A DNA stretch of 64,000 nt from Rhizobium sp. L51/94 (lineage in GTDB: Bacteria > Pseudomonadota > Alphaproteobacteria > Rhizobiales > Rhizobiaceae). The stretch spans positions 1,116,001 to 1,180,000 of the forward strand of contig NZ_CP072142.1 in the NCBI RefSeq assembly GCF_019355555.1, read 5' to 3'. Below are positions 1-64,000 of this stretch, in pieces. The notes under the pieces were generated by a model, which saw nothing but the letters and a program-made list of their open reading frames with translations, was not told the origin of the DNA and did not search any database. Each line of letters opens with the position of its first letter. Position 1 is the first letter of the stretch. The position numbers and the translations under genes are program-made.

Positions 1-633
1 GAGCCCATGTGGACGGGCGTCGGCCCGGTCCAGGGCAGTAGCATCATGATGACAGGGCAGGGCGATTTTCGAAGCCAACATGCCGGCGCTATGCTTCGCT
101 GCGAAAATGCCGCTCTCAGTGCCGTGGGCGGTCAGGCTGCGCTCGCCAAGGGACTGGTTGGCAAAGCGCTGGACGCCGAGATCCGCAGGCTCTCGGCCTG
201 CACCGCGCGGCTGACGATTGAGCACGAGATCCTGTCGGATCCCAATAACCGGCTGACGTTGTCGGATAAGAAAGATTGGCTAGGCCTCAACAAGCCCAAC
301 ATCTACTATGATGTCGGCGAATACGTCCGCCGCAGCCATCAGGAATATACCCTGCCACTGCTGAAGAAACTGATCGCGGAGCTTGGCGCCGTCGAAAGCA
401 ACATCGCCACGACGTTCACCAATAGCGACCATATGATGGGGAGCTGCATCATGGGCACCGATCCCACCGACTCAGTCGTCGATGTCGATTGTCGCGCGCA
501 TGATCATCCGAATCTTTTTCTGCCGGGTGGCGCGGCGATGACGACGGGCGGATGCGGCAACAGCACCATCACCATGGCGGCTTTGGCCATGAAGGCCGCC
601 GATGCCATCGTTGACCAGTTGAAGCGGGGCTGA
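1..633 (+). CDS. GMC-family oxidoreductase, C-terminal part (cut by window edge)
   Basis: The frame is open from base 1, so only the last 211 codons are present. What remains is the substrate-binding and C-terminal flavoprotein domain of a glucose-methanol-choline dehydrogenase: the GPVQGSS stretch near the start, and the C-terminal active-site block NSDHMMGSCIMG followed by NLFLPGG and GGCGNSTITMAALAMKAAD, which holds the His and Asn that act on the substrate C-OH. The FAD-binding N-terminus lies outside the window. The stop codon is 2 bases before the start of a triheme cytochrome c gene, the arrangement of membrane-bound gluconate 2-dehydrogenase or related sugar/alcohol dehydrogenases that pass electrons to the quinone pool. 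The exact substrate cannot be told from this part. Confidence 0.85.
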   Translation, partial: EPMWTGVGPVQGSSIMMTGQGDFRSQHAGAMLRCENAALSAVGGQAALAKGLVGKALDAEIRRLSACTARLTIEHEILSDPNNRLTLSDKKDWLGLNKPNIYYDVGEYVRRSHQEYTLPLLKKLIAELGAVESNIATTFTNSDHMMGSCIMGTDPTDSVVDVDCRAHDHPNLFLPGGAAMTTGGCGNSTITMAALAMKAADAIVDQLKRG

Positions 634-635
634 GC

Positions 636-2054
636 ATGGACACTCTCCTCCGGCTTTTCGGTGCTGCAATCTGTCTTATGTCTGCGAGCTCGGTGGCCTT
701 CGCTGCTGACGATGACGAGCAAGCCGCCTCAGTTAAGCGGGGGGCCTATATCGCAACCGCTTCGGACTGTTCCGCCTGCCACACCGCGCCAGGTGGCAAG
801 CCATTTGCCGGGGGGCTGCCCATCGTGTCCCCGGTGGGTACGATTTTTACGACGAACATCACGCCTTCCAAGACTGCGGGGATAGGGCAATATACGGAAG
901 CGCAATTTGCCCGGGCCGTGCGGTCGGGCGTTCGAGCCGATGGTTCAAACCTTTATCCAGCAATGCCGTACACATCATACAAAGTGTTGACGGACGCAGA
1001 TATACACGACCTCTACGCTTACTTTCAGCACGGCGTCTCGCCCGTCGATACGGTGCCGACGCGTACCGCACTGCCGTTTCCGATGAATGTCCGCTTATCG
1101 ATGATGGGGTGGAATCTCTTGTTCCTCGGCGACGGTCATAGCGAGACCGATGCTACACAATCGCCTGATTGGAATCGCGGCAAGTATCTTGTCGACGGGC
1201 CAGCGCATTGCAGCACCTGCCATACGCCGCGCGGCTTTCTAATGCAAGAATTGTCTGGGCATCATCTGGGTGGTGCCCAAGTCGGCCAATGGTACGCGCC
1301 AAACATCACCTCGGATACCAACAGTGGGATTGGGAGCTGGAGCAAGGACGACCTCACTCGCTATCTGTCGACGGGCTCGTTGCCCGGTAGGGCCCAGGCT
1401 GCGGGTAGCATGGGGGAGGCAATTGAGCACAGCTTTTCAAAGCTCAGCCAGCAAGATATCTCGGCGATCGCCACTTATATCAAAACCGTGCCGCCGCTGC
1501 ACGATGCGTCGGACGACCAATCGCGGTTTGGCTATGGGAAACCCGTCTCGCAGCTTGCAAGCTTGCGCGGGGCGAACCCGCTCCGCTCGGATACGGACGC
1601 GCAGGCCAGCGGAGCGGTACTGTTCTACGGCAATTGCGCCTCGTGCCACCAACCTTCCGGCCAAGGCAGCAAAGATACCTATTATCCGAGCCTATTTCAC
1701 AATTCGGCGACAGGTGCGGCCAATCACATCAATCTGATTGCCACGATTCTAAACGGCGTTGACCGGACTACGCCCAAAGGCCAGGCATTCATGCCCGGAT
1801 TCGGCGGCAAGGCGAATGACATCAATGCATTGAATGACAGCCAAGTCGCCACGTTGGCAAATTACGTGATTGATAACTACGGCCGGTCCGGCACGCCGGT
1901 CATGTCTTCGGATGTCGCCCAGGTGCGTGCTGGTGGTCCGGCGTCTTCGCTCCTGCTTCTGGCACGCATTGGTATTGCTGTGGCTGTCGCTGTGGCTTTC
2001 GCGATTGTACTGCTGCTTGTTGTTTGGTGGCCGCGACGGGCCAAGGCGGCTTGA
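636..2054 (+). CDS. triheme cytochrome c subunit of a membrane-bound GMC dehydrogenase
   Basis: 472 residues. A signal peptide covers about residues 1-23 (cleavage near AFA-ADDD). Three CxxCH haem sites are visible: CSACH (Cys45), CSTCH (Cys192) and CASCH (Cys334), the usual three-domain layout of gluconate 2-dehydrogenase/alcohol dehydrogenase cytochrome subunits. A C-terminal hydrophobic helix (about residues 437-463) followed by WWPRR anchors it to the periplasmic side of the inner membrane. It begins just after the stop of the GMC flavoprotein gene, so the two are co-transcribed and the cytochrome takes electrons from the flavoprotein. The small third subunit of gluconate dehydrogenases, if there is one, would lie upstream of the window. 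Confidence 0.92.
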   Translation: MDTLLRLFGAAICLMSASSVAFAADDDEQAASVKRGAYIATASDCSACHTAPGGKPFAGGLPIVSPVGTIFTTNITPSKTAGIGQYTEAQFARAVRSGVRADGSNLYPAMPYTSYKVLTDADIHDLYAYFQHGVSPVDTVPTRTALPFPMNVRLSMMGWNLLFLGDGHSETDATQSPDWNRGKYLVDGPAHCSTCHTPRGFLMQELSGHHLGGAQVGQWYAPNITSDTNSGIGSWSKDDLTRYLSTGSLPGRAQAAGSMGEAIEHSFSKLSQQDISAIATYIKTVPPLHDASDDQSRFGYGKPVSQLASLRGANPLRSDTDAQASGAVLFYGNCASCHQPSGQGSKDTYYPSLFHNSATGAANHINLIATILNGVDRTTPKGQAFMPGFGGKANDINALNDSQVATLANYVIDNYGRSGTPVMSSDVAQVRAGGPASSLLLLARIGIAVAVAVAFAIVLLLVVWWPRRAKAA

Positions 2055-2389
2055 CCGGCATCTCAGCCGGTTCTGTCGCGCGCGCATCAGCAATATTGGT
2101 GTCGTAGCCGCAAGCAGCTATGACAAGTCTGTTTCGTCAAAAACTTAGCTCACTAGAGAAGTGTCGTTGGTTAAGATCCCCTCAAGGCGGGAGAATGATC
2201 TCAGTCTGTTCCAAACGTTCGTATTAGCCACCAATACGGTCACATTCATTCAAGACCAACATCGCGCCGATCAAAGACTATGGGCCATTGCTGCGCCGCA
2301 CGGTGGCTGGCGCCCACTCACTTTCCTCGGCCTCAACGGCTATTTCGGGCCGCAATAGCCGGCTTGGTATGGCTTTTTACCGGTTGGAT
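2055..2389. other. intergenic gap without recognisable gene
   Basis: The stretch between the cytochrome gene and the convergent iron-permease-family gene has only short open frames that resemble nothing I recognise. No clear terminator with a T-run was seen. Confidence 0.5.
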
Positions 2390-2815
2390 TTAGTCGCCCT
2401 TGTGCCGATGCAAACTGACGGACTTTCCCAGCGCCTTCTCAGCCGCTTTTTCCTCAAGCAGTGCGGCGTCCTTTTCAAGTTTATCGCTCATCTCACGGAG
2501 TTCGTCTTCGCTTAGCTTCTCGGCGCCAACGAACTTGTTCGAAGCCTTGCTGCTGAGGATTAGCTCATCGAGTTTCGCTTGGAGCGCCTTGCCATCCCTG
2601 TTTTGAGAGTTCTGTAGGACGAAAACCATCAGGAACGTTACGATTGTGGTCGAGGTGTTTATTACCAGCTGCCACGTTTCCGACCAGTTGAAGATCGGAC
2701 CAGTCGCCGCCCAGGCCAACACGAGGAAGAAGGCAACGACAAACGCCACCGGTTTCCCTGACCAGTCGGCAACGACGTTGGCGAAGGTGGAAAAGAAGCC
2801 TTTCTTTTTGGCCAA
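2390..2815 (-). CDS. low-affinity iron permease family small membrane protein
   Basis: 141 residues. Two hydrophobic segments at about residues 22-40 (PVAFVVAFFLVLAWAATGP) and 50-68 (LVINTSTTIVTFLMVFVLQNS), the second followed by QNRDGKALQAKLDELI. This two-helix pattern and the NTSTTIVTFLMVFVLQNSQNRD block are typical of the Iron_permease family (PF04120). The C-terminal half is charged and helical (LSEDELREMSDKLEKDAALLEEKAAEKALGK). The family name comes from yeast Fet4; iron transport has not been shown for the short bacterial members, so the name is a family label. It stands alone and converges on the cytochrome gene. Confidence 0.8.
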   Translation of the reverse strand: MAKKKGFFSTFANVVADWSGKPVAFVVAFFLVLAWAATGPIFNWSETWQLVINTSTTIVTFLMVFVLQNSQNRDGKALQAKLDELILSSKASNKFVGAEKLSEDELREMSDKLEKDAALLEEKAAEKALGKSVSLHRHKGD

Positions 2816-3504
2816 TTGATGAACCTCCAGTCGAAGCGATGATATTTAGGCGCGAAGTGTGCTATATTACAACCGCAGCGTGAATACTCGTCATACATGA
2901 GGCGAAAATGATGCTTGTGATCCGATAGACAGAAATGACCCTATCAACGTTACGAATAACAAGCGCATATCATGTGTTTCGGCATCTGGACCCCTAGCCG
3001 AGTCACTTTAGCAAAAGACCCTGAACGCTGTCATGGCGTTCAGGGTTTTTAGTGGGTCAGTATGTGCAATAGTTGCGCCCGATCATGTGGGGCATTCACG
3101 GACACCACAAAATATCAGGCTAAGCTGATGTAAAACTGAAAGCAGCAGCCGTTTTCGACAAGCATTCACCCGGCTGACAGCAACGATACCTGATCTCTGA
3201 CAGACTTCGCGCCTCAAAGGGGTCTTCAGCTTCGGGCGCTTCCAGAACAATCAACATTTTCAATTTTTAATTCCACTGAATAGACAGTCACCGGCTCCCG
3301 CCGGTTAAGGAACGAAATTAAATATTCATATTTTATTTCCGGCTCAGCTAAACTTCTCCAAAGCTGCCATATTTGTTGTTACTTTCGAATAGCTTAAGGT
3401 TATATCCTGTTATTTACTAAATTATCACGTTTTGGTTCTAGGGTTTTCGCACGTAGTACCTGTGCCATCATATGCAACAAGCGATCAACGGATTTATAAC
3501 ACTC
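2816..3504. other. long AT-rich intergenic region
   Basis: About 690 bases without a convincing gene. It contains one strong terminator (3019-3050), a short CCGGCTCCCGCCGG hairpin near 3292-3305, and an AT-rich stretch (3310-3430) that probably holds the promoter of the chemoreceptor gene. Confidence 0.5.
3019..3050 (+). terminator. strong intrinsic terminator with no gene before it
   Basis: A perfect 10-bp stem (CCCTGAACGC at 3019-3028 with GCGTTCAGGG at 3036-3045), a 7-base loop and a T5 tract. On the plus strand no coding sequence ends upstream (the gene at 2390-2815 runs the other way), so it may end a small RNA starting in about 2880-3000. Confidence 0.85.
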
Positions 3505-5526
3505 ATGTCCTTCCTTCAGAATGCGAAAATCCGAACCAAGATATTGTCAGTGCTGATTACAATATGCGTAATCGCCGCCGCCGGCGTGCTGACGATGTCA
3601 CGCAATTTCCAAAAAGCCGATGACCACTACTCAGACCTAATTTCGCAAGATGAAGTAGCAACGGTCGCGATGGCTCGAGCGAGCCAAAGAGTCGCGGCCA
3701 TTAGCTACAACGCCTATCAGATCCTCGCATACAGCTCGAAGGATCCGGAGATGGCAGGGTTAAATGACGACTATATAAAGAATAGAAAGACGCTCTTCGA
3801 ATTATTCGACGTAGCCAAGGAGCACGCACAGGAAGACGCCCCGAGCGTGGATCCTCTCGTGCGTGCCGCTAACGAAATTGTTGCCATTACGGACGAGGCT
3901 GTGAAGGCGGGTTTGGCTGACGACAATGATAGAGCGAAGTCGCTGCTGAAGCAGGCGGACGTGAAAGTCAAAGAGGAGATCCTGAACGTTCGAGCCTGGA
4001 TTGAGCACAAAAGTAAGAGTGTTGAAGAGCAAAGCGATGAGCTGACTGCCGTCACGGAAGGAACTATCTTCTATACGTTGGCGATACTCGGGCTAGTTTT
4101 TGCAGCTGCGCTTGCTGCAGGGATTGTTGTTTCATCGCGCGGCATTACTACGCCCATTGTCAAACTGAAGAGCCGCATGGAAGCTCTGGCGCGTGGCGAA
4201 ACTGAAGAGCCTATTTCTGGGCTGGAACGAGGTGATGAAGTCGGCCAGATGGCTGCAGCCGTCGCCGTGTTTCGCGACAACGCTATTGAGCGCATACGCC
4301 TTGAACGGGAGGCGCAATCCAACCGCACCCTGTCAGAGCAGGAGCGAGCAGAGCGAGAAGCGCAGAAAGCGCACGACGCCGAAGCCACTCGCCTGGCCGT
4401 CGACAGCTTGGGAACGGGATTGGGCGAGCTTTCCAGCGGCAACATGTCTTACCGCATTGAGACCCCGTTCGTTTCCCATCTCGACGGGTTGCGGGAGAAC
4501 TTCAACGGCTCGATGGACAAGCTTCAGCACACTCTCAGAGCCGTCGCCGAAAATGCTCAGGCAATCGATTCCGGCGCCAACGAAATCCGTGCGGCAGCTG
4601 ATGATCTGTCGAAGCGCACGGAGCAGCAGGCAGCCTCCGTGGAGCAGACCGCCGCCGCACTGGAGGAGATCACGACGACGGTGAAAGATTCCACCAAACG
4701 CGCTGAAGATGCGGGGCAACTGGTCGGGCGCGCGAAGTTGGGTGCGCTGAAGTCGGGCGAAGTCATGCGCGACGCAGTTGCCGCCATGCAGGGCATCGAA
4801 AAGTCCTCAAGCGAGATATCCAACATCATCGGCGTAATCGACGAGATCGCCTTCCAAACAAACTTACTGGCGCTCAATGCCGGTGTGGAAGCCGCACGAG
4901 CAGGTGAGGCCGGTAAGGGCTTTGCCGTTGTTGCCCAGGAGGTGCGCGAATTGGCGCAGCGCTCCGCCCAAGCAGCCAAGGAAATTAAGGCGCTGATCTC
5001 GACATCTGGATCTCAGGTTAAAAATGGTGTCGAACTTGTGGGACGAACTGGTCAGTCGCTTGAACAGATCGTCAAGGAAGTTGAAGAAATCGACCAAAAC
5101 GTCCGTGCTATCGTGGAAGCGGCACGCGAACAATCGACCGGGCTGGCGGAGATCAACACGGCCGTGAACACGATCGACCAAGGCACCCAGCAGAATGCGG
5201 CGATGGTTGAGCAGTCTACGGCCGCCAGCTACAGCCTCACCAAGGAGGTGGCCGCGCTGAACGACCTGCTGGGCCAATTCAACCTGAGAACCAGCTCAGG
5301 AGGCTTCGCTGCGAATGCATCGCCGACCGCTAGGGGCACGAGCCGCTCAGCTCCTCACCTTGCATCAACTCACTCCCCTGTTCGTGCCATTCAGGTGAGG
5401 TCCCCTCATGCGGGAGTGTCACCCGTTGCGTCCCCGGCGCGATCCATGCGCTCGAAACTTGCCGGTGCCTTTAACGGCGGCACTCAGGCAGTCGCCACGG
5501 CCAGCGAGAACTGGGAGGAGTTCTAG
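3505..5526 (+). CDS. transmembrane methyl-accepting chemotaxis protein
   Basis: 673 residues from ATG 3505; an in-frame ATG at 3472 adds 11 residues and neither has a strong ribosome-binding site. Order: helix TM1 (about residues 12-32), a mainly helical periplasmic sensor domain to about 180, TM2 ([20 protein letters not shown]), a HAMP domain, a second HAMP-like segment ([17 protein letters not shown]), then the coiled-coil signalling domain with the conserved tip [20 protein letters not shown] and [15 protein letters not shown]. The protein ends in NWEEF, a pentapeptide of the type that tethers CheR/CheB. It should signal through CheA/CheW encoded elsewhere. Ligand unknown. Confidence 0.93.
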
Positions 5527-5582
5527 CAGGCGGGTGTAAGATTGGCTAAATTTCCTGCAATTAGCATGGGTAGAGATTTTTA

Positions 5583-5792
5583 ATGAGCACCCTCGTGGAG
5601 GTTGAATCGTTTGGTTACAAAGGCGATCTTGTCGAGACGTATTTTATTCCAATCCACCAAATTTGCGGCATTCGAAACAGTCGCAATGGATGTTGGATAC
5701 ATGTGGTTGGCATGATGGCCAATGCCAAGCCAATGGCGTTACGGTCGAAGATCGATTTTGCGGAGCTCAAGTCTCTTTTTGACAAGCTTTGA
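5583..5792 (+). CDS. small hypothetical protein, 69 codons
   Basis: It starts 56 bases after the chemoreceptor gene and may be co-transcribed. The product is soluble, about 69 residues (MSTLVEVESFGY ... AELKSLFDKL), with a compact alpha/beta look and no membrane segment. I do not recognise a family. The ending DFAELKSLFDKL looks like a genuine amphipathic helix, so I think it is a real gene. Confidence 0.5.
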   Translation: MSTLVEVESFGYKGDLVETYFIPIHQICGIRNSRNGCWIHVVGMMANAKPMALRSKIDFAELKSLFDKL

Positions 5793-5886
5793 GTCAACCG
5801 CGTCAGGCATAGATCTGAATACACTTGCACCCAATATGTGAAAATGTTCCATCAATCGGTGTTACGCTGCGCGAAGTCCTATTCAA

Positions 5887-6043
5887 TCAATTACGTCGCT
5901 CATTCGAGTAGGGTGTCGCCGGTTCGCATTCCATCTCTTCCAGCATTTCCAGCGCAGAAAGGCCGTACCGTCCTACCTCAGACGGATGACGAGGGCGATT
6001 TCCGCTCCAAGATCGAGAAGCTGCAGAGCGGTGTAGAAGCCCC
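5887..6043 (-). pseudogene. pfkB-type sugar kinase, 3' fragment beyond the IS66 insertion
   Basis: On the minus strand the sequence after the insertion reads FYTALQLLDLGAEIALVIRL, then after a one-base frameshift GRYGLSALEMLEEMECEP and a stop at 5887. This continues in frame from the kinase N-terminus at 9173-9298 once the IS element and one copy of the 8-bp repeat are removed. It fits the PfkB pattern GG.G.N.A..L..LGA...L...D..G. Only about 50 codons remain, so the last two thirds of the kinase, with its catalytic Asp and ATP site, are gone. Confidence 0.7.
6036..6043. repeat. 8-bp target-site duplication, left copy (GAAGCCCC)
   Basis: GAAGCCCC directly flanks the left inverted repeat; the identical octamer is at 9173-9180 beyond the right inverted repeat. 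Eight base pairs is the normal duplication for the IS66 family. Confidence 0.9.
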
Positions 6044-6069
6044 GTATGCATTCGCCGAGGACCGCAGGT

Positions 6070-6654
6070 TCAGCTTTTCTTTCGCGATCGGCGCTTCCAT
6101 TTTGCAGCTAAGGCCTCGACGTTTTTGCGGAGATTGGCGGCGTCGACATCGCCAGGATCGTAGTGCGCATCGCCCCACCATTCCACAAGTTCGTGGTGAC
6201 GCTCATGGTTGGTGTCCGCAATGGCCTCGCGGAACTCTTCATAACCCCACGGACCGCCGACATCCTCCGGTGGACATCGTCCGACAACGTCAAGCAGGAA
6301 GGGATCGCCGAAGCCGGCGGTCGCCGGTAAAACCTTTTCGATTTTCACGGTGTGCGTCCAGCCGTCGCCGAAGTCATAGAGATACTTGAATGATTTCGCG
6401 CCGATATCTTCGATGGCAGCAAGAAGCGTTTCTTTGCGTGCATCGATGGGACCATCAAAGCCGCCATCAGGCACGCCGAACCCGATGTCACGGATCCTGA
6501 ACTCATACAGATGGCTGTTGGTCCAGCCGAAAGCCTCTTGAAGAACCTCATGAAGCCGGTCAAGCCGAATGCGGAATGGGACGACAACGCGCCGCATCAC
6601 CAAGGGATCAACGTCATCGAGCGTGATCTTTAAGCGAACGAGAGGACCTGCCAT
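6070..6654 (-). CDS. plasmid pRiA4b ORF-3 family protein (IS66 passenger)
   Basis: 194 residues from ATG 6654. The start overlaps the tnpC stop (TGATG on the minus strand), so it is probably translated by coupling. Recognisable PRiA4_ORF3 features (PF07929): VRLKITLDDVDPLVMRRVVVP at the start, LHEVLQEAFGWTNSHLYEF, and the later KYLYDFGDGWTHTVKIE block with the DFGDxWxH motif. Its stop is only a few bases inside the left inverted repeat, so it lies wholly within the element. Function unknown; an accessory or regulatory role in transposition is inference only. A longer start at 6696 would lie inside tnpC. Confidence 0.85.
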   Translation of the reverse strand: MAGPLVRLKITLDDVDPLVMRRVVVPFRIRLDRLHEVLQEAFGWTNSHLYEFRIRDIGFGVPDGGFDGPIDARKETLLAAIEDIGAKSFKYLYDFGDGWTHTVKIEKVLPATAGFGDPFLLDVVGRCPPEDVGGPWGYEEFREAIADTNHERHHELVEWWGDAHYDPGDVDAANLRKNVEALAAKWKRRSRKKS

Positions 6655-8312
6655 CAGGCCGCCTGCCTCAGTGGCGATGTTGTGGTTTCCCGCCAATTCC
6701 AGGGGAGAAGCTCATCAAGACGGCTGACTGGATGGTCGGCGATGCGGGCAAGGACATCGGCAAGCCAGGCCTGTGGGTCAATGCGATTCATTTTCGCGGT
6801 GACGATCAGGCTGTACATGGCCGCCGCCCGCTGGCCCCCTCGATCGGAACCGGCAAATAGCCAGGCTTTCCGACCGAGCGCCACACCGCGCAGAGATCGC
6901 TCCGCACAATTGTTCGACAGGCAAATGCGCCCGTCGTCGAGGAAACGAATGAAGGATTCCCAGCGGTTCAGCATGTAGTCAAACGCCTTTGCCAAGTCAT
7001 TGTCGCGCGACAACCTGGCGCGGTGTTCGCGTATCCATATCTCCATGTCGTCGATCAGCGGTTTTGACAACTGCTGGCGGATTGCTTTTCTCTCATCGGC
7101 CGTACGGCCATTGATATGGCGCTCGATTTCGAACAGTGCGTCGATCCGCTGCACCATGTTCAAGGCGACCGGCGAGATGACGGCGGCATTTTTACCCTGC
7201 GCTTTTCGGCGCGCGTTGGCCTCCAAATCGGCTTGCGCAAAGAATGGTCGCCTCGCATGCGCCCAACACGCCGCCTCATGAATCGGGCCCGGACTTCGAT
7301 CAGGAAGATAGAGCTGGCCATAGCCCGTATAGGCATCCGCCTGAAGGATGCCGCTATAATTGGCCAGATGCGCCTGTGGATGTTCGCCGGCCCGGTCCCG
7401 GGAATAATAGAACATCGCCGACGGAGGCGCCGTTCCGCCAAACGGAGCATCGTCCTTGACGTAGCTCCATATCCGACCGGTGACGGTCTTGCCGAGAGCG
7501 AGAACCGGCACGGTCGTATCATCACCGTGGATCCGTTCAGACGCGAACGTATGGCTTTCAATCCGCCTCACAAGCGGGGCAAGGACCTGGCAGCACGCGC
7601 CAATCGCGTCTGCTGCTGTCGACAGACTGACTGGCACACCTTCCAGGGCAAAACGTTCGACCTGGCGATTGAGGGGAATGTGCTGGCCGAACTTGTCGCA
7701 GAGCATCATCGCCAAAAGGCTCGGACCCGCCCATCCTCTCGGTATGACATGGAAGGGTGCAGGTGCCTGACTGATCTTCTCGCAGTCACGGCAGGTGAAC
7801 TTTTCCCGCACCGTCTGAATGACCTTCCAGCTACGCGGTACGCTCTCCATCGTTTCGGTGATGTCTTCGCCGAGCTTGCGAAGCCGTTCACCGCCACAGC
7901 AGCTGCAGGCAACCGGACCAGGCACCACGACACGCTCACGCGGAAGATGTTCCGGGAAAGGCTTCTTGACGGGCCGCTTGCGCGTAAAGCCGGTGACCGC
8001 AATCGCAGCAGCTGCAGCAACGGCCATTTCGGCGGCAAGCTCATCTTCAGTCGCCGCCGCTTCGGCGTCCTCAAGCATCAGCTCCATCTGCGCGATCAGC
8101 CGCGCTGTCCGTTCCGACTTCTGACCGCGCAGTTCCCGTTGCAGCTTTTCGATATAGACTTTCTGGCGAAGAATGATGGCCTGATCGTCGGCCTCCTTGG
8201 CCTTGGCAACAGCCAATTCGGCCAAAGCAGTAGCCCGTTCCGACCGCGCAATCGCTAGCTCTGCTTCCAGGGCTGCAGCATGATCACGGTGATTTCCCGA
8301 GCCGGTTTCCAT
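6654..8312 (-). CDS. tnpC: IS66 family transposase TnpC
   Basis: 552 residues. N-terminal coiled coil (about residues 10-100, rich in Glu/Ala and leucines), a zinc-finger-like CSCCGGERLRKLGED segment followed by CRDCEKI, then the DDE catalytic core: HGDDTTVPVLA, QADAYTGYGQLY and, near the C-terminus, NNCAERSLRGVALGRKAWLF with the final Glu. Full length for the family and intact. It starts 77 bases after tnpB ends. This is the catalytic subunit for cutting and joining the element ends. Confidence 0.95.
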   Translation of the reverse strand: METGSGNHRDHAAALEAELAIARSERATALAELAVAKAKEADDQAIILRQKVYIEKLQRELRGQKSERTARLIAQMELMLEDAEAAATEDELAAEMAVAAAAAIAVTGFTRKRPVKKPFPEHLPRERVVVPGPVACSCCGGERLRKLGEDITETMESVPRSWKVIQTVREKFTCRDCEKISQAPAPFHVIPRGWAGPSLLAMMLCDKFGQHIPLNRQVERFALEGVPVSLSTAADAIGACCQVLAPLVRRIESHTFASERIHGDDTTVPVLALGKTVTGRIWSYVKDDAPFGGTAPPSAMFYYSRDRAGEHPQAHLANYSGILQADAYTGYGQLYLPDRSPGPIHEAACWAHARRPFFAQADLEANARRKAQGKNAAVISPVALNMVQRIDALFEIERHINGRTADERKAIRQQLSKPLIDDMEIWIREHRARLSRDNDLAKAFDYMLNRWESFIRFLDDGRICLSNNCAERSLRGVALGRKAWLFAGSDRGGQRAAAMYSLIVTAKMNRIDPQAWLADVLARIADHPVSRLDELLPWNWRETTTSPLRQAA

Positions 8313-8389
8313 GCTCGAAGTGAATCACAAAACCACTGATTTGTATAGCTTTTCTTGGTGCTGCCGCACGCAATCCCGCCAAAAAAACG

Positions 8390-8737
8390 CTATCCCGCGC
8401 TCGTCGGGCGCCATGTCTGCTGCGGGTTTCGCCAGTCAATTCCCTCAAGCAGATAGGACATCTGGCCAGCCGTCAGCGCAATCGCTCCACCCTCCGTCGC
8501 CGGCCAAATGAAACGGCCGCGCTCAAGCCGCTTTGCGTATAGCGAAAGGCCAATTCCGTCATGCCAAAGAGCCTTGATCAGCCGGCCACTTTTCCCCCGG
8601 AAGACAAAAACGTCCCCCTTGAACGGATCACGGCCCAGACCTTCCTGCACGATCAGAGCAAGACCCTGCATCCCTTTGCGCATATCGCAATGGCCGCTCG
8701 CAATCCAAACACGCACGCTCGAACTGATCGGGATCAT
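8390..8737 (-). CDS. tnpB: IS66 Orf2 family protein TnpB
   Basis: 115 residues with the IS66 Orf2 signature: WIASGHCDMRKGMQGLAL, FVFRGKSGRLIKALWHDGIG and LYAKRLERGRFIWP. Usual length for the family. Its start overlaps the tnpA stop (tnpA ends at 8734), showing translational coupling. Needed for IS66 transposition in tested members, biochemical role not settled. Confidence 0.95.
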   Translation of the reverse strand: MIPISSSVRVWIASGHCDMRKGMQGLALIVQEGLGRDPFKGDVFVFRGKSGRLIKALWHDGIGLSLYAKRLERGRFIWPATEGGAIALTAGQMSYLLEGIDWRNPQQTWRPTSAG

Positions 8738-9081
8738 TTGAGCGCTCGCATTACTGCTGCGGCAAGATCACAAGGTGCCCCGGACGAAATCCTCACCTTG
8801 GTACCGTTCGCAAAGTCCACAGCGATCGTCGCCGCAACGACATCGCCACCGCCCGCGGCACCCACGACCGTCGCGGGCACGAAGGCAGGACCATCCGTCA
8901 CCGCAGCCGACAGCGCCTGGCGGCGCCACGTGTAGAGCAGCCCCGTCGAAACATCAAAACGACGCGCTACCTCCGACACATTTGCACCCGGCGCGAATGC
9001 TGCCTCCAGAATTTCCAGCCGATCAGCCGGTGACCAACGACGACGCCGTTCTTGACCCGTCAGCAAAATGGCCTGTGCCAT
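8734..9081 (-). CDS. tnpA: IS66 Orf1 family protein TnpA
   Basis: 115 residues. The N-terminal half is a helix-turn-helix of the transposase-8 type: RRRWSPADRLEILEAAF, then NVSEVARRFDVSTGLLYTWRRQ. The C-terminal half is Ala/Val rich with VRISSGAPCDLAAAVMRAL. First gene of the element, starting about 90 bp inside the right inverted repeat; likely binds the IS ends. Confidence 0.93.
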   Translation of the reverse strand: MAQAILLTGQERRRRWSPADRLEILEAAFAPGANVSEVARRFDVSTGLLYTWRRQALSAAVTDGPAFVPATVVGAAGGGDVVAATIAVDFANGTKVRISSGAPCDLAAAVMRALK

Positions 9082-9172
9082 AGTTCCTCATTGCGCTCTT
9101 AATTCCACTCTCAAGAGCGCAAAATCACGATATCGCAAAAAACTCGCAAGGCGGTCCACGCCGTAGGGATAC

Positions 9173-9180
9173 GAAGCCCC
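9173..9180. repeat. 8-bp target-site duplication, right copy (GAAGCCCC)
   Basis: Identical to 6036-6043 and directly outside the right inverted repeat of the IS66 element. Confidence 0.9.
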
Positions 9181-9298
9181 CGCAGCCGATGCGTATCACC
9201 CGTTGCGAATATTGCAGGCGTTTTCCCGTTGTCAGCGATGCATCGAGCTGCCAGATGCGGTCATGATTGACCCCGCCGATGACGATGACGCGATACAT
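9173..9298 (-). pseudogene. pfkB-type sugar kinase, 5' fragment
   Basis: From ATG 9298 the minus strand encodes MYRVIVIGGVNHDRIW, ending in VIRIGCGGF where the IS66 element begins. The V.GGVN.D.......G and later CGGF match the first nucleotide-sugar-binding strands of PfkB/ribokinase enzymes. The frame continues at 6043 after removing the IS element. It starts 11 bases after the stop of a decayed ABC permease, so the original unit was probably a sugar-uptake operon ending in a sugar kinase. Confidence 0.7.
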
Positions 9299-9309
9299 GA
9301 AGCCTGCCG

Positions 9310-9540
9310 TTAATTATCTGCAAAACCCGGTGCGAGCGCCTCGACTGGACAGCGCTGGGGGACAGCAATAGCACGAGGACGGGCGCAACCAAAAGCAGGT
9401 TTGTCGCCATTAGCGATCCCCAGGCTCGGCTCGATCGGTTTCTTCTAGATGGGCGAACATGGCGATGCCGATCGTCAACGTTTTTTAAGCGGCCATCGAG
9501 CACGAGCTGACCCCAGAAATAAATGTTCCAGCCATGAACG
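9310..9540 (-). pseudogene. sugar ABC transporter permease, decayed C-terminal fragment
   Basis: Spread over three frames on the minus strand are pieces of a CUT1 permease C-terminus in the right order: WNIYFWGQLVLDGRLK (9480-9530), then TLTIGIAMFAHLEETD, then LMATNLLLVAPVLVLLL, then QRCPVEALAPGFADN and a stop at 9310. Intact permeases have WNEFxWPL, TLxxGLAxF, LMAxxxLxxxPVLxLFxxxQRxxVxGLTxGA. At least two frameshifts. The N-terminus is missing. Confidence 0.6.
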
Positions 9541-9575
9541 AGATAAAGCGGACGACGTCGGTCTGGATAGGCCGA

Positions 9576-10298
9576 TTAGGCGCCTTCCAACCATGTAACA
9601 AGCGCCCGGTTTACTGCCTCTGGCTGTTCAAGCGTTGACCCGTGACCGCACTTCGGAATGATGACGAGGCTGGAGTCGGGGATGGCCGCTGCAATTTCCT
9701 TTGACAGAAAGGGAGGTGTGATGGAATCACAGTCGCCAACAAGAACGAGGGTTGGAACGGTTATATCAGCGAGATGCGGACAGCTGTCGGCGCGTCCAAT
9801 GATTGCCTCTGTCTGCCGTTCAAATCCCTCAACACCAACCGTCAAGCCCATGCGAATATTGACCTCCAGCAAATGCTGATCATCTCGATGGGCAGGGTGC
9901 AAGAGTATCGACATTACTTGGCTCAAAAGCTCGTTGAAATCGCCACCTTTAGCTTGAGCTAACATGCCGCGCCGCTGTGCAACTTGCTCTTGGGTGTCCG
10001 GCCGAGCAGAAGTATCGAGCAATGCCAGTTTGCTGACCCGCTCCGGTGCCTGACGCATGATCTCCAAGGCGACATATCCGCCCATCGATAGACCGACGAG
10101 TGCAAAGCTCGGTGGCGCGTCTCTCAAAATGTTTGTAGCGATTTCCGACATGGTTGTCCCGGATAGTGTCGATGCTACCGTAACGGAGCCGAACGGCCAC
10201 AGCGCAGCCATCTGGGGAGCGTAAAGCTCAGCGGAGCACAGCAAGCCAGGAATCATAACGATTGGGGTCATTGGAAATTGGTCTCGTTGAGGAAACAT
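9576..10298 (-). CDS. alpha/beta-fold hydrolase
   Basis: 240 residues (231 if the second Met, 10271, is used; no strong ribosome-binding site favours either). Features: PIVMIPGLLCSAELY near the start (oxyanion-hole strand), nucleophile elbow GLSMGGY with Ser at about residue 92, a later acidic residue in VLVGDCDSITPP and a C-terminal His in CGHGSTLEQP, together a complete Ser-Asp-His triad. Closest in style to small cytoplasmic esterases/MhpC-like hydrolases. Substrate unknown. It stands alone between the decayed sugar operon and the vapBC pair. Confidence 0.85.
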   Translation of the reverse strand: MFPQRDQFPMTPIVMIPGLLCSAELYAPQMAALWPFGSVTVASTLSGTTMSEIATNILRDAPPSFALVGLSMGGYVALEIMRQAPERVSKLALLDTSARPDTQEQVAQRRGMLAQAKGGDFNELLSQVMSILLHPAHRDDQHLLEVNIRMGLTVGVEGFERQTEAIIGRADSCPHLADITVPTLVLVGDCDSITPPFLSKEIAAAIPDSSLVIIPKCGHGSTLEQPEAVNRALVTWLEGA

Positions 10299-10610
10299 AG
10301 CGATACGTTATGTTGTGGTGCTGACAGTTTGTGTCAGCAATCTTCGAAGCGTGCGCGCGTAATGTGGTGATGCTCCCTTGCGACGAGACAGCCTCGACAT
10401 TAGCCGGGGGCTTGGCGCGCGGATCGTTAATCGTGGTGGCGTTGTTTAACCGGTCGGGCGGTCCGGCGGAAATCACCGTCATTCATGGATCTAAATGCAA
10501 CAAAATTGTTTAGAGGCCTAATAATATCAATGATTTAGATACTTGACGATCCGCCGGCGGCGGTTCGAATGCCATCAAGACGATGGATTTGAATGCCATC
10601 CTTCAAGGCT
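10299..10610. other. intergenic gap without recognisable gene
   Basis: About 310 bases between two minus-strand genes. Short open frames exist on both strands (for example 10331-10513 plus) but show no family features. Confidence 0.45.
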
Positions 10611-10994
10611 TCAGTTTGGCGCGATGGTGGGTGCATACAGCGAAGCACCCGCTTTTTGTGCCGCGGCAGCTAAGCGCTTGTCTCTGGTCCATAACAACGA
10701 TCGCCTGTCGAGCAGTGTCGAAGCCAGCAAATGTGCATCCGTGTAGCCGATCCCCATGCTGAAAATCGAGTGCCGATCGATCATCTTCATTACTTCATCA
10801 TGGCTAGCGACAAGTGCCTCTCGCTGCGCCGAAAAGAATGCCATGACAACCCCGCGGTCGCGAAGACTGCCGAGCGCCAGTTCACCGATAACGACGGGGT
10901 GGCAGAGTAGCCGGTCGTCCGCGATAACTTTGCGCAAGTCCGCGTCACTATGGCGGAAGTGATCAATCCAGATCGAGGTGTCTACGAGTATCAC
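10611..10994 (-). CDS. vapC: VapC-type PIN-domain ribonuclease toxin
   Basis: 127 residues, GTG start at 10994 overlapping the antitoxin stop. PIN-domain acidic residues are in place: Asp4 in ILVDTSIWIDHF, Glu in VIGELALGSL, Asp in GIGYTDAHLLAST and Asp in LLWTRDKRL. Such toxins cleave tRNA or rRNA when released from their antitoxin. It forms a pair with the gene just upstream. Confidence 0.93.
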   Translation of the reverse strand: MILVDTSIWIDHFRHSDADLRKVIADDRLLCHPVVIGELALGSLRDRGVVMAFFSAQREALVASHDEVMKMIDRHSIFSMGIGYTDAHLLASTLLDRRSLLWTRDKRLAAAAQKAGASLYAPTIAPN

Positions 10995-11191
10995 TTTGCC
11001 GCTTCGCTCCGGCGGCGAGGGGCTGCCTCTGCGTCTGGCATGGTACCTCCGAGCGCAGCGAGGCGCTTTCCGGATTCGACCCTCACAAGTGTCTCTAAGG
11101 CTTGGCGGACAAGCGCAGCTGTTTCCTTTGTTCCAGTCAAGGATCTCGCCTGTTCCATGAGGTTGTCATCGAGATTGATAGTGGATCGCAT
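10991..11191 (-). CDS. vapB: VapB-type antitoxin
   Basis: 66 residues from ATG 11191, chosen because a good ribosome-binding site (GGTAGGAG) lies just upstream; an in-frame start at 11230 would add 13 residues. The N-terminus MRSTINLDDNLMEQARSLTG is the DNA-binding ribbon-helix-helix of the VapB family found with these short PIN toxins (PF09957), and ETAALVRQALETLVRVES follows. The stop overlaps the toxin start by GTGA, so the two are translationally coupled. Antitoxin and toxin together probably repress their own promoter. Confidence 0.9.
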   Translation of the reverse strand: MRSTINLDDNLMEQARSLTGTKETAALVRQALETLVRVESGKRLAALGGTMPDAEAAPRRRSEAAK

Positions 11192-11352
11192 GCGAAGACT
11201 CCTACCTTCAGATCGCTTGGCTAGCACCATTTGGTGCTAAAATCCATGCCTCGCTAATGCGCCAATCCAAAATATGTTCTATCAAAACTGTTCCGGCGCC
11301 GTGAGTTCAGATCGCTACAAGGCGTGTGATACTCACGTTGAATTCGGAAAAT

Positions 11353-12549
11353 CTAATTACGCGCTGAAAAACCGGTTACTCGGCCGTGTTGATGCAGCAC
11401 AAGTGCCACTGCACCAAGGACTGTGTCATCATTGCCCAGAAACTTCCCAACGACAAAGCGTGGTCTAGTTGTTTCAATTAGCTGGTCCGGCGGCGGGAGG
11501 GTGTGGCGCGAAAAACTGCGCTCCATGGGCATTAGGAAAGCCTCGCCGATTGCGGCCAGCTTGCCGACAATGACGAACAGTGGCGGGTTGAGGATGGTGG
11601 CGGCAATGCCTATACCCCAGCCAGCTTTCTCCGCTGCGTCCGCAATCAAGCGCCGGTAACCAAGCCGACCATCCCTTGCGTGCTCGACAAACTGATCAAT
11701 AGTGACGGGGTAGCCAGTAAACTCTTCAGCGTGCCGGATGAGATGGTAGCCGCCGACAAATGTCTGAAGGCAGCCCCGATTTCCGCAGCGGCAAAGAGTG
11801 CCATTGGGATCCAAAACGAGATGGCCAAATTCAGCCGCACTCCCGGTAAAGCCCCGCTGAACCACGCCGTCCCGCACAATCGCCCCACCTACGCCAAGGT
11901 CGAACTTGATGAGGACAAAGTCTTTCTCGCCAATCGCGGCCCCCCATGTCATTTCTGCTAAAGCACCGCAGTGGCTCTCGTTTTCCGCATGTATCGGACA
12001 GTCAAGATAATCCGAAAATAAGGCCGCGATATTGACGCCACCCCAAGTGGGCAAGACGTCCCCGTTGAGCACCCTCCCATCGTAGCTGAGGGGCGCTGAA
12101 ATCGCCAGGCCGACCCCAAGAAGATCGGCGATGGCAAAGCCAAGCAAGGCGCATTCCCGCGCAAGATTAGCCTTGATCTGCTGTGCTGCAGCTTCTGGCG
12201 CGTAGTCGCGCGGCATTTCGAACCAGACATCCGAAAGCACCGAATGCGCAAGATCGCAGATGACGATACGGATTTCGCCTAATCCCAAGAGGACTCCGGC
12301 ACAGCGTCCAGTTTCTGGATTGAGAGAGAGTAATTGCGACGGGCGACCAAAACCATTGCTTTTGGTTGAGAGATCGAGAACGATTCCGCTATCTTTCAAC
12401 TCCGAAAGAAGTGTCGAGACCGTGGAGCGCGCAAGCCCCGTCGATTGCACCAGCTGAATAGCCGTGGTTGATCCTATTGCGGCGATGGCGCGCACGATCC
12501 GTCCCGACGGCGCTTCCCTATCCAGAAACAGCTGCGTAATGTCCTGCAT
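11353..12549 (-). CDS. ROK-family transcriptional regulator
   Basis: 398 residues from ATG 12549 (GGATGAAG upstream); an earlier in-frame start at 12618 is less likely. N-terminal winged helix-turn-helix (about residues 12-65: TTAIQLVQSTGLARSTVSTLL), then the ROK sugar-kinase-like fold: IKFDLGVGGAIV and the zinc motif CRCGNRGCLQ, preceded by EFGHLVLDPNG. Typical of NagC/XylR-type repressors released by a sugar. It is divergent from the ABC sugar importer operon that starts at 12781, so it most likely controls that operon in response to the imported sugar. Confidence 0.92.
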   Translation of the reverse strand: MQDITQLFLDREAPSGRIVRAIAAIGSTTAIQLVQSTGLARSTVSTLLSELKDSGIVLDLSTKSNGFGRPSQLLSLNPETGRCAGVLLGLGEIRIVICDLAHSVLSDVWFEMPRDYAPEAAAQQIKANLARECALLGFAIADLLGVGLAISAPLSYDGRVLNGDVLPTWGGVNIAALFSDYLDCPIHAENESHCGALAEMTWGAAIGEKDFVLIKFDLGVGGAIVRDGVVQRGFTGSAAEFGHLVLDPNGTLCRCGNRGCLQTFVGGYHLIRHAEEFTGYPVTIDQFVEHARDGRLGYRRLIADAAEKAGWGIGIAATILNPPLFVIVGKLAAIGEAFLMPMERSFSRHTLPPPDQLIETTRPRFVVGKFLGNDDTVLGAVALVLHQHGRVTGFSARN

Positions 12550-12695
12550 GGCTTCATCCTTCGCGACGCATTTAGGCAAATCTCCAAGACAAGCGCAATA
12601 GAATAAAATGAGAAGCACTCCAATCGCCTAGAGGAAGCAATCAATCTGAATACGAAAAAAAAGCGATATTTTTTATTAGTCTTGCAAGCGCCTTA

Positions 12696-12745
12696 ATTCA
12701 TGAATGAAAAAAGGAATTGACAAAGCTTGGTGCGTCCGCGAATTT
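12696..12745 (+). promoter_or_regulatory. promoter and palindrome ahead of ABC importer operon 1
   Basis: TTGACA (12717-12722), 17-base spacer, GAATTT (12740-12745): a sigma-70-like promoter pointing at the importer. Just upstream lies the perfect palindrome ATTCATGAAT (12696-12705), a candidate site for the divergent ROK regulator. Confidence 0.5.
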
Positions 12746-12780
12746 CAGGTCGCGGGGAGGACCGCGTCAGGGAGGATTAA

Positions 12781-14019
12781 ATGCGAAAGAGCAATGTTTT
12801 TGCTGCTACGCTGTTAGCGGCGACGTTAGGACTTGCAGCCAGCGCTTCTGCGGAGGAGTTGAAGGTCTGGACGTTGACGTTCGACAATGATGCCGCGAAT
12901 GTCGCCTGGGACAAGATCGTCAAGGATTTCGATGCGGCCAATCCGGGCGTGACGATCTCGCGCGAGGGCCGCTCGGTCGACGAGCACAAGGCGGCGCTGC
13001 GTGTCGCGTCGCAGTCCAGCCAGGGGCCGGACGTCTATTTCATGTGGGCAGGGCTTGGTCTTGGCGGCGAGTTCGTCAAAGCCGGCCTGTCGAAGCCGCT
13101 CGACGACTATTACAATAAATATGATTGGGACAAGCGCCTGACGGCTTCGGCGGCGAGCTTTTCCAAAGTCTATGAGGGCGGCCGCCAGGGCGTGCCCTAT
13201 ACCTTCCATGGCGAAGGGCTCTATTACAACAAGGCGTTGTTCCAGAAGGCGGGCATCACAGCGACGCCAACCACCTATGATGAACTGAAAGCCGATGCCG
13301 CCAAGCTCAAGAAAGCTGGCATCCCGGCCATGACATTCGGCGGAACGGTCAACTGGCATCTGATGCGGCTCATGGATTTCATTCTGGAGGCGAAGTGCGG
13401 TCCGGAAAAGCATGATGCGCTGATGACCATGAAGGCGGACTGGTCGGCGGAGGCCTGCGCCAGTGCGAGCTTCACTGAACTGAGCGACTGGTCGCAGAAT
13501 TACATTCTCAAGCCGTTCATGGGCATCGACAATAATCAGGCTTTCAAGCTGTTCCTTGGCAACCGTGCGGCGATGATGCTTGAAGGCGACTGGCTTGTCG
13601 GCCAGCTGCGCACTGCCAAGCGAATGGATGACTTTGATGTCTTCCCGCTTCCAACCGGGGCAGATCGGCTCTACGGGTTTGCCGAATATCTCTATGTTTC
13701 GAGCAAGAGCGCTCATCCGGACGACGCGGCAAAGTTCCTGGATTATCTGCTTTCGGACAAAGTCCAGCAGGACAATCTCGGTGCGTTCGGCTCGATCTCT
13801 GTCAATGCCAACGTCAAGTACGACAAGGTCGATCCGCTCGACAAGAAGTGGATCGATATTTTCGCCAAATACAGCAAGGTGTTCGTCAATGGCGACCAGG
13901 CATTCCCGCTAGACGTGACGACGGAGTATTTCCGCGTCATCAACAACGTGGCGTCGGGCGATATCAAGCCCGAGGACGGCGGCAAGACCTTGCAGACGTT
14001 TATTGCCAACAAAGGCTAA
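12781..14019 (+). CDS. sugar ABC transporter substrate-binding protein (CUT1 type)
   Basis: 412 residues, strong ribosome-binding site (AGGGAGG) ahead of ATG. Signal peptide about residues 1-23 (ends SASA-EE). The mature protein has the family-1 solute-binding layout: ELKVWTLTFDND at the start, SSQGPDVYFMWAGLGL, YTFHGEGLYYNKALFQKAGI and, later, AMMLEGDWLVGQLR. It delivers a sugar or oligosaccharide to the two permeases encoded next. A strong hairpin follows the stop codon, probably raising the amount of this protein over the permeases. Confidence 0.93.
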   Translation: MRKSNVFAATLLAATLGLAASASAEELKVWTLTFDNDAANVAWDKIVKDFDAANPGVTISREGRSVDEHKAALRVASQSSQGPDVYFMWAGLGLGGEFVKAGLSKPLDDYYNKYDWDKRLTASAASFSKVYEGGRQGVPYTFHGEGLYYNKALFQKAGITATPTTYDELKADAAKLKKAGIPAMTFGGTVNWHLMRLMDFILEAKCGPEKHDALMTMKADWSAEACASASFTELSDWSQNYILKPFMGIDNNQAFKLFLGNRAAMMLEGDWLVGQLRTAKRMDDFDVFPLPTGADRLYGFAEYLYVSSKSAHPDDAAKFLDYLLSDKVQQDNLGAFGSISVNANVKYDKVDPLDKKWIDIFAKYSKVFVNGDQAFPLDVTTEYFRVINNVASGDIKPEDGGKTLQTFIANKG

Positions 14020-14028
14020 CCTCCCAAG

Positions 14029-14060
14029 GCGGGGTTCCGGGCGCAGCTTCGGAACCCCGC
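14029..14060 (+). promoter_or_regulatory. intercistronic stem-loop after the binding-protein gene
   Basis: Perfect 11-bp stem GCGGGGTTCCG (14029-14039) with CGGAACCCCGC (14050-14060), 10-base loop, no T-run. Such structures between binding-protein and permease genes usually protect the upstream mRNA or partly terminate. Confidence 0.7.
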
Positions 14061-14080
14061 GCCGACCTCGGTGAGAAACC

Positions 14081-14980
14081 ATGTCCAGAACGCGCTTGTC
14101 TTTGGGGCCAAGCATGCAGGGCTATGTCCTGCTTGTGCCCGCCCTAATCGTTTACCTGCTGTTTGCCGTCTATCCGATGATCGATGTCGTCAGGATGTCG
14201 TTCTCGTCGTGGAATGGTCTCGCGCCCGAAGCCAAATTTGTCGGTGTCGAGAATTACCGGGCAATTTTCACCCAGGACCCGGTGTTCTGGGGCGCGCTTT
14301 GGAATACGCTTGCCTGGACCTTTTTTGCCGTTCTCATCCCGACGCTGATCAGTTTCGGTCTGGCACTTGCGCTGAACCAGAACATTCTGGGCAAGTCTTC
14401 GTTAAGGGTGATCTTCTACCTGCCAGTGATCATCGCGTCGATCGCGGTCGCGACGATCTGGAAGTGGATGTACGATCCCTTCTTCGGCCTGTTCAACACC
14501 ATCCTGACCTATTGGGGTTTTGTCGACTGGATCATGGACTGGCTCGGAGACAAGAAGGTGGCCCTCTGGTCCGTCCTTGTCGCCCATGTCTGGCAGTCGG
14601 TCGGCTTTTCCATGGTGCTGTTCCTGGCGGGCCTGCAGGGCGTGTCGGCGACGTTGATCGAGGCTGCGCGCATCGATGGCGCGGGACGCTGGGGCGTATT
14701 TAAATATGTGACGGTGCCGGCACTCGGCCCGACGATCACCGTCGTACTTGTCCTGTCGCTGATCAATTCCCTGAAAGCCTTCGACATCATCTACGGGATG
14801 ACCGGCGGGGGCCCGGCGCAGTCGACCCAGATGCTGGCCATGTGGGCCTACACGCAATCCATGCAGCTAGGCGTCTACGGCAGAGGTGCTGCAGTCTCCG
14901 TCGTCCTGCTGCTGATCACCCTGGCGATCGTGATCCCCTACATGCGGTGGATGTTCAAGCGCGAGGAGATGAAACGATGA
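14081..14980 (+). CDS. sugar ABC transporter permease (first subunit)
   Basis: 299 residues with six predicted membrane helices, the first near GYVLLVPALIVYLLFAVYP. The ATPase-contact EAA loop reads EAARIDGAGRWGVFKYVTVPAL, as in MalF/UgpA-type permeases. The stop overlaps the next start (ATGA). Inner-membrane half of the channel. Confidence 0.93.
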   Translation: MSRTRLSLGPSMQGYVLLVPALIVYLLFAVYPMIDVVRMSFSSWNGLAPEAKFVGVENYRAIFTQDPVFWGALWNTLAWTFFAVLIPTLISFGLALALNQNILGKSSLRVIFYLPVIIASIAVATIWKWMYDPFFGLFNTILTYWGFVDWIMDWLGDKKVALWSVLVAHVWQSVGFSMVLFLAGLQGVSATLIEAARIDGAGRWGVFKYVTVPALGPTITVVLVLSLINSLKAFDIIYGMTGGGPAQSTQMLAMWAYTQSMQLGVYGRGAAVSVVLLLITLAIVIPYMRWMFKREEMKR

Positions 14981-15843
14981 CGATATTCTCGCAGGCCTTC
15001 CGGCCGATCGGCTCGAGCAAGGCCGACCCAATGCTCATTGCCCTCTGGATCGGGCTGATCGTGCTGGCGCTGATCTGGATCACCCCATTCGTCTTCATCG
15101 TCTTTACGGCGCTAAAATCGAGCGAGTCGGTGATGAATTCGAGTGCGTTCTCGTTGCCAACGGACCTTGCCTTTGACAATTTCATCTCGGCCTGGAAGCG
15201 CGGCAACTTTTCGACCACTGCCTTCAACGGCGTCGTCATCACTGTGATCAAAGTACCGCTCGGGCTCTTCATTTCGGCCATGGCGGCCTATGCGCTTGCC
15301 AAAGTACCGATGCGGCTGAACAAGGTCGTTTTCGCATTGTTCGTGTTTGGCACGATGCTGCCATTCCAGGTCATGCTGGCACCGATCTTTCGGCAGGTGA
15401 ACGCCTTCGGCTTAATCAATACCTATCCCGGTATCATCCTGCCCTATCTGGCCTTTGGCATACCCTACCAGGTCTTTATTTTGTACGGGTTCTTCCTGGC
15501 AATACCCAAAGAGCTCTCGGAAGCGGCTCGCATCGATGGCGCATCCCATTTCACGATCTTCTGGCGGATATTTCTGCCGGTTTCATTGCCCGTCCTGTCG
15601 GCGCTGCTGATTCTCGATTTCGTTGCCACATGGAACGAGTTTGCCATGGCGCTTGTCATCCTCCAGGACCCGAAGATGTGGACGCTGCCGCTGGGCCTGA
15701 TGAATTTCCAGAGCCAGTTCCAGAGTAACTACGGCGAACTCAATGCTGCGATCATCATGACCGTGCTTCCCGCCGCCATTGTCTATCTCATGTTCCAACG
15801 CTATTTCGTCGCCGGCCTTACGACCGGGGCGGTCAAGGAATGA
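14977..15843 (+). CDS. sugar ABC transporter permease (second subunit)
   Basis: 288 residues from ATG 14977, overlapping the previous stop by four bases. Membrane helices as in MalG/UgpE; EAA loop EAARIDGASHFTIFWRIFLPVS; conserved ending YFVAGLTTGAVKE. WNEFAMALVIL lies before the last helices. The stop overlaps the glycosidase start (ATGA), so all genes here are translationally linked. Confidence 0.93.
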   Translation: MTIFSQAFRPIGSSKADPMLIALWIGLIVLALIWITPFVFIVFTALKSSESVMNSSAFSLPTDLAFDNFISAWKRGNFSTTAFNGVVITVIKVPLGLFISAMAAYALAKVPMRLNKVVFALFVFGTMLPFQVMLAPIFRQVNAFGLINTYPGIILPYLAFGIPYQVFILYGFFLAIPKELSEAARIDGASHFTIFWRIFLPVSLPVLSALLILDFVATWNEFAMALVILQDPKMWTLPLGLMNFQSQFQSNYGELNAAIIMTVLPAAIVYLMFQRYFVAGLTTGAVKE

Positions 15844-17354
15844 CCATGACCCATCTCTACGACATCCACGAAATCCGCCTCGACGGTCCTGCCGCCGGCA
15901 ATCCTTATCTTGACGTCACGCTGCACGCGCACTTCAAACAGGGCAATCGTTCCGTTCGCGTCACCGGCTTTCACGACGGCACGAACCAATACCTGCTCCG
16001 TTTCATGCCGGATACAATTGGGGAGTGGGACTACACGACGACTTCGTCGGCGCCGGAACTCGACGGCAAGGCCGGCACGCTGACGGTGACGGACGCCCGC
16101 AGCGGCGTGCACGGTCCCGTTCGCGTTCGCAATCGGTTCCACTTCGCCTACGATGACGGCACGCCCTACTATCCGTTCGGTACCACCTGCTATGCGTGGA
16201 CACATCAGCCCCGCGAGATGCAGGCCGAGACGCTCGAGAGCCTGGAGATGGCCGGGTTCAACAAAATCAGGATGGCCGTCTTTCCGAAGGACTATCCATT
16301 TAATACCAACGAGCCATTGCAGCCAATATTTATGGAAGATGGCAAAGGTGGTCTCGATTTCGATCAGCCCAATCCGGTAGCCTTCCAGCACCTGGAACAG
16401 CAGATCGTCAAGCTGGGTGACCTGGGCATCGAGGCGGATCTAATCCTCTTCCATCCTTACGACCGATGGGGCTATGCGACGATGAGCGAGGAACAGAACC
16501 TGCGCTTTGTCGAGTATGCCGCTGCGCGCCTGTCCGCCTTCCGGAATGTCTGGTGGGCGCTGGCCAACGAGTACGACTTCCTGCTCGACACCATTCCAGT
16601 CGCGACGTGGGACCGCTTCTGCCACATCCTGGAGGAGAACGACCCCGTGCAGCACCTGCGGTCGATCCACAACGGCGACCAGAATATGAATTTCGACCAC
16701 CGCAAGCCCTGGATCACCCATGTCTGCATCCAGAACTGGGATGTTAAGCGGACGCCGGAATGGCGCGTTGCCTACGGCAAGCCCGTCGTCAACGACGAGC
16801 CGGAATACGAAGGCAATATCTATCCGTGCTGGGGCAACATCACCGCTGAGGAGCTGGTGCGCCGCTTCTGGATCACTGTGACGCGCGGCGGCTATGCCGG
16901 TCACGGCGAGACATACGCCCACCCCGAAGATCTCATCTGGTGGGCGAAGGGCGGCAAGCTGCATGGTACGAGCTGGCCACGCATCGGCTTCCTGCTTCGC
17001 CTAATGCAGGAAGATGGCCTGCAGGGTCTTGAGCCGATGGGCATGAACGACCAATGGCCCTGGAGCCGCGTGTCCGGAGCCCGCGACGTGGGCGGCAAGG
17101 TCAGCTACATCTATTTCGGCGAACACCAGCCGAACCAGTGGACCACGGGCCTGCCCACCGATGATGGCGACTACGAGGTCGATCTCATCGACACATGGAA
17201 CATGACGGTCACGCCTGCCAAGCGAATCGCGGCTCTCGTCCCCCATCCCCAGCGCCACGGCAGCATCACCCGCGGCGGCAAGGCAGACGCGGTATTCGGC
17301 ATCGAACTGCCGGGCCAACCCCATCTCGCACTACGTGTGCGCAAATTAGGCTGA
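15840..17354 (+). CDS. cytoplasmic glycoside hydrolase, DUF5060/DUF4038/DUF5605 type
   Basis: 504 residues, no signal peptide. An N-terminal Ig-like DUF5060 domain (about residues 10-90: NPYLDVTLHAHFKQGN, TGFHDG, LLRFMPDTIGEWDY) is followed by a TIM-barrel region (PYYPFGTTCYAW, MAGFNKIRMAVFPKDY, FHPYDRWGYATM, NVWWALANEYDFL with the likely acid/base Glu, and VVNDEPEYEGN with a second Glu as likely nucleophile). The C-terminal part is beta-rich (SYIYFGEHQPNQW). Relatives belong to the DUF4038 group that includes GH140 apiosidases, but the substrate here is unknown. As it is coupled to the importer, it probably cleaves the imported oligosaccharide in the cytoplasm. Confidence 0.85.
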   Translation: MTMTHLYDIHEIRLDGPAAGNPYLDVTLHAHFKQGNRSVRVTGFHDGTNQYLLRFMPDTIGEWDYTTTSSAPELDGKAGTLTVTDARSGVHGPVRVRNRFHFAYDDGTPYYPFGTTCYAWTHQPREMQAETLESLEMAGFNKIRMAVFPKDYPFNTNEPLQPIFMEDGKGGLDFDQPNPVAFQHLEQQIVKLGDLGIEADLILFHPYDRWGYATMSEEQNLRFVEYAAARLSAFRNVWWALANEYDFLLDTIPVATWDRFCHILEENDPVQHLRSIHNGDQNMNFDHRKPWITHVCIQNWDVKRTPEWRVAYGKPVVNDEPEYEGNIYPCWGNITAEELVRRFWITVTRGGYAGHGETYAHPEDLIWWAKGGKLHGTSWPRIGFLLRLMQEDGLQGLEPMGMNDQWPWSRVSGARDVGGKVSYIYFGEHQPNQWTTGLPTDDGDYEVDLIDTWNMTVTPAKRIAALVPHPQRHGSITRGGKADAVFGIELPGQPHLALRVRKLG

Positions 17355-17363
17355 GGTGATCTC

Positions 17364-18413
17364 ATGGCGTCCGTCGAAATATCAAATGTGAAGAAGTCCT
17401 ACGGCGCGGTTCCTGTTATGCACGGGGTCGACGTGCCGATCGGCGACGGCGAATTCGTCATTCTCGTGGGCCCCTCCGGTTGCGGCAAGTCGACCCTGCT
17501 GCGGATGATCGCCGGGCTGGAAACGGTCACCTCGGGGGACATCGCCATCGACGGACGCCGGGTCAATGATCTGGAGCCGAAGGATCGGGATATCGCCATG
17601 GTCTTCCAGAACTATGCGCTCTATCCGCAGATGACGGTGGCCCAGAACATGGGCTTTGCTCTCGAGCTCGCCGGCCGCAGCAAGGCAGAGATCAAGGCGG
17701 AAGTAGAAAAGGCGGCCGAAATCCTGTCACTGGTGGCTCTTCTGCACCGCAAGCCGGCGCAGCTCTCGGGCGGCCAGCGACAGCGCGTCGCCATGGGCCG
17801 CGCAATCGTGCGGCATCCAAAAGTCTTCCTGTTCGACGAGCCGTTATCAAACCTGGATGCCAAGCTCAGGGTCAAGATGCGCGCGGAGATCAAGGCGCTC
17901 CACCAGCGTCTAAAAACCACCATCGTCTATGTTACCCACGACCAGATCGAGGCCATGACGATGGCAGACACGATTGTCGTAATGAACGCGGGTAGGGTAG
18001 AGCAGATCGGTACGCCGCTGGAGCTTTACGACCGCCCCGACAATCTGTTCGTCGCGACTTTCATGGGAAGCCCGGCCATGAACATCTTCCCCGCGGAAGT
18101 CACCCACACCGGAGTGAAAATAGCGGGTGTCGCCGAAGTCGCCAACAAGCTCAACCTCGCCGCGGGCAGCGATATTTCATACGGCATACGCCCTGACGAC
18201 ATCGTCATCGGCGGGGACGGAGCCGTCCCCGTCGACGTCCTCGTTGTCGAGCCGACAGGCTCGGAAACGCACATCACGGCTCGCCTGGCCGGGCACGAGC
18301 TTACCATCATATCCAAAGACCGCTTAAGCACACGCCCAGGTGAACAACTGCTGGTCGACCTCGGCTCACCAAGGGCACATGCATTCGACACCGCAAGCGG
18401 CGCACGCGTCTGA
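17364..18413 (+). CDS. sugar ABC transporter ATP-binding protein (UgpC/MalK type)
   Basis: 349 residues. Walker A GPSGCGKST (36-44), Q-loop AMVFQNYALYP, signature [14 protein letters not shown], Walker [14 protein letters not shown]-loop YVTHDQ, then a C-terminal TOBE/OB regulatory domain (GIRPDDIVIGG). It powers the importer made of the preceding genes and lies 9 bases after the glycosidase stop. Last gene of the operon. Confidence 0.95.
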   Translation: MASVEISNVKKSYGAVPVMHGVDVPIGDGEFVILVGPSGCGKSTLLRMIAGLETVTSGDIAIDGRRVNDLEPKDRDIAMVFQNYALYPQMTVAQNMGFALELAGRSKAEIKAEVEKAAEILSLVALLHRKPAQLSGGQRQRVAMGRAIVRHPKVFLFDEPLSNLDAKLRVKMRAEIKALHQRLKTTIVYVTHDQIEAMTMADTIVVMNAGRVEQIGTPLELYDRPDNLFVATFMGSPAMNIFPAEVTHTGVKIAGVAEVANKLNLAAGSDISYGIRPDDIVIGGDGAVPVDVLVVEPTGSETHITARLAGHELTIISKDRLSTRPGEQLLVDLGSPRAHAFDTASGARV

Positions 18414-18510
18414 GACTTTTGGAGACTAGGGAGAGTGCGGAGCCACTAGGTCGTGCTAGATTGCAACTGCAATATACTACTCGGCTAAACGGTGGCAATA
18501 GCAGGTCACA

Positions 18511-18539
18511 GGTTCGATTCCGCTCAAGGCGACGGCTGT
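18511..18539 (+). repeat. tRNA-3'-end-like repeat, copy A
   Basis: GGTTCGATTCCGCTCA followed by AGGCGACGGCTGT resembles the T-loop and 3' end of a tRNA, but its T-stem pairs poorly and no full cloverleaf can be built. A similar segment (copy B, 20332-20363) has GGTTCGATTCCCCTCA and GCGATAGGCTCTGT. The two flank a 1.8-kb segment and could be remnants of an integration site. Confidence 0.35.
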
Positions 18540-18685
18540 CACTTTTGACCAGATCTGTCTGGCATCAATTTGTACTCCACCTTTTCAGCTGCTTAAAAAG
18601 CAGGATCACTGCGTCGATGCAATAATCTCGAGGAAATACTTCGCCAAAAAGGCCTAAGATTTATTGAATTGATGGGGATTGGAAC

Positions 18686-19332
18686 ATGCTGGATGTAGCG
18701 ATGACCGCAGCGCGCGCCCTAAAACAGCTGAACGATGAAGGCCTTCTAAGGTCTGAGCCGTTTATCGATGGGCAGTGGCAGATATCGAGGAGTGCGACTG
18801 GTGTCGCCGATCCTGCAAGCGATGACGAAATTGCCCGCGTCGGCGATTGCGATCTGACGATGCTTGATCGAGCTATTGACGCTGCCCAACGCGCTTTCCC
18901 ATTCTGGCGGGCGCTCCTTCCGCGTGATCGGGGCAGGATCATGCTAAATTGGGCAAAACTCATCCGCCTGCATGCTGGCGATCTTGCCACGATACTGACC
19001 GCCGAACAGGGTAAGCCTCTTTTCGAAGCCGAGGCAGAGATCCTCTACGGCGTCGGCTTTATCGAATGGTTCGCGGCCGAGGGCGAACGGGCATATGGCG
19101 AGACGATACCGAGCCACAAGCCCGATAGCCGTCTGTTCGTCTCGATGCAGCCGGTCGGGGTCTACGCGTCTCGGAGAAAATGGACAGCGGCATGGTGGGT
19201 CTGAATCGTGGCTTAGTCTCCGATCCGGCGGCACCGTTTGCCGGGACCAAACAAAGCGGCCTTGGACGGGAAGGCGCTCACCACGGAATTCTGGAGTTCT
19301 GTGAAACCAAATATATCGCTGTCTCTTGGTAA
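18686..19332 (+). pseudogene. gabD: succinate-semialdehyde/aldehyde dehydrogenase with internal deletion
   Basis: The first about 160 codons are an intact N-terminus of a GabD-type dehydrogenase (FIDGQWQ, VADPASDDEIARV, AFPFWRALLPRDRGRIM, LTAEQGKPLFEAEAEI, SMQPVGVYA). Around 19165 the sequence jumps, in another frame, to the C-terminus: SEKMDSGMVGLNRGL, PFAGTKQSGLGREGAHHGI, ETKYIAVSW and a TAA at 19332. About 270 codons, including the NAD-binding loop, the catalytic Cys and the general-base Glu, are missing. It cannot be an active enzyme. Confidence 0.88.
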
Positions 19333-19751
19333 GCAAAGATTACCGCCAAGACGGCCTGAAGCTGGAAACATAGGTGACGGTGCCCAGAGTTTCCGGGCAC
19401 CGATCGCGCCGTAGGCCCAAGAACACCAGCGTCGAACTGTTTTTAAACAGACGTGTCCAAAAAATCGGGAGTGGGCTCCGGTGATTCCCTTTGGAAAAGC
19501 ACTTCAACACGTGTATAACGCCTTCTCCCGAGATCATCTAATCTGATCGCGAATGAGGGAACACTGAGAAAGAGCAAGCTCGCCAGCCGGATGCCGACGA
19601 ACCATTATAGTCGCTTTTAACGGAAGGGCATCATTTGTGGTATCCTTCGTCAGGATCGATCTTGCCGCGAAAAACCCCAGTAGGCGTAGAGGGCTAGTAG
19701 CAATGGAACGGAAACCCTCACAAGGTTCAGCTTTCCCGGACCGGGGGGGTG
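19333..19751. other. intergenic gap; one stem-loop
   Basis: No gene seen. A perfect 8-bp stem CGGTGCCC (19378-19385) with GGGCACCG (19395-19402) lies just after the dehydrogenase remnant, perhaps its old terminator, but it has no T-run. Confidence 0.5.
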
Positions 19752-20228
19752 TTACACGACGCGAGAATATTCAACAGGTGGCTGCATTAGCTCTATCGTG
19801 ATACCATCCGGGCCGGAGATGTACGCGACCATTGTTCCGCATCGGGGGCCGGCTGGTATCGGCTGCGGCGAACCCTTCACTGCCCACCCCGCCGTCTCAA
19901 CCCGCGCGATGGCCGAGCGGATATCCGTAACCGTGAAGGCGATGTGCGCGGCGCCGATCGCACCCGCGCTACGAGGTGTCTGGCCCAGCGTACGGCCTGT
20001 CGAATACTCGAGAAGCTCGATAGGGTAGCCATTAGGAGCCGTCACCAGCGCCATTCGGCAACGCGGATCGTCAACCCCCGTGGCCTCCCGTAGGAACTCC
20101 ACACCCATCTCTCCTCGCCGAGCAAGGTCGAAACCCATCGCCTCAGTCCAGAACTGGATCGCCTCCTCCAACGAGGCGACCGAGAACCCCGTATGGTCCA
20201 CAGCTATCACGCCCGCATTTTCGGCCAT
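19752..20228 (-). CDS. VOC (glyoxalase/bleomycin-resistance/dioxygenase fold) protein
   Basis: 158 residues made of two beta-alpha-beta-beta-beta modules: IAVDHTGFSVASLEEAIQFW with the first metal His, IELLEYS with a Glu, AAHIAFTVTDIRSAIARVE with a His, and ISGPDGITIELMQPP with the last Glu. This His/Glu/His/Glu pattern is that of glyoxalase I-like metal sites. Specific reaction unknown. Short TTTTT-rich leader upstream; no operon partner. Confidence 0.85.
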   Translation of the reverse strand: MAENAGVIAVDHTGFSVASLEEAIQFWTEAMGFDLARRGEMGVEFLREATGVDDPRCRMALVTAPNGYPIELLEYSTGRTLGQTPRSAGAIGAAHIAFTVTDIRSAIARVETAGWAVKGSPQPIPAGPRCGTMVAYISGPDGITIELMQPPVEYSRVV

Positions 20229-20331
20229 TTTTTTAATCCTCTCATATCGAACAGTTGCGTCACGCTACAGTAAGCCACTCGCCTAACAACTCACAGCACT
20301 TGCAATCCCTTTAGCCATTTTTTTAAGCTCC

Positions 20332-20363
20332 GGTTCGATTCCCCTCACAGCGATAGGCTCTGT
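20332..20363 (+). repeat. tRNA-3'-end-like repeat, copy B
   Basis: Partner of the segment at 18511-18539; see there. It also contains GGTTCGATTCC followed by CTCA, GCGA and GGCT, but not a complete tRNA. Confidence 0.35.
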
Positions 20364-20468
20364 GTGAAACACACAGGAATTGATAACTCGGATGATTGCC
20401 TTTACTAACTTAACGAACTTGACGAAATGACAATGGCTGGCTATGTTGTTCTCAAAAGGTTGATTGTC

Positions 20469-21131
20469 ATGCCCGTCACGAAAACGTCAGCAAGCGAAAC
20501 TCCAAATATAGCGCTATCGATGAAGCTGCCCCGCAAGGCCGATTTCGAAAAAGCGTTGCTCAATCAGTATACCATGGCAGTGCAACTGAGCCAGAAGGCG
20601 GGCCATCAGGTGAGTTTCCGCGTCGTCGTGGATCCGCGCGCCGGAGCGCAAACAATTTCGATTGTCGAGAAAGACCCGCTGATTGGCGACGGTGCGTTTC
20701 CGGTCGAAGAGGCTGGCGAACCGGACGACGAACTGATGGCAGCCTTGTCCTCCGCACGAGCGCGCGGCCATCGCCGTGTTGCAGAGATCCTCAGCGAAGA
20801 CGATATGCTCAGAGCCAACGCCTTTTCAGATCTTATTGGCGTTTCGCGGGTCACGGTCAATACAAAGCGTCAAAACGGCCAGGTGCTCGGCCTGGATGGC
20901 GCCAAGCGAGGGTTCCGTTTCCCGGCGTGGCAGCTTGACCAGGACGGCCGACCCTATGCGGCGCTTCCAAAACTGCACGAGATCCTGACGGGTGCCTGGG
21001 CCGTTTACCGCTTCCTTGTTTCGCCCCACAGTGCGCTTGACGGTCGCACCGGGCTCGACGCCCTGAAGCGGGGCCAGGATGGCGACGTGATCGCCGCAGC
21101 CGAGGGCATTGCCCGCGGTGACTTCCGCTAA
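20469..21131 (+). CDS. antitoxin of a RES-type toxin-antitoxin pair
   Basis: 220 residues from ATG 20469 (AAAAGG upstream; an in-frame ATG at 20427 is less likely). The middle has a helix-turn-helix-like segment (ILSEDDMLRANAFSDLIGVSRVTVNTKRQ) and the C-terminus has the helical pattern of Xre/MbcA/ParS-type antitoxins (YAALPKLHEILTGAWAVYRFLVSPHSALDGRTGLDALKRG, a stretch where the toxin is bound, followed by DVIAAAEGIARGDF). Its TAA stop is directly followed by the toxin ATG. The N-terminal 90 residues are not familiar to me. Confidence 0.8.
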   Translation: MPVTKTSASETPNIALSMKLPRKADFEKALLNQYTMAVQLSQKAGHQVSFRVVVDPRAGAQTISIVEKDPLIGDGAFPVEEAGEPDDELMAALSSARARGHRRVAEILSEDDMLRANAFSDLIGVSRVTVNTKRQNGQVLGLDGAKRGFRFPAWQLDQDGRPYAALPKLHEILTGAWAVYRFLVSPHSALDGRTGLDALKRGQDGDVIAAAEGIARGDFR

Positions 21132-21749
21132 ATGACTGGTATCAAACCGCCTGCCTGTTTCGAACGTCAGCCGCTCGATATCGGAACGGTTCCTTCAGGG
21201 CGTCGCTTTGGCCGGATTTACGCAAGCGTCTTTTCGGACCCGTTAGGATTTGGAAAAACGCCGAGCCGTTTCAGCGACCCGCGCCGACGTGATGCAACGA
21301 AGCGCTTCGGCGTTCTTTATCTCGGCGAAACACTCAAGGTCTGCTTCCTAGAGGCGGTTCTGCGTGATCGCCGCGACGGTCTTGTCGGCGATCTTCCGAT
21401 CGATGAGAAAGAGATCTATGCGCGGCGCTACGCTGAGGTCGAGACGATCGCAGACCTCAGCCTTGTTGACCTGCGTGACGATCACCCGATCAGGATGGGG
21501 GTTCCGACTGACGTGACGAAATCATCACGTCAGAGCCTTGCGCGCTCCTGGGCGCTGGCTTTTCACGAACACCAGTCGCTTCCCGACGGTATCATCTATC
21601 CATCTCGCCTGAACGGGCATACGAACATTGCCGTCTTTGGGCGTGCCGTCTCCAAGCTGGCGCCGGCACGGGTCGTACCATTGATCGGCGCACCAGGCCT
21701 CGCCGTAGTCATCAATGACCTGCGGGTGAGCCTCGTCGATTTCCCTTGA
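21132..21749 (+). CDS. RES-domain toxin
   Basis: 205 residues. RES-fold landmarks: an N-terminal GRRFGRIYASVFSDPLGFGKTPSRFSDPR with the conserved R-x-Y and RFS-x-x, VLYLGETLKVCFLEAVLRD with the conserved Glu, and, late in the domain, HEHQSLPDGIIYPSRLNGHTNIAVFG with the YxS..N pattern (here Y, S and N). Tested RES toxins degrade NAD+. It starts on the base after the antitoxin stop, so the two form one operon. Confidence 0.88.
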   Translation: MTGIKPPACFERQPLDIGTVPSGRRFGRIYASVFSDPLGFGKTPSRFSDPRRRDATKRFGVLYLGETLKVCFLEAVLRDRRDGLVGDLPIDEKEIYARRYAEVETIADLSLVDLRDDHPIRMGVPTDVTKSSRQSLARSWALAFHEHQSLPDGIIYPSRLNGHTNIAVFGRAVSKLAPARVVPLIGAPGLAVVINDLRVSLVDFP

Positions 21750-22120
21750 AGCTTTGCTGATATGGGCGCCGGTCGCTATTTCCCTGCTCGGTTTCGGGCC
21801 CTCGGTCTTGACGGCCGCCTGAAATCCCGGTGGATCGAGGTGGACGAGGAAGCGCTCGATGATGAGCTCCGCTATCTGAGAACCGAAATCCATCGCTATT
21901 CAGACGCCGATCCTCCCGTTAAACGCCCCTTCTGCCTCCGACTGGTTCCGGGCCCGATAGCCATTTCTGCCCATCTTATGATCGGACCCATGCTTTGAGT
22001 GCATGGCCGACCTGAGTCTTTGCGTCTTATCTATGGGCGCGCAAGGGCCTATATTTCAATCATCGAAACGACGTTGGGACCAAGTAGGGTTGCTGGCGTC
22101 AAGAGACCTCACGAAAGGGG
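21750..22120. other. intergenic region with heat-shock-type promoter
   Basis: No convincing gene; a 78-codon open frame (21762-21998) shows no family features. The right end contains the likely promoter of the DUF1127 gene. Confidence 0.45.
22026..22054 (+). promoter_or_regulatory. RpoH-like promoter ahead of the DUF1127 gene
   Basis: CTTATC (22026-22031), 17-base spacer, CTATAT (22049-22054). This is near the alphaproteobacterial heat-shock sigma pattern (CTTG, about 17, CYTATnT). In Rhodobacter the matching locus is under RpoHI/RpoHII; here the assignment rests on position and partial match. Confidence 0.45.
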
Positions 22121-22126
22121 ATGATC

Positions 22127-22273
22127 ATGAACGTAGCACGCTCTTTCAACACTTGGCGCAAGTATCGTCAAACCGTAACCGAACTCGGCCGCATGAGCTC
22201 GCGTGAGCTACAGGACCTCGGCATCGATCGCGCCGACATTCACAGCGTAGCCCGCGCATCGGTTGCTCGCTAA
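22127..22273 (+). CDS. small DUF1127 protein (CcaF1-like)
   Basis: 48 residues. ATG 22127 is preferred over ATG 22121 because AAAGGGG (22114-22120) has the right spacing only to the former. The product (MNVARSFNTWRKYRQTV ... ELGRMSSRELQDLGIDRADI) has the DUF1127 pattern: basic N-terminal helix, then L..ms.reL.DiGi.R.di. Short Arg-rich DUF1127 proteins bind RNA in tested alphaproteobacteria, and CcaF1 of Rhodobacter affects maturation of the small RNAs encoded just downstream of it. Here too a set of CCUCCUCCC hairpins follows. Confidence 0.9.
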   Translation: MNVARSFNTWRKYRQTVTELGRMSSRELQDLGIDRADIHSVARASVAR

Positions 22274-22305
22274 GCGTTCGTCTCCAAGCCAATGTGATCG
22301 ACAAG

Positions 22306-22330
22306 ACGCCCGCTGATGATGCGGGCGTTT
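22306..22330 (+). terminator. intrinsic terminator or attenuator after the DUF1127 gene
   Basis: Stem ACGCCCGC (22306-22313) with GCGGGCGT (22321-22328), 7-base loop, followed by a short T tract (only TTTCT). The weak tract may allow read-through into the hairpin array. Confidence 0.7.
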
Positions 22331-22459
22331 CTATATTTGGCCTGCGACGAAACCCAGGGCTGGGGATTGCTTTCGTCGGAAAGAGGCCGTGCATTTCCGC
22401 ATAGCTGTTCTGCAGCAAAGTCTATTTAATGTGCGGAGAGAATTGGTATGTTGGTCCCA

Positions 22460-22616
22460 TCGAAGCGACGCACCTCCTCCCGCAGAGCTTCGAATTCAGA
22501 CGGCCCACTCCTCCTCCCAAGGGGCGTCTGTCGGAACAGCGGCACTCCTCCTCCCAGCCGTTGTTCGGTTCTTTTCGGAAAGCCTGCCGCACCTCCTCCC
22601 GCGGCAGGCTTTTTCA
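22460..22616 (+). ncRNA. tandem array of four CCUCCUCCC (cuckoo/CcsR-type) small-RNA hairpins
   Basis: Four successive stem-loops each present CCTCCTCCC in the loop: H1 stem TCGAAGC/GCTTCGA (22460-22493, motif 22473-22481); H2 CAGACG/CGTCTG (22497-22530, motif 22510-22518); H3 CGGAACAGCGGC/GCCGTTGTTCGG (22532-22568, motif 22547-22555); H4 AAGCCTGCCGC/GCGGCAGGCTT (22580-22611, motif 22592-22600), which ends in a T tract and so doubles as terminator. The loop motif is complementary to the Shine-Dalgarno sequence. The layout, DUF1127 gene then several such hairpins, equals the CcsR/cuckoo RNAs described in alphaproteobacteria. Separate small RNAs are probably cut from one transcript. Confidence 0.9.
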
Positions 22617-22909
22617 GTTTAAGGCCCGGATTCATCAAAGTCCTAGATCGAGCTGCAGTTCTTATCCTCTCTCTTAGGTGTTGAGCGACGAAAGGTTGGC
22701 CCCCAAGAGACGCACTGGACTTTTGAACGGGAACACGAGGCGAGCAGGGTCTCTGCAATCTCCAGCACCCTGGATCGGCGCAAGACAAGTGGGACGATCA
22801 TAGGGCTGAAACTTGCCGGCAAATTTCGCACTCGACATCGCGCCGCGATCCGCATAAAAAATATCACCATAGGCCAGAATTTTCTGGCGATAATCTTCAA
22901 AGGTGATCA

Positions 22910-24058
22910 ATGAGTGTGCGTGAAGCGGTTGGGGGTGACGTGGACTTCATCGCGCGGGCATACGCGTCTGCGTTCGCTTTCACCCGAAAACGCACCGTTG
23001 ACTACATAGAAGACACCGGGCTCCCAAACTTTCATATCATCGAGCAGGGAACCCGATCAGCGGCCGTGTTTGCGCTTGTTGAGACGGGACATTGGTTCGG
23101 TGGCAAAGTCGTGCCGGCGTGCAACATCGCCCACGTCGCAATCAGTCCGGAGCATCGGGGCTCCGGCCTTGCGGCAACAATTCTAGACTTCGCCTGCGAC
23201 GATGCGTTGCGACGAGGTGCCGCAGTCGCTAGTCTCTTCGCATCGACCCGACCGGTCTATCGCAAGTCAGGCTTCGAGCTGGCAGGCTCGGAAATGATCT
23301 ACGAGGCAGACACTTCCGAGCTCTACAAGATCAAGGCGAATTTCAAATGCCGCCGTCTCGCGAGCGAGAGCGCGCGATCGACATTGGGTGACATCTATAG
23401 CGAGCACTCCTGGGATCAGAATGGCGTTCTGGCACGTGATGCTGCTCATTGGAACGTGCTGCTCCGGGCAACTGATGAGGAACTTTCTACATTCGTATTT
23501 GAAGCCGACGGCAAAGATGTCGGCTACATCGTGCTGGACACAGGTAATCAGGATTGCTTGGTGCTCCGTGACTGGGTCGCGCTTTCGGGGCAAGCTGCCC
23601 GCGAAATATTGAAATTCTTGGGGACGTTTTCGACGGTCTATCCGCGTGTTCGGTGGCACGGCAGCCCATCCGATCAACTTATTTTTGCGCTGCCGGACAA
23701 GGGATCGCGGCTCGTGCATCAGGAGGAATTTCTAATGCGTGTGCTGTCTCCTAAGAAGGCACTCGCCGCCAGAGGCTATGGCCATGCCTCGGGAAACCTA
23801 AGAATCCACGTCGTTGGAGCGCCCGAGAATCAAACGTTGCTCCTCACCGTCAAAGACGGCAAGGCCACTTGCCAAGAGGACCTTGCGGGAGAGGTCGACA
23901 TCACGGTCGGGCTGTCACAGTTTGCCACGCTGTTCACGGGCTTCCGTTCGTCGTACTTTCTTCACAAGGCGGGCTGGATTATCGGCGACGCGGAGGCAAT
24001 AAAGCGCTGTAATGACATTTTTAGCGGCCCGGCTCCCTGGGTCGGCGAACATTTTTAA
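22910..24058 (+). CDS. Eis-like GNAT N-acetyltransferase
   Basis: 382 residues, AAAGGTG ribosome-binding site. N-terminal GNAT fold with acetyl-CoA site VAISPEHRGSGLAATIL (residues about 74-90), a second GNAT-like domain (WNVLLRATDEELSTFVFEADGKDVGYIVL), and a C-terminal SCP2-like domain (GNLRIHVVGAPENQTLLLTVKDGKA ... VDITVGLSQFATLFTGF). This three-part build is that of Eis-type enhanced-intracellular-survival proteins, which acetylate amines such as aminoglycosides or lysines. It directly precedes the RpiR regulator (11 bases), so it belongs to the amino-sugar locus and may acetylate an amino sugar or glycoside; that is inference. Confidence 0.85.
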   Translation: MSVREAVGGDVDFIARAYASAFAFTRKRTVDYIEDTGLPNFHIIEQGTRSAAVFALVETGHWFGGKVVPACNIAHVAISPEHRGSGLAATILDFACDDALRRGAAVASLFASTRPVYRKSGFELAGSEMIYEADTSELYKIKANFKCRRLASESARSTLGDIYSEHSWDQNGVLARDAAHWNVLLRATDEELSTFVFEADGKDVGYIVLDTGNQDCLVLRDWVALSGQAAREILKFLGTFSTVYPRVRWHGSPSDQLIFALPDKGSRLVHQEEFLMRVLSPKKALAARGYGHASGNLRIHVVGAPENQTLLLTVKDGKATCQEDLAGEVDITVGLSQFATLFTGFRSSYFLHKAGWIIGDAEAIKRCNDIFSGPAPWVGEHF

Positions 24059-24068
24059 GGATACGGTC

Positions 24069-24908
24069 TTGGATCCCGCACCCCAGATGGCGCTCATTGC
24101 GAGCATTCGATCGCGCGCTCCCAACATGACGCGCGCCTTGGAGCGCGTCGCGAACTACGCTCTCGAAGACCCTTCGGCCGTTCTCTACAAGAGCATCACC
24201 GAGCTGGCTGAGGATTCCCAATCGTCGGAAGCGAGTGTCATGCGCTTCTGTCGCGAGCTCGGGTTCGCTGGATTCCAGAACTTCAAGCTGGCGTTGGCCC
24301 AGGAACTCGCCACCCAGCAGCCGCCGAACGCAAGCAGCGGGAAAGGCGATACCGTGCTGGACCTGATCGAGACCGCTCGAATGGCTCTGAACGAGACCGA
24401 GAGACTATTGGACCGGCGTACCATCGAGGCAGTCGCGAGCGAATTGCTAAAGGCAACCCATATCGAAATCTTCGGAGTTGCCGCGTCTGCCATCACCGCG
24501 CAATATCTCGAGTATAAGCTCGCGAGACTTGGCCTCCACTCGCATATAGCCCGTGACGCCCATCTGGCGATCATGACGGCCGCTACCTCGGGACCTTCGG
24601 ACTTGTACTTCCTGGTCTCGAACTCGGGTTCGACGATTGATACAGTCAAGATTGCGGAGCGGGCCCATAAACGAGGGGCGAGGGTCGTAGGAATCACTAG
24701 CCGCGTGAAGAGCCCGCTAGCCGCGGTCTGCGATTATATCCTCCTCGCGTCTTGGCCCGAGACGCCGCTCACCGGTGGCGCCTATCCATCAAAGATCAGC
24801 GAACTCCTGATCGTCGATGCACTGGCAACCTACATTACGAAGGCCGCTCCAGAGCGTATCGATATCGTCCGCGAGACCGCCCAAAGCGTCACTGATCGCA
24901 GTATCTGA
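24069..24908 (+). CDS. MurR/RpiR-family transcriptional regulator
   Basis: 279 residues from TTG 24069, chosen because AAGGA (24057-24061) fits it; ATG 24087 is the next option. N-terminal RpiR helix-turn-helix (ALERVANYALEDPSAVLYKSITELAEDSQSSEASVMRFCRELGF), C-terminal SIS sugar-phosphate-binding domain (IEIFGVAASAITAQYLEYKLARLG, FLVSNSGSTIDTVKIAERAHKRGARVVGIT). Such regulators respond to phosphosugars. It precedes an amino-sugar catabolic operon, so the effector is probably an amino-sugar phosphate such as ManNAc-6-P or GlcNAc-6-P. Confidence 0.9.
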   Translation: MDPAPQMALIASIRSRAPNMTRALERVANYALEDPSAVLYKSITELAEDSQSSEASVMRFCRELGFAGFQNFKLALAQELATQQPPNASSGKGDTVLDLIETARMALNETERLLDRRTIEAVASELLKATHIEIFGVAASAITAQYLEYKLARLGLHSHIARDAHLAIMTAATSGPSDLYFLVSNSGSTIDTVKIAERAHKRGARVVGITSRVKSPLAAVCDYILLASWPETPLTGGAYPSKISELLIVDALATYITKAAPERIDIVRETAQSVTDRSI

Positions 24909-24956
24909 GCCATTTTTCCCAGACGTATTTCAAAGCCGGGTAAACAGATTTCTGTT

Positions 24957-25015
24957 TTGACGGAAATTTTCATCAAGAAAATTATCTTGACGGATACCGT
25001 CACTGCGCCTAGCTT
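24957..25015 (+). promoter_or_regulatory. repeat-rich promoter region of the amino-sugar operon
   Basis: TTGACGGA occurs twice 30 bases apart (24957-24964, 24987-24994). Between them lies GAAATTTTC (24963-24971) and GAAAATTATC, AT-rich half sites like those of RpiR operators. The second TTGACG with TAGCTT 17 bases on (25010-25015) may be the promoter. Confidence 0.4.
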
Positions 25016-25043
25016 CCCGCTAACAAAAAAACGGGAACTACCA

Positions 25044-25163
25044 ATGATCGACATCCTCGAAGACTTACGGGGCGGCCTAGCTGTGTCCTGTCAGGCAATT
25101 GAAGACAGTCTGCTGCGTGAGACGCATCGTCGCGCTGCCGCGTGCTCCGATCATGGATGGTGA
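25044..25163 (+). pseudogene. possible nanE N-terminal remnant
   Basis: 39 codons with GGGAA upstream. The start (MIDILEDLRGGLAVSCQA) resembles the beginning of ManNAc-6-phosphate 2-epimerases (LLxxLRGGLIVSCQ) and the start of the complete nanE domain at 31243 (LKDILKSALIVSCQP). It then ends abruptly. Either a relic of an earlier nanE copy or a leader peptide; the rest of the gap to 25281 shows nothing else. Confidence 0.4.
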
Positions 25164-25281
25164 AACTCGTTCGCATCGAAGGGTAGTTCCGTCATTACCT
25201 GTCCTGACGTGATCACACGTCTAATTTGCTGATGCCGTTGCCGGCATCGCAGCCTGACCCACACCAAAAGGGAGAAATGAA

Positions 25282-26295
25282 ATGAGCAGCAAATTTCGCG
25301 TAGCAGTCATCGGAGCCGGTTTCATGGGCTCGATGCACGCACAGATCTTCGCGAACGAGCCGCGTGCCGAACTCGTGGCCGTTGTCGACCAAAACATCGA
25401 CCGAGCCAAGGAACTTGCCGGCCAGCTCGGCAAGGGCGTCAAGGCATATGCCACCCATCAGGACCTTCTTGCCGCTGAACAGCTGGACTTGGTCAGCATC
25501 TGCACGCCTGACCATCTTCACCTCGAGCCAGCTCTCGCTATCGCTGCCAAGGGCGTCAACCTGTTCGTCGAGAAGCCGATCGCTTCCACCATTGAGGACG
25601 CGCAGAAGATAGTCGACGCGTGCAAGGCCGCGAACGTCAAGCTCGGCATCGGCTATCTGCTGCGCTTCGATCCACGCTACTACAAGGCTCGCGAACTCAT
25701 CACGTCGGGTCAGATTGGCACTCCGATCCACATCTATGCTCGTCGCAATAGCGCGCGCACGGAAGGACCCAAGCGTTACGCCGGAACGTTGCCACTCGCT
25801 CTCCATGTCACCGTGCACGACGTCGATATGGTCCTGTGGATGCTCGAAGGACAGAAGCCCGTCAGCGTTTATGCCCAGCAGACTGATATCCTCCTTGGCT
25901 CGATCGGTACTCAGGACACAATTGCCGGCATCGTCCGCTTCTCAGGAGGCACAGTCGTAAACTTCGAGAGCGCGTGGTCTCTTCCCGGTGGCGCGCGACA
26001 CATGATCGACGCCCGCATGGAGATGATCGGCACTGCAGGCTCCTTCGAGGTCCAGTGTGGCGACAGCGGCCTCTATTTCGCAGACAACCAGACCTCCCGC
26101 GAGATCGACACCCAGCATTGGCCGATTATCGAAGGCCGCGTCGGCGGCGACCTCAAGCTGCAGCTTGCCAGCGTCCTCGAGTGGCTCGACGGCGGTCCTT
26201 CGCAGGTTGCGAGCGGTGCAGAAGCCGTCCAGTCGCTCGAACTGACACGCGCACTCATTCGCTCCGCTGAAACCGGCGAGGTTATCAAGCTCTAA
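25282..26295 (+). CDS. Gfo/Idh/MocA-family NAD(P)-dependent oxidoreductase
   Basis: 337 residues, ribosome-binding site GGGAGA. N-terminal Rossmann domain VAVIGAGFMGSMHAQIF, then the family motif VEKPIA (about residue 95) and the C-terminal substrate domain with ALHVTVHDVDMVLWML holding the catalytic His. Members oxidise or reduce sugars and inositols. First complete gene of the amino-sugar operon, 53 bases before a binding-protein gene. It may convert an unusual sugar (for example a ketosugar or glycoside) into an amino-sugar intermediate; the substrate is not known. Confidence 0.92.
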   Translation: MSSKFRVAVIGAGFMGSMHAQIFANEPRAELVAVVDQNIDRAKELAGQLGKGVKAYATHQDLLAAEQLDLVSICTPDHLHLEPALAIAAKGVNLFVEKPIASTIEDAQKIVDACKAANVKLGIGYLLRFDPRYYKARELITSGQIGTPIHIYARRNSARTEGPKRYAGTLPLALHVTVHDVDMVLWMLEGQKPVSVYAQQTDILLGSIGTQDTIAGIVRFSGGTVVNFESAWSLPGGARHMIDARMEMIGTAGSFEVQCGDSGLYFADNQTSREIDTQHWPIIEGRVGGDLKLQLASVLEWLDGGPSQVASGAEAVQSLELTRALIRSAETGEVIKL

Positions 26296-26348
26296 ACCTG
26301 GTCCAAGCAACTCAAACGCAGCTCACGGTAACTGAAAAGGGGAATAAC

Positions 26349-27641
26349 ATGAAAAGAAGACACCTACTTGTGTTGACGATCGCACTCTCGGCCTCCGCCG
26401 CCTTTCCTGCCTTCGCGCAGGACGCAGCCAAGCCGTACGCTGGAACGACGCTTGCAGTGCTGATGGAAGGTCATCCGACGACGGACGGCATTCAGGCGTT
26501 GCTTCCCGAATTCACGAAGGAGACTGGTATCGAGGTCAACCTCGAGATCATTCCGGAATCCGACATCACCGCGAAAGAGCTCCTGGAATTCTCCTCGGCT
26601 TCTGGTCGCTACGACGTCGTCCAGAACAATATTATCTTCATTCCGGGCTTCGTGAAGGCCGGGTTTATCGACCCGCTGGACGATCTCGCCAAGAAGTTTC
26701 CGAAGGACTACGACAAAACCGACTTCGTTCCAGGCTACCTGAACACGAACGTCGTTGATGGCAAGCTCTACGGTCTGCCCGTCTATGGTGAGAGCACCTT
26801 CCTGATGTACCGGAAGGATCTTTTCGATCAGTACGGCATCACGCCGCCAAAGACATTCGACGACGTCGCTGCTGCCGCCAAGACCATCAAGGAAAAGTCT
26901 GACGGCAAGACCGTCGGGATTACGATGCGAGGCGCTCAGGGTATCCAGAACGTCTACGTTTGGGCAGGCTGGCTCTGGGGCTATGGCGGTGAATTCATCT
27001 CGAAAGATGGTAAGTCGGCTCTCGGTTCGGATGAGGCTGCCAAGTCGCTGGATGCTTTCGCCAACTTGCTCCGTAGCTACGGCCCCGTTGGTGTCGCCAA
27101 CTTCGGCTGGGAAGAAAACCACACGCTGTTCCAGCAGGGCAAGGCCGGCATGACCATGGATGCCACTGTCAACGGTGCCTTTAACGAAGATCCGTCTGTT
27201 TCTTCCGTCGTCGGTAAGGTCGGGTACGTTCCAGTTCCCGCTCAGAGCGACAAGCTCAAGGGTGGCTCCTCGTCGCTGGCCGTGCATAGCTTGTATGTGA
27301 CGTCGGCATCCAAGCAGAAAGAGGCTGCCTGGCTGTTCTCTTCCTGGGCAACCGCCAAGGAACAACAGCTCAAGTCCTTCGGGATAGCTCCGAACTCCGG
27401 CGTGACCTCTCAGGGCGCGATGAATTCCGAAGAATTCAACAAGCGTTACGGAGCTTTCAAGGAGGCGATGCTCGCATCGATCGCCAAGGGGAATCCTCAG
27501 TATCTTCCAACCGTGCAGGCCGCTAACGAGATCATCAACAACGCCGGTATCGCGGTGTCGAAAGTGCTCGCCGGAACGGCGTCGGCCAAGGACGCGCTCG
27601 CTGAAGCGAACGCGGCCAACGACGAAGCCCTTGCACGCTAA
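26349..27641 (+). CDS. sugar ABC transporter substrate-binding protein (importer 2)
   Basis: 430 residues, ribosome-binding site AAGGGG. Signal peptide about residues 1-23 (ends FAFA/AFAQ-DA). Mature part of solute-binding family 1: GTTLAVLMEGHPTTDGIQ, YDVVQNNIIFIPGFVKAGFI, GLPVYGESTFLMYRKDLFDQYGI. It supplies permeases encoded directly downstream. A hairpin follows its stop (27655-27681). Confidence 0.93.
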   Translation: MKRRHLLVLTIALSASAAFPAFAQDAAKPYAGTTLAVLMEGHPTTDGIQALLPEFTKETGIEVNLEIIPESDITAKELLEFSSASGRYDVVQNNIIFIPGFVKAGFIDPLDDLAKKFPKDYDKTDFVPGYLNTNVVDGKLYGLPVYGESTFLMYRKDLFDQYGITPPKTFDDVAAAAKTIKEKSDGKTVGITMRGAQGIQNVYVWAGWLWGYGGEFISKDGKSALGSDEAAKSLDAFANLLRSYGPVGVANFGWEENHTLFQQGKAGMTMDATVNGAFNEDPSVSSVVGKVGYVPVPAQSDKLKGGSSSLAVHSLYVTSASKQKEAAWLFSSWATAKEQQLKSFGIAPNSGVTSQGAMNSEEFNKRYGAFKEAMLASIAKGNPQYLPTVQAANEIINNAGIAVSKVLAGTASAKDALAEANAANDEALAR

Positions 27642-27654
27642 AACGCAAGCGATA

Positions 27655-27681
27655 CCACGTCCCGGCGCAACCCGGACGTGG
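27655..27681 (+). promoter_or_regulatory. intercistronic stem-loop after the binding-protein gene (importer 2)
   Basis: CCACGTCC (27655-27662) pairs perfectly with GGACGTGG (27674-27681); no T-run follows. Same place as the hairpin in importer 1 and probably the same role. Confidence 0.6.
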
Positions 27682-27700
27682 CCAAAATCCGGGGATCATA

Positions 27701-28573
27701 ATGTCCAGAGACGCAACAAAATTATTCTATCAGCCGGTCATCGCTTTCTTCAGCGCGGTGTCGGTGGTGATCACTGTCTACGTGTTGTGGCTCACCTTGC
27801 ACAATATCAACCTGATGCGGCCGGGTGGCGAGAAATTCGTCGGTTTTGCAAACTACACGCATCTCTTTTTCGATTCCCGCGGTTTGAATGCGCTCTGGCG
27901 AACTGTCCTCTTCACCACGGTTGCGACCGCTATCGAGCTTGCACTTGGTCTCACAATCGCTTTGCTCCTCGATAAGGAGTTCCTGGGCAAGAAAATTGCG
28001 CGGGCCATCATGCTGGTTCCTATCGTCATGACACCTATCGTCGTCGGGCTGACCTGGCGCTTTATGTTCGACCCGTCGAGCGGCATGGCAAACTACCTAC
28101 TGTCCCTAGTCGGCCTCGGTCCCGTAGACTGGCTCGGCAATCCGAACGTCGCGATCTTCTCCGTCATGATCGCCGATATCTGGCAATGGACGCCGTTCGT
28201 CGTGCTCCTGACCATGGCCTCCCTGGAATCCCTGCCAGGCGACCCGCAGAATGCGGCCCGTGTCGACGGTGCTCGCGATTGGCAGGTGCTTTGGCACATA
28301 ACCCTACCGGCCCTCCAGCGCGCCTTGATGGTCGTCGCACTCATCCGGGCGATCGACAGTGTGAAGACCTTTGACATTTTCTACATCATGACCCGCGGCG
28401 GACCGGCGCTGTCGACCGAGACGCTCAATCTCTACGGCTACATCTCGGCCTTCACGAACTTCGACATCTCCTATTCGCTCACGATCGCGATGGTGCTGAC
28501 CATCTTCACCAACGTCGCGCTGCTCCTGCTTTACAACCTTGCCTTCAAAGCACCAGCGGGAGGAGCCGCCTAA
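27701..28573 (+). CDS. sugar ABC transporter permease (importer 2, first subunit)
   Basis: 290 residues, six predicted membrane helices. EAA-type loop reads QNAARVDGARDWQVLWHITLPAL. The stop shares a base with the next start (TAATG). MalF-like half of the channel. Confidence 0.93.
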   Translation: MSRDATKLFYQPVIAFFSAVSVVITVYVLWLTLHNINLMRPGGEKFVGFANYTHLFFDSRGLNALWRTVLFTTVATAIELALGLTIALLLDKEFLGKKIARAIMLVPIVMTPIVVGLTWRFMFDPSSGMANYLLSLVGLGPVDWLGNPNVAIFSVMIADIWQWTPFVVLLTMASLESLPGDPQNAARVDGARDWQVLWHITLPALQRALMVVALIRAIDSVKTFDIFYIMTRGGPALSTETLNLYGYISAFTNFDISYSLTIAMVLTIFTNVALLLLYNLAFKAPAGGAA

Positions 28574-29382
28574 TGCGCAAGCTGATATTTTACTTTGCCG
28601 TGGTAATCCTGCTGATCGTGGTTCTGTTCCCGCTCTATTGGGTGTTTGTGACCTCAATCAAATCGACCAAGGACGCGTTTGCCATTCCACCGGTGTGGTT
28701 CTTCGAGCCGACTTGGGAGAACTATCAGCGGGTCCTGAACAACGGCAGCTTCATCCGCGCTTTCTTCAACAGCGTCGTCATCTCGTTCAGTGCCAGTCTG
28801 ATCTCCGTGGCTGTGGGTGCTTTGGCCGCCTACGGCCTGGTGGCACAGGAAGAACCTGTCCGTCGTAAGAATGAGAAGTTCGTGCTTAGCCTGCGTATCG
28901 CGCCGCCGCTGATCTTCATTATCCCGACCTACTTCTTGGCAGCGCAGTTGAAGCTGCTCAACAATCACTGGATCATCATCGCTGTTTACGCGTTCGTCAA
29001 CGTGCCGTTCGCGATCTCGCTGCTCATGACCTTCTTCGAGGACATTCCAAAAGAGTTGCGGGATGCCGCAAGGGTCGACGGGGCACGTGAACTCACCATC
29101 TTCTGGAACGTGTTCCTGCCGGTCGCGAAGGGCGGCATTGTCGCTACGCTTATCCTCTGCGTCCTGTTCACCTGGAATGAGTTTTTCATCGCCCTCGTCC
29201 TGACAGGACGGGACACCCAGACATTGCCCGTCAGCATCACCTCGTTCCTGACGTTCCAAGGCGTCCAGTGGGGACCACTTACCGCGGCCGCAACACTCGT
29301 CATGCTGCCGATGCTCGTGCTTGGCATGCTGGTTCAAGGACAGGTCGTGCGCGGCATGTCTCTTGGGAGTATCAAAGGATGA
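28573..29382 (+). CDS. sugar ABC transporter permease (importer 2, second subunit)
   Basis: 269 residues, six helices, EAA loop DAARVDGARELTIFWNVFLPVA, WNEFFIALVL, and the ending GQVVRGMSLGSIKG. MalG-like. Stop overlaps the ATPase start. Confidence 0.93.
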   Translation: MRKLIFYFAVVILLIVVLFPLYWVFVTSIKSTKDAFAIPPVWFFEPTWENYQRVLNNGSFIRAFFNSVVISFSASLISVAVGALAAYGLVAQEEPVRRKNEKFVLSLRIAPPLIFIIPTYFLAAQLKLLNNHWIIIAVYAFVNVPFAISLLMTFFEDIPKELRDAARVDGARELTIFWNVFLPVAKGGIVATLILCVLFTWNEFFIALVLTGRDTQTLPVSITSFLTFQGVQWGPLTAAATLVMLPMLVLGMLVQGQVVRGMSLGSIKG

Positions 29383-30479
29383 TCGGCATGACTTCAGCGA
29401 TCAAGAGTTCACTATCCCTGCGCAAGATCACCAAATCCTATGGTCCGATCTCTGTCCTCAAGGGCATTGACGTCGAGGTTTCGGAAGGCGAGTTCATCGT
29501 TCTCCTCGGACCTTCAGGCTGCGGCAAGTCCACGCTTCTGCATGCGATCGCCGGACTTCACCCGATCGACTCCGGTGACATCGTGATCCAGGGCAAGACG
29601 GTTACGGATACCCCGACACGCGAGCGCGACGTCGCAATGGTGTTCCAGAGCTATGCGCTCTACCCCAACATGTCGGTGGCGCAGAACATCGGATTTCCCC
29701 TCCGGATGCGCAAGCTGTCCAAGCAGGAGATTGCGAAGAAGGTCGCAGAGGTCGCCCGCCTGTTGCAGATCGAGCCGCTCCTTGATCGCAAGCCCCGCGA
29801 ACTGTCGGGCGGACAGCGCCAGCGAGTGGCCATCGGGCGAGCCCTTGTCCGCGATCCCAAGGTCTTTTTGTTCGACGAACCGCTGTCCAATCTTGATGCG
29901 ACGCTTCGCGTCGAGACGCGCGCGGAGATCAAGAGACTGCACGAGCGCACCGGCAAGACCATGGTCTACGTGACCCATGATCAGATCGAGGCCATGACGC
30001 TTGCGACCCGGATCGTCGTCATGAACAAGGGCGACATCCAGCAGATCGGCACGCCCTACGAGATCTATCACAAGCCGGCGAACACCTTCGTTGCCCGCTT
30101 CGTCGGATCGCCGTCCATGCAGTTCATCACCGGACGCCTTCTCAAGGATGGCTCTGGCGTGCGCTTCACCGACGGCAAGGACTGGACGCTTCCAATGCCC
30201 TTTCCGGAACTCGCAGCCATTGGCAGCACAGATGTCATCCTGGGCGTCCGACCGGAACACATCAAGCTCGTCCCGTCGGATCAGGAAGGTCATGAAGCCT
30301 TGGTAGACCTAGTCGAGTCGACTGGGCCCGAGGATAACGTGACGCTGTCCGTCAACGGTCAGAAGGTCACGGCACGTCTTGAGACCGGTGTTACGAAAAG
30401 CGGGCAGACGGTCAAAGTACAGATCGCCACAGACAAGGTCTCGCTCTTCGATGCGGCGAGCGGAAAACGCATAAACTGA
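29379..30479 (+). CDS. sugar ABC transporter ATP-binding protein (importer 2)
   Basis: 366 residues from ATG 29379 (ATGA overlap with the permease stop); ATG 29388 has better spacing to AAAGGA and may be the true start. Walker A GPSGCGKST, signature [14 protein letters not shown], Walker [14 protein letters not shown]-loop VTHDQ, C-terminal TOBE domain (GVRPEHIKLVP). UgpC/MalK type. Confidence 0.95.
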   Translation: MIGMTSAIKSSLSLRKITKSYGPISVLKGIDVEVSEGEFIVLLGPSGCGKSTLLHAIAGLHPIDSGDIVIQGKTVTDTPTRERDVAMVFQSYALYPNMSVAQNIGFPLRMRKLSKQEIAKKVAEVARLLQIEPLLDRKPRELSGGQRQRVAIGRALVRDPKVFLFDEPLSNLDATLRVETRAEIKRLHERTGKTMVYVTHDQIEAMTLATRIVVMNKGDIQQIGTPYEIYHKPANTFVARFVGSPSMQFITGRLLKDGSGVRFTDGKDWTLPMPFPELAAIGSTDVILGVRPEHIKLVPSDQEGHEALVDLVESTGPEDNVTLSVNGQKVTARLETGVTKSGQTVKVQIATDKVSLFDAASGKRIN

Positions 30480-30490
30480 ACGGAACAGAC

Positions 30491-31246
30491 ATGAAGATCA
30501 TCATCAAGGACACGGCTGCGGAGGCATCCGCTGCGGTCACGGAAATCCTGTTGCAGCAGATCGGTGCAAAGCCGGACAGCATTCTCGGGCTTCCGACCGG
30601 TGGCACGCCGCTTCCGGTCTACGCCAGGCTCCGGGAGGAATTCGAAAAGGGTCATGGATCCTGTAGATCGATCACGACATTCAACCTTGACGAATATATT
30701 GGGCTTTCGTCCGATGATCCGGCGTCCTACGCTCGCTACATGCGCGAGAACCTGTTCGAGCACGTAGACATCGATTACAGCCGGACGAACATTCCGAACG
30801 GCTGGGCTTCCGACGCCGATGCTGAGGCAAAGCGCTACGAGGTTCTGATCGCGTCCTCCGGAGGCATCGACCTCATGCTGCTCGGCCTCGGCCGCAATGC
30901 TCACATAGGGTTCAACGAGCCGGGATCGGCCCACGACTCCAAGACACGCCGCGTAGCTTTGACAGAATCGACACTCGCTGCGAATGCGGCCTACTTTGCG
31001 CCCGGCGTAACGCAGCCGACCCACGCGATCACGATGGGCATTGGCACCATCCTGGAGTGCCGAAGGATCGTTGTCCTAGCGACCGGCTTTGAAAAGGCCC
31101 AGGCCGTGGCTGCGAGCGTGAACGGGGTTGCATCCGAGGCCGTGCCGGGCTCTGCGCTGAGCCACCATCCAAATACAACTATCGTGCTCGACAGGGCCGC
31201 CGCCAGAGATCTCGGCATCGCTCAGCCTGTGGAGCTACGGGCATGA
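30491..31246 (+). CDS. nagB: glucosamine-6-phosphate deaminase
   Basis: 251 residues. Motifs: LGLPTGGTPLPVYARL (phosphate site), TTFNLDEYIGLSSDDPASY (catalytic Asp), and LMLLGLGRNAHIGFNEPGS with the ring-opening His. The usual family text in the last motif is GxDGHIAFNEP; here the residues before AHIGFNEP are RN. It converts GlcN-6-P to fructose-6-P and ammonia. Stop overlaps the nanE-nanK start (ATGA), tying it to ManNAc metabolism. No nagA deacetylase is in the window to make GlcN-6-P. Confidence 0.93.
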   Translation: MKIIIKDTAAEASAAVTEILLQQIGAKPDSILGLPTGGTPLPVYARLREEFEKGHGSCRSITTFNLDEYIGLSSDDPASYARYMRENLFEHVDIDYSRTNIPNGWASDADAEAKRYEVLIASSGGIDLMLLGLGRNAHIGFNEPGSAHDSKTRRVALTESTLAANAAYFAPGVTQPTHAITMGIGTILECRRIVVLATGFEKAQAVAASVNGVASEAVPGSALSHHPNTTIVLDRAAARDLGIAQPVELRA

Positions 31247-32775
31247 CACAACAATCCAGGGACAATGGTAGGAACGTGCTAAAAGATATTCTCAAGAGCG
31301 CCTTGATCGTCTCCTGCCAGCCCGTTCCGGGCGGCGCGATGGACGAAAGCCAGTATGTCGTCGGCTTTGGACTTGCGGCACTGTCCGCGGGTGCTGCCGG
31401 ACTGCGCATCGAGTCCGCGCGCTACGTCGCCGCCGTTCGTGCGGCCACTGATGCCCCCATCATCGGTCTGATCAAACGTGATTTGGACGACAGCCCGGTC
31501 CGCATCACACCATTTCTGCATGACGTCCAAGCCCTTGCTGAGGCCGGGGCGGATATCATTGCTTTCGACGCCACGGACCGCGTCCGGCCGGTAACGCTTG
31601 AAGCGCTGGCCCAGGCTGTCCGGGATGCTGGCAAGCTCTCTATGGCCGACTGCAGCTGCGTCGAAGACGCCCGCCGGGCGCTCGCCGCTGGTGCTGACTT
31701 CGTCGGGACGACGATGTCCGGCTATACCGGCGGCCCTGAGCCAGTCGATCCCGACATCGCCCTCATCGCCGAGCTTCGCGCGCTGACACCCTTCGTCATC
31801 GCGGAGGGCCGTATCCGGACGACTGAACAGGCACAGGCAGCGGCACGGGCAGGTGCGGCCTGCGTCGTGGTCGGATCCGCCATCACCCGCACAGAGCATG
31901 TGACCACATGGTTCCGCAATGCGCTGAACGAGGCCTACGCGGCGGCTCCGGTCGTCCTGGCCGTCGATCTGGGCGGCACGAAGATCATGGCGTCGCTCGT
32001 GCAGTCCGGCGAGGTCCTCGACACGGCAGTGTTCGCCACCGACCGATCGGGATCTCCCGAAGGCTGGCTCGCCTCTATCGTTGAAGCGACGGCTCAATGG
32101 AAAGGTCGCTACACGGCCGCTGGGATCGCGGTCACGGGTGCTGTGCGGGACGGTCACTGGCGTGCGATGAACAAGGCGACGCTCGGTATCGGGGGCGAGT
32201 TTCCACTTGAGCAGCGGGCCGCGGAACTCCTCGGCGTGCCGGTCGTGGTGGCCAATGACGCCCAGGCTGCGGCATGGGGCGAGTTCAAGGCATCGTCCGA
32301 CCGTTCTGACCTCGTATTCATGACGGTCTCGACCGGGCTTGGCGGCGGCATCGTCGCGGATGGCCGGCTAATGCGCGGCGTTGCCGGACATTTCGGTCAG
32401 ATGTCGAATGCCAGCGGATCGAAGGTGGAAAGCCAGCTTTGCGGGCCATGGATCGCGGCCGAGGCCAAGCGTCTGGGACACGCTTGCGAGCCAAAGGAAG
32501 TTTTCGCGGCGTCCGACGCCGGCGATGCCTGGGCCGTCGGGATCATCGACAGCCTCGCCAAGCGATTTGCGCGCCTGTGCTGCGACATCCAGTTGGCGAT
32601 CGATCCCGCAAGGATCGTCATAGGCGGAGGCGTCGGCCTTGCAACCGGCTTCCTCGACAGAGTCACAAAAGAGGTGGGAGCCCTCGAACCTTCCGCAGTG
32701 CCCGAACTACACGCGGCAATCCTGGGGCCAAGGGCAGGGATTGTCGGGATCGCAGACTTGGCAGGCAGACAATAA
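31243..32775 (+). CDS. fused ManNAc-6-P 2-epimerase / ManNAc kinase (NanE-NanK)
   Basis: 510 residues in two domains. About 1-225: NanE TIM barrel (SALIVSCQPVPGGAMD, GAAGLRIESARYVAAVR, PIIGLIKRDL, MADCSCVEDARRALAAGADFVGTTMSGYT, FVIAEGRIRT). About 235-510: ROK kinase (VVLAVDLGGTKIMASLV phosphate loop, VVVANDAQAAAWGEF with catalytic Asp, TVSTGLGGGIVADGRL, ARIVIGGGVGL). The ROK zinc motif (CxCGxxGCxE) is missing: after GHFGQMSNASGS only a lone Cys is found. The order of reactions would be ManNAc to ManNAc-6-P to GlcNAc-6-P. Confidence 0.9.
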   Translation: MTQQSRDNGRNVLKDILKSALIVSCQPVPGGAMDESQYVVGFGLAALSAGAAGLRIESARYVAAVRAATDAPIIGLIKRDLDDSPVRITPFLHDVQALAEAGADIIAFDATDRVRPVTLEALAQAVRDAGKLSMADCSCVEDARRALAAGADFVGTTMSGYTGGPEPVDPDIALIAELRALTPFVIAEGRIRTTEQAQAAARAGAACVVVGSAITRTEHVTTWFRNALNEAYAAAPVVLAVDLGGTKIMASLVQSGEVLDTAVFATDRSGSPEGWLASIVEATAQWKGRYTAAGIAVTGAVRDGHWRAMNKATLGIGGEFPLEQRAAELLGVPVVVANDAQAAAWGEFKASSDRSDLVFMTVSTGLGGGIVADGRLMRGVAGHFGQMSNASGSKVESQLCGPWIAAEAKRLGHACEPKEVFAASDAGDAWAVGIIDSLAKRFARLCCDIQLAIDPARIVIGGGVGLATGFLDRVTKEVGALEPSAVPELHAAILGPRAGIVGIADLAGRQ

Positions 32776-32804
32776 CAATCACAAATCCAGAAGGGAAACG
32801 TAAA

Positions 32805-34136
32805 ATGACAAAATTGCATAACGTACTTGCCGCCAGTGTGGCGGCTGTATTCTGCTTCGTGGCTCTGCCGAGCATCGCCTCGGCAGAAGTCACGGTTCTC
32901 GGCTGGCCGGGCGGTTCGGAAGAAACCGCTCTTCGCGCTTCGGTCGACGCCTACAACGCGCTTTCGGGCACCGCTTCTGACGACAAGGTGCAGCTCCTGT
33001 TCTTCAACCGCGACGGTTTCTACGACAAGCTCCAGGCAGACCTCGCAGCCGGTTCGGATGCATTCGACATTAACCTCATTGCGACCTATTCGATCGGCCG
33101 ATACGCGCCCTTCATGGAGCCTGTCGATCTCGGTGCCGACGCGGAGAAGGTTTTCGGCAAGACCGTTCTCGAGACCATGCAGTTCGAGGGCAAGCAGTAT
33201 GGCGTGCCGACCGATCTGTCGCTGCATTTCATGTACTATCGTAAGGATCTTACCGACGCCCTGATGAAGGACGATGCGGCGAAGAAAACCTACGGTGATA
33301 TCGCCCAGAAGTATCTCGGCAAGTCGCTTCAGCCGAAGGATCCGGATAGCTGGACCTGGGACGACTGGGCAGCGACGGCGCTCTATTTCACCAAGTCAGT
33401 GAACCCGAGCAGCCCGGTGAAATATGGGACAGTTCTTCAGATGAAGAACCTGCTGTTCAACATGATGGTCTTCCAGTCGCTTCCGCGCTCGTATGGTGCC
33501 GACTGGACCGATGAATCGGGCAAGGTCACCGTCGACTCCCAAGCCTACCGGGCTGGTCTCGAGCTCTACAAGAAGCTGTACGACGCTGGCGCGACGCCGA
33601 AGGATTCGCTGAGCTACGAGTATCCGGAAACGAACGCCGCATGGGAATCAGGCCAGGTGGCAACCGCACTGCAGTGGAATGCGGCTGCGAGCGAGCTGAC
33701 CAGCACCGACAAGGATCCGGCTGTCGCGGAAGACACTGCCATCGTCGCCCCGCCTGCCGGCCCCGATGGTCGCAAGGATCACATCCATGGCCTTGGCCTC
33801 GGCCTTAACAAGAGCTCCATGCACAAGGAGGGTGCGACCAAGTTTCTCAAATGGCTGGCAACTGAGGATGCCGCGCTGACCTACGCCAAGGCTGGCGGTT
33901 CGCCTGGATTGTCGCCGTCGTCGGTTGAGAAGATTGCAAAGGATCGGCCCGATCTCGTCCAGCTCGGACAGTTCGCGGGTAGCTACGGCTACGTCATGCG
34001 TGGTGCGACGTCCGCCAAGGCGCTGTCGGTCTACGAGGCGCAGGCCAAGGAGTTCACGGCGTATTGGGCCGGTCAGAAGACCCTGGATGCCGCGCTGTCG
34101 GCTACCACCCAATCGATGACAGAACTTCTGAAGTAA
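32805..34136 (+). CDS. sugar ABC transporter substrate-binding protein (importer 3)
   Basis: 443 residues from ATG 32805 (AGAAGGG upstream). Signal peptide about 1-27 (ends ASA-EV). Mature part: VTVLGWPGGSEETALRASV, QADLAAGSDAFDINLIATYS, YGVPTDLSLHFMYYRKDL, GLGLGLNKSSMHKEGA. It differs clearly from the importer-2 protein, so the two importers should take different substrates although both flank nagB-nanEK. Confidence 0.92.
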   Translation: MTKLHNVLAASVAAVFCFVALPSIASAEVTVLGWPGGSEETALRASVDAYNALSGTASDDKVQLLFFNRDGFYDKLQADLAAGSDAFDINLIATYSIGRYAPFMEPVDLGADAEKVFGKTVLETMQFEGKQYGVPTDLSLHFMYYRKDLTDALMKDDAAKKTYGDIAQKYLGKSLQPKDPDSWTWDDWAATALYFTKSVNPSSPVKYGTVLQMKNLLFNMMVFQSLPRSYGADWTDESGKVTVDSQAYRAGLELYKKLYDAGATPKDSLSYEYPETNAAWESGQVATALQWNAAASELTSTDKDPAVAEDTAIVAPPAGPDGRKDHIHGLGLGLNKSSMHKEGATKFLKWLATEDAALTYAKAGGSPGLSPSSVEKIAKDRPDLVQLGQFAGSYGYVMRGATSAKALSVYEAQAKEFTAYWAGQKTLDAALSATTQSMTELLK

Positions 34137-34195
34137 AACGAGCGTGCCTGGTCGCGATGACGCGCCTGGGCATCCCATTTGTGGAATTTCTTAAC

Positions 34196-35080
34196 ATGCG
34201 AATGACACACCAACAGCGCGAGGGCAGGCTCCTTGTTATGCCGCTCGTCGTCTTCCTGCTCGTGTTCCTGAGCTTTCCGGCGTTGGTCGATATCGTCTAT
34301 GCGCTGTCGGACGTGACTTTCCAGACGATGCGTTCGCCGCAACTTATAGGGCTCGGGAACTTTTCGGCAGTGATTGGCGACCCGGAATTCTGGTCGGCAT
34401 GCTGGTTCTCGCTGCGATTCGGTCTGCTGACCGCTCTGCTCGAATGTGCCCTGGGTCTTTCGCTTGCGATCTTTCTGTCGCCCATCGTCAAGCGACACGG
34501 TTGGACGACCGCTGTCCTGATGCTCCCAATGATGGTCGCACCGTCGATGGTCGGTCTCATGTACCGTTTGGTGCTGCATGAGTTCGCTGGCCCGCTGCCC
34601 TACTATCTGACGCTATGGTTTGGAAACAGTCCTGCGTTTCTCGATGCCGATCATGCCTTCTGGACGCTGACGGTCGTGGAGACATTGCAATGGACGCCAT
34701 TCGCGTTCCTGCTCTTCCACGTCGCCTACATCTCGATACCGTCGGAAATCCGGGAGGCTGCCGCTATGGACAAGGCTGGCGTCTGGCGACGTCTGTGGCG
34801 CATCGAGCTGCCGATGATGAAGACGACGATCGCCATCGCGTTCGGCATCCGCTTCATCGACGGCTTCCGCGTGTTCGACAACGTCTTCACCCTAACAGGG
34901 GCGGGCGCTGGAGGATCGACCACATCGCTGTCGATCTATATCTATCAGGCATTTTTCAATGGAGGCCAGATCGGGCGTGCGGTCGCCGCTTCTGCTCTGT
35001 TCTTCTTCGCCTCGCTCATTGTGGTCTACGGCGGCGGAATGCTGAAATCCTACCTTGAACGCCGGAGGCTTGCCGCATGA
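34196..35080 (+). CDS. sugar ABC transporter permease (importer 3, first subunit)
   Basis: 294 residues from ATG 34196 (GGAA upstream); in-frame starts at 34157 or earlier are possible. Six predicted helices; EAA loop EIREAAAMDKAGVWRRLWRIELPMM. The stop overlaps the next start (ATGA). Confidence 0.92.
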   Translation: MRMTHQQREGRLLVMPLVVFLLVFLSFPALVDIVYALSDVTFQTMRSPQLIGLGNFSAVIGDPEFWSACWFSLRFGLLTALLECALGLSLAIFLSPIVKRHGWTTAVLMLPMMVAPSMVGLMYRLVLHEFAGPLPYYLTLWFGNSPAFLDADHAFWTLTVVETLQWTPFAFLLFHVAYISIPSEIREAAAMDKAGVWRRLWRIELPMMKTTIAIAFGIRFIDGFRVFDNVFTLTGAGAGGSTTSLSIYIYQAFFNGGQIGRAVAASALFFFASLIVVYGGGMLKSYLERRRLAA

Positions 35081-35895
35081 ACATCCTACGTTGGATCGTG
35101 TTCGCCATCGCGGCCTTCGCCATGAACTTCCCTGTGATCGTCACCCTGATCACCTCGTTCAAAAGCGCCAAAGAGATTGCCACCAACCCTGGTCTGATCC
35201 TCCAGGCTCCAACCATCGCCAACTATGCCAAGGTGCTGACTGACACGAGCCGCTTCAATATCTACGCCTTTCTGCTCAACAGTACGGTAGCGGCCTTCAT
35301 TGCCTCATTCCTGGCACTCCTTTTATGTCTGCCTGCGGCCTACGCTATCGTAAAGACCGACGTCGGCACGAAACACCTGTTGCCGATCGTCGCCAACCTG
35401 CGTGCCGTTCCGCTCGTCGTGTTCGCGATCCCGCTATACATGATGTTCCAGTTCGTAGGACTTCTCGACACCAGAACCGGTCTCGGTCTCATTCTCACGA
35501 TCGTGAACCTGCCGCTAAGCCTGATGATGATGGTCAACGCGATCGTCGAGATTCCACGCGAGATCGACGAGGCAGCCCGTATGGACAAGGCGAATGCCTT
35601 CGCAATCCTCCGGAGGATCGTCGCCCCCGTCATAAGGCCAGCGATGGTCACGGCCCTGATCTTCGGTTTCATCGCGGCGTGGAACGAATACCTGTTCGGC
35701 CTGATGATGACGACGAGACAGGCAGTGCCGATCACCGTCGGCGCTTCGTTCTTCTTCTCCGCCAGCGGCGGCGGTATCCAGTGGGGCGCTGCGTCTGCCG
35801 TCATGATCCTCGGTGCTTTGCCGCCGGCGATCCTCGGATGCCTCATCTATCGACAACTGACCGGATCCATCACCGCTGGCGCAGTCAAAGGTTAA
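35077..35895 (+). CDS. sugar ABC transporter permease (importer 3, second subunit)
   Basis: 272 residues. Six helices, EAA loop EIDEAARMDKANAFAILRRI, WNEYLFGLMM, and the ending LTGSITAGAVKG. MalG-like partner of the previous permease. Confidence 0.93.
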   Translation: MNILRWIVFAIAAFAMNFPVIVTLITSFKSAKEIATNPGLILQAPTIANYAKVLTDTSRFNIYAFLLNSTVAAFIASFLALLLCLPAAYAIVKTDVGTKHLLPIVANLRAVPLVVFAIPLYMMFQFVGLLDTRTGLGLILTIVNLPLSLMMMVNAIVEIPREIDEAARMDKANAFAILRRIVAPVIRPAMVTALIFGFIAAWNEYLFGLMMTTRQAVPITVGASFFFSASGGGIQWGAASAVMILGALPPAILGCLIYRQLTGSITAGAVKG

Positions 35896-35922
35896 TTGGC
35901 AAGCAATTGAATGGGAGTGACA

Positions 35923-36924
35923 ATGTCACAGATCAGACTTGAGAAGACAAGCAAGGTCTTCGGCGCCACCACTGTGATACCTCCGCTGGATCTTGAGATC
36001 GGCAAGGGCGAGTTCGTGGTCTTCGTCGGCCCGTCGGGGAGCGGCAAGTCGACGCTTCTCCGGCTGATCGCCGGTCTTGAGGAAGCAAGCGGGGGCAAAA
36101 TCAGCATCGAGGGAAGGGACGTCACCAATGTTCCCTGCGGCGATCGCGGCCTTGCGATGGTATTTCAGAGCTACGCGCTATATCCGCATCTTACGGTCCG
36201 CCAGAACATGTCCTTTCCATTAGAAATGGCCGGGGAGTCCAAGGAAGCAATCGTCCGTCGGATCGATGAGACAGCCCAAATACTCGATCTCACAAGGTTC
36301 CTGGAGCGTAGGCCGGCACAACTCTCCGGAGGCCAGAGGCAGCGGGTCGCGATCGGTCGGGCAATCGTCCGCAATCCGACGGCGTTTCTGTTCGACGAAC
36401 CGCTTTCCAATCTTGATGCCTCGTTAAGAGGTACAATGCGCCTCGAGATCATGAAGCTGCATCATCAGCTCGGAGCGACGATGATCTACGTCACGCATGA
36501 CCAGGTCGAGGCGATGACGATGGCGGACCGGATCGTCGTGCTAAATCACGGCAAGATCGAGCAGGTCGGTACTCCGCAGGAGCTCTATGAGCGCCCGGCC
36601 AACCGGTTCGTGGCCGAATTTATTGGTGCGCCCCGGATGAACAGAATCGATGGAGCGGCCGCGGCGGCACTGGGTGCTGCAACGATCGGCGTCCGTCCGG
36701 AACACATCCGGGTCAATCAGGATGGAGGCCTGTGGCCTGCCACTGTAGAGGTCATCGAGAATCTCGGCGCGGAGTCTTATATCCATGCGCGCTCCGACGC
36801 TGCCGGTGCGCTTGTGGTGCGGGTACAAGGCCTGGCTGGGGTCAAAGTCGGAGAACGGATCGGACTATCCCCCACCGATGGCTTCATCCACAGGTTCGAC
36901 GACCACGGTCTTGCCATGAGGTAA
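35923..36924 (+). CDS. sugar ABC transporter ATP-binding protein (importer 3)
   Basis: 333 residues from ATG 35923, which has GGGAG at good spacing; ATG 35911 overlaps that site. Walker [11 protein letters not shown]-loop [11 protein letters not shown], signature [14 protein letters not shown], Walker [14 protein letters not shown]-loop VTHDQ, TOBE domain [10 protein letters not shown]. UgpC/MalK type; last gene of the amino-sugar operon. Confidence 0.95.
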
Positions 36925-37307
36925 TTCCAGCCAATTCTTGAAGAAGTGGCTGCAGACGAAACGGCTTCTTCAAGGAGCCATTACGCCACCGGGATCGTTA
37001 GATACGTGAATGGGAAATGGAGCAAAGCTTACGTTCGTGGAAATGAGCGGCAACCGGTCTTGAGCGCTTCAGTTGATGGCTTGGATCAACGGTATCAACA
37101 TTGTCCATCAACCGGTTCTGAATCATTAATTCATCGTGGAAGCTCCAAACTTGGTAGGGGAAGCGATCCACCACGGCCGAGGGCACGCCGCTTGCAGAGC
37201 GACCATCGAGAAAGAAAACGAGGGAAAGCCTCTCGGATGGGCGGCACCCGGCACCGCTCGTTGAGCGGCTGTCGAGTGAATAGGAGCCGCGACCACTATG
37301 GTTAATA
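36925..37307. other. intergenic gap without recognisable gene
   Basis: About 380 bases. A plus-strand open frame (36946-37305) looks non-coding after its first 35 codons. No T-rich terminator seen after the importer. Confidence 0.4.
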
Positions 37308-37493
37308 TGAACCTGGCGCCTATTGAGACTGCATGTTTGCGGTGGCTCGCGCGCGGACAGACTATCGCACAGATCGCTTTGCTGGAGGGGGGTTACCGGA
37401 GCGGAAATTGACACTCATATTACTAGGGCGCTTAAGGCTCTCGGTTCGAACACAATGATAGACGCACTGAAGAAACCGGACCCTGGTGACTGA
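37308..37493 (+). pseudogene. LuxR-type helix-turn-helix remnant
   Basis: From ATG 37308 it reads LAPIETACLRWLARGQTIAQIALLEG, then after a frameshift near 37397 GAEIDTHITRALKALGSNTMIDALKK and a stop at 37493. The pattern LTxxExxCLxWxAxGxTxxEIAxxLxxSxxTVxxHxxxALxKLGVxxRxxAV of LuxR output domains is visible across both pieces. No regulatory domain precedes it. Confidence 0.65.
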
Positions 37494-37710
37494 GCAACCG
37501 CTGAAGTTCCATGAATCACTATTACGAATCTTTTGTAACCACTACTTTCGTTATATTTTTAGAGAAACATGGGCGGTATGTGAGAAACCTTTGGCGAAGG
37601 CGCTGGATCGGATCGAAGGGCGGACGACCGCCATTTCCTATTTGTTTGCTCTAGAACGTGGTTCAGTCCCTCACAGGGATCTTGCTCGCGTCACGATGTT
37701 CAGTCTTACC

Positions 37711-39129
37711 TCAAGCGTCCGAAAATCCGAACGGCGTGCGTGTCCTGCGGCGTTCGTCGCCGAGAATCTGGCGTCCAATAGGCGGTTCTGATCGCGCCGT
37801 ACAATTGATCCGGTGGCACAAGCGACACGTCGTCCCCACGAGCGTCGGCCGACGCTGCCTCTCCGGTTCTTGCTGATGATAGACAAGACGATCGGCATGT
37901 TGCGCTTCGCAGACGAGGGCGACGGCTCTCTCGACGCGCAGTTCGCCGAACGCCCCGCCGCCGGTGCTAGCGGTCCGAGCTATCGAGAAAAAGCGTTGTC
38001 CGTCCGGGAATTCCAGCCACTGCGTCAGCACCTCGTCCGGCCGCCTGAATGCGTGATGTACTGTCCAGAGCGGACAGCTGCAGCCATGGAGCGCGAACGG
38101 AAAGTTGGCGCCTTCGAGCCGCTTGGAAACATTGCCGGCCACATCCAAGCGAATGAAGAAGAAGGGTACCTTCTCCTGGCCAGGCCGCTGAAGGGTCGTC
38201 AACCTGTGGGCTGCCTGTTCGAAGCTCACGCCGAACTGTCGGGAAAGCGTCTCGACATCGTATTTACTGACGTCCACGGCCTTGGCAAAGGCGGCATAGG
38301 GCATCAGGATCGCCGCTGCGCAGTAACTGGCCAAGGCACGGCTGGCGATCCGCATGCTGCTCTCGTCCCCGAAGCCTCCCTCATTGACGGCGCTGGCAAT
38401 TTCCTTGCCGAATTCCAAATGCGATACCTGGATCGCGAGCTGAAAGGTCTGGCTGGCCACGTTCATCGTGTTGTCGAGGAGGATATCCCTGCGATGACGA
38501 TCGTGCCTTCGCAGCGACTCCGACATCACATCGGGCGGCATTCGGCGAACCTTCAGCGCATGTCTCTCGAGGAGATAGGCTTGGAGACCGCCCTTCTCTG
38601 CTATCTTCGCCCCTAGCCGCTCGGCGATGGCATCGAGCGCGGGAAAGCAGTTGCGTCGTGCCGCCAGAAAGCGCCTGGTCGCGGCCAAAGGATCGACCGC
38701 TTCCGATCCCCCCTTACGCGGGTTTGGGCGGTTGTCCGCCAGTGCCAGCTGCGCCTCGCGGTGGGCGGTATAGAGCCGCAGCATAGCCTCGCTGAAGCTC
38801 GGAAAACTGCTGACGATGTCGGCTATCTCACTAGAATGGAAGTCGATGTCGGCAAAAAGCGGATCTTTAAGCACGGATCGCAGCCGCGCCGAGTGATCGG
38901 CAGTTTCGTCGCCGACGAGATCCGACATGTCCATCTTGTAGGTGCGTGCCAGCTTCAGCAGAACTTCAGCGGTTACGGGCCGCTGATTACGCTCCATCAG
39001 CGCGATGTAGGATGGCGAAATCTCTAGGTCCGACGCCATCTCCGTCTGGGTAAGGCCGAGATCCCGACGCAGCCGGCGCAGCCGCGGGCCCAGATAGACG
39101 CCCTTGTTGCTGGAAGAAGGAGCCTTCAT
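37711..39129 (-). CDS. XRE-family short-chain acyl-CoA responsive regulator (ScfR/RamB type)
   Basis: 472 residues from ATG 39129. N-terminal XRE helix-turn-helix (PRLRRLRRDLGLTQTEMASDLEISPSYIALMERNQRPVTAEVLLKLAR), then an ImmA/IrrE-like region around 160-330 and a C-terminal cysteine-bearing domain (FPFALHGCSCPLWTVHHAF, TTCRLCHRINCTARSEPPIG). This build is that of RamB/ScfR/PrpC-type regulators, which control the glyoxylate and propionate pathways. It is divergent from isocitrate lyase (39244), its likely target. A perfect palindrome lies at its own start codon. Confidence 0.9.
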   Translation of the reverse strand: MKAPSSSNKGVYLGPRLRRLRRDLGLTQTEMASDLEISPSYIALMERNQRPVTAEVLLKLARTYKMDMSDLVGDETADHSARLRSVLKDPLFADIDFHSSEIADIVSSFPSFSEAMLRLYTAHREAQLALADNRPNPRKGGSEAVDPLAATRRFLAARRNCFPALDAIAERLGAKIAEKGGLQAYLLERHALKVRRMPPDVMSESLRRHDRHRRDILLDNTMNVASQTFQLAIQVSHLEFGKEIASAVNEGGFGDESSMRIASRALASYCAAAILMPYAAFAKAVDVSKYDVETLSRQFGVSFEQAAHRLTTLQRPGQEKVPFFFIRLDVAGNVSKRLEGANFPFALHGCSCPLWTVHHAFRRPDEVLTQWLEFPDGQRFFSIARTASTGGGAFGELRVERAVALVCEAQHADRLVYHQQEPERQRRPTLVGTTCRLCHRINCTARSEPPIGRQILGDERRRTRTPFGFSDA

Positions 39130-39142
39130 GATTGTTACAATC
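39130..39142. promoter_or_regulatory. 13-bp perfect palindrome at the regulator start codon
   Basis: GATTGTTACAATC, directly before ATG 39129 of the regulator and about 100 bases before isocitrate lyase. Candidate operator for self-control. Confidence 0.45.
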
Positions 39143-39243
39143 TCACAGCCAAGTTCTGTAAAGTTTGACAAGTGCACACTGATCTCTCTGGCGCCGCTGT
39201 CAAGTAGTCGCGATGCTCGCCTGTAGTAGCAGGGAGAAAACCA

Positions 39244-40836
39244 ATGCAATATTCAGACAGTATCGCAGAACTTAATCGTCTGCTCGACGGGCAGAAGAGC
39301 TGGAGCGGCGTCAGTGCAGAGGCCGTTACGCGGATGCGCCTGCAAAATCGCTTTCGTACCGGGCTGGACATCGCCAGGTATACAGCCTCGATCATGCGCA
39401 GGGACATGGCCGCCTACGACGCCGACCCAACGCAATACACCCAATCGCTCGGCTGCTGGCACGGCTTCATCGCCCAACAGAAGGTGATCTCCATCAAGAA
39501 GCATTTCGGCACCACCGAGCGTCGCTACCTCTATCTTTCGGGATGGATGGTGGCGGCCCTGCGTTCCGAGTTTGGACCGTTACCCGACCAGTCGATGCAC
39601 GAAAAAACCAGCGTTCCGGCCCTTGTCGAAGAGCTCTACACCTTCCTCAGGCAGGCTGACGCTCGCGAGCTCGGGATGATGTTCCGGGATATTGACACGG
39701 CGCGCCAGGCGGGCGATCGGCTGCGCGAGGCTCAATTGATCCAGGCTGTCGAGAACTATCAGACCCATGTGGTTCCTGTCATCGCCGACATTGACGCGGG
39801 CTTCGGCAATGCCGAGGCGACCTATCTTCTTGCCAAAAAGATGATCGAGGCGGGGGCCTGCGCACTGCAAATAGAAAACCAGGTTTCCGACGAGAAGCAG
39901 TGTGGCCATCAGGACGGCAAGGTCACGGTCCCGCACGAGGACTTCATCGCCAAGATCCGGGCTTGCCGCTACGCTTTCCTCGAACTCGGTGTTGACGACG
40001 GCATCATCGTCGCGCGCACCGATTCACTCGGCGCCGGGCTTACCAAGCAGATCGCCTTCAGCATGGAGGCTGGCGACATAGGCGATCTCTACAATTCCTT
40101 TCTCGACTGTGAGGCAATCGACGAGAACAGCAGTGGCAACGGCGATGTTATCTTGCGACGCGGCGGTAAGCTGGTACGGCCCAAGCGCCTTGCCTCCAAT
40201 CTTTACCAGTTCCGGGAAGGAACAGGGGCAGATCGCTGCGTGCTAGATTGCATCACGTCGCTGCAGAACGGCGCCGACCTGCTCTGGATCGAGACCGAGA
40301 AGCCCCATATCGACCAGATCGCCGCGATGGTCGACCGCATCCGGGAGGTCGTGCCGAACGCGAAGCTCGTGTACAACAATTCGCCCTCGTTCAACTGGAC
40401 CCTGAACTTCCGTCAGCAAGTCTACGATGCGTGGCTGGACGACGGCGTCGACGTGGCTGCCTACGATCGGGCGAGACTGATGAGCGTCGACTACGACACG
40501 ACGGACCTCGGCATCGAGGCGGACGAGCGAATTAGGACATTCCAGCGCGACGCCGCCTGCCGCGCCGGAATCTTCCACCACCTGATAACCCTGCCGACCT
40601 ACCACACCGTGGCGCTGTCCACGGACACCCTGGCGCGGGAGTATTTCGGCGATGCCGCGATGCTCGGCTACGTCGCCAATGTCCAACGAAAGGAGATCCG
40701 CGAGGCTATCGCCTGCGTGAAGCATCAGAACATGGCGGGCTCCGACCTCGGGGACGACCACAAGGAGTATTTTGCCGGCGAGGCCGCCCTGAAGGCGGGC
40801 GGCGGCCACAACACGATGAACCAGTTCGCCGCCTGA
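39244..40836 (+). CDS. aceA: isocitrate lyase
   Basis: 530 residues, ribosome-binding site GGGAG. Active-site signature in the form SDEKQCGHQDGKV (Cys and His of the CGH motif), VIADIDAGFGNAEATYLL (metal-binding Asp), IVARTDSLGAGLT, VYNNSPSFNW. The length fits the longer isocitrate lyase group of proteobacteria. It splits isocitrate into glyoxylate and succinate, first step of the glyoxylate shunt for growth on acetate or fatty acids. Malate synthase is not in the window. Divergent from its presumed regulator. Confidence 0.95.
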   Translation: MQYSDSIAELNRLLDGQKSWSGVSAEAVTRMRLQNRFRTGLDIARYTASIMRRDMAAYDADPTQYTQSLGCWHGFIAQQKVISIKKHFGTTERRYLYLSGWMVAALRSEFGPLPDQSMHEKTSVPALVEELYTFLRQADARELGMMFRDIDTARQAGDRLREAQLIQAVENYQTHVVPVIADIDAGFGNAEATYLLAKKMIEAGACALQIENQVSDEKQCGHQDGKVTVPHEDFIAKIRACRYAFLELGVDDGIIVARTDSLGAGLTKQIAFSMEAGDIGDLYNSFLDCEAIDENSSGNGDVILRRGGKLVRPKRLASNLYQFREGTGADRCVLDCITSLQNGADLLWIETEKPHIDQIAAMVDRIREVVPNAKLVYNNSPSFNWTLNFRQQVYDAWLDDGVDVAAYDRARLMSVDYDTTDLGIEADERIRTFQRDAACRAGIFHHLITLPTYHTVALSTDTLAREYFGDAAMLGYVANVQRKEIREAIACVKHQNMAGSDLGDDHKEYFAGEAALKAGGGHNTMNQFAA

Positions 40837-40886
40837 CACGGCAACATTCAAGGGCTGTCGCCCGGCATTCAAAGGAGGAGGAAGAC

Positions 40887-41063
40887 ATGGCAGACGAAGA
40901 CAGGATCTACACGCCCGAGCCGGAGCGCTCGCGTGCGGTCTTTTCACAGCAGGATTTCAAGCTCATCCGCACGGCAATTTCACACTATCTGAAAGAACTG
41001 GAAGATCAGAGCGAGGTGAAGAAATATTCCAACCTCCATCATCGCCTTGGTCGTCTCGTCTAG
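40887..41063 (+). CDS. small conserved-looking protein downstream of aceA
   Basis: 58 residues (MADEDRIYTPEPERSRAVFS ... LHHRLGRLV) with a strong ribosome-binding site GGAGGAG. It starts 50 bases after aceA and is followed by a terminator, so it is the last gene of the aceA operon. Helical, charged, no membrane segment. I do not know its function. The good translation signals and placement argue for a real gene. Confidence 0.75.
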   Translation: MADEDRIYTPEPERSRAVFSQQDFKLIRTAISHYLKELEDQSEVKKYSNLHHRLGRLV

Positions 41064-41386
41064 AGGAATGACGGCCCCGCTTTGAGCAGAGCGGGGCTTC
41101 GGCAGTCCACGGCAAGATTTAGGTTGGTGGCAAGCCCAACGAAAGGGAAAGAGCTCAAGGCGGATCGCCACCGGATCCACTCGTGAAGGCGTCAGTGCAT
41201 GGACCAATCTCAATAGTTCCCCATAACATCGGGGACTCCTCGCTGATTGCACTACGACGATATTGTCGTCCACTCCTGCGATGCTTGGTGCAAACTCCAA
41301 AGTCAGCCCAGGCGAATCTTGCCCATCGGACGCAGAGATTGAGCAGATGGGTTGTCATCAACAAGGGCGCGCATGATCCGCATTTC
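41064..41386. other. intergenic gap after the aceA operon
   Basis: About 320 bases. Beyond the terminator at 41074 nothing gene-like was recognised on either strand. Confidence 0.45.
41074..41099 (+). terminator. intrinsic terminator of the aceA operon
   Basis: Stem GCCCCGCT (41074-41081) with AGCGGGGC (41090-41097), 8-base loop, short TT tail. Confidence 0.65.
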
Positions 41387-42271
41387 TCACATGCAGCGCC
41401 GAAATTCAAGCGGCGCCTGGCCAAACGTTTCCCGAAATGCACGCCCAAACTGACTAGCACCGTTGAACCCGCAGACGCTGGCTATGGTCGATATGGACAA
41501 TTGGGTTCCCACAAGCATTTGCTTGGCACGCTCTACGCGCCTTACGGTCAGATATCTGTAGGGTGGCTCGCCAAACGTAGCTTTAAAGGCGCGGGAGAAA
41601 TGGAACCGGGTCAAACCGCAGACAGCGGCGATGTCGTCCAGTCCAATGTCGCTAGCCAGATTTTCTTCTATGTAATCATGTACCAGCTTCATCTGGGCCT
41701 TAGTCAGCCGGCCAGATTGTTTAACAACCATTGTTGCAGTGTGGCTAAGCCTGAACATCTCCAACGCGGCAGTCAGGCCGACTGCTTCTGCATGAATTTT
41801 TGAGACCGGGCGTATATTGTCTGCCATCAAGCTGCCAAGCCTGCGCATCGTCGCGCCAAGTTCGTCGGCTTTGAAGTAGATGTGCGGTCTTGCATCAGGC
41901 GCGTTGAACTCTGCCTGAAGCTCCTCCTCCATGGTGGCAGGATCAAAACAAACCACCGTGAATGCGTTGAGCCTGTTGGCAGGTCTTGCCCAACCGTCTA
42001 TCTTGCGGCCTGCTGGCACGTACGTGATCTGATCCCGCAGATCACCGCCGGAGATCGGTCTTTCACCACCTACCTCCATTTCTCCCTCGATCAGCACTAG
42101 GTCATGATAGGCGAGGTAATGAGAATGGCCATCCCAGCTAAATTGATATTCTGCTGGCAAGCGTAGCCGAGAATACTGGACGGAAATGCCGCGCCAGCCC
42201 GCAGAGGTATGAATTTCGGCTTTTGGCTCCGGCTCCCTGAATTGCAGCTGTAATTCGTTCAGTCGTTTCAT
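41387..42271 (-). CDS. AraC-family transcriptional regulator
   Basis: 294 residues. The first about 170 form a cupin-like sensor part (YQFSWDGHSHYLAYHDLVLIEGEMEVGG, YVPAGRKIDGW). The C-terminal 100 residues are the two helix-turn-helix AraC domain: LDDIAAVCGLTRFHFSRAFKATFGEPPYRYLTVRRVERAKQML and STIASVCGFNGASQFGRAFRETFGQAPLEFRR. Target unknown. It is divergent from the soluble chemoreceptor gene at 42505. Confidence 0.92.
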   Translation of the reverse strand: MKRLNELQLQFREPEPKAEIHTSAGWRGISVQYSRLRLPAEYQFSWDGHSHYLAYHDLVLIEGEMEVGGERPISGGDLRDQITYVPAGRKIDGWARPANRLNAFTVVCFDPATMEEELQAEFNAPDARPHIYFKADELGATMRRLGSLMADNIRPVSKIHAEAVGLTAALEMFRLSHTATMVVKQSGRLTKAQMKLVHDYIEENLASDIGLDDIAAVCGLTRFHFSRAFKATFGEPPYRYLTVRRVERAKQMLVGTQLSISTIASVCGFNGASQFGRAFRETFGQAPLEFRRCM

Positions 42272-42504
42272 GAGTGCTATTTACAAATTTTGGGTTGCGC
42301 GTGCCTTGCACAATCATTTCAACGATATTTCAAACCTGAATATAGCAATAAACATCCAAACCTCGCAATATAGGTAGTATTTTATTAGAAACTTCACACA
42401 CTTTAAAGATCTAGGTCTCTAAATTAGCGGCCATGGGAAGACGATCAACGTTGCTTCGAGCACGAGCCTCTCCCATCGATTGGGTTGGAAATTGGGAGGA
42501 TAAT

Positions 42505-44295
42505 ATGCTGGGATTTGGCTCCGGGGCCGACGCAAAGGCCGTTCTAGACGCAATGAGCAAGTCTCAGGCGATCATCGAATTAAAACTTGATGGCACCATT
42601 ATCACTGCCAATGAGAACTTTTGCCGCACCCTCGGCTATCAACTGTCCGAACTTGCCGGTCAGCACCATCGCCTGCTTGTCGATCCCGAAGAAGCCGCAG
42701 CCCCGGAGTACAGGGAATTCTGGGCCAAGCTGGCGCGCGGAGAATTTGATCGCCGTCAGTACAAGCGGATTGGCAAGGGCGGTAGGGAAGTCTGGATCGA
42801 GGCCTCCTACAATCCAGTGTTTCGGGGTGGCAAGCCTTACAAGATTGTGAAATTTGCGACTGACATCACCGAGCAGAAGCTGAAAAGCGCCGAGGAAGCC
42901 GGTAAGCTGGACGCAATTTCCCGTGCCCAAGCGATCATCGAGTTTACGCCTAAGGGCGATATCCTCACCGCAAACGAGAATTTCCTCAATACGGTGGGCT
43001 ATCAGCTTTCGGAAGTCCAGGGCAAGCACCACGCGATGTTCTGCGAACCGAGCTTTGCCAATAGCGAAGAGTATCGCCGCTTCTGGAGCAGACTTGCCGG
43101 CGGCGCGTTCATAGTGGAAGAGTTCGTGCGTATCGGCAAAGGTGGCAAGAAGGTTTATCTTCAGGCTTCCTACAATCCCATCCTCGACATGAACGGGAAC
43201 GTCTTCAAGGTCGTCAAATTCGCGACCGACGTCACAGCGCGTGTGGGCAACGTCGATCAACTGGCAGGGTGCCTCAAGTCCTTGTCCGAAGGCGACCTCA
43301 TGCAAACCCTCGATAACCCTTTCCTGCCGACAATGGAAAAGTTACGTCTGGATTTCAACGAGGCTTCCACCAAGCTGCGCGTCACCCTGCAGACCATCTC
43401 TGAGAACGCCGGCGCTATCGCGGCCTCGTCACAGCAGATCCAGTCCGCTTCCAATGACCTTGCCAAGCGGACCGAGCAACAGGCAGCTTCCGTCGAAGAG
43501 ACCGCCGCCGCGCTGGAGGAAATAACGACCACCGTTGCGGACTCCAGTCAACGCGCCCAGGAGGCGGGCCGGCTTGTTCGCACGACCAAGGAAAATGCCG
43601 AGCACTCAGGCAAAATCGTCGGTCAGGCGGTCGACGCGATGGGCATGATCGAAAAGTCTGCACGGGAAATCGCCAACATCATCGGGGTGATCGACGAGAT
43701 CGCATTCCAGACAAATCTTCTAGCGCTCAACGCCGGTGTTGAAGCAGCGCGGGCCGGCGAGGCGGGAAAAGGTTTCGCCGTTGTTGCACAAGAGGTGCGT
43801 GAGCTCGCCCAGCGCTCGGCCAAGGCCGCAAAAGAAATCAAGGAACTGATTAGCACGTCGAACGGGCACGTTAAAAGCGGCGTGGAATTGGTCGGCAGCA
43901 CAGGCGAGGCCCTGCGGGAGATTGTCAGTCAGGTCGTCAGGGTCGACGGCAACGTCGGCGCCATTGTTGAAGCCTCAAAGGAGCAGGCTACTGGCCTCAA
44001 GGAAATCAACCTTGCCGTCAACACGATCGATCAGGGTACGCAGCAAAATGCTGCAATGGTCGAGGAAACAAGTGCGGCAGCTCATAGCCTTTCCAGAGAA
44101 GCGGCGCAGTTGTTCGAGCTTATCGGCCAGTTCAATATCGGAACCATGGATGCGAGACCTCGGTCCGCACCGGTGGTTGCCAACCAGCAAACACGACCGG
44201 TTGTGTCCCCCGCCCGACAGATGACGGCAAAATTAGTCCATTCGTTCAACGGCAACGCTGCCGTAAAAAGCGGCGATAGCTGGGAAGAGTTCTGA
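42505..44295 (+). CDS. soluble PAS-PAS methyl-accepting chemotaxis protein
   Basis: 596 residues from ATG 42505 (GGGAGG upstream). No membrane helix. Two tandem PAS domains (about 15-125 and 137-247; both contain ITANENF or LTANENF, LGYQLSEL, then KIVKFATDIT or KVVKFATDVT), a HAMP-like linker (LKSLSEGDLMQTLDNPFLPTMEKL), then the signalling domain with [21 protein letters not shown]-terminal DSWEEF resembles the CheR/CheB tether. The PAS pair may hold haem or flavin and sense redox or oxygen; the cofactor is not evident. Confidence 0.93.
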   Translation: MLGFGSGADAKAVLDAMSKSQAIIELKLDGTIITANENFCRTLGYQLSELAGQHHRLLVDPEEAAAPEYREFWAKLARGEFDRRQYKRIGKGGREVWIEASYNPVFRGGKPYKIVKFATDITEQKLKSAEEAGKLDAISRAQAIIEFTPKGDILTANENFLNTVGYQLSEVQGKHHAMFCEPSFANSEEYRRFWSRLAGGAFIVEEFVRIGKGGKKVYLQASYNPILDMNGNVFKVVKFATDVTARVGNVDQLAGCLKSLSEGDLMQTLDNPFLPTMEKLRLDFNEASTKLRVTLQTISENAGAIAASSQQIQSASNDLAKRTEQQAASVEETAAALEEITTTVADSSQRAQEAGRLVRTTKENAEHSGKIVGQAVDAMGMIEKSAREIANIIGVIDEIAFQTNLLALNAGVEAARAGEAGKGFAVVAQEVRELAQRSAKAAKEIKELISTSNGHVKSGVELVGSTGEALREIVSQVVRVDGNVGAIVEASKEQATGLKEINLAVNTIDQGTQQNAAMVEETSAAAHSLSREAAQLFELIGQFNIGTMDARPRSAPVVANQQTRPVVSPARQMTAKLVHSFNGNAAVKSGDSWEEF

Positions 44296-44460
44296 CGTCA
44301 GAGACTGAGAGGGTCTAGCGTCATGATCAATCTTACGACGAGAAGTGCTCTCGAGGCCAACTTTATTGAATAGACACTTGGCGGTCTTGCCTAATACGGC
44401 GCCGCCAATCGATTCAAGCGTTCTATTCGAGCGATAATCAAAGATTGCGTTTGATGTTTC

Positions 44461-44784
44461 ATGGCTGAGATTTCCAAATTGGAATTCAAGGATTTTATAG
44501 TCTCCAGTAACATTCTCCTGGCAGCCATGGCGCATCCCAAACGACTTCTAATGCTGCAAATTCTGCTTGAAGAAGAGCTGTCCGTAACCGATCTGGCCAA
44601 TCGATGTGGAATTAAAATAGGCACGGTATCTCGGCACCTGACGATACTAAGATCTGCTTGTTTGGTGACTTGCAAACCGTACGGCACAACATGCTATTAC
44701 TCCTGCAGATCTTCGGCCGTGACCAAAATGACGAGAACGCTAACCGATATTCAGTTTCCAGACGCAGATCCGATGTGGTCTTAG
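44461..44784 (+). CDS. ArsR-family winged-helix regulator
   Basis: 107 residues. LLAAMAHPKRLLMLQILLEEELSVTDLANRCGIKIGTVSRHLTILRSACLV matches the ArsR/SmtB winged helix; helix alpha-3 lacks the CxC arsenic site (CxVC is absent). Cysteines later (VTCKPYGTTCYYSCRS) could bind metal but are not at known positions. Possibly a redox- or other-signal sensor. No target gene next to it. Confidence 0.85.
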   Translation: MAEISKLEFKDFIVSSNILLAAMAHPKRLLMLQILLEEELSVTDLANRCGIKIGTVSRHLTILRSACLVTCKPYGTTCYYSCRSSAVTKMTRTLTDIQFPDADPMWS

Positions 44785-45071
44785 ATTTCCAGCAGTACGC
44801 CAACTTGCTCAACTCTCGACATCAAGTCCACTGGCAGTCGGCAGCAGAGGCTTGATCGAGATGCAGTCGGCATCTAGCGCGAGCATAATGGATGACGTCA
44901 AGTCGCCCTTTCCCAAGTGGGAGGCTAGCGAGAAATCTCGGCAGCATCAGGATGCTCAGAATTCCAACAGTGAGGGCTTGGTTTCCCGTAAGAGCCTGAT
45001 GCCGATCGTTTCTGCACGACCACAGCAGCTTGCAACAAGACCTGCGGCTTGTTTCGCGACACATTTCCGGC

Positions 45072-45359
45072 TTACGAACTCTCGGAATTCAAACGCTCTT
45101 GTATTTCCTTTCCGGCCTTGAAAAATGGCACCCATTTGTCATCGACAAAGACGGTTTCCCCGTTTCTCGGGTTGTGCCCGGATCTCGGCGGGCGGTGTCG
45201 CACGGAGAAGCTCCCGAACCCACGAAGCTCGACCCGGTTGCCCTTTTCCAGGGCCTCGGTAATTCCCTCGAGAATGATGTCGACGATCCGCTCGACGTCT
45301 CTATGATAGAGGTGGGGATTACGCCGCGCGACAATTTGGACGAGTTCCGATCTTGTCAT
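45072..45359 (-). CDS. ihfB: integration host factor beta-like protein
   Basis: 95 residues from ATG 45359; an in-frame start at 45437 is implausible. [59 protein letters not shown] and [13 protein letters not shown] are the IHF/HU fold with the Pro in the DNA-bending arm (GHNPRNG). Together with the alpha subunit IHF bends DNA, which matters at transfer origins and integrase sites. Here it stands beside traA remnants, on a replicon that probably also carries a chromosomal copy in the same cell. Confidence 0.92.
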
Positions 45360-45397
45360 CGTTTGCCTATAAAACCTCGTGGCTGAACGAATGCTGG

Positions 45398-46141
45398 TTA
45401 CTTGTCGGAAGCTGGCACGGCAACCGTGATTACGCAACGCTGCTCGCTTTTGGCCTTTGCGGCCGCTTCAGCACAGGTCGTGAGCGCTTGCTGATTGGCA
45501 CGCACGAGAGCACTGGCATCGGCAATGCCACGCCATCCCTCGGGACTTGACGACTGCATCAGGGCGATCCCCGCATCCCAGCGATCGGCATTCATGACTG
45601 TGGCGGCAATCGCCTTGTCGATCGATCCTGGCAGCAAGCGCGGCCCAAGAGTGAGGAACACTCCACCCATGACGATGCCGACGGCCAGAGCGCCGAGCAG
45701 CCAGCGATCTTGGGTCTGCCGGTCGCGGGCACTGCTGACGACCTCTCTGATATCGGCCTCTACCCGCTGCAGACCGCGCTCCCGGTTCTCAAGTGTCCGA
45801 ACGGCGTTTGCCGAAATGCGATCGGCGGCGATTTCGATCAACCGGGCATAATGCTCGGGGCCGTTCTTCAGGGCCGGAGACTTTTGGATCATCGTCAGGT
45901 GCTTGCCGATCAGCACCAGGCTCTCGGCGATCTGGCCGATATCCACGCTGTGGTCTGTGGGTTGCTGGAACGTCTCGAACCGTTCGAAGGCGGCCTCCAC
46001 CCCCTTGCGGATGACCACCATTTCGCCACCGAGATCGCGGGCGAGCTTCTCCACGGTCCGGCGCAAGGCCTCGAAGGCTTCGGTCGCCTCATCGATTTCG
46101 GAGGGCATCGCCCGCTCCTGATCGTCGGTACTGTCAGTCAT
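45398..46141 (-). CDS. DUF6118 family protein, single C-terminal membrane helix
   Basis: 247 residues from ATG 46141, which has AGGAG at good spacing; GTG 46147 is an alternative. N-terminal helical coiled-coil region, one hydrophobic helix near residues 149-170 ([20 protein letters not shown]), then a periplasmic-like tail with two Cys ([18 protein letters not shown]). DUF6118 genes are commonly found next to traA in rhizobial plasmids; function unknown. It follows the traA remnant by a few bases. Confidence 0.75.
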
Positions 46142-46149
46142 ACGCACTC

Positions 46150-48535
46150 CTATCGTTCAAGCCCTTGGCTACGCCCGCGGGAAATCTGTCGGTCGATCTC
46201 GCGGGCGATAGTCTGTTCCTGGCGGATATTGCCGATGCCGAGCTCCTGGGCGCGGCTGCGCACGATAGCCTCCACCTGTGGATCCTTTTCGATCTGAGCA
46301 GATACCTGGCGCATTTGCCCCTCGACCTTGCCGCGGGCCTTGTCATGGGGCCAGCCGCGAAGGCCCTGGCGTTCCGTCTGTAGTTCCTGCCAGCGATTGA
46401 TCAGCCGGTCGGCCCGAACGTTCGGATCGGCCTGCAGGGCCTTTTCCTTTTCCATACCGGCGATCAAATGACTGACGCGCTCGCGGCCGGTATATGCTCG
46501 CATAGCTTTCAAGATATCCGGATCATATCGGGCGGCTGAGGCCATGAGTGCCGGTGACCCCGGCTGGGCCTGCTCCATCTGTCGGCCGGCTCCCTGCAGT
46601 TCCAATTTCTGGCTCGCAAGAATGGGCAGCCCCTGATCCTGCATCTTCGCTGCAGCGGTGAAGGCGCGGGCATACCGGTCGACCGCCTGCTCGAACTGCG
46701 ACGGCCGCCGCCATGCCTCAGGCGATCGTGGAATATCTGACCTGTCCGGCGGCTCACGCTCCCTGGCGGCAGCATTCAGCTTCAAGCCGGCAAAGATGCT
46801 GCGCTTCGGGGTTGCCGCCTGCGGAGGGCGCTCCTCCGCCGTTTTGGGACGATCTTGGGATGGCTGGGGTTGCGACGCTCCCCTGTGCCCGAGCTTCAAG
46901 CCAGCAAATGCGCTGCGACGCGGAGCCTGCTGGTGGTCGGAAACAGCCCGAGCGGGATCGCGTTCAGGACCGGCCTGCATTGGGGGTCGCACCTCATCAA
47001 AGGCACGCAGTGCCGACCGGTCCTGAACCTCCCGTGCCGGATGGTCCGCACGGGAAACCAGTTCTTGGACAAGCTTTGGGGCAGGAGCAAGATCAATCTC
47101 GCTTCTGATGCCAAAATGCTGCGCGACGCCACGGCGCTCGGCAAAGTCCCTGGTATAGTCGAGCGTGGTTTCCTTGGCGCCGGAGCGGCTGAGCCGGCTT
47201 TCCATCTGTCTATAGGCAAGTTCGCCGGCGCCAGCGACTTTCCAGGAATTGCGCTCGGCCGTCGTGCCGTTTGGAAGGTGCACCGTCTGGGATCCGCGAT
47301 GCTCAAGCCCGATCCTGTCTCCGATCTCTGGCTTCGCCTCAGCCATTGCCCGACCGAGATCGACGCCCCACGTCGAGTGCTTCTCGCCTCGATCGTTTTC
47401 CAGCGTCGCGAAATAGCTGTCGCGGTTACCGGCCTTGTGTTCGAAGGGCGCAACGCCATGCGCGACCAGACGACCTCCATTGCGATTGAACTCGTCTTGG
47501 CTCCCATAGAGCTGCACCTCGTCGCGATGGCGGGTCATGGCGACGTAGGTCAGATGCCGGTCCATTGTCGCGGACGCCATGACGAATGCCCGGTCCACTG
47601 TCGCACCCTGGTTCTTGTGGATCGTCGTCGCATAGCCATGATCAAAACCTTGATAAGAATTTGTGTCTATCCTCACCAGGCCAACTCCATCCCCTGGCGA
47701 CAGTACACTGCCGTCGATCTCCACATGCAGTGCGTCGGCCTCGACGGCCTTGACTGTCCCCAGCATGCCATTCTTCACACCGAGATCGCGATCGTTCTCC
47801 AGGAAGACCAGCCGGTCTCCCTCGGCAAAATCGCGGCGGCCATCATTGGTCTGATAGGTGAAGGCCTTCGGCCGCTCCTGCTCCTGGGCGGAACCCTCTC
47901 TCTCCAGAAGATCGCCACTGTCGCGAACCTTGGCAAGCGCACCGCGCGCGTGCAGCTCGCTTCGGATTGCATCGTTGATGGCGCGAACATCGACACGCCG
48001 ATGCGCCATCGCCACACGGCTGCCGTCCGGCCGCTGCTCCCGATCGGCAAGATAGTCGCGAACGATCTCGGCGCGTGCCGCTTCGCGCGTCTCGCTGAAC
48101 GAAACCTTGCCGTTGTCCCGATAGGCAGCCAGACCGTCCACTGTGCGATGAGTGGCAAAGGCAACGGAGGCCTCGCGCTGCTCATCGGAAAGATGCGCCG
48201 TCTCCAGGCGCCGGTCGCGATCTACCGATCCATCTTGGCCCACTCGATCTTGCCGGCCGTGTTGCCGATGAGACTTGTGCGGATCGCAATATCCCGCTTG
48301 TCTATTGCACGATCGACATGATGTCGGTCGACGCCATGGCTCCGTGCATGTTTCAAGACCTCCGCCCGGCAGGCCATGGCGTGCTCGACATCGACCATTT
48401 CGCGCGTCGAAAACCGCGGAAGGGCGATCTCCCCGTCGCCAAGTCAGTCCGCGTCGCTTGCAACTCGATGAGAACAGGCGGGTCCATCAAGGACGCAAAC
48501 GCGTTTTGAAATGCTACCGGATCCTTGTTGATAGT
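46150..48535 (-). pseudogene. traA: conjugal transfer relaxase/helicase TraA, deleted and frameshifted
   Basis: The 697-codon frame 46150-48243 begins with LETAHLSDEQR fused straight to REASVAFATH. In intact Ti-type TraA these lie about 200 residues apart, with helicase Walker A and B between them, so this is an internal deletion. The rest is the C-terminal helicase half (VAMAHRRVDVRAINDAIRS, GYATTIHKNQGATVDRAFV, YVAMTRHRDEVQLYG) and the long TraA tail. In other frames upstream are FSTREMVDVEHAMACRAEV with HVDRAIDKRDIAIR (48240-48440) and DPVAFQNAFASLMDPPVLIE (to about 48535). The N-terminal relaxase domain with its Tyr and His residues is absent. Confidence 0.85.
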
Positions 48536-48621
48536 TAATCAGGATCCCACGCGACTACTGCCTTGGCCAGCCCCGGCTTACCGGCCTTTAGCGGCTTCTT
48601 AGAAGGCGGCTAGGCATCGAG

Positions 48622-48792
48622 TTAGGTACTCGTGCGCGTGGGGATCGTGATTTTCGTCCTGACGCTCTCATCGGCCGTAACAGTGAAGGTTATGTTTTCG
48701 TTATCGCAAATTTCTCCATAAACTTTTTCGGAAGCGGTTGCTTCATCATCCGCCTCGACTAGCGCGGTGTAAGAGACCAGGAAATACGGCAT
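48622..48792 (-). CDS. small hypothetical protein, 56 codons
   Basis: ATG 48792 with AAGGA upstream. The product (MPYFLVSYTALVEADDEATA ... ITIPTRTST) begins with a beta strand like a small ferredoxin-fold protein. It is acidic in its first half. I do not recognise a family, although similar short genes lie on rhizobial plasmids. Reading frame, ribosome-binding site and codon use look genuine. Confidence 0.6.
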   Translation of the reverse strand: MPYFLVSYTALVEADDEATASEKVYGEICDNENITFTVTADESVRTKITIPTRTST

Positions 48793-48968
48793 TCATCATC
48801 CTTGAAACCTGCTTTGATGGATAAGCGTAGGCAGAATCGTGGGTCGCTACCGTCTGTATCTACTACCTCCCGAGCCGGCGAGAGCAATGGCTCGATCGCT
48901 GTCACAGCGGCGGGTGCTTGAAGACCATTTCCCTAATGCGCCAAACAAGACTGCACTGCGACACGGTC

Positions 48969-49556
48969 TCAATTTGCCCGTGAGGCGATCCCAAAACGTT
49001 CCAACATCTGCCTAAGCTGTGCATTCTGGTACCTCAGTTGTTCCGCGAGGAGCCGCTTCAGGCGGAGGTTTTCGGCAGAAAGCAATGCCAAGTCATCGGA
49101 GTGGGTCCCGACTACGTCGACCGCCATCGCGACAGAAGGCGCTGCGATTGCATCCTTGGCAACAGACCTGCGACGTGTGTAACGACGCTTAAGCGCCTTT
49201 ACTGTCTGGCGTGTCGGCTCACTGGCCGGCACCTTCACGACCTGACTATTATTTGGAACCGCATCTTGATGATTTCGCTCAATCTGGTCGGAATCGATTG
49301 CCGGCAACAGACTGTGCGTTTCTCCACCGACCTTGCTGACATCGGCGACTTCGATCTGCTTTTCCAGGTCGGTTGGCAGGTTCTCACAACTGATCGGGGT
49401 TTCCGAGTTGGCGTTGTGCAGAAACGGCAGGGTTGCCTCGGTATCTCTCACCAGAGCCGCGAAATCGGTGTTGCCCCAGATGGATTTCGGCTGTGTTTTT
49501 AGTCGCCGGCGTGCCGATTTGATTTCGACGACGAAACTGCGCTGCTGTGTTCTCAT
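48969..49556 (-). CDS. SyrB-like protein 1 of 3
   Basis: 195 residues. N-terminus MRTQQRSFVVEIKSARRRLK with PKSIWGNTDFAALVRDTEA, a form I have seen in rhizobial plasmid proteins; the middle is low-complexity and basic (KALKRRYTRRRSVAKDAIA); the C-terminal 35 residues LKRLLAEQLRYQNAQLRQML form a short leucine-rich helix shared with the two genes upstream. SyrB of Sinorhizobium, a negative regulator in symbiotic gene control, has a related C-terminus. It lies 27 bases after protein 2. Confidence 0.6.
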   Translation of the reverse strand: MRTQQRSFVVEIKSARRRLKTQPKSIWGNTDFAALVRDTEATLPFLHNANSETPISCENLPTDLEKQIEVADVSKVGGETHSLLPAIDSDQIERNHQDAVPNNSQVVKVPASEPTRQTVKALKRRYTRRRSVAKDAIAAPSVAMAVDVVGTHSDDLALLSAENLRLKRLLAEQLRYQNAQLRQMLERFGIASRAN

Positions 49557-49583
49557 ATTTTTCTCTGACTGTGGTCTACGTAC

Positions 49584-50186
49584 TCAGGAGCGTTCGAAGC
49601 GCTTGAGCATTTCTCTGAGCTGGGCATTTTGAATACGTAGCTTTTGCGCCAGCAGATCCTTGAGGTGTTTGATGTCTTCATCCAGGCTTGTCGGGGTCTC
49701 AAAAAAAGGGTCCGCGGTCGAAGATGCGGCATTAATGGGCAAGTCCGCGATGGCACCAGGAATTTCATCTGGCGAGCCGACGCGGACTTTCGTTGCGGAC
49801 TTCAACCTCGCCTGCCGAAGCTTCGGCGACTGTGCAGCAGCCTCTACCTCTAGCCGCTCTTCTAACAGATCGGAGTTGGACTGCGCTTTCTCCTTAGTCA
49901 CCTCGGCCTTAGCTGTTTCGAGGTAGTCCAATTTCAGATCGGGCGTCTCAGGAACAATTTCGTTCTCAATCGCCGCCAGCGCCGGTGCTAGGTCTTCATG
50001 CTTGCCCTCGTTCACTTGCACGGTTCCAGAGATTGCCTCCTGGGACGAGAGCAGGATAGTCGCAGTTGGCCGCAGTTCTATTTCGACAAGCTTTTGAGCG
50101 CTGTCAGGCGCGCCTGCTTCGTTTGCTGTCTCGGAGGATTTTTGCCGAGACAGCAGCTGCGCTAGATATTTCCAAGGTGGTTTCAT
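49584..50186 (-). CDS. SyrB-like protein 2 of 3
   Basis: 200 residues with a different N-terminus (MKPPWKYLAQLLSRQKS), an acidic disordered-looking centre, a basic segment (PKLRQARLKSATKVRVGSPD) similar to one in protein 3 (PKVRQMRIGKAEGGPVRG), and the shared C-terminal helix LKDLLAQKLRIQNAQLREML. No membrane segment. Function unknown; one operon with protein 1. Confidence 0.6.
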   Translation of the reverse strand: MKPPWKYLAQLLSRQKSSETANEAGAPDSAQKLVEIELRPTATILLSSQEAISGTVQVNEGKHEDLAPALAAIENEIVPETPDLKLDYLETAKAEVTKEKAQSNSDLLEERLEVEAAAQSPKLRQARLKSATKVRVGSPDEIPGAIADLPINAASSTADPFFETPTSLDEDIKHLKDLLAQKLRIQNAQLREMLKRFERS

Positions 50187-50327
50187 AGGACTTCTTTCTG
50201 AGCCGCAGATGTGACAATTCTGACAGCTCCGTCCCGGCTCGAAATCGAGCCAAGATATTTTAAAAGCTAAGATATTTGATGGTTACGGAGATAGATTGCG
50301 CGAACAGCGAGCAACGTTGAAGCGAGA

Positions 50328-50738
50328 TCAAACGCCGAGGCGCTTGCGCAGATCAGCATTTTCAGCGCGCAACTTTTCGGCCAAGGCCTGACGAAGTTTC
50401 TTGTTGTCTTCCTCAAGCTGAAGAAGATCAGCCATGTCATCACTAGCGGTGAGAGGTGCTGGCGGTGTTGCCGGCTGCCTGACAGGCTTGGGATTTGCTG
50501 GACCCTTGGCCTCTGTCTTCGTCGTCGCAGCGGATACGGTAGTTGTCCCGCGCACTGGTCCGCCTTCAGCCTTGCCAATCCGCATCTGGCGGACCTTCGG
50601 TGTCTTTGCAGCTGTAGCGGCTTCAATTTCGGCCTTAGAACGACGAGGCGCGCGCTGTTTTTTAGATTTAGGCGCTTCTGGCGGAGCATCCGGTGCTACA
50701 ACATCAATCTGCGCGCCTGTTTCGGTTTCGTCAGTCAT
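50328..50738 (-). CDS. SyrB-family protein (3 of 3)
   Basis: 136 residues from ATG 50738 (GGAG at right spacing; ATG 50750 overlaps it). This is the clearest SyrB relative: basic APRRSKAEIEAATAAKTPKV, a Pro/Ala-rich linker, then DDMADLLQLEEDNKKLRQ and ALAEKLRAENADLRKRLG, which is close to the SyrB C-terminus. SyrB represses syrM/exopolysaccharide-related control in Sinorhizobium; whether this one does so is unknown. It lies upstream of proteins 2 and 1 on the same strand. Confidence 0.75.
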   Translation of the reverse strand: MTDETETGAQIDVVAPDAPPEAPKSKKQRAPRRSKAEIEAATAAKTPKVRQMRIGKAEGGPVRGTTTVSAATTKTEAKGPANPKPVRQPATPPAPLTASDDMADLLQLEEDNKKLRQALAEKLRAENADLRKRLGV

Positions 50739-50905
50739 TGCTATCTCCATGAGCGGGTGAGATTCTTTTCGACTTCAGAACGGCTGGTGTCAACAGAACT
50801 GCACTTCATTACCGTCTGTTTCAATCAATGAGGCAGAAATCTAGCGAAATTTCTCATCTGCAGAATTGCTTCACAAGGGGTGGTAGGCCGCGATTGCATC
50901 CTGGC

Positions 50906-51318
50906 TTAAGGGACATCTTGCTTCTTTAGGTAGGTTTGATGGATTGGATTAATCGTGAACCTCCGCGGCTCGGTTGTCCAGATTTTGCAGATGAATTCGT
51001 ATGGCGTAAGGCCTCGAAGGGTCTTTAGTCGTCGGCCAAAGTTGTAGGCATCGATGAAGTCCATGAGATGACGTAGCTGATCGTGGTTGTCGTAGTGGAA
51101 GCGTTTCATCCTTGATGGTACGGTTCATCCGCTCGACTTGGCCGTTGGTCCATGGATGTCGAGGTTCGGTCAGCCGATGTTCTATTTCGAGATCAGCACA
51201 GGCCAACTCGAACGGATGGCAGCGAAATGGCAGATTGTCCCGGCGCATTGCGTTGATATCTTCAGGCGTCCAGCCATCATCGGTTGGGTCTAGACGTGCC
51301 CGTCTGATTAAGGCTCTA
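50906..51318 (-). pseudogene. IS481-type transposase, 3' fragment with frameshift
   Basis: Pieces in two frames: WTPEDINAMRRDNLPFRCHPFE, RHPWTNGQVERMNRTIKDE, then, after a frameshift near 51105, KRFHYDNHDQLRHLMDFIDAYN, FGRRLKTLRGLTPYEFICKIW and stop. GQVERMNRTIK is the DDE integrase Glu region of IS481/IS3-type transposases. The N-terminal two thirds are lost. Confidence 0.8.
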
Positions 51319-51575
51319 TAGCCAGTGGATTACTGCCAGGCCATCCGGCCTCCGGTCTCGATTTCGGTGATGTGGCGATCGCGTATCAATGGTTCTAACG
51401 CTGATTAGGAGCTTTGAACTGCCGTCTTGGGCGGCGGAATAATGACCTCCACAGTCTCGCCAAAGCGTGTTGCCATAAGATCGCGGGTTGACGATTAGGC
51501 ACATCGTAATGGCCATGTCAGAGTACTTCCGCTGACCACCTCGAGAAGGGCCGCTGTTGGGACAACATGCCTGCT
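51319..51575 (-). pseudogene. IS5-type transposase fragments
   Basis: Shifted pieces: GQRKYSDMAITMCL (N-terminal region of IS5-type transposases), then VEVIIPPPKTAVQSS and RDRHITEIETGGRMAWQ, which belong near its C-terminus. So the centre is deleted and the frame broken. It abuts the IS481 fragment at about 51318, a mosaic of dead IS elements. Confidence 0.6.
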
Positions 51576-51590
51576 CGCATAGCCGCCTCA

Positions 51591-53960
51591 TTAAACGCCG
51601 GTTTTGGGCACCTCCAGTTCGCCCTCATTCAACGCCGTGAAGAGTGCCTCGATATCTGCTTCGGCGATTTCGTCGCCGATGTACCAACTCAACGTGTCAT
51701 AAAAGCCGAGGAACGATCCGTCGAGCTTGTTCAGGAGCGCAGTGGCATTTGGCTCGGACATATCGAGTTTTGCCATCAGCAGTGCCGTCAGCGCCGGGGA
51801 GGCTTTTGCGTTTGCAAAGACAAGCGACGGTGGCGATAGCGTCGATAGCGGCACCGGGGGAAAGGTCTCGGAGACGCAGCCAAGGCGGCATTCCAGGCGG
51901 ATGTCGCGGGAGGACGCGGCTGCTTCGATCACAAAGGCCTCCGCTTCGAGCACCCAAGTGCCGCGGGAAACATCGAAATACTGGAAATCGCGCGGTGCGA
52001 GCGGCAGGGCCACAACCGTGACCTCGCCGGGGTGGAGCGCGATCTTTGCAAATGCCTTGAGTTCCCGGATGGGCCGCCTGAGGCCCGGCTTTACGGGGCG
52101 GACGTATAGCTGGACGATCTCCTTGCCGACAACTGATCCCGAATTGCGGATGGTGATGCTGGCCGTACAAGTCATCGAGGGACCGATGTCCTGTCTGTCC
52201 AGCACCATCTCCTCGTAGGAAAATTGGGTGTAGCTCAGGCCATGGCCGAACGGGAAAAGCGGCGGCATGGCCTTGAGGTCATAGAAGCGGTAGCCGACGA
52301 ATGTTCCTTCGCTGTAGAGATGCCGACTATTTTCGCCGGGGTAGGTGTGCCAGCCGGGGATATCCTCCAGGCGCGCAGGCATTGTCGTCGTCAGTTTCCC
52401 GCACGGATTTTGTTCGCCGAACAGCACCCGCGAAACGGCCTCGCCGCCGCCCTGTCCTGGGTAGAAGCAGGCAAGAATGGCATCGACGCGATCGAGCCAC
52501 GGCATCTCGACCGCATCCGGCATGGTGAGAACGACGATGACCTTCCGTCGGGCATCGGCGAGGGCGCGGATGAGTTGGTCATGGCCGGCGGCCAGTCTGA
52601 GGCTGTCGCGATCGTTGCCCTCTCCATTGCGGGCCTTCTCGTTCTCGGCAAAGACGATGACCACCTGGGCCGAAGAGGCGGCCGCGAGGACGGCCTGCGT
52701 TGCAAACCCCAGCGTCGCGTCCTCCGCCCCCGGAAAGGGAACGTGACGCACCGTCAGATCAGGGGAAGCACGCGCGGCGATCTGCGTGAACGGGCTGTCG
52801 ACCCGAAATGGGTTGGTCGTCGCGGAGCCCGATCCCTGGATCGTCGGAAGTAGGGCGCCGTCCCCGACGACCAGTATATCGCCGGAAGCGGTCGCATCGA
52901 GTGGTAGGGTCTGATGCTCGTTGCGCAGCAGCACGATGGATTCTGCGGCGATCTGGCGGGCGAGGGCATGGTGGAGATCGAGGTCCGCCGGCACAGCCGG
53001 CTGTGCGCCAGCCTGGCAATGATGGGCGAGCCCGATAACCCGCGCGCAGGCCTCGTCGAGTCTGGCTTCGTCGACTTTTCCAGCCTCGATGGCGGCGAGA
53101 AGGCGGGCCTTGCGGGGCTTGCTTTCCGGCATGTCGAGGTCGCTGCCGGCTGCCAGCGATGCGGGCCGGTCCTTGATGGCGTGCCAGTCGGACAAGACGA
53201 GGCCATCATAGCCCCATTCGTCGCGCAGCACGTGCTGCAAAAGCCAGGGGTTCTCCGCGGCCTGGACGCCATTGACCGGGTTATAGGCGCTCATGACCGT
53301 CCACGGGGCGCTTTTTGCGATCGCCCGTTCGAAACCCGCGAGATAGATTTCCCGCAAGGCTCGCTCGTCCACGTCGGAACTGGTCGTCGTCCGCTCGATC
53401 TCGGAATTGTTGCAGGCGAAGTGCTTCAGCGATGCGCCGATGCCATTGTCCTGCAAGCCGGAAATCAGGGCGGCGGCAAGCTCGCCATTGATCACCGGAT
53501 CTTCCGAGTAATATTCATAAGCCCGTCCGGCAAGCGGCGTGCGCCGCGTGTTGATGCCGGGGCCGAGGAGGAGTTGGATGCCGAGGCTTCGGCATTCGCG
53601 CGCCAGTGCCTCGCCCATCCGGTAGAGCAGGTCGAGGTCCCAGGAGCAGCCGACAAGGTTTCCGTTGGGAAAACAGGTCGCAGGGCGTGCCGTGCCGAAC
53701 ATGCCGGCTGTGTCGTCGGCTTGCTGGTTCACCACATCCAGAAATGCGGCAAGGCCATTCTCCGCGTCGTCGCCGGCATCGATCTGTGTCGTCGAGTAGC
53801 GAACGCCATAGGTTCCATCGGTCATCAGGATGGATTTTATCCCCAGCCTGTCGATTGCAGCTGTCCTCCAGAGGCCGCAGCCGCTGACGAGCTCGACCTT
53901 CTCTGCCGGCGTCATCGCCGCGACCAGCGAGCGGATTTCCTTTTCGTCAGCGGGAGACAT
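51591..53960 (-). CDS. GH3 family beta-glycosidase
   Basis: 789 residues, no signal peptide, ribosome-binding site AAAGGA. N-terminal GH3 barrel (LTPGP: GPGINTRRTPLAGRAYEYYSEDP, SLKHFACNNSEIER, VMSAYNPVNGVQAAEN, YDGLVLSDWHA with the nucleophile Asp near residue 250), then the alpha/beta sandwich (VVVGDG, VIVFAENEKARNGEGNDRDSL) and a C-terminal fibronectin III-like domain (FPFGHGLSYTQFSYE). Likely a cytoplasmic beta-glucosidase or related beta-glycosidase. Last gene of a minus-strand block with an ABC importer and two more glycosidases. Confidence 0.93.
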   Translation of the reverse strand: MSPADEKEIRSLVAAMTPAEKVELVSGCGLWRTAAIDRLGIKSILMTDGTYGVRYSTTQIDAGDDAENGLAAFLDVVNQQADDTAGMFGTARPATCFPNGNLVGCSWDLDLLYRMGEALARECRSLGIQLLLGPGINTRRTPLAGRAYEYYSEDPVINGELAAALISGLQDNGIGASLKHFACNNSEIERTTTSSDVDERALREIYLAGFERAIAKSAPWTVMSAYNPVNGVQAAENPWLLQHVLRDEWGYDGLVLSDWHAIKDRPASLAAGSDLDMPESKPRKARLLAAIEAGKVDEARLDEACARVIGLAHHCQAGAQPAVPADLDLHHALARQIAAESIVLLRNEHQTLPLDATASGDILVVGDGALLPTIQGSGSATTNPFRVDSPFTQIAARASPDLTVRHVPFPGAEDATLGFATQAVLAAASSAQVVIVFAENEKARNGEGNDRDSLRLAAGHDQLIRALADARRKVIVVLTMPDAVEMPWLDRVDAILACFYPGQGGGEAVSRVLFGEQNPCGKLTTTMPARLEDIPGWHTYPGENSRHLYSEGTFVGYRFYDLKAMPPLFPFGHGLSYTQFSYEEMVLDRQDIGPSMTCTASITIRNSGSVVGKEIVQLYVRPVKPGLRRPIRELKAFAKIALHPGEVTVVALPLAPRDFQYFDVSRGTWVLEAEAFVIEAAASSRDIRLECRLGCVSETFPPVPLSTLSPPSLVFANAKASPALTALLMAKLDMSEPNATALLNKLDGSFLGFYDTLSWYIGDEIAEADIEALFTALNEGELEVPKTGV

Positions 53961-54011
53961 GGCGGATTTTCCTTTGTCGGCATGCTGGAGGGAAGGACCG
54001 CGCGAGTCCCG

Positions 54012-54494
54012 TCAACAGATCTTCTGGAGCAGTTCCATCAGCATCATGCGTTCTGCGGCCGTCAGCGGGCCAAGGGTCTGCTGCGAGATCTCCAGCGCGA
54101 TGGAAAGATTGCGCTCGACCATAGCCCGGCCTTCTTCGGTCAGCGTCAGCACGAGACGCCGCGCATCCGCCGCGTCAGGCGCCGTATGCACCAGGCCGCG
54201 CTTCACGAGTCGGTCGACGACGCCCTTGATGGTCGCCATGTCCATCGCCGTCTCGCGGCCGAGATTGCCCTGCGAGCAAGGTTGCAGGTCCTTGAGCTTG
54301 ACGAGCGCCGCCCACTGGGTGGTCGTCAGCTTCTCGGCGATCAGGTTGGCGAAAATCGACACGTGGCGCTGGTTGGCCTGGCGCAGGAAGAAGCCGATCT
54401 GCTCGCCCAGCGTATACTGCGCCTGGTCGCGTTTCGCCGCTGGCGCTGCTGTACCGTCCGATTCCCGGGCGTTGCCCTTGAGTGGAATGTCCAT
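54012..54494 (-). CDS. MarR-family transcriptional regulator
   Basis: 160 residues from ATG 54494. Winged helix: LGEQIGFFLRQANQRHVSIF, LTTTQWAALVKLKDLQPCSQGNLGRETAMDMATIKGVVDRLVKRGLVH, DARRLVLTLTEEGRAMVE. Placed between the GH3 gene and the hydrolase-importer genes, it may regulate them, with a phenolic or aglycone ligand by analogy with other MarR proteins; that is inference. Confidence 0.92.
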   Translation of the reverse strand: MDIPLKGNARESDGTAAPAAKRDQAQYTLGEQIGFFLRQANQRHVSIFANLIAEKLTTTQWAALVKLKDLQPCSQGNLGRETAMDMATIKGVVDRLVKRGLVHTAPDAADARRLVLTLTEEGRAMVERNLSIALEISQQTLGPLTAAERMMLMELLQKIC

Positions 54495-54549
54495 CTTCTC
54501 TCTCAACCTGGCTCATGGCTGCCGAAAGCCGGCGACCCATGAAAAGCCG

Positions 54550-55149
54550 TTATGCGGACCACCAATCCAGAATGGCGTCCGTCGTCAAAATTTCAATCTG
54601 CTCCAAGAACCTCGGCGCCAGCCGCGTCAGCACCATTTCATGGGCGACCATGTCGCCGCTGGCTAGGGCATCGCTGGCAAGGATCACCTTGTATCCGAGG
54701 TCCACGGCATCGAGCGCGCTGGCATAGACGCACACATCCGTCTCGACACCGGTGAAGACGATCGTATCTATACCCTGTGCATCCAGGCGCTCCACGAAGC
54801 CCGGAGTCTCGAAGACAGAATAGGTCTTCTTGTCGACGATCGAACCCGGCCGTGCCAGCGACGCCAGCGGCGCGACGAGGTCCAGCATTGCCGGATCGAG
54901 TTCGTCCAGCGTCACTGCCTTCCAACGCTCGTAGTAGCTCTGCCATTGTCCCCTCGCATCCGCCGGCTGTTGGGGCACGACGAACCGGGCGAACACCGTC
55001 CTGTCCGGCTGCGCTTCGGCAAGCTTCGACACATTCGGCACGATGGCGGCGAGGCCAGGCGTGAACCAGGCCGTCTCTTCGGCAAAGAGCCGTTGCATGT
55101 CGATGACGACAAGCGACACGTTGCCGGACAGCGGCGCGCCCGTCATCAT
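54550..55149 (-). CDS. isochorismatase-like cysteine hydrolase
   Basis: 199 residues from ATG 55149, overlapping the ATPase stop. Catalytic triad positions: Asp in VVIDMQRLF, Lys in IVDKKTYSVF and Cys in GVETDVCVYASALDAVDLGY. Such enzymes hydrolyse amides, carbamoyl groups or nicotinamide-type bonds. Its coupling to a polyamine-type importer suggests it cleaves an amide in the imported compound. Confidence 0.88.
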   Translation of the reverse strand: MMTGAPLSGNVSLVVIDMQRLFAEETAWFTPGLAAIVPNVSKLAEAQPDRTVFARFVVPQQPADARGQWQSYYERWKAVTLDELDPAMLDLVAPLASLARPGSIVDKKTYSVFETPGFVERLDAQGIDTIVFTGVETDVCVYASALDAVDLGYKVILASDALASGDMVAHEMVLTRLAPRFLEQIEILTTDAILDWWSA

Positions 55150-56198
55150 CAATCCAGTACGCTGACGGTGTGTTCCGGCGACCAGTTCAGTGTCACCGTA
55201 TCGCCTTCGCTGAGCAAGGTGCCGTCCCTGTTTTGCACGAAGAGCTTGAGAGGGATGCCATCGGCTGTTTCCAGCAGATAGGAAAGCACCGCTCCGGCAT
55301 AGATCACCGTCGTGATGCGTGCCGTCAGGTTGTTGCCTTCGCCATTGCCGGCGGCAATGAACATCTTCTCGGGGCGGACTGCCAGCGTCGCCTTGGTGCC
55401 GTTGGCCGGCAGGGGGCTGGCGCTGCGCACAATTGTGCCATCCGGGAGCTTAACTCCGCCGTCCTCGACGGTTCCGGTGAGGAAGTTGGAATCGCCCAGG
55501 AACTCCGCGGCAAAGCGCGTCAGCGGCTTTTCGTAGACAGCGTCGGGCGCGCCGATCTGGATGATGCGGCCCTTGTCGAGGATGGCGACCTTGTCGGACA
55601 GGGTCAGGGCTTCCTCTTGGTCGTGGGTGACGAAAATTGTCGTAAGCCCGCTCTCGCGCTGGATGCGCAGCAGTTCGACCTGCATCTCCTGGCGAAGCCT
55701 GCGGTCGAGCGCTGACAGCGGCTCGTCGAGCAGCAGCACGCTCGGCTTGATGACAATGGCGCGTGCCAGCGCAACACGCTGCTGCTGGCCGCCGGAGAGC
55801 TGCTTCGGCATGCGGTTGGCAAAACCGGGCAGGCGCACCATGTCGAGGGCGCGATCGACTTCTTTGCGGGCCGCCGCACCCTTGATGCCGCGGCGCTCGA
55901 GACCGAAAGCCACGTTCTGGGCGATCGTCATGTGCGGAAACAGCGCGTAGGACTGAAACATCATGCCAATGTTGCGTCCCCAGACGGGCACGTTTGTGAC
56001 ATCCTTGCTGCCGATGGTCACGACCCCCTGGTCGGGCTTGATGAAGCCGGCGATGATGCGCAGGAGCGTCGTCTTGCCGGAGCCGGACGGTCCGAGAAGG
56101 CTGGTGAACGAGCCCTCCGGGAATTCGGTGGTGATATCGGCGAGAACAGGCGTTGTGCCGTAGGTCTTGGCAACGGAATGGACGTTAACGTTTGTCAC
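55149..56198 (-). CDS. potA: polyamine-type ABC transporter ATP-binding protein (PotA-like)
   Basis: 349 residues from GTG 56198, chosen for GGAG upstream; TTG 56228 would add 10 residues. Walker A GPSGSGKTT, signature LSGGQQQRVALARA, Walker B VLLLDEPLSALDR, H-loop FVTHDQEEA, TOBE-like C-terminus. The QQQRVALARA and DEPLSALD forms are those of PotA/FbpC-type ATPases rather than sugar importers. Overlaps the end of the permease gene. Confidence 0.92.
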   Translation of the reverse strand: MTNVNVHSVAKTYGTTPVLADITTEFPEGSFTSLLGPSGSGKTTLLRIIAGFIKPDQGVVTIGSKDVTNVPVWGRNIGMMFQSYALFPHMTIAQNVAFGLERRGIKGAAARKEVDRALDMVRLPGFANRMPKQLSGGQQQRVALARAIVIKPSVLLLDEPLSALDRRLRQEMQVELLRIQRESGLTTIFVTHDQEEALTLSDKVAILDKGRIIQIGAPDAVYEKPLTRFAAEFLGDSNFLTGTVEDGGVKLPDGTIVRSASPLPANGTKATLAVRPEKMFIAAGNGEGNNLTARITTVIYAGAVLSYLLETADGIPLKLFVQNRDGTLLSEGDTVTLNWSPEHTVSVLD

Positions 56199-56964
56199 TT
56201 GTGTCTCCGGGCTTGGCGAAGCGCGCAAAAATCAGGATCACGGTCATCGAACCGAGAAGAAGAACAGTCGAGATCGCATTGATTTCAGGGGTGAAGCCCT
56301 TGCGGATCGAGGAGTAAATCTGAACCGGCAATGTTGTGAAGCCGGGTGTTGCGAGGAAATAAGAGATCACGAACTGGTCGAGCGAGACCGCGAAGGCGAA
56401 CAGGGCAGCCCCCAGGATGCTGGGATAGAGCAGCGGCAGGGTCACCGAGAAGAAGGCATGGACGGGCGTGGAGCCCAGGCTCATGGCGGCCTCCTCGAGG
56501 TCGGCCCGGATCGTCCGGAAGCCCGTTCCGACCACCAGCACCACATAGGGGATGGCAAGGGCGACATGGCCGATGATGATCGCATGCATGCCGCGACCGA
56601 TACCGGTCCAGTAGAAGAAGATGAGCATGGCCGTGCCGGTGATCAGCCACGGAATGGCGATCGGCGGCAGCAGCATGATCTGCAGGAAGCTTTTGCCGCG
56701 GAACGTGCTGCGCGATAGGGCAACCGATGCCATCGTGCCGAGCGTGGTCGCCAAAATAGCGGTGATGACGGCGATGATGATACTGTTCATGCCTGCGGTC
56801 AGCAGGATGCTGTTGTTCCAGAGCGCCTCATACCAGCGGGTGGAGAAGGTGAAGGGCAGTTCGTAGAGCGGCGAGGCGTTGAAGCCCATGGCCATCATCA
56901 CGAGGATCGGAGTGTAGAGGAAGACAAGGATGGCGATCAGATAGAAACGGCCAAGCGATTTCAT
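56185..56964 (-). CDS. potC: polyamine-type ABC transporter permease (PotC-like)
   Basis: 259 residues from ATG 56964 (GGGAGGAG upstream). Six helices, PotC-style EAA loop LEEAAMSLGSTPVHAFFSVTLPLL and TPILVMMAMGFN at the first helix. Second half of the channel. Confidence 0.92.
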   Translation of the reverse strand: MKSLGRFYLIAILVFLYTPILVMMAMGFNASPLYELPFTFSTRWYEALWNNSILLTAGMNSIIIAVITAILATTLGTMASVALSRSTFRGKSFLQIMLLPPIAIPWLITGTAMLIFFYWTGIGRGMHAIIIGHVALAIPYVVLVVGTGFRTIRADLEEAAMSLGSTPVHAFFSVTLPLLYPSILGAALFAFAVSLDQFVISYFLATPGFTTLPVQIYSSIRKGFTPEINAISTVLLLGSMTVILIFARFAKPGDTSDKR

Positions 56965-56978
56965 TCGGTGTCTCCTCC

Positions 56979-57893
56979 CTAGGCTGTGGTGCCGCGGCGC
57001 AGGACGCCCGAGAACGTTGCAAAGATAGCCAGCACGACGGCAAGCAGCGTGAAAGACAACGCGGCGCCAAGCGGCCAGTTGAAGGCCTGCGTAAACTGGT
57101 CCTCGATGACCGTGCCCATCGTCACGCCGACGCGGCCACCGAGAATGCGAGGTTCCATGAAGGACCCGATCACCGGAATGAAGGTCAGCACGGCGCCCGA
57201 GACAAGGCCGGGTGCTGCCATAGGCACGAGGATCTTGAAGAGAATGGTCCACCAGCGCGCACCGAGACTGGAGGCAGCCTCGATGATCGCCTCATCGATA
57301 GTCACCAGCGCGATGTAGCAGGTGAGGATCATGTAGGGCAGGTAGCCATGTACCAGGCCGACGACGATCGCGTAACGACTGTAGAGAAAGCCGATCGAGC
57401 CGGCTTCGGGAAAGACGATGTGGAACAGCGTGTCGAGGAAGCCGTTCTCGCGCAGCACCATCGTCCAGGAAAAGACGCGAACCAAACCGTTGGTCCAGAA
57501 CGGCAGGAGGATGAGGATCAGCAGCATTTCGCGCGTCTTGCCGAAGGTGGAGCGGGTGAGCGCGACAGCCGCCAGAAAACCGATCACGGCGCAGGAAAGC
57601 GTCGTCCAGAAGCCGATCAGCAGCGACGTGACAGCAATGCCGACCAGATAGGGCTGGTCGATGAAGGCCCGGTACTGTTTCAGGGTGAAGACGATTGGCG
57701 CCTTGCCCATCGGAGTGGCCGACATGAAGCTGAAGACCAGCATGGTCAGCAACGGCAGGAAAACAGCGAGGGTCAGCCAGCCATAGGTCGGCATCAGCAG
57801 GGCCGTCGTCGAAACCCAGGATGGAAGGGCGCGTCTTGAGCGCAGACCCGAGGGTCTGCGCTCCGACGTCAGTGTACCGGTCTCATTCCGCAT
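56979..57893 (-). CDS. potB: polyamine-type ABC transporter permease (PotB-like)
   Basis: 304 residues. PotB pattern: FWTTLSCAVIGFLAAVALTRS, LPFWTNGLVRVFSWTMVLRENG, LPYMILTCYIALVTID and EAASSLGARWWTILFKILVPMA in the EAA loop. Start overlaps the binding-protein stop. First half of the channel. Confidence 0.92.
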   Translation of the reverse strand: MRNETGTLTSERRPSGLRSRRALPSWVSTTALLMPTYGWLTLAVFLPLLTMLVFSFMSATPMGKAPIVFTLKQYRAFIDQPYLVGIAVTSLLIGFWTTLSCAVIGFLAAVALTRSTFGKTREMLLILILLPFWTNGLVRVFSWTMVLRENGFLDTLFHIVFPEAGSIGFLYSRYAIVVGLVHGYLPYMILTCYIALVTIDEAIIEAASSLGARWWTILFKILVPMAAPGLVSGAVLTFIPVIGSFMEPRILGGRVGVTMGTVIEDQFTQAFNWPLGAALSFTLLAVVLAIFATFSGVLRRGTTA

Positions 57894-58959
57894 AGAAGGC
57901 TTTCACTTCCTGCCACAGGTTGTTGAATGCTTCGCGGCGATCATCCGGGAGAGCCGACATGATGCCCATGGTCTTGAGGTATTCCGGCTTGTGAACCTGG
58001 CGGCTCAGGTCGTCGGCCGGAAGAGCGGCCAGTGCTGCCGAGTTGGACGATGCCGGCGCGCCGACCTTGGTCGCCCATTCAAGGTAGAAGGTCGGGTCGA
58101 TCAGCCAGTTTGCGAAGGCCAATGCGCCTTCCGCATTCGGCGCGGATGCCGGAATGCCGAGACCGTCCACCCAGCCGATGCCGCCTTCCTTGGGAACGAC
58201 GAAATCTACAGGCAGCTTCGAATTGCGCTTTGAGCGCACGGAGCCACCCGACCAGAACAGCGAGAGGTCGAATTCCTTGGCTGCGAACGACTTGTTCCAC
58301 TGGTCTTCCGTCGACCAAAGCAGCTTTACGTTCGGCTTGATGGACTTCAGCGCATCGCGGACGGCGCCTAGATCCTTGGGATTGTTAATGTCCTGGCCGG
58401 TCATCAGAGCGCCGGCGGCAACGCAGATGATCGCGTCGTCGTCCATGGCAACGCGGCCCTTGTAGGCCGGATCAGCCAAGACCTTGTAGCTGTCCGGAAC
58501 AGGCATGCCGTCACGGATCGCCAGCGAGGTCATGCCCCAGACCCACGGAACCGCATAGCCCTTGCCGTCCTTCAGGAAGTTGACGTTTGAGCGGAGGTTG
58601 GGATCGATCGTGGCGGCGTTCGGAACCTTGCTGAAATCGATCGGCTGCAGCAGATCTTCCGCCGTTGCCTGCGCGCAGCGGGCGGCGTTCAGGATGACCA
58701 TGTCGTAGGCGCCCGGATTGGTGCGCAGCTTGGTCAGCATTTCCGATTCCGAACTGTAGTAGTCGTGGACGACTTCGATGCCGGTCTTTTCGGCGAAGGC
58801 CTTGATCGACCAAGCTTCGTCGGTGCCGTAGCCCTGCCAGTTTAGAACCGTGATCTTGCCGGCCGAAAAGGCACGGCTCGGCAGGCCCGAGAATGTTGCA
58901 CCGGCAATCATTGCGCCGGACATTAGCTTCAGCGCGTTGCGTCTTGTGATTTCAGTCAT
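57883..58959 (-). CDS. potD: extracellular binding protein of a polyamine-type importer (PotD-like)
   Basis: 358 residues from ATG 58959 (GAGGGG upstream; a start at 58974 would overlap it). Twin-arginine-like beginning (MTEITRRNALKLMSGAMIAG), suggesting Tat export. Mature part: ITVLNWQGYGTDEAWS, EVVHDYYSSESEMLTKLRTN, LPVDFVVPKEGGIGWVDGLGI. The PotD Asp/Trp polyamine-binding residues cannot be confirmed by eye, and relatives also bind other cationic or amide compounds, so the substrate stays open. Confidence 0.88.
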   Translation of the reverse strand: MTEITRRNALKLMSGAMIAGATFSGLPSRAFSAGKITVLNWQGYGTDEAWSIKAFAEKTGIEVVHDYYSSESEMLTKLRTNPGAYDMVILNAARCAQATAEDLLQPIDFSKVPNAATIDPNLRSNVNFLKDGKGYAVPWVWGMTSLAIRDGMPVPDSYKVLADPAYKGRVAMDDDAIICVAAGALMTGQDINNPKDLGAVRDALKSIKPNVKLLWSTEDQWNKSFAAKEFDLSLFWSGGSVRSKRNSKLPVDFVVPKEGGIGWVDGLGIPASAPNAEGALAFANWLIDPTFYLEWATKVGAPASSNSAALAALPADDLSRQVHKPEYLKTMGIMSALPDDRREAFNNLWQEVKAFYAE

Positions 58960-59070
58960 TGTGTAACCCCTCATGAAAATTCTCTGTTTTCAGTGTCCAC
59001 GGCCGAAGCCGACGACCCAAGCGATATAAAAATCAAAGGCAATTCGCGTTTCACAAAACGCGCCATATGA

Positions 59071-59082
59071 TTTGTATACAAA
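59071..59082. promoter_or_regulatory. palindromic operator-like site 1 (TTTGTATACAAA)
   Basis: Perfect 12-bp palindrome followed by CTAATA, about 115 bases upstream of the potD-like gene. It is matched by a second site at 59272-59283. TNGTATACNA cores are typical of GntR-family repressors. Confidence 0.6.
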
Positions 59083-59271
59083 CTAATATAGGAGAGGCGA
59101 ACAACCTGGGCATGCGTCTCTGAAGGCAAGCGTCGTCGCAGCGCCGTTCGCAACAGCACCAAAATAACGCAATCAATCAGCCACAGTCAGTAGAATGTCT
59201 CCACCACGAGCAGAGCGCCCCGATGCGCAGACTTCCGTTCAACCCTCTTGCTCTTTCGGCAGTCTTTTTAC

Positions 59272-59283
59272 TTTGTATGCAAA
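59272..59283. promoter_or_regulatory. palindromic operator-like site 2 (TTTGTATGCAAA)
   Basis: Near copy of site 1, followed by GTAATA (site 1: CTAATA). Wider context ACTTTGTATGCAAAGT is itself a 16-bp inverted repeat with a 2-base centre mismatch. It lies just after the GH63 stop on the minus strand. Confidence 0.55.
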
Positions 59284-59306
59284 GTAATATGCGTATTTGT
59301 CACATG

Positions 59307-61562
59307 TCAAGTTCCATCAACTGCCATTGACGCCCGCGCTGTCAAAAAAAAGAGATTCAAGTTCCGGCCTAGGGCGCATGGCGAAATTTCGACGCGGACG
59401 CCGTCCGCAACCGCCTCGAAAGCGAGCTCCTCGCCACCTAGCCGCGCCGCCACGATGCTGCCGGTAGCGACGTGCGGCAGGCTGATGAAACCGGCGCCAT
59501 CCACCGGTCCGATCGTGCAGGCAAAACGTGCGTTGCTGAAGGCGATCTGCGACAGGGTGGTCTGGAGATCGGTCGTGAGCGACAGGCGTCCGTCCAGCGT
59601 CATCTCCAGCAGGCCGCCGGCAACAGATAGCGACATCATGCCGGAAGGAGACAGCATCGGCCCGATCGAAAGATCGGCACGCGTGTTGTGCAGTGTCCAG
59701 CCGGTCCACGGATCGAAGTCGACAATCTCACCGACGGCCATCAGTGGCAGCAAGCCTGCCCAGATATAGAAGGGATCCGTATCGCCCTGGTCCATCGCCT
59801 CGCCGGTCACAGCATTGTAGTTTTCCGACGCGATACGGTTCTTGCTCCAGTTCTTCATGAAGAGTTCATAGCTCTGACGCGCGAGCTTGCTTGCCTCGGC
59901 CGCAAAACCGTAGCGGCGCAGGCCGAGCCAGACCATGTAGTTGACGTTCGGCCAGATGCGGCCGCGCCAGTATACGTTGTCGGTAAACGCCGGGTCGTCG
60001 CGCGTCGCATTCGGCAGGACGTAGTCGCCGCCAAAGGTGCTCTCGTCATTGAGGTGCCCAAGCAGCCGCTCGGCCTGCTCCGGGCTGGCCGCGCCGCACA
60101 GGAGGGGATAGAAGCTAGTGGGCGAAAGTGAGCGGACGAAGCCGCCGTGGCGCTGGCGGTTGGCGAATATGCCTCTGCTCTCGTCCCACAGATGCTCCGA
60201 GATCAGCTTCCGGCACCGCTCGGCAATCTCTCCGAATTCACGGGCATCGTCATCATTGCCGAGAACCGCGGCCATTTTCGCCAGCATTTCGGCATCGAGC
60301 ACCGCGGCGCAATTCAGCCCCAGATCGAATGTCGACAGGGTGCGGGTGACGGGATCGTAGATGGCCTCGTCATGGGTGGAGGAATTGTCCATGCCGGTCT
60401 CGTTGCGCGCGGCAAAATGCGTGCCCTTATAGAGACCTTCGCCGACATCGGATGTGCCGCAGGACAGCAGCCCGAACGTATCGGGATCGCGATGCTCGCG
60501 CCACCAGCGTTGATTGCGGGCCAGCGCGTCGTAGCTTGCGGCCAGCAGCGAGCGTTCGCCGGTGCGCTGGTAGAGCTGCCAGGCGACGAGCGCGCCGTTC
60601 GGATGCTGGCTGCGATCCACCCAGGCATCGTTCGAGGTGACGATGCAGGCGATGTTGCCCTGGGGCGTGGCGCTCGCCATTGCCGTCGCCATGTTCTCGC
60701 GCGCCAGATCGGCATCGAAGACGCCGGCGAGCAGTGCCGCAAACAGCTGGTCGTTGTACCAGACTGCAAATTTTCCGAGATTCCAGATGCGTGTCACGGC
60801 CGTGTAGGGCCGCGCATTGGTCTCGTCCCAGATGGTGTTCCAGGCAACCACATCGCGGATCGCATCGAGCGATCCTTCATAGTTGCCGTCATGGGCGCTT
60901 GAAGCGGCGGCCGCCTTTCCGGCGGCGAGGCAAGCCTCGGCCTTTGCGATGGCAAGCTCCGCACTGTCGGCCACTGCGGCGGCATAGGCGCCCTGGCGCA
61001 TCATTTCCAGATTGAAGCGCAGGCCGATGACAGGCGCAACGTTCTTCCGGCTCGCGGTGTAGAAATAACCGTTCGCCTCAAAATCGGCCCTGAGCGCCTC
61101 TACTGTGTCATGGCCCGTCACATGCACCGGCGCCTCCGCAGTGGCGACTGCCACGAAGCGCGTGCCGATCTTGACGAGGGTAATGCCGCGGACTGCCTCG
61201 TAAGTGACCATTTCGCCGCTATCGGCCGAGACTGCCAGCGTCAACCAGAAGCGCAGGCCCCATTCACCCGCAGCCTTGCCCTCCCAGCTGCCGCGAACCG
61301 CGAAAGGATCGGCCTTATCGGTCCTGAACGCGACGGTCGTGCCGCTGTGGTCGGTTTCCAGCTCGATCAACGACCCATCGAGCGCGTGGCGGCCCAGGCG
61401 CACGGGGTCACGCCGCGGCTCGATGATGGATGTTGTGCGGCTGCGCGTGGAATAGAGAACGGGCGTGATGCGCACGCCGAGCGGCAGGAACACCATTTCT
61501 GCGGGTCTGTCTGACCAGCTATTCCAGGCGCGCATCAGGGGAACTGTCGAGTGTTTCAGCAT
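59307..61562 (-). CDS. GH63-like (MGH1-type) glycosidase, (alpha/alpha)6 barrel
   Basis: 751 residues, no signal peptide. N-terminal beta-rich domain (about 1-200), then an alpha/alpha barrel: YEGSLDAIRDVVAWNTIWDE, RIWNLGKFAVWYNDQLFAALL, STHDEAIYDP, DNVYWRGRIWPNVNYMVWLGL, ENYNAVTGEAMDQGDTDPFY. These are hallmarks of the GH63/mannosylglycerate-hydrolase group; bacterial members act on alpha-glucosides or mannosylglycerate. Exact specificity unknown. It starts 4 bases after the stop of the GH106-like gene, so both are one operon. Confidence 0.82.
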   Translation of the reverse strand: MLKHSTVPLMRAWNSWSDRPAEMVFLPLGVRITPVLYSTRSRTTSIIEPRRDPVRLGRHALDGSLIELETDHSGTTVAFRTDKADPFAVRGSWEGKAAGEWGLRFWLTLAVSADSGEMVTYEAVRGITLVKIGTRFVAVATAEAPVHVTGHDTVEALRADFEANGYFYTASRKNVAPVIGLRFNLEMMRQGAYAAAVADSAELAIAKAEACLAAGKAAAASSAHDGNYEGSLDAIRDVVAWNTIWDETNARPYTAVTRIWNLGKFAVWYNDQLFAALLAGVFDADLARENMATAMASATPQGNIACIVTSNDAWVDRSQHPNGALVAWQLYQRTGERSLLAASYDALARNQRWWREHRDPDTFGLLSCGTSDVGEGLYKGTHFAARNETGMDNSSTHDEAIYDPVTRTLSTFDLGLNCAAVLDAEMLAKMAAVLGNDDDAREFGEIAERCRKLISEHLWDESRGIFANRQRHGGFVRSLSPTSFYPLLCGAASPEQAERLLGHLNDESTFGGDYVLPNATRDDPAFTDNVYWRGRIWPNVNYMVWLGLRRYGFAAEASKLARQSYELFMKNWSKNRIASENYNAVTGEAMDQGDTDPFYIWAGLLPLMAVGEIVDFDPWTGWTLHNTRADLSIGPMLSPSGMMSLSVAGGLLEMTLDGRLSLTTDLQTTLSQIAFSNARFACTIGPVDGAGFISLPHVATGSIVAARLGGEELAFEAVADGVRVEISPCALGRNLNLFFLTARASMAVDGT

Positions 61563-61566
61563 GATC

Positions 61567-64000
61567 TCATTCCAGTCGGTTTCGCAGCGGCACGAGGCGA
61601 GGCGGGGCGCTTAACCCGCTCTTGTCCAGGGTGCTGCCGAGATAGGGTGTGTTGTGGTAGTAGCGGTTTGCCGCCGTATTGGCGACATGAAGCTCGAGTT
61701 GATGCCTGCCGGCGGCAAGGCGACTAAGCGAAAAGCGATAGGGCCGCCATCCGCGCCGTCCCACTTGGGCTCCGTCGAGATAAGCGGTTACGACCGTATG
61801 CACCGCCAACAGTTCCAGTATCCAGTCGCCTTCGTCGTCCACGCTGAAGGAGAGGCGATAGATGCCGGTTCCGCTGAAGGCCTCAAAGCCTTGCACCTCC
61901 CAGCCGCTTTCGACGGATATGGATATGAAATCCTGGCCTTGCCCGGCCGAGAACGTCCATCCGGCTGCCAAGGCGACTGTCCGGCTTCGGTCAAGCGGCG
62001 GCTGGCTCGATAGCCGGCCAGATCCGGCAACCGCCTGCGAAGCTGCGCAAAGGCGGATGCAACGGACCTCGTGCGGCTCAAGAAGGACAGCCAGGCGCCG
62101 GACGCCAGCGAACGTCTCCGCAGCGCCTTGTTCCGGATCCCATGTTTGGTAGGCGAAGCCCTCACCAAGCGCGATCTCAAAACGCATCTCTTGCGTGCCA
62201 TCGTTGAAGACAACCATCCGCCACCAGCCTTCCCGATCGTAGCCGACCCAGTGCCTTGGTTTGCCACCCTGTATCTGTGGGCCTGATGAAGCGATGGTCG
62301 AGAGCAGCGCGGACATTGCCTCCGCATCCGGCATTGCCTCCAGATGCCTGCTTGCCTCGATGGGACCCACCGCCTGCTGCCCGGCGCAGACCCCTGACAG
62401 CCTTTCGCCGGACGACCACACTTGGCCGCCGGCATTCCGGAATGCATCGAGCCTCTCGATCGTCGCTGCCGATTGCACCACGGTGGTGGACGGCAAGACA
62501 ACCGCGTCGAAAGCAAGACCGGATGCGAGCAGGCACCCGTGTTCAAATGTTGCATCGGCGACGTCACGCTCGCTTACGAACATGAAGTCGCAGCCTTGGG
62601 CCAGCAAATGCTCGCACCAGGCTCCAATATGGGCGGCATGGCTGTGCCGGGGCCCTTCGGCAAAGGCTGTAAACAGGGGATAGAGGATCGCGACCGGTGT
62701 CCGCGGCGTGGCCGGCTCGATGAAAGCGGAGACGCGCGCGATCTCCAGTGCAAAGAGATCGTGATAGCTCCACCACGGCTCGAAGTTGATGCCGGGGGCG
62801 AAGTCGAAACGCGGATTGGTGAAGGGCGTCGGGTCATTGTCGCGACCGTCCGTCAGGTAGACGCCGTGCCAGAGGAACTGCCGGGCGCCGAGGCAGGCGA
62901 GGCGGATGGCCCCAGCGCGTGCAGCCTCAAGCGTCACCTCCCACTGGCCAGCAGCTCTGACCTCAGTGCGTCCGGCACTGAAATAGGTCTCGACGACGCA
63001 GCGGCTGCGCCCGTTCGAGCGGGCGACGGAATCGCCCAGCTTGGCGGAAAGCTGCGGTTCGAGGTTGTTTGCATCCACCGCCGTCTGATGGCGGAAGGCA
63101 TCGATGCCGAAGAAGTCGACGGCAGGCGCGACGCGCGGATCGATGCTCGTGAAGCCGCCATTGGGCGCCCAGGAACCGACATGGGCCAGCACTTCATGCC
63201 CGGTCAGGACGATACGCGTTTCCTCCGCCCATTTCCGGAGCGTGCCGAAGAAGGCTTCATTCATCAGGGCGGAATAGGCGGCGTGAAACCGTGCACGTAG
63301 CGGCAGCGTCCGGGGTCCGACGTCACGGACGACCGCAAGCAGGGCATGCGCGAAGGGTGCCATAGCATTTGCTTCAACATGGTCCCGAAGGCCAGGCGCA
63401 TACAGCAGGCTGTTGCCGAGATTGCCGACCATCTCGTCCCAGCGGTAGAAACCGGGGGCGGGCTGATCGTAGAATACGGATTGCACCGTGCGCGGCACGT
63501 GTTCGCCCAGTGCCGCGACGAGGGGCTCGAGGCCGACATCGATGAAGCGCTCGGCAGCCTCGGGCAGCAGGTAGTTGATGATCCTGGAGGTCGCGGAGCG
63601 TGCGCTGACGAAAACCGTCAGCATGGAGCCTGATGCGATCTCGCCATCATATGCATAATGGCAGGCTATGGGATTGGAGTCGGTGATGCGGACGCGCGAA
63701 GTCACATCGACTATCTCGTCCAGGCTGTCGATCGTAGCGGAAGGATGCAGCAGCGCCGCCTCGATCGTCCATTTGCGCCACTCGATGCGCCCACCTTCGT
63801 ATTGCCAGGCAATGATATCGGCACCCATCGTCTGCGTGAAGGATGGACGGATGGCGCTGATCCCCCCTTCGCTATGCAGGGCTGACGACCAGAACAGGTG
63901 GCGTTCCCGCAGATCGTCCCGTCCTTCCACCGTGCGGCCACCGGCGTGACCGCTGATCCAGTTATACTCGTCGTACATGCCGAGTTTCAGCTCGAGTTCA
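61567..64000 (-). CDS. large GH106-like glycosidase with C-terminal sugar-binding domain (cut by window edge)
   Basis: The frame is open to the window edge (LKLGMYDEYNWISGHAGGRT); 803 codons follow the first Met in view, which is probably internal. YDEYxWxSGxAGG near the beginning fits GH106-type rhamnosidases. The middle has a TIM-like region (LTGHEVLAHVGSWAPNGGFT, GIDAFRHQTAVDANN) and the C-terminus a beta-sandwich like the GH2 sugar-binding domain (GIYRLSFSVDDEGDWILELL, AGRHQLELHVANTAANRYY). Possibly an alpha-L-rhamnosidase; specificity is not proven. Confidence 0.65.
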   Translation of the reverse strand, partial: ELELKLGMYDEYNWISGHAGGRTVEGRDDLRERHLFWSSALHSEGGISAIRPSFTQTMGADIIAWQYEGGRIEWRKWTIEAALLHPSATIDSLDEIVDVTSRVRITDSNPIACHYAYDGEIASGSMLTVFVSARSATSRIINYLLPEAAERFIDVGLEPLVAALGEHVPRTVQSVFYDQPAPGFYRWDEMVGNLGNSLLYAPGLRDHVEANAMAPFAHALLAVVRDVGPRTLPLRARFHAAYSALMNEAFFGTLRKWAEETRIVLTGHEVLAHVGSWAPNGGFTSIDPRVAPAVDFFGIDAFRHQTAVDANNLEPQLSAKLGDSVARSNGRSRCVVETYFSAGRTEVRAAGQWEVTLEAARAGAIRLACLGARQFLWHGVYLTDGRDNDPTPFTNPRFDFAPGINFEPWWSYHDLFALEIARVSAFIEPATPRTPVAILYPLFTAFAEGPRHSHAAHIGAWCEHLLAQGCDFMFVSERDVADATFEHGCLLASGLAFDAVVLPSTTVVQSAATIERLDAFRNAGGQVWSSGERLSGVCAGQQAVGPIEASRHLEAMPDAEAMSALLSTIASSGPQIQGGKPRHWVGYDREGWWRMVVFNDGTQEMRFEIALGEGFAYQTWDPEQGAAETFAGVRRLAVLLEPHEVRCIRLCAASQAVAGSGRLSSQPPLDRSRTVALAAGWTFSAGQGQDFISISVESGWEVQGFEAFSGTGIYRLSFSVDDEGDWILELLAVHTVVTAYLDGAQVGRRGWRPYRFSLSRLAAGRHQLELHVANTAANRYYHNTPYLGSTLDKSGLSAPPRLVPLRNRLE

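Follow-up and report, generated by a model that had tools for sequence, protein, structure and literature searches.

A DUF1127 gene and a four-hairpin anti-Shine–Dalgarno RNA in Rhizobium sp. L51/94, probably two adjacent genes under one type of regulator

The question raised by this locus is whether a short DUF1127 gene and the hairpin array behind it are made as one transcript or as two. The window, i.e., the whole stretch of 64,000 nt analysed here (Rhizobium sp. L51/94, contig NZ_CP072142.1, positions 1,116,001 to 1,180,000), contains a short DUF1127 gene associated with a CcsR-like sRNA, which is how the CIN1 locus is described (PMC10253847). The pair resembles CcaF1–CcsR1–4 of Rhodobacter sphaeroides in that a DUF1127 gene is followed on the same strand by anti-Shine–Dalgarno RNAs and a 3′ terminator. 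However, the Rhodobacter genes are described as one RpoHI/RpoHII transcript cut by RNase E, with CcsR1–4 arising from the ccaF1 3′ UTR (PMC8625941), whereas in the window the DUF1127 gene is separated from the array by a terminator and a second promoter. Judged from the sequence elements listed here, the locus probably consists of two adjacent genes with a common type of regulator and separate transcripts, rather than a stress operon split by an attenuator.

21991–22013, + strand: VtlR/LsrB-like box of the DUF1127 gene, TGCT-N6-GCAT then GCATGGCCGACCT; its GCAT-N3-TG-N3-T part, at 22001–22013, has one mismatch (CG for TG)
22050–22055, + strand: −10 hexamer TATATT for the DUF1127 gene, 49 nt downstream of GCAT, conserved in the alignment
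22127–22273, + strand: DUF1127 small-protein gene, 48 aa (PF06568, 53.7 bits; cut-off 23.3), with Shine–Dalgarno sequence AAAGGGG at 22114–22120
22304–22330, + strand: intrinsic terminator ending the DUF1127 gene (fold; conserved at 46 of the 51 pairs defined below)
22390–22411, + strand: VtlR/LsrB-like box before the array, reading TGCA-N5-GCAT and then GCATAGCTGTTCT, with GCAT-N3-TG-N3-T matched exactly at 22399–22411
22447–22452, + strand: −10 hexamer TATGTT for the array, 48 nt downstream of GCAT; transcription predicted to begin at about 22459
22460–22493, + strand: hairpin 1, with CCTCCTCCC in the loop at 22473–22481 (motif search, fold, covariation)
22497–22530, + strand: hairpin 2, with CCTCCTCCC at 22510–22518 (Rfam ar14, fold; compensatory change in 7 of 9 base pairs)
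22534–22566, + strand: hairpin 3, with CCTCCTCCC at 22547–22555 (Rfam ar14, fold; compensatory change in 6 of 10 base pairs)
22577–22614, + strand: hairpin 4, the terminator, with CCTCCTCCC at 22592–22600 (Rfam ar14, fold)

The hairpin array and its relatives

The motif CCTCCTCCC occurs four times in the window, each time on the + strand (22473, 22510, 22547 and 22592), against an expectation of 0.51, and four copies were reached in none of 100 shuffles. Folding of 22456–22616 gave four hairpins at −67.5 kcal/mol (z = −5.2), with none of 200 shuffles equally stable. An earlier note on this DNA had described four hairpins with the motif in the loop, the last being a terminator, and both the motif search and the fold agree with it; the hairpin starts that it gave (22455, 22495, 22531 and 22578) lie within a few bases of the folded ones. 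A search with the Rfam covariance models returned ar14 (RF02344) over 22491–22616, i.e., hairpins 2–4, at 104.9 bits against a gathering score of 58.8, as the sole gathering-level RNA match in the window. As in ar14/cuckoo RNAs, CCUCCUCCC is unpaired in every loop, and the stems are variable with pairing kept. The 48-codon DUF1127 gene named in the earlier note is confirmed by its PF06568 match, and so is its view of the locus as a rhizobial cuckoo/CcsR-type anti-Shine–Dalgarno RNA paired with such a gene; the window locus is a real, well-conserved example of a known pairing. Among the Rhodobacter RNAs, RS0680a is presumably a CcsR. It is described as two stem-loops with the motif in each, and the same source reports RNAs with three and four CCUCCUCCC hairpins, of which SmelA075 is stress-induced and processed (PMC3927594).

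The earlier note had also equated the number of hairpins with that of CcsR1–4. This comparison is not supported, as CcsR1–4 are four homologous sRNAs (PMC8307010), and the four-hairpin relative is instead SmelA099 of S. meliloti pSymA, a form already published (Reinkensmeier 2011, PMC3927594). In the S. meliloti stretch around the SmelA099 coordinates of PMC7143759 (L123), there are four motifs at a spacing similar to that of the window (offsets 1681, 1718, 1754 and 1800 of the reverse complement), the same upstream box by sequence, and a convergent dinB 3′ end downstream (58% identical over 120 aa, against only 32 aa left in the window). Unlike the window, this 3-kb stretch showed no upstream DUF1127 frame when its ORFs were inspected by eye.

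The conservation of the array was assessed at DUF1127 loci, for which we used the best 80 of at least 152 confirmed relatives, from named genomes, and the window; a pair was defined as at least two copies of CCTCCTCC 100–500 nt past the DUF1127 stop. An array lies within 500 nt at 51 loci and is absent from 30, the latter counting L049, which has only 143 nt of downstream sequence; gene and array are thus linked in 50 of the best 80 of 152 relatives and in the window. The 51 pairs are related sequences, some of them near copies, so that the counts are not independent events. An alignment was built from 47 of the 51 DUF1127-following arrays (46 distinct rows; four were left out for their spacing or a cut end), in which the motif is intact in 45, 46, 42 and 47 arrays for hairpins 1, 2, 3 and 4, respectively. 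Column identity is 99.3% in the motif, 89.9% in the stems of hairpins 1–3 and 96.6% in the stem of hairpin 4. Changes on both sides were found in 18 of 42 base pairs, with 96.5% of cells paired (alignment A1); neither value was reached in any of 500 shuffles, and slid controls of the same alignment gave 38–48% of cells paired. The motifs are kept and the stems vary with compensation, contrary to the pattern (motifs not conserved, stems varying freely) that the earlier note had named as refuting its view. Hairpin 4 (22577–22614), unlike hairpins 1–3, is near-invariant across the 47 arrays and the own-genome paralogues L008 and L011, which suggests either a constraint beyond termination or gene conversion.

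Arrays were also sampled irrespective of DUF1127. This sample, which is not random, holds 96 arrays of at least three CCTCCTCC from 95 loci (five of the six own-genome ar14 loci, L007–L011; 30 loci retrieved by the family-wide motif scan; and 60 chosen among the matches listed by that scan); L010, with two exact motifs, gave no array, and L012, a weak match with no exact motif, was left out. Of 302 motifs in the 96 arrays, 93% lie inside a stem scoring at least 7, against 8% with shuffled flanks. Of 297 genomes in the family, 219 contain three-motif arrays; read backwards, the pattern occurs in none. Three-hairpin arrays are repeated in tandem, one per ~150–160 nt, with seven copies in L037 and five or more in L040. 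Matches to this segment of the window were found in 518 plasmid records, and in 114 of these they cover at least 80% of its length, consistent with the accessory-replicon setting proposed in the earlier note.

Promoters and VtlR/LsrB-type boxes

The VtlR box has the consensus GCAT-N3-TG-N3-T (PMC7486931), and a box of this kind precedes both promoters of the window, exactly for the array and with one mismatch for the DUF1127 gene. Across the best 80 of 152 relatives and the window, a conserved block TGCA-N6-GCATAGCTGCACTGCA, which contains the VtlR box, lies ~75 nt before the first motif in the 51 pairs. The exact box precedes the array in 46 of the 51, at −74/−75 from the first motif (once at −78), against 0.13% in shuffles; L059 was scored as lacking it because of a degenerate first motif, and another comparison shows its box. 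In 44 of the 51 array promoters, a TATNNT element stands 48 nt past GCAT, so that transcription would begin at the base of hairpin 1. Before the DUF1127 gene, in the same set of loci, the exact box is present in 34 of 51 pairs and 17 of 30 array-less loci, the TG or CG form in 48 and 20, and TGC-N7-GCA(T/G) in 49 and 26, the last being a count without a shuffle control. The −10 of the DUF1127 gene stands 49 nt after GCAT in 30 of the 51 pairs and at 48 or 51 nt in five more, with 16 giving no match in the strict search. Box (at most one mismatch) and −10 together were found at 46 of 51 array promoters and 38 of 51 DUF1127 promoters, compared with 0.5% in shuffles, again for the best 80 of 152 relatives and the window. 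The −35 is poor at both promoters.

The array box of the window has a 5-nt spacer, compared with 6 nt in 40 of the 51 pairs, and the only other pair scored with 5 nt is L046. The T-N11-A form reported for NfeR1 is therefore broken in the window, and the shorter spacer may weaken regulator binding.

The −35 consensus of RpoH is CTTGAA. The best hexamer at the right spacing in the window, CTTATC, agrees with it at 3/6 positions, and over the 81 DUF1127 loci (eight of which gave no −10) a 4/6 match at 16–18 nt spacing was found in seven and nothing better in any, much like random hexamers. The RpoH-like promoter of the earlier note is thus not upheld, the conserved upstream element being the VtlR/LsrB-type LysR box; with no conserved CTTGAA −35 at the 81 loci, an RpoHI/RpoHII promoter as in CcaF1–CcsR was rejected. 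That the locus is an RpoH stress operon with its terminator as attenuator would accord with the RpoHI/RpoHII control reported for the Rhodobacter CcsR RNAs (PMC10253847), but given the chance-level −35 and a terminator that also occurs at 14 of the 30 loci counted as array-less, we regard it as highly improbable.

The box is shared with three Agrobacterium promoters, those of abcR1, atu1667 and vrsA, to which VtlR binds (PMC7486931); they have GCAT-N3-TG-N3-T boxes and were examined by gel shift, whereas the boxes of the window are read from the sequence. In the same source, atu1667 is given as the orthologue of the VtlR-activated Brucella small proteins BAB1_0914 and BAB2_0512. Three Brucella DUF1127 genes are described as positively regulated by VtlR (PMC12595884). 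On the RNA side, NfeR1/ar14 (RF02344) resembles the window's array in its Rfam match, LysR box, sigma70-type −10 and anti-Shine–Dalgarno loops; it is activated by LsrB, and its loops silence ntrB/ntrBC, the RNA pairing with ntrB at the ribosome binding site (PMC10746234). It differs in having three hairpins and a published sigma70 −35, with TGCA-N6-GCAT at −72 to −60 (PMC10746234), whereas the window combines four hairpins with a poor −35, a 5-nt spacer and a GCAT ending ~57 nt before the predicted start.

A candidate for the regulator is encoded in the same genome, where a trxB-like gene, a LysR gene and two ar15 (abcR1/2) places stand in a row (L194), with a box 5′ of one ar15 place. The place of vtlR is likewise between a trxB-like gene and the abcR genes (PMC7486931). 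The trxB and LysR identities come from reading the ORFs, and the LysR protein is, by position and ORF reading, a likely VtlR/LsrB orthologue and the likely activator of the window's promoters. A genome-wide scan for box and −10 returned 14 places, compared with two in the reversed control: three ar14 arrays (the window's included), one DUF1127 gene, one small ORF and nine more. The scan did not return the window's DUF1127 gene, whose box has CG, nor the ar14 copies L007 and L010 or an abcR promoter. The small ORF (L192, C1:2037660–2037900; 49 aa) is preceded by a perfect TGCA-N6-GCATGGCTGCACTG box, with a −10 at the 49-nt distance also seen at DUF1127 genes, which makes it a candidate for additional VtlR/LsrB control. 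The long box is matched perfectly once more at L193 (C1:1985360–1985383, − strand), where no small ORF or RNA was visible nearby.

One transcript or two

The earlier note had placed an attenuator-like terminator between gene and array. The terminator is present: the GC-rich hairpin at 22304–22330 begins 30 nt past the DUF1127 stop and has a T-rich tail (−19 kcal/mol; z = −2.45; 5 of 200 shuffles equally stable). For the best 80 of 152 relatives and the window, a terminator within 90 nt of the stop was found in 46 of 51 pairs and in 14 of the 30 loci counted as array-less, against 13% in shuffles; at the pairs, it mostly has the stem ACGCCCGC and most often lies 31–32 nt past the stop. The attenuation of a co-transcript is not supported, since the array has a promoter of its own in 46 of 51 pairs and the terminator occurs at array-less loci as well; a simpler reading is that the terminator marks where the DUF1127 gene ends, and its role as an array-specific attenuator is weakened accordingly. 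As it is commoner in the pairs than at the array-less loci, insulation of the two units is possible. A different arrangement is described for a DUF1127 gene of S. meliloti, in which a uORF-dependent attenuation, presumably involving Rho, takes place upstream of the gene (PMC12218461).

In the reading of two separate transcripts, the DUF1127 gene would be expressed from a LysR-activated promoter (box at ~22001, −10 at 22050) and end at its own terminator, 22304–22330. The sRNA gene would be driven by a promoter built like the first (box 22399–22411, −10 at 22447), with a predicted start at ~22459, at or next to hairpin 1, and would end at hairpin 4, giving a transcript of ~155 nt with four anti-Shine–Dalgarno loops. 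By analogy with NfeR1, this RNA would most likely act in trans, blocking the ribosome binding sites of several mRNAs with redundant loops. The DUF1127 protein may help in RNA maturation, as CcaF1 does in Rhodobacter; in Agrobacterium, DUF1127 proteins are described as binding the kinase PhoR (PMC12501420).

A Rhodobacter-like operon, in which the array is co-transcribed from the upstream promoter by partial read-through of the 22304 terminator and the RNA is released by RNase E and the DUF1127 protein, would explain why gene and array occur together in 50 of the best 80 of 152 DUF1127 relatives and in the window, and it has a precedent in the co-transcribed and processed CcaF1–CcsR (PMC10253847, PMC8625941). 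Moreover, among the matches listed, the first motif lies 19–28 nt past the stop in 22 of 33 linked arrays, which leaves no room for a promoter after the DUF1127 gene. In the window, however, the first motif is 199 nt past the stop, and gaps of this kind hold a terminator and a promoter at a fixed distance; the same box is also found at four of five four-hairpin arrays that are free of DUF1127. For the window, a single operon is therefore unlikely, although read-through of the terminator may give some co-transcript. Another view is that the window's copy is a non-expressed duplicate, the work being done by the chromosomal copies and the one at C2:61.6 kb. The genome has six ar14 places, five of them over the cut-off, a northern blot reliably detected only one of six S. 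meliloti NfeR1-type copies (PMC7143759), and the window's box has its shortened spacer. Against this, the copy retains all four motifs with their stems, the −10 and an exact downstream half-box, which makes a silent copy quite improbable.

The preferred reading of two adjacent genes joins three published strands, which the literature surveyed takes up separately: cuckoo RNAs beside DUF1127, VtlR/LsrB control of DUF1127 and LsrB control of NfeR1. In a partial survey of the literature, we found no work joining cuckoo arrays, DUF1127 linkage and VtlR/LsrB boxes, and earlier cuckoo, CcaF1, NfeR1 or LysR–sRNA work may cover portions of this; DUF1127 is absent from the text of PMC10746234, which treats LsrB with a cuckoo RNA. 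The prediction is that rhizobial DUF1127-linked anti-Shine–Dalgarno RNAs answer to the symbiosis/virulence regulator VtlR/LsrB, not to heat-shock sigma factors.

Two possible wirings in the family, and the surroundings of the locus

The sampled arrays point to a wider picture, on which we are evenly divided, in which the family has two wirings. The first would use a single VtlR/LsrB-type box for a DUF1127–array transcript with the first motif 19–28 nt past the stop; in the second, represented by this window and the Rhizobium/Agrobacterium type, each gene would have its own box (48/49 nt to the −10) with a terminator between, so that the input is the same and the protein-to-RNA ratio is set by two promoters rather than by RNA processing. 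Within the partial literature survey, this two-promoter wiring is the only point that we did not find in print. A DUF1127 match within 850 nt upstream was found for 33 of the 96 arrays among the matches listed (absence refers to up to 850 nt, or to the shorter sequence available near the end of a stretch), and the first motif lies 19–28 nt past the stop in 22, 56–68 nt in two and 96–297 nt in nine. In the 24 short-gap arrays among these, the 110 nt preceding the first motif never contain an exact box, and 14 of the arrays have a box (at most one mismatch) with a −10 before the most upstream DUF1127 gene, compared with 0.6% in shuffles; nine of the 24 have two upstream DUF1127 matches. Of the nine long-gap arrays among the matches listed, seven, including the window's, have a box before the array.

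Arrays free of DUF1127 are less uniform. In five four-hairpin arrays of this kind (L008, L011, L030, L031 and L137), the exact box stands at −74/−75 in four, and in three when a −10 is also required. Among 60 DUF1127-free arrays, from which those with less than 140 nt of upstream sequence and one further L040 array had been dropped, 23 have box and −10 (0.5% in shuffled pair-locus promoters), and the own-genome copy L007 does not. This counts against a uniform picture, and many three-hairpin arrays must use something else or a diverged box. At L026, L027, L028 and L035, where no DUF1127 gene was found, the arrays lie shortly past the stop of a protein whose end looks, by eye, like that of a phasin; a phasin-like gene is perhaps another host for 3′-UTR-type cuckoo arrays.

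The wiring largely follows the DUF1127 subfamily. In a tree of the DUF1127 proteins, a Rhizobium-type clade (88 rows, support 100/100) holds long-gap or array-less rows only, with no short-gap array among its 88 rows, and the short-gap rows lie outside it. Two long-gap rows, L033 and L175, are also outside, L033 among short-gap rows and with an array lacking a box. With 48 columns and 57 of 94 inner branches open, the tree is used for this coarse split only, and its Rhizobium-type clade was gathered by similarity to the window. Natural fused and split pairs offer a way to ask whether the DUF1127 protein acts on the adjacent RNA.

Within the genome of the window, there are six DUF1127 matches, five of them over the cut-off; among the arrays L007, L008, L009 (the window's) and L011, a DUF1127 gene lies within 850 nt upstream only at L009. 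L012 (2000–3020; from C1:2868834) has the opposite order to the window's pair: two DUF1127 genes stand behind a weak ar14 match whose motifs are degenerate.

Shuffled sequences fold as well as the leader of the window's DUF1127 gene (z = −0.59), and a structured leader was rejected, its consensus being weak (10 base pairs, both-side changes in five). The Shine–Dalgarno sequence (22107–22120 region) can pair with CCTC just 5′ of it in a small hairpin, with modest support from 59 leaders. A duplex calculation for self-targeting of this leader by the array gave no clear result.

Downstream of the array, 22638–22733 on the − strand is a convergent 32-aa remnant of a dinB 3′ end, with 68.8% identity to the C-terminal end of the DinB encoded next to the array of L011; dinB occupies this downstream place in 16 of the 51 pair loci, the window included, and at SmelA099. 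Just upstream of the pair, 20427–21749 encodes a RES-domain protein (PF08808) preceded by a protein whose match to an Xre/MbcA/ParS antitoxin stays below the cut-off, and the two are a probable RES–Xre toxin–antitoxin pair.
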